Below are positions 1 to 20,441 of a stretch of 20,441 nt of DNA, piece after piece. The notes below the pieces were generated by a model. The model ran no database searches. It saw only the letters and a program-made list of their open reading frames with translations, and had not been told where the DNA came from. A program made the position numbers and the translations under genes. Location of the stretch: IMG/VR virus record IMGVR_UViG_3300010155_000136, positions 1 through 20,441 of that record, one strand, 5' to 3'. Source of the DNA: a virus. Each line of letters opens with the position of its first letter. The stretch's first letter is position 1.

Positions 1-62
1 AAACACCAGAGACAGATGATGACATCTCACCACGCGACGAGGACAGCGATGATCCGGAATAA
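1..62 (+). CDS. 3' end of an upstream gene, acidic C-terminal tail
   Basis: An open frame enters from the left edge (codons from base 3) and stops at TAA 60-62. The 19 visible residues are TPETDDDISPRDEDSDDPE, so the tail is strongly acidic and probably disordered. The stop lies 11 bases before the next start codon and directly abuts that gene's ribosome binding site, so both genes are very likely on the same transcript. The position upstream of a hub enzyme suggests another tail or baseplate gene, but 19 residues cannot identify the product. The reading frame is inferred from the tight spacing and the fitting stop. Confidence 0.6.
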   Translation, partial: TPETDDDISPRDEDSDDPE

Positions 63-66
63 GGAG
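61..66 (+). promoter_or_regulatory. Ribosome binding site deciding the start at 74
   Basis: AAGGAG lies 7 bases before ATG 74. A nearer ATG at 70-72 would give only a five-codon peptide (MHGCT) before a stop, so the start at 74 is preferred. The site overlaps the stop codon of the upstream gene (60-62), which fits translational coupling. Confidence 0.7.
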
Positions 67-73
67 AAAATGC

Positions 74-1399
74 ATGGGTGTACTTGATCAACTTAAAAAC
101 TTTTGGGATGACTCGTTAAGTGACGATAGCAATGCCTACGATTTGTATTCCACCAGCATTCAAGCGGCCATGGAATATGATGCACAGGGTCCACAAACTG
201 TGTTTACTGCTATTGTTTTAACGGATCCATTTCCCTTAGATCCCAATCAGGCTAGCATTTTCTTTGATTCATCAACAGCCCAAGCGGCTTCAAGCCCCGG
301 CTTTTTTGAGAAATTGAAAGGGACGTTTGGACTAGACGAGAGCGATCCTACACCCCCGACAGTCATCTCCAAATTCATTTTTAAAGCCCGTATAGATGGC
401 GCCAATTCACCTCATTCATTTTTGCCAGATCCTTGTTCTGAAACTTATGCCAATAAGCCAGAAAAGGCCCGAGAAATCACCGCTTTACATACCACATTTA
501 TTTCCACCGAAGATTATATTTCTGGCGAAGGCTCTAAATTGCCGAAACAAGGAGATTTAGTTAATGTAAGACTGAGTCAGAATCTGTTTGGATATAATTT
601 ATATTATGGACAATTTCTCAATCTTGTCGACACTTCCCTGATCACACCAAAACAATCGGAAGCGCAAAAATCTTGTCAAACGCTATTTCAAAATTTTGAC
701 CCTAATGATGTGGCGTGGGTTGGCAGAGCAGGCGCCGGCGGAACGGGCCCTTATGCACGGGTTGGCCTACCAGGCACTTCTAGAACAATAGATTTTTCTC
801 GCATTAAACATGCTGCTTCTGCCGCATGTAAGCCTGCGAATGCAGCTAGCACCGATGTCAAAAAGTATTTTGGGGATGCATTATGGAATAAGTATGTTGC
901 GGCCCTCGCAGCCCATGAAGGAAGTTGGAGTTCTAACAACCCAGCCGGTTATACTGGTCGTTATCAATTTTCAGTAGAGTTAATGATAAAGTATGGGTTT
1001 ATTAAAGCTTCCGCCGGCAAAAAATGGAATTGTGATGGGTGTCAATCAGTCACACAGGGCACCGCAGTTAAAGCTATGTATAATGATCCAAATAGTTGGA
1101 CCAAGTTCATGGGGATAAGCTCACAGGAAGATTGGTATAAATCGCAAGACGCGCAGAATGAGGCTTTATATAAATTTAGTAGTTCCAATTTGTCTTATCT
1201 CAATGGTAAGAATGCGGTGGATATGGATAACCCCAAAGATGTAGCAGGCATGTTGGGTATGTCGCACTTGAAGGGCGCCGGCGGAGCAGTGAAAGTTCGC
1301 AAGCAAGGTAAAGATAGAGCCGATGGTAAATTGGGTACTACGAAACCCGGCGGGATGTTCCCGAGCACCTATTATGTTGAGATTGGAAACATATGCTAA
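74..1399 (+). CDS. Tail-tip hub protein with lysozyme/transglycosylase-like domain (gp5-type role)
   Basis: A 441-aa protein probably located at the tail tip, where it would open the peptidoglycan locally during infection. The N-terminal half (about 1-195) is beta-rich with alternating hydrophobic residues (for example KFIFKARIDGA, QGDLVNVRLSQN) and could be an OB-fold or hub-type domain. A Gly/Ala-rich linker follows near 215-235. The C-terminal part (about 265-430) carries AALAAHEGSW, then NNPAGYTGRYQFSVELMIKYG. This resembles the phage and secreted lysozyme/transglycosylase pattern of a catalytic Glu followed by a GYxGxYQF segment. The candidate catalytic residue is Glu282. T4 gp5 combines OB, lysozyme and beta-helix spike; the spike part is absent here. 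No signal peptide or membrane segment is seen. Known: tail lysozymes of contractile phages sit in the hub. Inferred: this protein has that role. An alternative is a free tail-associated hydrolase. Confidence 0.68.
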   Translation: MGVLDQLKNFWDDSLSDDSNAYDLYSTSIQAAMEYDAQGPQTVFTAIVLTDPFPLDPNQASIFFDSSTAQAASSPGFFEKLKGTFGLDESDPTPPTVISKFIFKARIDGANSPHSFLPDPCSETYANKPEKAREITALHTTFISTEDYISGEGSKLPKQGDLVNVRLSQNLFGYNLYYGQFLNLVDTSLITPKQSEAQKSCQTLFQNFDPNDVAWVGRAGAGGTGPYARVGLPGTSRTIDFSRIKHAASAACKPANAASTDVKKYFGDALWNKYVAALAAHEGSWSSNNPAGYTGRYQFSVELMIKYGFIKASAGKKWNCDGCQSVTQGTAVKAMYNDPNSWTKFMGISSQEDWYKSQDAQNEALYKFSSSNLSYLNGKNAVDMDNPKDVAGMLGMSHLKGAGGAVKVRKQGKDRADGKLGTTKPGGMFPSTYYVEIGNIC

Positions 1400-1426
1400 C
1401 CACTTACAAACAAGAGAGAAAATAAA

Positions 1427-2440
1427 ATGGCAAAACGAGGCGTATTCATCGAAGAAGATTTTAGTGCGTGGAAAAAATTATATATTAGTTCTGTACAGTC
1501 TCAACTAAAAGAAGGAATGACATTAAATAAGGCACCTTCTGATAGTGGGCTCTTTAACCAAGATACACCAGAACCAGAATATCAGTATATTCCCGCTCCT
1601 AATGAAAAAACAATTAGTCAAAAAAACGCCTTTATTTCTTTTGGAGCAGATCGCCCCTCTACGGTGTCTAGTGGCTATGGTAAAATAGGAGCCCAACGAG
1701 CCCATCGAATTGATTTGGTAGTAGGAAGAAAATCTTCCTTAGTTGGCTTAGAAGAAGGAACCCAAATTGACAATGATTTTGCCACAGACGCAGCTAGAAT
1801 TTACATTAGCCAATTAACTGATATAGATAAGAACTTTGGATTAGCAGATGGAATTATTGGTTCATCAGTTGGGCGCTCTGGTATCGGAATTAAAGCGGAT
1901 GGTATTAGAATTATTGGCCGTGAAGGTATTAAGATTGTGACTGGAAAAGGAGAAGGCTTTGATGGACTTGGTATAGATGGAGAGTTGAACTCGCGAGGAG
2001 GAGATATAAAACAACCGTCACCACCCATTGAGTTGATTGCGGGAAATAATACCGGTTCAAAAATCGTATGGGGAGGAATGTTTAACCCGATGGAATCTTA
2101 CGAATATTTACAGCCACTTTTACTAGGTCAAAATACACGTGATGCGTTGTTAGAGTTGAGCGGAATTATCGGTGAGATTTGGGCAGCTTTATTTACCTTT
2201 GTTAAACAACAGAGTAGATTTAATTCAGCCGTCGGAAAGGCAATGATTTTACGTGGCCCTCCGAGAGCAGTGGCACGCCAAGCTGTGGGAGCCCTCGCGA
2301 CTAAAGCCAATCTTTTATTGAAGATAAAATCTAAAAACCCTCTTTATCATTCTAGAATAAATAAAATTATGTGGGAAGTTAATTATTTACAACCCTATGG
2401 GTATAAATTTATTTGCAGTAGAAATGTTTTTACAACGTAA
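1427..2440 (+). CDS. Putative baseplate spike/hub-associated structural protein
   Basis: A 337-aa protein with no family I can name firmly. The first 70 residues are polar and probably extended. Residues 85-145 form a mixed region (GKIGAQRAHRIDLVVGRKSS, then AARIYISQLTDIDKNFG). Residues 152-174 have short beta repeats with glycines at 152, 154, 159, 164, 167 and 173 (GIKADGIRIIGREGIKIVTG), like the glycine-spaced beta strands of phage spike and VgrG C-termini. The remainder is partly helical with a basic, aromatic C-terminus. The gene starts 27 bases after the hub enzyme gene, behind AGAGAG (1413-1418). Because the hub enzyme lacks a beta-helix, this may supply the needle as a separate polypeptide. 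That is inference from position and the glycine pattern only. It could instead be a hub cap or tail-tube adaptor. Confidence 0.45.
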   Translation: MAKRGVFIEEDFSAWKKLYISSVQSQLKEGMTLNKAPSDSGLFNQDTPEPEYQYIPAPNEKTISQKNAFISFGADRPSTVSSGYGKIGAQRAHRIDLVVGRKSSLVGLEEGTQIDNDFATDAARIYISQLTDIDKNFGLADGIIGSSVGRSGIGIKADGIRIIGREGIKIVTGKGEGFDGLGIDGELNSRGGDIKQPSPPIELIAGNNTGSKIVWGGMFNPMESYEYLQPLLLGQNTRDALLELSGIIGEIWAALFTFVKQQSRFNSAVGKAMILRGPPRAVARQAVGALATKANLLLKIKSKNPLYHSRINKIMWEVNYLQPYGYKFICSRNVFTT

Positions 2441-2454
2441 TTAAAGGTAAGAAA

Positions 2455-5400
2455 ATGGCAGAATCAAAATTCCTTAAATGGCAAGACAAAGACGGGGATA
2501 TGTTAGCTGACGCATGCGCAGATCTAGTAGATATCCCGGAAGCAAATGTATGTTGGGACTGCACTCCTAAACCTAGTGCAGTAGTACCGGATTGGTTAAG
2601 TACTACAAAAGACTCCCCCTTCCTTAATGAACAAGAATGTCTCTATCAAATCACTATAATAACAGAATATAAGACTACAATAACTGCGTCATTGTTGGAA
2701 AAAGATACTGAGAATGTCCTAACGCCGGAAGAAGCGGAAGAAGGCATTGAAGAGCGCTTTGAAGAATATGTAGACGAGGCCATGGAAGCCTTATTGGAAT
2801 ATTATAATAAGGATACATCCGAAGAATCAATAGAAGCGTTGAAAGAGGTTGTGGATTATACGGAATATGATTTAGATCCCCGACCACGTTCGCGCTTAAA
2901 ACTTCTTTATTCAGTACCATACTCTGATTTAGAGGCGATAGAAGAAGCCGAAGATGAAGAGGACGAGGAAGAAGCCGATGGAGAAGATACAGAAGTATCT
3001 TATAATATCTCCGATCTTAAAGTTAAGTTAATTAAAATTCGAAAGGGACTTAATTTGTATAGTCGCTATCAAAAGATCTATATGGCAGTAGAAGGAGGAG
3101 GATTATATGTAGATGATTCCACCTCATTATATAGAGAAGTGGAAGGACTAGGGGATCCCGCGGCACCAGTTCAATCACAGTGGTCGCCCACTGTTTTTAG
3201 TTTGTCTCCATATGGAGATTTAGGACTACTACCCAATTCGGTAATGGGAAAAATCTTACCAGACCTAGACAGTTTTTTGAATGGAAAGGGTTATAATATT
3301 CGCGGTGTAGGATTCGGTGGTGGATTTAAAGATAAAGTGATAAGTGTGGAGTTTAAATTTTCTAAAAAATTCGAATTAAAGCTCCTTAAAATCTTTACCG
3401 AAGGATGCGGAGAAAAGCCCATTCTGTTTATTAAAAACCTGAGCGGTTTAAAGAACAAGCCATCTTTTAAAGACCCTACGGCTATGGCCTATCTTGCACG
3501 ACTGGATGATATGGAGCGAGATCTAGAAGCTCGCGAACCAAAACCGTGGCTAGAATTTGTCAAAGAACATACATACCCAGCCATTTATTCGAGTATTAAC
3601 GCAGCACACTCTAATACCGATCCAGAAAATAGCGTTGGTAGTTGTATTGCGGCTAATTTACAAGAAGAAGGAAAACAACTTGGTCAGGATATTATGGATG
3701 AGGTTTTTAGTATTGGAGATGCTATTGAATATCAATTTCATAAAAGTTTGTGTCAAAAAAGTTTAGGAAAAACCGTTGAACAATTTGGCAAATTGGGTAT
3801 TATTTACGATCCAAATACCGAAGAATCAAAGAACTGGAAAGTGATGGCAATGGAGCAAGCCTTTAAGGAACTGGAATCCGATGATCAAGTGTTTGTAAGA
3901 TTTTGCGCATTAATTGGAGGATTAGCTGCTCACGGCGCCTTTCCAAATTTGGGAATTGGCAAAGAATTAGATGATTTATGGAAATTTGGGTTCGAACGAG
4001 TAAAGGAATGCGGACTGTTAGGGCTCTCAGTAGACGCAATTCAGTGTTTGATGGGTGGTCTTTCACTGGAAGACGCGCTCGCTAAAATAATTCAAACAGC
4101 TTTAAGGACAATGTCTATCGAGAATTTTGGAGATTTATTTATTGGGCTTCCGCCAGATAAACAAGATGAATTAGATGCGCTTGTAAAAAAGAAATTGGAA
4201 AGTGGAGATATTTTTGAGGCCAGCGATCAAGGAGGCCTCGCCGGCGCCGGTCAAGAAGTTTCTGATGCGTTAGCTGGACAAGTAAGCGTTAATACAGATA
4301 CATTACATATTTGGGGTGATCGCGAATTAATTGAAGAAGAGAAGAAAAAAGAGAAGTCGACCGGTATGCGTGAAAACAAAGGAATGACGCCCACTGAGAT
4401 GCAGCAATCCTCCCAATTACAAACAAGAACATTGGCCCAACAACTGGATGTAAAATCGCAAGCGCAAAACCAGCTAAGTCCCAATATTGTATTGGAGGCG
4501 TATGCTCTGGCTTTGATAGAAACTTATTCTGATAATTTATTGGATTTAATCGCGGAGCTTAATAAGTTTCCCGGCGCACCGTTGATCGCCCGGCTCTTGG
4601 CGGCTTTGGATTGTCCACGGCCTCCGATTTTAAATCCGAGTGTTATGGATTGGCTTAAAGATTTAGAATTGCCCTGGTGCCGCCACCGCGGCGAAGTGGT
4701 AGCACCACGTCTTGAAAATCCTTTTGGATGGATTCCCAAGTGGGCTGATTTTTGGTCATTCTTGTGGGATGCAATTAAGGCAGCAATTACCGCCGCCTTG
4801 GTTAATATTCTAATGAAATTGCTCGTCAAATTGTGTCAGCTTATAGGAAATGCTATGTGTAAGGCGTTGGAAGTGGCGGGAGATCTAGCAGCCTCACTGC
4901 CTGCCATGGCCACCGGTCGCACTACTTTTCAAGATGTGGTTCGTGATTCCATTTGCGGTGATGATGCCACACAAGAACAGATTGAAAATACGGTAATCGA
5001 TATGGTTTCTTCGATGGGAGTGGGTGCTGCGGCCTTGGCCGACACAGAACAAGCACTGTCCTTCGCTGAAGATATTTCCTCGGCGTCCACAGTTAATGAA
5101 ATATATAATGCATTTTTAGGTGAACCAGGAGATGATTTTTTGACAATTTGCGATCAAATTATTGAATTTGAATATCCGGACTATCGTTCGGCTCTTCCGA
5201 ATAAAGATGCCCTAGGCGGCTTTTTCTCTAATATGGGTAATATACTTCCCGAAGATGTTAAAAAAGAAATGAAAGATTTAGTCCGCGCACCCTCACGTCT
5301 CGATTCAATGCCGGCTAATCCCACACTTTGTGCCACGCCTGAACAGCTAGACGACTTTAAAGATTTAAGATGCCAACTGTTAGAAGGAAGAGCGACCCAG

Positions 5401-8400
5401 GAACAATGTAATCAAATGTTCGACAACATGCAGAACAAGGCTCTCCGCGACTTGGATAATTTAGGCTCCGTGCTTCAATGCGGTATTCCCTGCCATATAG
5501 CAGATAATATGCCTCCTCTGGTTTCAGATCCCGGCTGTGACAATGGAATTATTCCTTTTGAAGAACCATCAGAGGTAGCAGCCACCACTGGCGCACTAAG
5601 TGATGACCTAGATCAATTGAAAATTGATTTTTCATATGATATGTTAGGCAACGGCCCTGGAATGGCAAATTGGGGACTCATCAATATGATCCTCTGTGAT
5701 ACTATGGGAATGCCTTTTACCGCACACCAAAGAAAGGTGTTCGGTGATTTTGGAAAACAAAATTATGTTGATTTTTATGTTAATGAGACCGAGTCGGAAA
5801 CCGGCGAAGCATATGCTCTCGCAGTGGACCAAAAAGGAGCATATCCAGAAAAAGTGGCAGGATGGCTAGAAAGCTATCTCCAAGATATGGGAGCAACAGG
5901 CGTAACTTTTGAGTCCTCTAATGATATTGAGGAAGCCACCACCTATAAAAAATCATTTGAAGCATTTGGTATTTCTAGTTTCCGCGGAAGCCCACAGCAA
6001 TTGTTGATGATACCTGATATGGGATATAATGTCGAAAGAAGCGCACCAGATTTAGAAACGGAGCAAATTGTTTTTACTAAAAATGCTCGGACAGCAACCC
6101 CAGATATGACTTTGGATTATTATGACAATGGTGCCGGCGAAGCAGATAATGCTTTTGGTTATGGGTTTAATATAGAAATGTTTCTCTCGGATATTGAGGA
6201 GAGCGTCGACATCGAAACAGGAAAAGATGTATATCATAATAGAAAAGATGATAATGTAAGAATTAAAATTACAGATATATACAATGTAGGTTCAAATCCC
6301 AATCCGGCTACTGAGTTTATGACCAAAGCCGAAAAAGCGGAAGCTGCGGTCGGTACCGATGACGACGAGACCGTCATTACATCCCGAGAGTTTGAATTTT
6401 TAGCAGTGGATGACACCTTAAATAAGCTTTTTATTGAATTTAATTTAGATGAAGATCAAGAGGCTAAGAAAGGGGCATCCTTTCGCCCATCATATTATAC
6501 TGATTTTTTGAATACTTTTGAAACTCATCAAGATTATCTTCCTCAAATTATATTATTAAAGAATTTGCTCTCCGACTCCGGAACTGATGTGGAAGCAAGC
6601 ACGCTTAAAACATCATATGATACTTTTATGAGTGCCATTACCGACACATTTATTGATGCCGTAGCTCAAAATTCTTCTTCTTTTATGTACGGAGCGGTTT
6701 TTGATGACTTAACGACCGAAGATATAGAATACTTGACGGAAGATGGGGAGCTTTATTATAAGGCAACAACAGATGAGGGGGAGCCTTATTCAAATGATGA
6801 CCAAATTTTAGGCATTAGTCGGATGCAATACGAAGTAGATAATGGAGAGAGGGAGGGAGAAAATCGGGTGTTTTATTTGGATCCCATGCAATATGGGGGG
6901 AATTATATGAATCCTCCCATCTATATTAAGCCGCTTGAAAACAAAGGCTGGCTTGGATTTGTAGATATTATGTTTCCTGAGCTAAGCCCATGTAAGCCAT
7001 ATAGAACCGACTTAATTGATTTTGCCGATATTGATCAAAAGATCAGCGAAGCTTATCCATTTATTCCGGAAGATGAACGTCTTAAATCGGATCCAGATTG
7101 TGTTTTAGAACTGCCGTACAACAGAATTCTTGAAAGACCGTCTGCGGCTGGGTTACAAGGATTAATTATGGGAGCCATTAGGATCTATGCTAGCGTGCAT
7201 TTCATAAAAGCATTGAGCACCTTTACTAAATTTTATCCCAAGTTTCCAGATACATACAGTTCCATGTATGCATCTTATATTGTAGAGGACATGGAGAAGA
7301 GTTTTAAAAATGCCCAAGAAGCAAAATGGTTAGAATTTTTTAATCCCTTTAAGGATGAAGAGTTTTGGTATGCGTTTTTAGAACAATCAGTTCAAATGTA
7401 TGCACGAAGAGTAGACAGTGGTGAGATCGAAACACCTCCGAAGACTGTATTAGAGGCCCTTACAGCATTAAATGATAAACAAGAAATATTTGAATATGCA
7501 GATCGAGAAGATTTAAGAGAAGAAAAATCTGATGGTTCTGTAAGCTTCTTTAAAACTTTGAAGAATTATCGTGCTGAAAAGAATCTCGAAGCGGTCCAAA
7601 AGACAGAGGATTTAGCTAAAATTGTTTTAACTGAATTAGTGATGGAGCAATTAGGTTATATGGGCGAAAAGTTTGTAGATAACCTTAAAATTCTCGGCAT
7701 GACTCCCGATATCTTTGATTTGGATTATTATCTTTTAACAGACCTTACACAAGGAGGAGTGGATTTAGATTTGAACAAAGAAATCAAAGAAGAAGCTACG
7801 GACTTTGAAGAGGGAGAAGAACAATATACTGACGGTGGCGAATTATATGTAAAAGAAAAGAATGATGAAGATGCAGAATTTGAAGAAGGAGAGGAATATG
7901 TGGGCTACTATCACGTTTATACAGATGAAGAGGGGGAAATTGTTTATAGAGCCGGCGAATTCCAGGTTGAAGATGGAGATACCCAGGATCTATTAGCGCC
8001 TTTTGCGACGAAGGTTACTGTTCCAATTGGGGATGTGGAAGAATATGATTATACGCCTTCGACTGATGCTACGCGTCCTTTCGTGATAGAGAAATATATT
8101 AGTATCGAGGGGACGAGGTATGCGCCTTCCACAGCTAAGGAAATTATTATGAGTAATGATAATGCCTTGACTATTTCTGAGGTTTATCCTGGCACCATGG
8201 AGCTAGTGACCAACGAAGATTCTGGCCAAGTAGTTGGCGTAAAAGGCGAACTTGGAGTACGTTATGGGTTACAGTTTTCAATAGTTATAGACGGTTCTAA
8301 AGTAGAGGTCACATATGTAGAAATTGATGCCTTAGATTTGCCTATTAGTCAATTTATGCCTTTTGAAGGAGATAGTAAATTATTATTATGTTTGATTAAC

Positions 8401-8943
8401 CTTTTGAAGATTGATCATAAATTTCGTATAATGTCTCATTATATTTTTCCTTTAAATAAAATAACTTCATTAATTGCCATTTATAATGATTATGCATTTT
8501 TATCCTCTATTGGAGAGATCACCGCGGATAGAGGATCCTCGGGAGCCGCGATTGGTGCCGGCGCGGAAGGAGAAAAACCCGGCATGGCAGTAGAAATGGT
8601 GGATGGAAATATAGCTACAACTTTAAGTGGCCCTGGATGGGCCAATGTAGTGGATAGGCCCAAATTGACTCTTTTTGTGCGCACGTGGGACGAGTGGGAT
8701 AAACAATTATTAAGAAATTCTAAAAGTCGTATTAAAAAAATATTTAAAGCTTATTACAATTTTAGAGATTTTGATCCGGACAGCAAAGATGCAGAAGATG
8801 ATGCAGGAAAACTTTTTAGCGCCGCACTAAGGGAAAGATTCAAACCAGCCCCGGGCCAGCGCCTGTTACCATGGTGGAAAAAAAGAATGCAGCGCTCTAA
8901 TCCCTTTAATTCCAAAGGTGAACTCTGCGAAAAAGAGGATTAG
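2455..8943 (+). CDS. Giant acidic virion protein of unknown function (2162 aa)
   Basis: I do not recognise this protein. It begins 14 bases after the previous stop, behind AAGGT (2444-2448), and lies between hub-type and wedge-type baseplate genes, so a large tail or baseplate component is likely. Visible parts: Cys 21, 33, 36 and 62 near the N-terminus; a Glu-rich helical stretch (about 90-135); a nearly pure acidic run (about 161-180); a conserved-looking block at 200-390; a Gly/Ala patch near 597-600; a Trp-rich then hydrophobic/amphipathic segment (about 759-806); nine cysteines between 834 and 1081; a second acidic region with a repeated FEEGEE motif (1784 and 1809); and a basic C-terminus (KSRIKKIFKAYYNF, then PWWKKRMQR). 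There is no signal peptide. The frame is uninterrupted throughout, so this is a real gene and not a pseudogene. Alternatives are an enlarged baseplate hub protein or an ejected internal protein. Confidence 0.55.
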   Translation: MAESKFLKWQDKDGDMLADACADLVDIPEANVCWDCTPKPSAVVPDWLSTTKDSPFLNEQECLYQITIITEYKTTITASLLEKDTENVLTPEEAEEGIEERFEEYVDEAMEALLEYYNKDTSEESIEALKEVVDYTEYDLDPRPRSRLKLLYSVPYSDLEAIEEAEDEEDEEEADGEDTEVSYNISDLKVKLIKIRKGLNLYSRYQKIYMAVEGGGLYVDDSTSLYREVEGLGDPAAPVQSQWSPTVFSLSPYGDLGLLPNSVMGKILPDLDSFLNGKGYNIRGVGFGGGFKDKVISVEFKFSKKFELKLLKIFTEGCGEKPILFIKNLSGLKNKPSFKDPTAMAYLARLDDMERDLEAREPKPWLEFVKEHTYPAIYSSINAAHSNTDPENSVGSCIAANLQEEGKQLGQDIMDEVFSIGDAIEYQFHKSLCQKSLGKTVEQFGKLGIIYDPNTEESKNWKVMAMEQAFKELESDDQVFVRFCALIGGLAAHGAFPNLGIGKELDDLWKFGFERVKECGLLGLSVDAIQCLMGGLSLEDALAKIIQTALRTMSIENFGDLFIGLPPDKQDELDALVKKKLESGDIFEASDQGGLAGAGQEVSDALAGQVSVNTDTLHIWGDRELIEEEKKKEKSTGMRENKGMTPTEMQQSSQLQTRTLAQQLDVKSQAQNQLSPNIVLEAYALALIETYSDNLLDLIAELNKFPGAPLIARLLAALDCPRPPILNPSVMDWLKDLELPWCRHRGEVVAPRLENPFGWIPKWADFWSFLWDAIKAAITAALVNILMKLLVKLCQLIGNAMCKALEVAGDLAASLPAMATGRTTFQDVVRDSICGDDATQEQIENTVIDMVSSMGVGAAALADTEQALSFAEDISSASTVNEIYNAFLGEPGDDFLTICDQIIEFEYPDYRSALPNKDALGGFFSNMGNILPEDVKKEMKDLVRAPSRLDSMPANPTLCATPEQLDDFKDLRCQLLEGRATQEQCNQMFDNMQNKALRDLDNLGSVLQCGIPCHIADNMPPLVSDPGCDNGIIPFEEPSEVAATTGALSDDLDQLKIDFSYDMLGNGPGMANWGLINMILCDTMGMPFTAHQRKVFGDFGKQNYVDFYVNETESETGEAYALAVDQKGAYPEKVAGWLESYLQDMGATGVTFESSNDIEEATTYKKSFEAFGISSFRGSPQQLLMIPDMGYNVERSAPDLETEQIVFTKNARTATPDMTLDYYDNGAGEADNAFGYGFNIEMFLSDIEESVDIETGKDVYHNRKDDNVRIKITDIYNVGSNPNPATEFMTKAEKAEAAVGTDDDETVITSREFEFLAVDDTLNKLFIEFNLDEDQEAKKGASFRPSYYTDFLNTFETHQDYLPQIILLKNLLSDSGTDVEASTLKTSYDTFMSAITDTFIDAVAQNSSSFMYGAVFDDLTTEDIEYLTEDGELYYKATTDEGEPYSNDDQILGISRMQYEVDNGEREGENRVFYLDPMQYGGNYMNPPIYIKPLENKGWLGFVDIMFPELSPCKPYRTDLIDFADIDQKISEAYPFIPEDERLKSDPDCVLELPYNRILERPSAAGLQGLIMGAIRIYASVHFIKALSTFTKFYPKFPDTYSSMYASYIVEDMEKSFKNAQEAKWLEFFNPFKDEEFWYAFLEQSVQMYARRVDSGEIETPPKTVLEALTALNDKQEIFEYADREDLREEKSDGSVSFFKTLKNYRAEKNLEAVQKTEDLAKIVLTELVMEQLGYMGEKFVDNLKILGMTPDIFDLDYYLLTDLTQGGVDLDLNKEIKEEATDFEEGEEQYTDGGELYVKEKNDEDAEFEEGEEYVGYYHVYTDEEGEIVYRAGEFQVEDGDTQDLLAPFATKVTVPIGDVEEYDYTPSTDATRPFVIEKYISIEGTRYAPSTAKEIIMSNDNALTISEVYPGTMELVTNEDSGQVVGVKGELGVRYGLQFSIVIDGSKVEVTYVEIDALDLPISQFMPFEGDSKLLLCLINLLKIDHKFRIMSHYIFPLNKITSLIAIYNDYAFLSSIGEITADRGSSGAAIGAGAEGEKPGMAVEMVDGNIATTLSGPGWANVVDRPKLTLFVRTWDEWDKQLLRNSKSRIKKIFKAYYNFRDFDPDSKDAEDDAGKLFSAALRERFKPAPGQRLLPWWKKRMQRSNPFNSKGELCEKED
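7804..7896 (+). repeat. Imperfect FEEGEE repeat within the giant acidic protein
   Basis: Residues 1784-1789 and 1809-1814 are both FEEGEE, encoded by similar but not identical codons (starts at 7804 and 7879), 25 residues apart. Each is followed by an aromatic segment (QYTDGGELYV; YVGYYHVYTDEEGE). This looks like a small tandem module of about 25 residues with one clear and one diverged copy. Synonymous differences argue against a very recent duplication. Confidence 0.4.
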
Positions 8944-8965
8944 GGAATAATTATAATATTACGAT

Positions 8966-8970
8966 GAGGT
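8966..8970 (+). promoter_or_regulatory. Ribosome binding site of the gp25-like gene
   Basis: GAGGT ends 11 bases before ATG 8982, in the 38-base gap after the giant acidic gene. This is the widest intergenic gap in the window. It supports the chosen start, although the spacing is slightly long. Confidence 0.5.
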
Positions 8971-8981
8971 TATAAGAAAAA

Positions 8982-9350
8982 ATGACTGCTTTTGGTGTAG
9001 CACTACCTTTACGACGGAGCGATTCCGACGGTTTTGTGATGATAAGAACAATTAAGCACTTGGTTCGTCAAAATTTAAAAATGTTAGTTTTAACAACGCC
9101 GGGGGAAAGAGTAATGTTGCCGGATTACGGAGTGGGACTCAGGGCATATTTGTTTCAAAATTTCCAACAAGATACGATAGCTCAAATTGATGCACGAATC
9201 CGACAACAAGTAAGAAAATATATGCCAGCAGTCAGTATTGAATCAGTTTCCTTTAATACCACTAACCAGGAAGTTAATACTCTTTCGATTTCTCTCAATT
9301 ATTCAATACCCAATATCAATGTAAAAGATTTGTTAAACATTACTATTTAA
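8982..9350 (+). CDS. gp25: Baseplate wedge protein, T4 gp25 / GPW family
   Basis: A 122-aa protein, within the usual size range of the gp25/P2 gpW family. The family signature is clear: a helical lead (MIRTIKHLVRQNLKMLVLT, residues 20-38), then TPGER (39-43) with the conserved Glu-Arg pair, then LPDYGVGLRAYLF (46-58), a helix with QIDARIRQQVRKYMP, and a closing beta hairpin ending in DLLNITI. In contractile tails this protein sits at the wedge-sheath junction and bears a sheath-like handshake fold that helps start sheath polymerisation. It is followed after 16 bases by the gp6/J-type gene, the canonical W-J order of P2-like and T4-like phages. Function is assigned from family resemblance and synteny, and the two agree. 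Confidence 0.93.
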   Translation: MTAFGVALPLRRSDSDGFVMIRTIKHLVRQNLKMLVLTTPGERVMLPDYGVGLRAYLFQNFQQDTIAQIDARIRQQVRKYMPAVSIESVSFNTTNQEVNTLSISLNYSIPNINVKDLLNITI

Positions 9351-9354
9351 ATTT

Positions 9355-9358
9355 GAGG
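9355..9358 (+). promoter_or_regulatory. Ribosome binding site of the gp6-like gene
   Basis: GAGG lies 8 bases before ATG 9367 in the short gap after the gp25-like gene. It supports this start. Confidence 0.6.
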
Positions 9359-9366
9359 ATTTTTGT

Positions 9367-11163
9367 ATGCCAGACGATCAAAAAAATATAGTTCCTATCG
9401 ATTATACCCATCGAGATTATCAAACCATAAAAAATGATTTGATACAAATTGCAGAAAGATTTTATCCCGATACCTTTCAAGATTTTAGTGAAGGCTCCTT
9501 TGGAGCATTAATGTTGGATGCCGTAGCTTATGTGGGAGACCAACTTTCCTTTTATTTGGATTATAATGTTAATGAGACATTCTTAGATACTGCTTATCAA
9601 TATAATAATGTTCTAAGACATGGACGAATTTTAGGTTATAAATATACCGGGCGCCCCTCGACGTACGGTAAAATTGCCATGTATGTGTTGGTACCCGCAT
9701 CCACAACAGGTGTAGGCCCAGACGAGAATTATATTCCCATTCTTCAAAATGGAAGCAAGTTTACATCTCAGAGCGGATTAGGGTTTATTTTGACTGAAAA
9801 TGTAGACTTTGCGGATCCCAAAAACCCAGTTGTGGCGGCTCGCGTTGACACGACGACCGGCGCTCCTACACAATATGCGATCAAAGCTTATGGAAATGTT
9901 GTTTCGGGCGAGTTCAAAGAACAAAGAATTCCGGTAGGAGGATATCAGCGATTTTTACGCTTACGATTGGCTAGCAATAATGTATCTGAAATTGTTTCAG
10001 TAGTTGATTCACAAGGAAATCAATATTATGAGGTAGATTATCTTTCACAAGATATGGTGTATAAAGAAATCCCTAATATAAATTTTAGAGAAGATACTGT
10101 GGCATCGGTAATAAAGCCCTATCTTGTCTCACGTAAATTTGTTGTCCAAAGAGATCGAATAAATACTTTTTTACAATTTGGAAGCGGCAAGTCAGGCGCA
10201 ACCAATGTAATCGCCGAACCACAAACCGTCGCTATTAATGCATTCGCGCGAGATTATATAACAGACACAACGTTTGATCCTACTCGGTTAATTGAAAATG
10301 AAAATTTAGGAATAGTTCCATCTAATACCACATTGACTGTGATTTATAGAACTACAAACCCTACAAATTCGAATATTGCGGTAGGAGGCCTAACAGGGGT
10401 ATCTAGTGCTATTGTTAATTTTAGTGACATAACACAGCTAGTTGCAACCACCGCCGAAACGGTGAGCAACTCTTTAGAGATCAGCAACGAAGAACCCATT
10501 ATGGGTAACGTATCTCAACTTTCTTCTACGGAGGTTAAAAGACGCATTTATGATACTTTTCCGACCCAAAACAGAGCGGTCACACAAGCTGATTATGAAA
10601 ACGTAGCTTATCGAATGCCGGCTAGTTTTGGTTCTATTAAAAGATGTTCGGTTCAAAAAGACCCCGACTCTCTTAAACGAAATTTAAATATGTATGTTAT
10701 CTCAGAAGATAGTTTTGGAAAATTAATTCAAACCAATTCTACTATTAAGAACAATTTAAAGGTATGGCTCAATCAATATAGAATGATTAACGACACTATT
10801 GATATCCTAGATCCCTATATCATTAATTTAGGGATTGAGTTTGTAGTAAGAGCTTCTAGTGGTGTGGACAAATTTAGTTTATTAGACAATTGTATTACAA
10901 CTTTAGGAAATAAATTTGCAACGCCGTTTTATATTGGCGAGCACATGTATATTAGTAATATTTATCAAGAATTAAAAAATGTACCTGGTGTTTTGGATGT
11001 TATGAAGGTGATGATAAGTAATAGACTGGGCAACAATTACTCTGGTGTAGAAGTACAAATTAATGATAACTTATCTCCCGACGGAACATATTTAATAGCT
11101 CCTAAAAATGCAATTTTTGAAATTAAATATGCGGCAACCGATATTACAGGAAAGATTAGATAA
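9367..11163 (+). CDS. gp6: Baseplate wedge protein, T4 gp6 / baseplate J-like
   Basis: A 598-aa protein close to T4 gp6 in size (about 660 aa) and longer than P2 gpJ. The N-terminus has the typical block IDYTHRDYQTIKNDL (about 11-25), FSEGSFGALMLDAVAYVGDQ (from about 40) and YLDYNVNETFLDTA. This is the helical region that in gp6-type proteins leads into the baseplate J domain. The middle (about 95-370) is beta-rich. Near the C-terminus, WLNQYRMINDTIDILDPYII (about 467-486) followed by NLGIEFVV is a hallmark of gp6-like proteins. In the particle, gp6-type proteins dimerise into the ring that holds the wedges together around the hub. Its stop TAA overlaps the next gene's ATG by one base. The downstream neighbour is not directly the I-type protein; one extra gene lies between. 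Confidence 0.92.
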   Translation: MPDDQKNIVPIDYTHRDYQTIKNDLIQIAERFYPDTFQDFSEGSFGALMLDAVAYVGDQLSFYLDYNVNETFLDTAYQYNNVLRHGRILGYKYTGRPSTYGKIAMYVLVPASTTGVGPDENYIPILQNGSKFTSQSGLGFILTENVDFADPKNPVVAARVDTTTGAPTQYAIKAYGNVVSGEFKEQRIPVGGYQRFLRLRLASNNVSEIVSVVDSQGNQYYEVDYLSQDMVYKEIPNINFREDTVASVIKPYLVSRKFVVQRDRINTFLQFGSGKSGATNVIAEPQTVAINAFARDYITDTTFDPTRLIENENLGIVPSNTTLTVIYRTTNPTNSNIAVGGLTGVSSAIVNFSDITQLVATTAETVSNSLEISNEEPIMGNVSQLSSTEVKRRIYDTFPTQNRAVTQADYENVAYRMPASFGSIKRCSVQKDPDSLKRNLNMYVISEDSFGKLIQTNSTIKNNLKVWLNQYRMINDTIDILDPYIINLGIEFVVRASSGVDKFSLLDNCITTLGNKFATPFYIGEHMYISNIYQELKNVPGVLDVMKVMISNRLGNNYSGVEVQINDNLSPDGTYLIAPKNAIFEIKYAATDITGKIR

Positions 11164-11165
11164 TG
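11161..11165 (+). promoter_or_regulatory. TAATG stop-start overlap
   Basis: The stop of the gp6-like gene (TAA 11161-11163) shares its last base with the ATG of the next gene (11163-11165). This arrangement normally means translational coupling by reinitiation, and so matched amounts of the two products. Confidence 0.8.
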
Positions 11166-12881
11166 GCCATTAAAAGGTATACGGCATCCGCAGATACAAC
11201 AATTGTTAATGCCTACCAATCAAATTTAACCACTCGTGGAACCGGCGCCAATGCAGGTTTAGCGGACATTATGGAGACTTTTTCTATCTACGGCCGTATT
11301 ACTACGAGTTCGGCAGAATTATCTCGAATTTTAGTTAAATTTCCCATCACAGATATCTCTACGGATCGAACTAATAGTGTCATTCCGGCTAGCGGAAGCG
11401 TAAGCTATTATTTGCGATTGTTCAATGCCTCTCATTCAAAAACTGTTCCTGTTGATTATACTCTTACTATCTTAGCCGTATCACAGTCGTGGCAGGAAGG
11501 AGTGGGACTAGATTTAGAGGAATATAAAGATCTTACTAAGGGAAACACGGGCGCCAATTGGATGAGCGCATCAAACACAGCCTATTGGACTGATATCAGT
11601 AACACTGTTTTAGCCGGCGGCTCTTATATTACCGGTGGGAATGTGGCAGGTGTCGTGAATACTGAAATATTTACATTTACGCAAGATTTTGCCAGTGGCC
11701 TAGAAAACGTGGAAGTAAATATCACCCCATTGGTTGAACAATGGATTGCCGGTACTTATTCAAATTACGGAGTAGGAGTTCATCTCTCAGCAAGTTATGA
11801 AGCATTTGAATCCGGTTCTGCAAATTCTGTGGTGTCTCGTATTCCAGGCCAGCTAGCTCTTGATGCACTAGATGACACCCAAAGTGTAATTTATAATCCT
11901 AGTGGATCAACTCGCTCTTATTATACTAAAAGATTTTTTGCAAGAGGTTCTCAATATTTTTTCAAGCGCCCTGTTTTAGAGGCACGTTGGGATAGCCGCA
12001 TAACTGATGATCGAGGAGACTTTTATTTGAGCAGCGCGCTAGCCCCCGCAAGTGATAATTTAAATACCATTTATTTATACAATTATGTACGTGGAAGGTT
12101 AAAAGAGATTCCTGCATTGGGTGACGATAAAAGAATTTATGTAAGTATCTTTTCTGGCTCTACGGGCGGTTTTTATGAAGGTGGCGATGGGGAGGATGTC
12201 CCTCCCTCTACGGTTCCCGTATCTGGCACGACCGGAAGCACTGAAATTTTATCTCCCGATGATGCCGGACATGTGAGTAGTACTAATTTGTTGGTGATCA
12301 CGGGAGGCATTGTTTCCACTGGAATTTATAGCGCTTCCTTTGCCTTGACAGGAAGCACTACTCTTAAAACAATTTATGATGTATGGTTTACGGGAAGTGA
12401 TTCAACGACGAGTGCCTTTGATGCGATCACTCAATATTTTACTGGAACAATAAAACCCCTAACATTTACGGGCCGCCAAAGTAATCGTCACCCTGTATAC
12501 TATTTAAATATTACTAATTTACAAGAAAAATATCGCGCTGGCCAATCTGCTCGATTTAATTTGTATGTGCGAGATAAATATTGGAGCCCCAATATTTATA
12601 CTAAAGCAAACTCTAATATTGAAACAACGACGATTGTGAGTGCTTCTTATAGAGTATATCGAACCCTAGACGCGTACGACGCGATTCCCTATGGTACAGG
12701 AAGCGATCTTCATACGGCCTTATCGTATGATGTGTCGGGTAATTATTTTGATTTCGATATGAACTTATTAGATCCAGGTTATGAATACGCATTTAAATTT
12801 GCATTTTATGACGAAGAATTAAGCAGTTGGACAGAGCAAGATCAGGTGTTTAAATTTAGAGTAGAAAATTATGAGTATTAA
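11163..12881 (+). CDS. Beta-rich virion structural protein between J- and I-type wedge genes
   Basis: A 572-aa protein. The N-terminal 220 residues run YTASADTTIVNAYQSN (6-21), a segment ending SIYGR, LSRILVKFPITDIS, and then a long beta-rich stretch ending near VEVNITPLVEQWIAGTYSNY. This resembles DNRLRE-type beta-sandwich domains, which have a 'lock-in' phrase such as VTPLVQEWVNG...NYGV near the end; NYGVGVHLSASYE follows here. The middle (about 330-440) is Ser/Thr/Gly-rich with short repeated SGSTG/TGSTT segments, probably exposed and variable. The C-terminal 120 residues look like another compact beta domain (YDVSGNYFDFDMNLLDPGYEYAFKF). There is no signal peptide. Coupled to gp6 by TAATG and overlapping the next gene by 11 bases, it is probably a baseplate-attached fibre or adaptor. 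The specific function is unknown. Confidence 0.6.
   Translation: MAIKRYTASADTTIVNAYQSNLTTRGTGANAGLADIMETFSIYGRITTSSAELSRILVKFPITDISTDRTNSVIPASGSVSYYLRLFNASHSKTVPVDYTLTILAVSQSWQEGVGLDLEEYKDLTKGNTGANWMSASNTAYWTDISNTVLAGGSYITGGNVAGVVNTEIFTFTQDFASGLENVEVNITPLVEQWIAGTYSNYGVGVHLSASYEAFESGSANSVVSRIPGQLALDALDDTQSVIYNPSGSTRSYYTKRFFARGSQYFFKRPVLEARWDSRITDDRGDFYLSSALAPASDNLNTIYLYNYVRGRLKEIPALGDDKRIYVSIFSGSTGGFYEGGDGEDVPPSTVPVSGTTGSTEILSPDDAGHVSSTNLLVITGGIVSTGIYSASFALTGSTTLKTIYDVWFTGSDSTTSAFDAITQYFTGTIKPLTFTGRQSNRHPVYYLNITNLQEKYRAGQSARFNLYVRDKYWSPNIYTKANSNIETTTIVSASYRVYRTLDAYDAIPYGTGSDLHTALSYDVSGNYFDFDMNLLDPGYEYAFKFAFYDEELSSWTEQDQVFKFRVENYEY
12871..12881 (+). promoter_or_regulatory. 11-base gene overlap at the start of the last giant gene
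   Basis: ATG 12871 begins inside the last codons of the preceding gene, whose TAA is 12879-12881. Only a weak purine run (AGAG, 12858-12861) precedes it, so translation of the giant protein probably depends on ribosomes finishing the upstream gene. Confidence 0.6.
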
Positions 12882-15800
12882 GAAACTTTTTGGTGCTGAC
12901 ACATCACGAAATTATCTTGGAGACATTACTGAACAAGAAGCATTTGAAAATGCAGAATCGGTAAGAAATGTTAATGCGCTTAAATTAAAGCAAGACACAT
13001 TTGTTCCACAGATAGATTATACTGATCCTAAAAACTTTGCGAAATATGGATCGGCCTATCTTTATTATAAATCAGCGATAGAGAGAATTATTGATTTTTA
13101 TCCTTATGACGGATCAGACGCAGAAATAAATCAATTTTATAATAATTCTCTGGATATTGAAAAGTATATTTTTAATAACTTATATCCTCGTACTAACGGC
13201 CACATTATAATGAGTTCGGACGAGTGGGGAACATTAAGTGGGAGCCTTCAAAGTGGATATGGACTGCCAAGTTCTTTGGAATATATCGATCTTAAAGGGG
13301 GTCCTCATACAATTTATGACGGTAACAAAACAACCCCTCAACTGTTTAGAGATCCTTATTCTTCGAAGCTACAATTTTCTAATCTTTATGAAACTGATTT
13401 ATATGTGTCCGCAAGTTTGCCAGCAGGCTATGGAAGTGGTTCCCGAGAATCTAATTTAAAAGCCGATTTTGATAAAGGTGTTACGATTGAATTTTGGACG
13501 AAAACAGGTTCTATCGATTTGTCCTTAACCAATAAACAAGTTTTGGTAGATGTTTGGAACAATGAGTTATCTTCTAGTGCTTACGCCGGCGCCGCCGGAA
13601 CTAATCCGAATCCCCACTATGGAAGAATTACCGTAATGTTCAATGGTTTATCGGCAGGCTCTCCTTTTAGACTGACGGCCCAATCCGGCGCCACGGGCAT
13701 TTTTGAACAGAGTATTGGGACAGATATTACAGTTGATACATTTGATGATTGGAAACATTACGCTCTCGTAATGTATAACACTGGAAGCGATTTCATTACC
13801 AAACTTTATGTAGATGGTAGAATTAATGATATTAATACTGCAACTAGTACTACTGTTAATGAAATCAATTCTAAAAACATGACAGGTCGCTTGGGAGCTT
13901 TATTAACAGCCCCTTCTGGCGCGGGTGGTAATTCACAAGAAGTAGAAAACATGATCGGCGCCGGAAAACTTAGTGGCTCCGTTGATGAATTTAGATATTG
14001 GAAAGTTATGAGAACCGGTAAACAAATTGGAAAAGATTGGTTTACACAAGTACGAGGGGGCACAAATACTGATATTGCGAACACGACTCTCGGGGTCTAT
14101 TATAAATTTAATGAAGGAATAAGCGGAGATAGCACGACGGATAGTAGCGTACTGGATTATAGTGGGCGCCTTTCTAATGGAACATGGACAGGTTATGAAT
14201 CTGCAGCACGTTCGACAGGTTCAGCGATAATTGAAGCCTCTGCTTCAACTCAGGAATATCGAGATCCCATTATTTATAGCACCAATTCAGAAGTAAGCAC
14301 TTTAAAAGAAAATTTGCTGGCCAGTGGTTCTTATCATGATGCCAATAATAATGCTGCCTTTAAAGATTTGATTCCTAGTTGGGTTTTGGAAGACGATGAG
14401 TTAAGCGAAACCAATAATATTAATATTGTGACCCACATTATGGGAGCCTATTTCGATAAAATTCATGCTTACATTTCTGCTCTCCCCACCTTTAAGAATA
14501 CTTTATATACAAGTGGCGCCTATACGCCTCTTCCTTTTGCTGAACATCTCCCTCAGTCGCTGGGTTTATATTCGCCTGAATTGTTTATTGATGCAGATGT
14601 GATGGAGAAATTTTTAAATCGCGATGATACAACTTTATTTCAAGGAGATTTAACAGAAACTAAAAATCTAATTTACCTTAATCTCTACAATAACATTGCT
14701 AATATTTACAAAGCCAAAGGAACACAAAAAGCTGTTCGTAATATATTGAGATGTTTTCATGCGGGCGAAGAACTGGTTAAACTAAATGCGTATTCTGACA
14801 ATAATATTTATACTCTTTCCAATAATCTTCAACAAACTACTGTCAATAAGAATTATCTTAATTTAAATAATGCAAATAATTTACAGAGCGTGGTATATCA
14901 GGCGCAAGATCCAAGCAATGGAGAATCGCGCGGATACATTTCGGGGAGCGAAGATGCCGCGACCAATGAAAATCCTTATGGACTTACATTAGAAGCAGAT
15001 GTACAGTTTCCATCTTATGTGTTGGGCCCAGATGACCCGGTAGATCGACAACCACTTACCATTTCATTGTTTGGAATGTACTCAGCATCTGTTGATGATG
15101 AGTCGGATCCAACTTTTTTTGCGTCAGATAAAACCAATTTTCAAATATTTGCCGTTCGCTCCGAGCGAGAGTCCGCTGATGTTTATTTTAAATTAACCTC
15201 CTCTCTGGCTCCCTTCCCTCTTCCAGAGCTTACAAGTAGTGTTTTCTTTAATGTTTATGATAATCAACAATGGAATTTTTCTGTAAGAATAAAGCCAAAG
15301 AACTTCCCTCTCGCCGATATGGTTTCTGGATCGTCTCCCGCCTCGTACGATGTAATTTTTAAAGGAATAAATACCGAACTGGGATATGTTAAAGAGAGTT
15401 TTTATCTAACTTCTTCTATTGTTGTGTCAGAAGCCTCCTCTCTGTTAAAGGGGGCAAAACGAGTTTTCGGCGGCGCCCATCGCACAAACATGACCGGAAC
15501 CCTATTGGCCCCTTCTGATGTTCGTATAGGAGGGATAAGATATTGGGGCAAGTACTTAGACGATATTAGTCTTGAACAACACCTATTCGATGTAAATAAT
15601 ATCGGAATTTCTTCATCCTATCAGCATATTTCACCGTTGGATAGTAACAATGTAGGCTACGATATATTAAATTCTAACATGTTGTTTTTAGATTGGAATT
15701 TTGGTAATGTGACCTCATCGGATTCTTCGGGTAATTTTTATGTAACTGACTATAGTTCAGGATCCACACTAATACGCAATAATTATGGATGGGTAGGGGA

Positions 15801-18800
15801 CATCGCCGGCTATCAATATAGTGGATATGGTTATGGATTTAGTGGCTCTGCTACAAATGTAGTTGATAAAACCCCCATCAATACATTTAAATTTATTGAT
15901 CCAGAAATGGTGGTGGCGTCAGATATGATTCAAATTTTGTCTGATGATGATGTGGTATTTGGGAGTGATCTTGCTAATTCTCCCAATTCTATTCCGAGCT
16001 ACCGATATGTTCTAGAAAAAAGTCAATATGCTGCTATATCGCAAGAAATGCTGCAATTTTTTGCAGGGGTGGTTGATTTTAATAATATCGTTGGAGAGCC
16101 TGTTAATCGTTATCGAGATCGTTACAAAACAATGGAAAAACTACGAGAAACGTTTTTTCGCCGCGTCACCGATGTTCAACAAGTAGAAAAATTTATTACC
16201 TACTATAAGTGGTTTGATGATGCACTCGCAGAAATTATAGGACAATTATTGCCTGCATCGGCCGATTTTAATCCTGATATTTTTAATACGGTTGAAAGCC
16301 ATGTTTTGGAAAGAAATAAATATAAAAGCCAATTCCCTACAATAGAATTTGAAGAGCCAGATCTTAATGCTGCGCTAGAAGGCGTATTTGCATCGAGTTA
16401 TCCTTATGTAGAGGGTTCTACTCCATTGCCTTCATCGCCCCGCTCCACTGAAATTAAAAGATGGTATTGGGATCACCGTGCCCTACGACAGGCAGACGAA
16501 ATTACATCACGCAATAGCACCGTGGATGAACAACGAAATATTGTTAGAGATGTGGTATACAACAACCCTCATTTAAGTCAAAGTATTAGTTTCATTTCTG
16601 GAAGTGGTGGCATAGCCGAAAGCACTGCACGTAGTTTTGCGGTTAATCGGCTAGCAAAAACGTTTTTATTGAAAGCATATAGTCCATTTTCTACCGGGGC
16701 TCTCTCCCTTAAAGGGGGTACTAACTTTACCAATAATAAAAATATTAATTTTACATATAACGCACTATATCCCGCTGGGCCGGTTAATACAGAAAACAAT
16801 GTATATGTGCCAGAAAACATTCTGGTAGGATTTACAGACGAGATGGAAGGATACCATGAAACCACCGATCTAAATGATGTAAACGCCAAATATAAGAGAT
16901 ATCTCCCCGTTAATCACGGCCGCAATTGGCAAAATGGATATGGCTATGCTAATGTGAAATCTTCATATGTGTTTCCCTTTAACATTATTAGTCCCGCCGT
17001 TTCATCGGGATTCAATAAACAGGTCATTGACCGAGTTACCGGTAATATTCAAATTACTAATTTGCATCATGATGGGTATGGCACATTCATTGAAGTACCC
17101 ATGCAGGGGCCATTTACGAATTATGCGGTGGGGGGCCATCAATCACGTCATATAAAATTAAATACAGGTAGCGATGATTATACCAATAGGCCCGAAGCGT
17201 GGAAAATATTATTAGGTCAGTGCGCTGGAACCACTAGTACAAGTGGTGCCATTGGGATGGCAGGCGCCGACTATCCGTGGCCTGAAGCAAATGAGGAGAG
17301 TGTTCGCCCCTATCCCTTAACCGGAGCGCAAAAAGCTGTTTACTATCGCGATTTTATTGCTAAGAGCCCCCTGAACATTAAAAACTTAAAGATCGTCACA
17401 GGATCCACCCCACTGGGAAATTATACCAGCAATTACGAAATACTACACAGCGTCGGCGCGTTTGCTAACCCACGAAATTTTATTGAAAATCAACCCACCT
17501 TGCCTACTGAGTTAACGCGCAGTACGCAAGGTCGCTCTATGCTGAGTCTCCACAGAACAGATGAAGAACATTTCCAATTTGTTTCAGATTATTCGGTAAG
17601 TTATTTAACGAGTGCTGCTGGTAAATCTATCATCACAGGAAGATTTGCGGCCCCCGGAGGAATGGAAGTGATGTCCCGAGGATATTTGGATATCCGTGGC
17701 TCAGAATTCTCGGTTTATAATAGTTTGCTTAATAGAAACTTATCTGTCATTAAGCCTTCCCAAGGGCCTAGTGGGACATTTTCAGAAGCCACAGGCGCTG
17801 GCGGCCCCGGCATTCGAGTGAGCGATATTCATCATAAAGATTTTGGGATGCGGGCACACCTAGCCCGTCACAGCGCTCAATTTGGTCGAGATTCACTAAA
17901 TGTGACGGCGTCCGATAATCTTCCTGGAAAAGTATATGATCAATTACCCGCAGCCTATAAGATCAATCGTAATACTAAAAATCGCTTAACCCAGATAGAA
18001 AATTATGGCACTGTTACTACAGGCGCCCTTTATGACAACTGGTTTGTACAGTATCAAATTCCGAGATCAGATAGACAATACTCGTGGTTTACGACCTCCT
18101 TAGCAGATCCTAATTCTGATCGGTATTTGAGTTTTGCCCCGGTTCATGGAGCACTTGCAGGTTATTATTCTAGTTCTGCGGGGATTGTCTCATATTTTGA
18201 TTTTGTATCCGCCAGTAGCGTTTCTTCCTCTACACTACCAACTTTATTTCAGCCAACTACACGAGTAGCTGTTTTTACACTAGATCCTCTTTCAGCTTCC
18301 ACAAATAATATATTAGGTTTCCCGACGGCATCTTCTCCTAATTCTTATTTTAACTCAGTTTTTATCGAGGGAACGGATGCAGCAGTTTCGGTTGCCATTA
18401 CTGGTTCTGCTGCAAACTTCTTCAATTTGTTAATGACGAGCCGCGGCACTACCTATGGGTGGAATTGGAAAAAGACACACCTGCAGAGCAATCCCGTTAC
18501 AATGGGCGAAAGACGCGCTAACGAAATAACAGTGGCAGATGAAAATGATGTTTTATCACGCTATCGCCTTCATCCACTTTCTTTACGAGGCCGGCCCGCT
18601 TTAATTAATTTTGATGCACCCACATCCCCTCTCTCGGCGCGCGACAGAAATTCGAGTCGTCCCAATACAGTCACCATTAAAGCTACAAACAATAATGAGT
18701 TAATATATTTTGGTTCGGTAGACTTAGCAGATTATGTACTTCCTACTATTGATATTACAACGACGCCCTTCTATCAATTAATTGGTGCTAGCCGCACCCA

Positions 18801-20441
18801 GGGCTATAATTTAAATTGGATTGCTTATACTGAAGCTTTGTTCCCCTCTGCACGTAACGAATTCATGTCTTACTCTACTGAGAGAATAGACTATGATAAT
18901 AAATTTTGGAGAGACAGCTTAGATAACAGGGTCACACTGGGCTCGGCCGAGCCTAACTCATTTAATATAACCATTATGTTATCGCAAAGTAGTTGGCCAC
19001 TAGACGCACAAGAAGATTTCGAAACACGCACTGGTCCGGTCACGGGAAGCGCCCCTAGTGAGTTTGCGTTTTCTGTTCAAGGCAAAGCAGGAGAATTACA
19101 GAACAACTACTTTTCTTTCTTCACCGGAACCCTGTCGTCCTCCGGCACACCCGGCGAAGGGATTGACTATCGGGCCCCCCGCATGCTGCGCATGGGCGGA
19201 CTGTATTCTCGGAAACATATGCTGTCGACCCGCCGCTCGCCGCGATCACCGCAGGGTCCGGCTGCCATTGAAACTTACGGACCGGGTACTTTTACAGAAA
19301 GACTGGAATTATATTCGGGCGAAGCCAAGTGGGAAACAAACACACAAGCTGGGATTTTAATTAAAAGTGATGATACGACTGTTTTTGAAAGCCATCCTTC
19401 TGAGCCATGGTTTAATGAATACGACGATTTTAGACATGATCTTAAATTATTGGCAAAAGGCTATTCGATTGTGCCCGAATTCCGAATTAGTGAACATGTG
19501 GAAGATTATCTTAGATATGGAGTAAACGCATGCCGAGATAAAATTGACACCTTTACTATTCCTGGCACAATTTATACTAGCGCAACAGCTTCATTTTACA
19601 AAGATTTTTCTAATTCCGAATTTATGCAGGATTTCCTTAAAGTGAAGAGTGATTCGCTTCTCACAGCCAAAGAGATTCGTTTAATATGCAGCGCCGCCAT
19701 TCGTTTTAACCCTTATAAAGGCTTCTACCCAGCCCAGCGTACATTAGATCTAGTCTCTCAGTTTTCTCGTTCGTATGCAGAAAACTTAATTGGGAACGCT
19801 TTGTCTACTGCGGGCCTAGACACAACCACGGCCAACTATGGCTTTCCTAAATTAGTACAACCACAGCAAGCCGCCGGCGCTTTGAGACCTTTATTCCAAA
19901 CCTTGTTTGCTCCTGGAATTCTATATAACTCTATTAAATCAGGGCTAGCGGTCGATTATCCTATTGTTGTGGATGAGACCAAAGTTGATAGAACATCGAA
20001 TTATTATGGCGTGGCCAAAGGCCCCAATACAGATAATTGGGGCCTTACATCGGCTGGTAGTGGCAGTAGTGGGATTACGGGTTATGAGGGCGGAGAATTT
20101 TGGGATATGAGAATTCCGTTTGAAGCCATAGTGGAACCTGAGCAATATTTCAACGGGCTTAGCTTTTTAGATGTTGAACCGCATCCTTCCATGAGTTTAT
20201 TTGTAAGTAGCGCATGGGGCGCCACCTCCGGCGATCCGATTTATGGTATGATGGCTAATAACTTTTTTGGTGAAGTTGCCTCCTTCTTCTTAAAAGACCA
20301 ATCATTCACCCGCTTAGAGTCGAACACGATAACCGATGATATTAGATTCGCCAGTGGATCCATCTACGGCGCCCGCGCTAAATTACGTCATTCTATTTCT
20401 GGGTCTCGTTCTTATGAATATGAGTCTGGTTCCGATGGAGA
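12871..20441 (+). CDS. Giant LamG-containing baseplate/fibre protein, gp7/tail protein I-like motif, incomplete at the window end
   Basis: Translating every line in frame from ATG 12871 gives no stop up to the window edge, so at least 2523 residues are encoded and the C-terminus is missing. Visible parts: a helical N-terminal region (1-180) with YLYYKSAIERIIDFYPYD; a LamG/concanavalin-like domain (about 200-415) with VTIEFWTKTGS, DDWKHYALVMYN, KLYVDGRI and GSVDEFRYW; a helical block with YKAKGTQKAVRNILRCF (613-629), resembling the KGT-xxAxR motif of P2 gpI/T4 gp7-type wedge proteins; a second concanavalin-like domain (about 704-910) ending VRIGGIRYWGKYLDD; a helical block (about 1050-1145) with EMLQFFAGVVDFNN and SHVLERNKYKSQFP; a Gly/Ser-rich beta region (about 1570-1860); and a late block (about 2150-2300) with VPEFRISEHVEDY and FNPYKGFYPAQRTLDLV. 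T4 gp7 is about 1030 aa, so this is far larger. Most likely a wedge protein enlarged with carbohydrate-binding domains. An adhesin/fibre role is the alternative. Confidence 0.72.
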   Translation, partial: MSIKKLFGADTSRNYLGDITEQEAFENAESVRNVNALKLKQDTFVPQIDYTDPKNFAKYGSAYLYYKSAIERIIDFYPYDGSDAEINQFYNNSLDIEKYIFNNLYPRTNGHIIMSSDEWGTLSGSLQSGYGLPSSLEYIDLKGGPHTIYDGNKTTPQLFRDPYSSKLQFSNLYETDLYVSASLPAGYGSGSRESNLKADFDKGVTIEFWTKTGSIDLSLTNKQVLVDVWNNELSSSAYAGAAGTNPNPHYGRITVMFNGLSAGSPFRLTAQSGATGIFEQSIGTDITVDTFDDWKHYALVMYNTGSDFITKLYVDGRINDINTATSTTVNEINSKNMTGRLGALLTAPSGAGGNSQEVENMIGAGKLSGSVDEFRYWKVMRTGKQIGKDWFTQVRGGTNTDIANTTLGVYYKFNEGISGDSTTDSSVLDYSGRLSNGTWTGYESAARSTGSAIIEASASTQEYRDPIIYSTNSEVSTLKENLLASGSYHDANNNAAFKDLIPSWVLEDDELSETNNINIVTHIMGAYFDKIHAYISALPTFKNTLYTSGAYTPLPFAEHLPQSLGLYSPELFIDADVMEKFLNRDDTTLFQGDLTETKNLIYLNLYNNIANIYKAKGTQKAVRNILRCFHAGEELVKLNAYSDNNIYTLSNNLQQTTVNKNYLNLNNANNLQSVVYQAQDPSNGESRGYISGSEDAATNENPYGLTLEADVQFPSYVLGPDDPVDRQPLTISLFGMYSASVDDESDPTFFASDKTNFQIFAVRSERESADVYFKLTSSLAPFPLPELTSSVFFNVYDNQQWNFSVRIKPKNFPLADMVSGSSPASYDVIFKGINTELGYVKESFYLTSSIVVSEASSLLKGAKRVFGGAHRTNMTGTLLAPSDVRIGGIRYWGKYLDDISLEQHLFDVNNIGISSSYQHISPLDSNNVGYDILNSNMLFLDWNFGNVTSSDSSGNFYVTDYSSGSTLIRNNYGWVGDIAGYQYSGYGYGFSGSATNVVDKTPINTFKFIDPEMVVASDMIQILSDDDVVFGSDLANSPNSIPSYRYVLEKSQYAAISQEMLQFFAGVVDFNNIVGEPVNRYRDRYKTMEKLRETFFRRVTDVQQVEKFITYYKWFDDALAEIIGQLLPASADFNPDIFNTVESHVLERNKYKSQFPTIEFEEPDLNAALEGVFASSYPYVEGSTPLPSSPRSTEIKRWYWDHRALRQADEITSRNSTVDEQRNIVRDVVYNNPHLSQSISFISGSGGIAESTARSFAVNRLAKTFLLKAYSPFSTGALSLKGGTNFTNNKNINFTYNALYPAGPVNTENNVYVPENILVGFTDEMEGYHETTDLNDVNAKYKRYLPVNHGRNWQNGYGYANVKSSYVFPFNIISPAVSSGFNKQVIDRVTGNIQITNLHHDGYGTFIEVPMQGPFTNYAVGGHQSRHIKLNTGSDDYTNRPEAWKILLGQCAGTTSTSGAIGMAGADYPWPEANEESVRPYPLTGAQKAVYYRDFIAKSPLNIKNLKIVTGSTPLGNYTSNYEILHSVGAFANPRNFIENQPTLPTELTRSTQGRSMLSLHRTDEEHFQFVSDYSVSYLTSAAGKSIITGRFAAPGGMEVMSRGYLDIRGSEFSVYNSLLNRNLSVIKPSQGPSGTFSEATGAGGPGIRVSDIHHKDFGMRAHLARHSAQFGRDSLNVTASDNLPGKVYDQLPAAYKINRNTKNRLTQIENYGTVTTGALYDNWFVQYQIPRSDRQYSWFTTSLADPNSDRYLSFAPVHGALAGYYSSSAGIVSYFDFVSASSVSSSTLPTLFQPTTRVAVFTLDPLSASTNNILGFPTASSPNSYFNSVFIEGTDAAVSVAITGSAANFFNLLMTSRGTTYGWNWKKTHLQSNPVTMGERRANEITVADENDVLSRYRLHPLSLRGRPALINFDAPTSPLSARDRNSSRPNTVTIKATNNNELIYFGSVDLADYVLPTIDITTTPFYQLIGASRTQGYNLNWIAYTEALFPSARNEFMSYSTERIDYDNKFWRDSLDNRVTLGSAEPNSFNITIMLSQSSWPLDAQEDFETRTGPVTGSAPSEFAFSVQGKAGELQNNYFSFFTGTLSSSGTPGEGIDYRAPRMLRMGGLYSRKHMLSTRRSPRSPQGPAAIETYGPGTFTERLELYSGEAKWETNTQAGILIKSDDTTVFESHPSEPWFNEYDDFRHDLKLLAKGYSIVPEFRISEHVEDYLRYGVNACRDKIDTFTIPGTIYTSATASFYKDFSNSEFMQDFLKVKSDSLLTAKEIRLICSAAIRFNPYKGFYPAQRTLDLVSQFSRSYAENLIGNALSTAGLDTTTANYGFPKLVQPQQAAGALRPLFQTLFAPGILYNSIKSGLAVDYPIVVDETKVDRTSNYYGVAKGPNTDNWGLTSAGSGSSGITGYEGGEFWDMRIPFEAIVEPEQYFNGLSFLDVEPHPSMSLFVSSAWGATSGDPIYGMMANNFFGEVASFFLKDQSFTRLESNTITDDIRFASGSIYGARAKLRHSISGSRSYEYESGSDG
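19141..19260 (+). other. GC-rich patch inside the last giant gene
   Basis: By hand count 80 of these 120 bases are G or C (about 67%), against 23 of 60 (38%) in the line 19321-19380. The reading frame continues through it and encodes a basic, Arg-rich segment (residues about 2101-2135; YRAPRMLRMGG, SRKHMLSTRRSPRSPQGP). There is no inverted or direct repeat at the edges that I can see. Confidence 0.7.

Follow-up and report, generated by a model that had tools for sequence, protein, structure and literature searches.

A giant viral gene with a tail-protein-I-like core and LamG-fold domains, probably an enlarged baseplate wedge subunit

The gene that runs off the end of the viral record IMGVR_UViG_3300010155_000136 most probably encodes a wedge subunit of a contractile-tail baseplate, in the position of gp7 or gpI, enlarged and equipped with LamG-fold domains. 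We favor this reading because the core of the protein aligns with P2 gpI in register at a KGT motif, the Tail_P2_I family falls on the same motif, the gene order is that of wedge genes, related records carry tail sheath genes and the core occurs in a single copy. If it holds, the wedge placement assigns a role to a gene that is among the largest in a widespread group of viruses, and names the 598-aa gp6-like protein as its candidate partner.

The giant reading frame and its relatives

The window, that is, the whole stretch of DNA analyzed, is the entire IMG/VR record of 20,441 bases. The giant gene occupies its 3' part (12871..20441, plus strand, as for all features below) and is represented by its 5' 2,523 codons. 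As the initial annotation had stated, a single frame stays open from the ATG at 12871 to the contig edge (12871..20439); since the window is the whole record and holds no stop in frame, the stop lies beyond the contig. With the same base composition, the probability of an open frame this long by chance is ~10^-70. Comparison with a relative whose protein is 84% identical (L003) gave 882 synonymous and 405 nonsynonymous codon differences, and the differences at codon positions 1, 2 and 3 (350, 172 and 1114) are found all along the frame; therefore, the whole frame is under purifying selection at the protein level. The same gene was found in 15 close relatives at first and later in 80 loci, which were kept out of at least 530: in IMG/VR, a relative of the giant core is encoded in more than 530 stretches, a count that is a lower bound. 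Fifty complete relatives measure 2,961–4,409 aa (median 3,496), and the 3' end of the studied gene is consequently short by at least several hundred codons. The original estimate of a chain of more than 2,500 residues was thus borne out, but the full length is ~3,000–4,400 aa.

At detectable similarity, the giant form occurs in no cultured phage of the collection searched. Direct matches were absent from phages, PHROGs, Pfam, NCBIfam and PDB sequences, bacterial and archaeal genomes gave no match, and a literature search found no paper describing these giant proteins. Members of the same family are present in UniProt and BFVD (A0A1B1IWQ4, A0A516MAV8, A0A0F7L9Z0 and others, 27–38% identical over the modelled part); they are uncharacterized proteins of uncultured marine viruses with no assigned function, folded there as pieces.

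Three genes precede the giant: a gp25-like wedge or sheath-initiator gene (8982..9350; PF04965, E 3.4e-17; phrog_261), a gp6/baseplate-J-like wedge gene of 598 aa (9367..11163; phrog_10646, E 1.7e-16) and a gene of 572 aa (11163..12881). The order gp25 – gp6 – 572 aa – giant is the same in the relatives, with similar lengths. The 572-aa gene overlaps the start of the giant by 11 bases, an overlap found exactly in 77 of 89 relatives, and its product is homologous (E 4.6e-10) to that of a gene at nearly the same place before the shorter, Mel-type proteins described below. Upstream of the gp25-like gene, 74–1399 shows a weak hub/lysozyme match (phrog_27932). T4-type gp23 capsid genes are present in six of the seven long related records and tail sheath genes in 6 of 10, and the sheath genes indicate that the giant-bearing viruses are contractile-tailed. 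The sheath frames behind L084, L075, L074, L052, L071 and L082 measure 968–1,138 aa, longer than T4 gp18 (659 aa), and other tail parts therefore seem enlarged too. A second very large ORF, of 2,162 aa with no family match, lies upstream of the gp25-like gene (2455–8943); its relatives have a long frame in the same place, of up to at least 2,083 aa, truncated by the ends of the loci. The gp6-like protein measures 598–599 aa in the relatives listed, and the adjacent giant varies by 1,400 residues.

The gp6-like protein led us to Flavobacterium phage immuto, Microcystis phage Mel-JY01 and LR756508, each with a gene not far downstream whose product, of 1,265–1,400 aa, is deposited as hypothetical (QQO92079.1 in immuto, WWT39511.1 in Mel-JY01). 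These products carry KTKGTERGLRALINCF and IPAR...KPNLLNRSK, and 64 complete IMG/VR members of this Mel-type family measure 1,188–2,214 aa. The giant profile (A3) matches the 1,265-aa immuto protein at E 5.7e-10 and the Mel-JY01 protein at E 1.8e-7; the giant itself matches an alignment of 56 Mel-type members at E 1.5e-27 over residues 475–1158, including its second LamG-like domain (LamG2) and the closing segment. Like the giants, proteins of the Mel-JY01/immuto type follow gp25 and gp6 and have the same scaffold, with the KGT core and a closing LPAR...LER segment; unlike the giants, they have neither the first LamG domain (LamG1) nor the long C-terminal extension. LamG2 is common to the giants, Mel-JY01, LR756508 and nearly all measured relatives, but is missing from immuto. 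Among members whose closing motif could be located by its pattern, most have ~400–575 residues between KGT and LPAR, which is the place of LamG2.

Scaffold, LamG domains and C-terminal extension

The layout of the N-terminal part was derived from an AlphaFold2 model of residues 1–1160 (pLDDT 73), sequence profiles and comparison with the Mel type. It begins with a conserved scaffold segment (residues 40–107, 12988..13191; GSAYLYYKSAIERI...YPYDGSDAE), the counterpart of the Mel-type SSA..R..NF segment (hhalign E 0.0025, residues 47–104 aligned). This is followed by LamG1 (residues 108–461, 13192..14253), the helical core (residues 462–640, 14254..14790), LamG2 (residues 653–906, 14827..15588) and a conserved closing segment (residues 1045–1157, 16003..16341) with the pattern EKS..IS.EM..FFAG...YYKWFDD...QLLPAS...ESHVLERNKY, which corresponds to LPAR...EPNVLERSK in the Mel type.

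The LamG-like domain that had been proposed at residues 200–415 is real, but larger: the whole of LamG1 is predicted to adopt a LamG/pentraxin fold (VIA Z 20.8, rmsd 2.8, 215 aligned). The second, concanavalin-like domain proposed at 704–910 was likewise recovered, as a predicted beta sandwich at ~653–905 homologous to the Mel-JY01-type region. A Foldseek search with the 1–1,160 model returned LamG/pentraxin-type proteins only. By sequence, PF13385 (Laminin_G_3) is found in 7 of 15 giant members at E 0.1 and exceeds its cut-off in L014 (199–364); LamG1 of the studied giant itself stays below the PF13385 threshold. The KGT motif does lie between the two LamG domains, as initially annotated, but these are insertions in a longer conserved scaffold rather than its flanks. 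In the Mel type the counterpart of the N-terminal segment almost adjoins the core, with only ~40 columns before it, and LamG1 is for this reason considered an insertion in the giants. Together with its flank GYGLPSSLEYIDLKGGP, LamG1 resembles the Mel-type post-KGT module YGIPQTILSIREYGGP and the start of LamG2 (E 3.6e-8; score 63.2, with 40 shuffles reaching at most 28.7), a likeness which suggests that LamG1 arose by duplication of this module. Between LamG1 and LamG2 of the giants themselves, no sequence similarity was found. Members of the giant family differ by insertions at residues 259, 684, 1432 and 2084. The insertions seen in single members, some of them with LamG, include ~2288–2451 in L038 (a protein with three PF13385 stretches, the best at 2288–2451), 259 in L013, L015 and L016, and 1432 and 2084 in L014; it looks as though modules could enter the chain at more than one site.

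From residue 1158 onward (residues 1158–2523 in the window, 16342..20441) the protein consists of a giant-specific extension. In the giants, the last ~1,800–3,200 residues are conserved as a separate block, and this block has no profile match in nine records of the shorter type or in immuto, Mel-JY01 and LR756508. In the C-terminal part of one complete relative (L010, residues ~2954–2997), the stretch ILPPQFDF...YIFEFEYKLDKDDLSYIWQNLAPR is highly conserved and was matched by none of the libraries searched.

A very long C-terminal part combined with LamG folds is what would be expected of an adhesin, and it is the 572-aa gene, not the giant, that directly adjoins gp6. The giant might accordingly be a peripheral adhesin docked through a borrowed gpI-like segment, with another protein, for example the 572-aa one, as the wedge in the place of gp7. 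We regard this as unlikely: conservation is high in the core as well as in residues 1045–1157, and the core is common to the shorter relatives, whereas the 572-aa protein is matched by DNRLRE alone, and weakly (NCBIfam, E 4.5e-4, below the cut-off). We also looked for a separate I-type gene with the core profile (A5). It matches exactly one place per record in 14 of 14 related records, and none of these has a KGT core outside the giant or a second copy of the core, though a very diverged gene could escape such a search.

Even less credible is the view that the product is a polyprotein, or a chain of fused baseplate proteins, which a phage protease cleaves to leave only the first ~1,160 residues as the wedge. 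The separate conservation of the C-terminal ~1,800–3,200 residues and their missing counterpart in the shorter family agree with such a product, but no cleavage site was identified, and neither the nine shorter-type contigs nor immuto, Mel-JY01 or LR756508 encode the C-terminal blocks as genes of their own. The idea that the C-terminal half exists as a separate gene in the shorter relatives was accordingly not supported.

The wedge-like core and the KGT motif

The resemblance of residues 613–629 (YKAKGTQKAVRNILRCF; 14707..14757) to the core of tail protein I, which had been noticed initially, withstood closer comparison. KGT is invariant in 61 giants, and K616-G617-T618 (14716–14724) remain invariant across 115 sequences comprising giants and distant relatives, two distant families. 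A scan of IMG/VR with P2 gpI gave near-identical copies that were useless as a profile, and we therefore built the gpI profile from 13 diverse gpI sequences from phage records. It aligns with the giant core at a score of 32.4 (P 3.6e-4), in register at KGT; the maximum among 100 column shuffles was 20.0, and none reached the real score. The same profile scored 31.5 against the Mel-type core (shuffles at most 19.2), and with relaxed settings the N-terminal LLP and LLPWLAW segments of gpI also fell in order with the giant core. The Tail_P2_I HMM (PF09684) gave matches in 9 of 22 records, each on the KGT of this gene and all sub-threshold: the best giant reached 10.7 bits (L029) and the best shorter relative 16.8 bits, with a cut-off of 20.6 bits. 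No curated family of PHROGs, Pfam or NCBIfam matched the core over its own cut-off, and by profile comparison the C-terminal part of gpI (EWWE...AKP.RSHL) did not resemble the closing segment. Another candidate family, TIGR02242, produced two weak matches only, both in shorter relatives, and was set aside.

Structure prediction, of residues 1–1160 and of the core alone, did not show a clear gp7 core but did not contradict one either. The monomer model of the core has a pLDDT of 69 and a pTM of 0.39, and Foldseek with the core alone found no match below E 1. In a VIA re-alignment of 71 chains, the top row was 8kea_c, the wedge protein gp32 of cyanophage A-1(L) (Z 3.8, rmsd 11); a chain of the Streptomyces contractile injection system baseplate came second (Z 3.1) and a chain of the diffocin triplex entry fifth (Z 2.8), both identified at the level of the entry. 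Chains of T4 gp7 or pyocin PA0619 were not among the VIA rows. These model-based matches weakly favor a wedge, by the identity of the matches and not by their scores. The wedge assignment made at the outset is thus upheld in part: the gpI register, the gene order and the sheath genes speak for it, but the fold matches to solved wedge proteins are weak.

It is highly improbable that the KGT likeness reflects chance or convergence on a helix-turn motif in an unrelated structural protein: although KGT-like helical motifs also appear in designed helical repeats (5cwl and 6e9r against the gpI profile), the giant matches are in register, always in the gene near gp6 and beyond the reach of every shuffle, with KGT unchanged in so many diverged sequences.

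Possible role and comparison with known wedge proteins

The P2 gpI family (Tail_P2_I; PA0619 in pyocin R2) has its core, KR..i....H..KGT..A...l..lG, in register with the giant and follows gpJ/gp6. It differs in its length of ~180–220 aa and in having no LamG, and the giant falls below the Pfam cut-off and leaves the gpI C-terminal part unmatched. As gpI neighbors gpW and gpJ, the giant neighbors gp25 and gp6 in a contractile-tail context, except that here one 572-aa gene intervenes.

Wedges of the (gp6)2-gp7 type have been described as (gp16)2-gp17 in XM1 (PMC10457771) and in the diffocin triplex (PMC11329794). By analogy with these and with (gp6)2-gp7 of T4, the giant core would pair with two gp6-like chains, six giant copies per baseplate would form the wedge ring, and the core bundle would bind the gp25-like sheath initiator. 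On the outside, the LamG domains and the C-terminal part of ~1,800–3,200 residues would serve as integral arms, contacting polymers of the host surface or carrying fibers, and the core would relay host contact to gp6, gp25 and the sheath. A single chain may thus be responsible for the cohesion of the baseplate as well as for contact with the host cell; for the LamG domains, sugar binding may be proposed from the predicted fold only. A more far-reaching version, in which the six copies carry all host-contact domains as arms, LamG modules insertable at several sites serve as swappable host-range cassettes and a separate short tail fiber would not be needed, is less probable.

The fusion of a wedge with carbohydrate-binding domains is already known at a smaller scale. 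In Vp4, the baseplate wedge Gp119 has carbohydrate-binding-module folds and decorates cells of Bacillus cereus (PMC11406892). Like the giant, it is a wedge protein with predicted sugar-binding domains, and its merged roles are experimentally supported (PMC11406892); unlike the giant, it is an 831-aa wedge of the A511 gp105 type, with CBM16-like domains and a Gram-positive host. The giants probably descend from an ancestor of ~1,200–2,200 residues of the Mel-JY01/immuto type, which probably gained the extra LamG domain, likely a copy of the post-KGT one, and the C-terminal extension. The resulting series of sizes (P2 gpI 176 aa, XM1 gp17 242, T4 gp7 1,032, Mel type ~1,370, giants 3,000–4,400) makes it possible to study the growth of a baseplate component and its acquisition of host binding.

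Among the known wedge proteins, T4 gp7 (1,032 aa) shares with the giant its place after gp6 and a presumed core located late (647–760, STKGIEAS), after a long N-terminal part; no LamG was found in it, and it is without such a C-terminal extension. Its residues 647–704 and 733–756 (STKGIEASYKFLFKVL) can be aligned, in this order, to the N-terminal helix and KGT. Against the merged profile T4 gp7 scored 28.2 (P 0.015), with none of 60 shuffles reaching this value; against the giant alone the comparison was not significant, since 4 of 60 shuffles reached the score. A match of the single T4 gp7 sequence to A3 fell off the core and was discarded. Of the two families to which the core had been likened, gpI is therefore matched in register and the sequence link to T4 gp7 is suggestive only. 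Residues 733–756 of T4 gp7 (L104:8061-11159), FYSTKGIEASYKFLFKVL, resemble a diverged KGT motif, a possible link at the level of sequence between gp7 and the gpI family.
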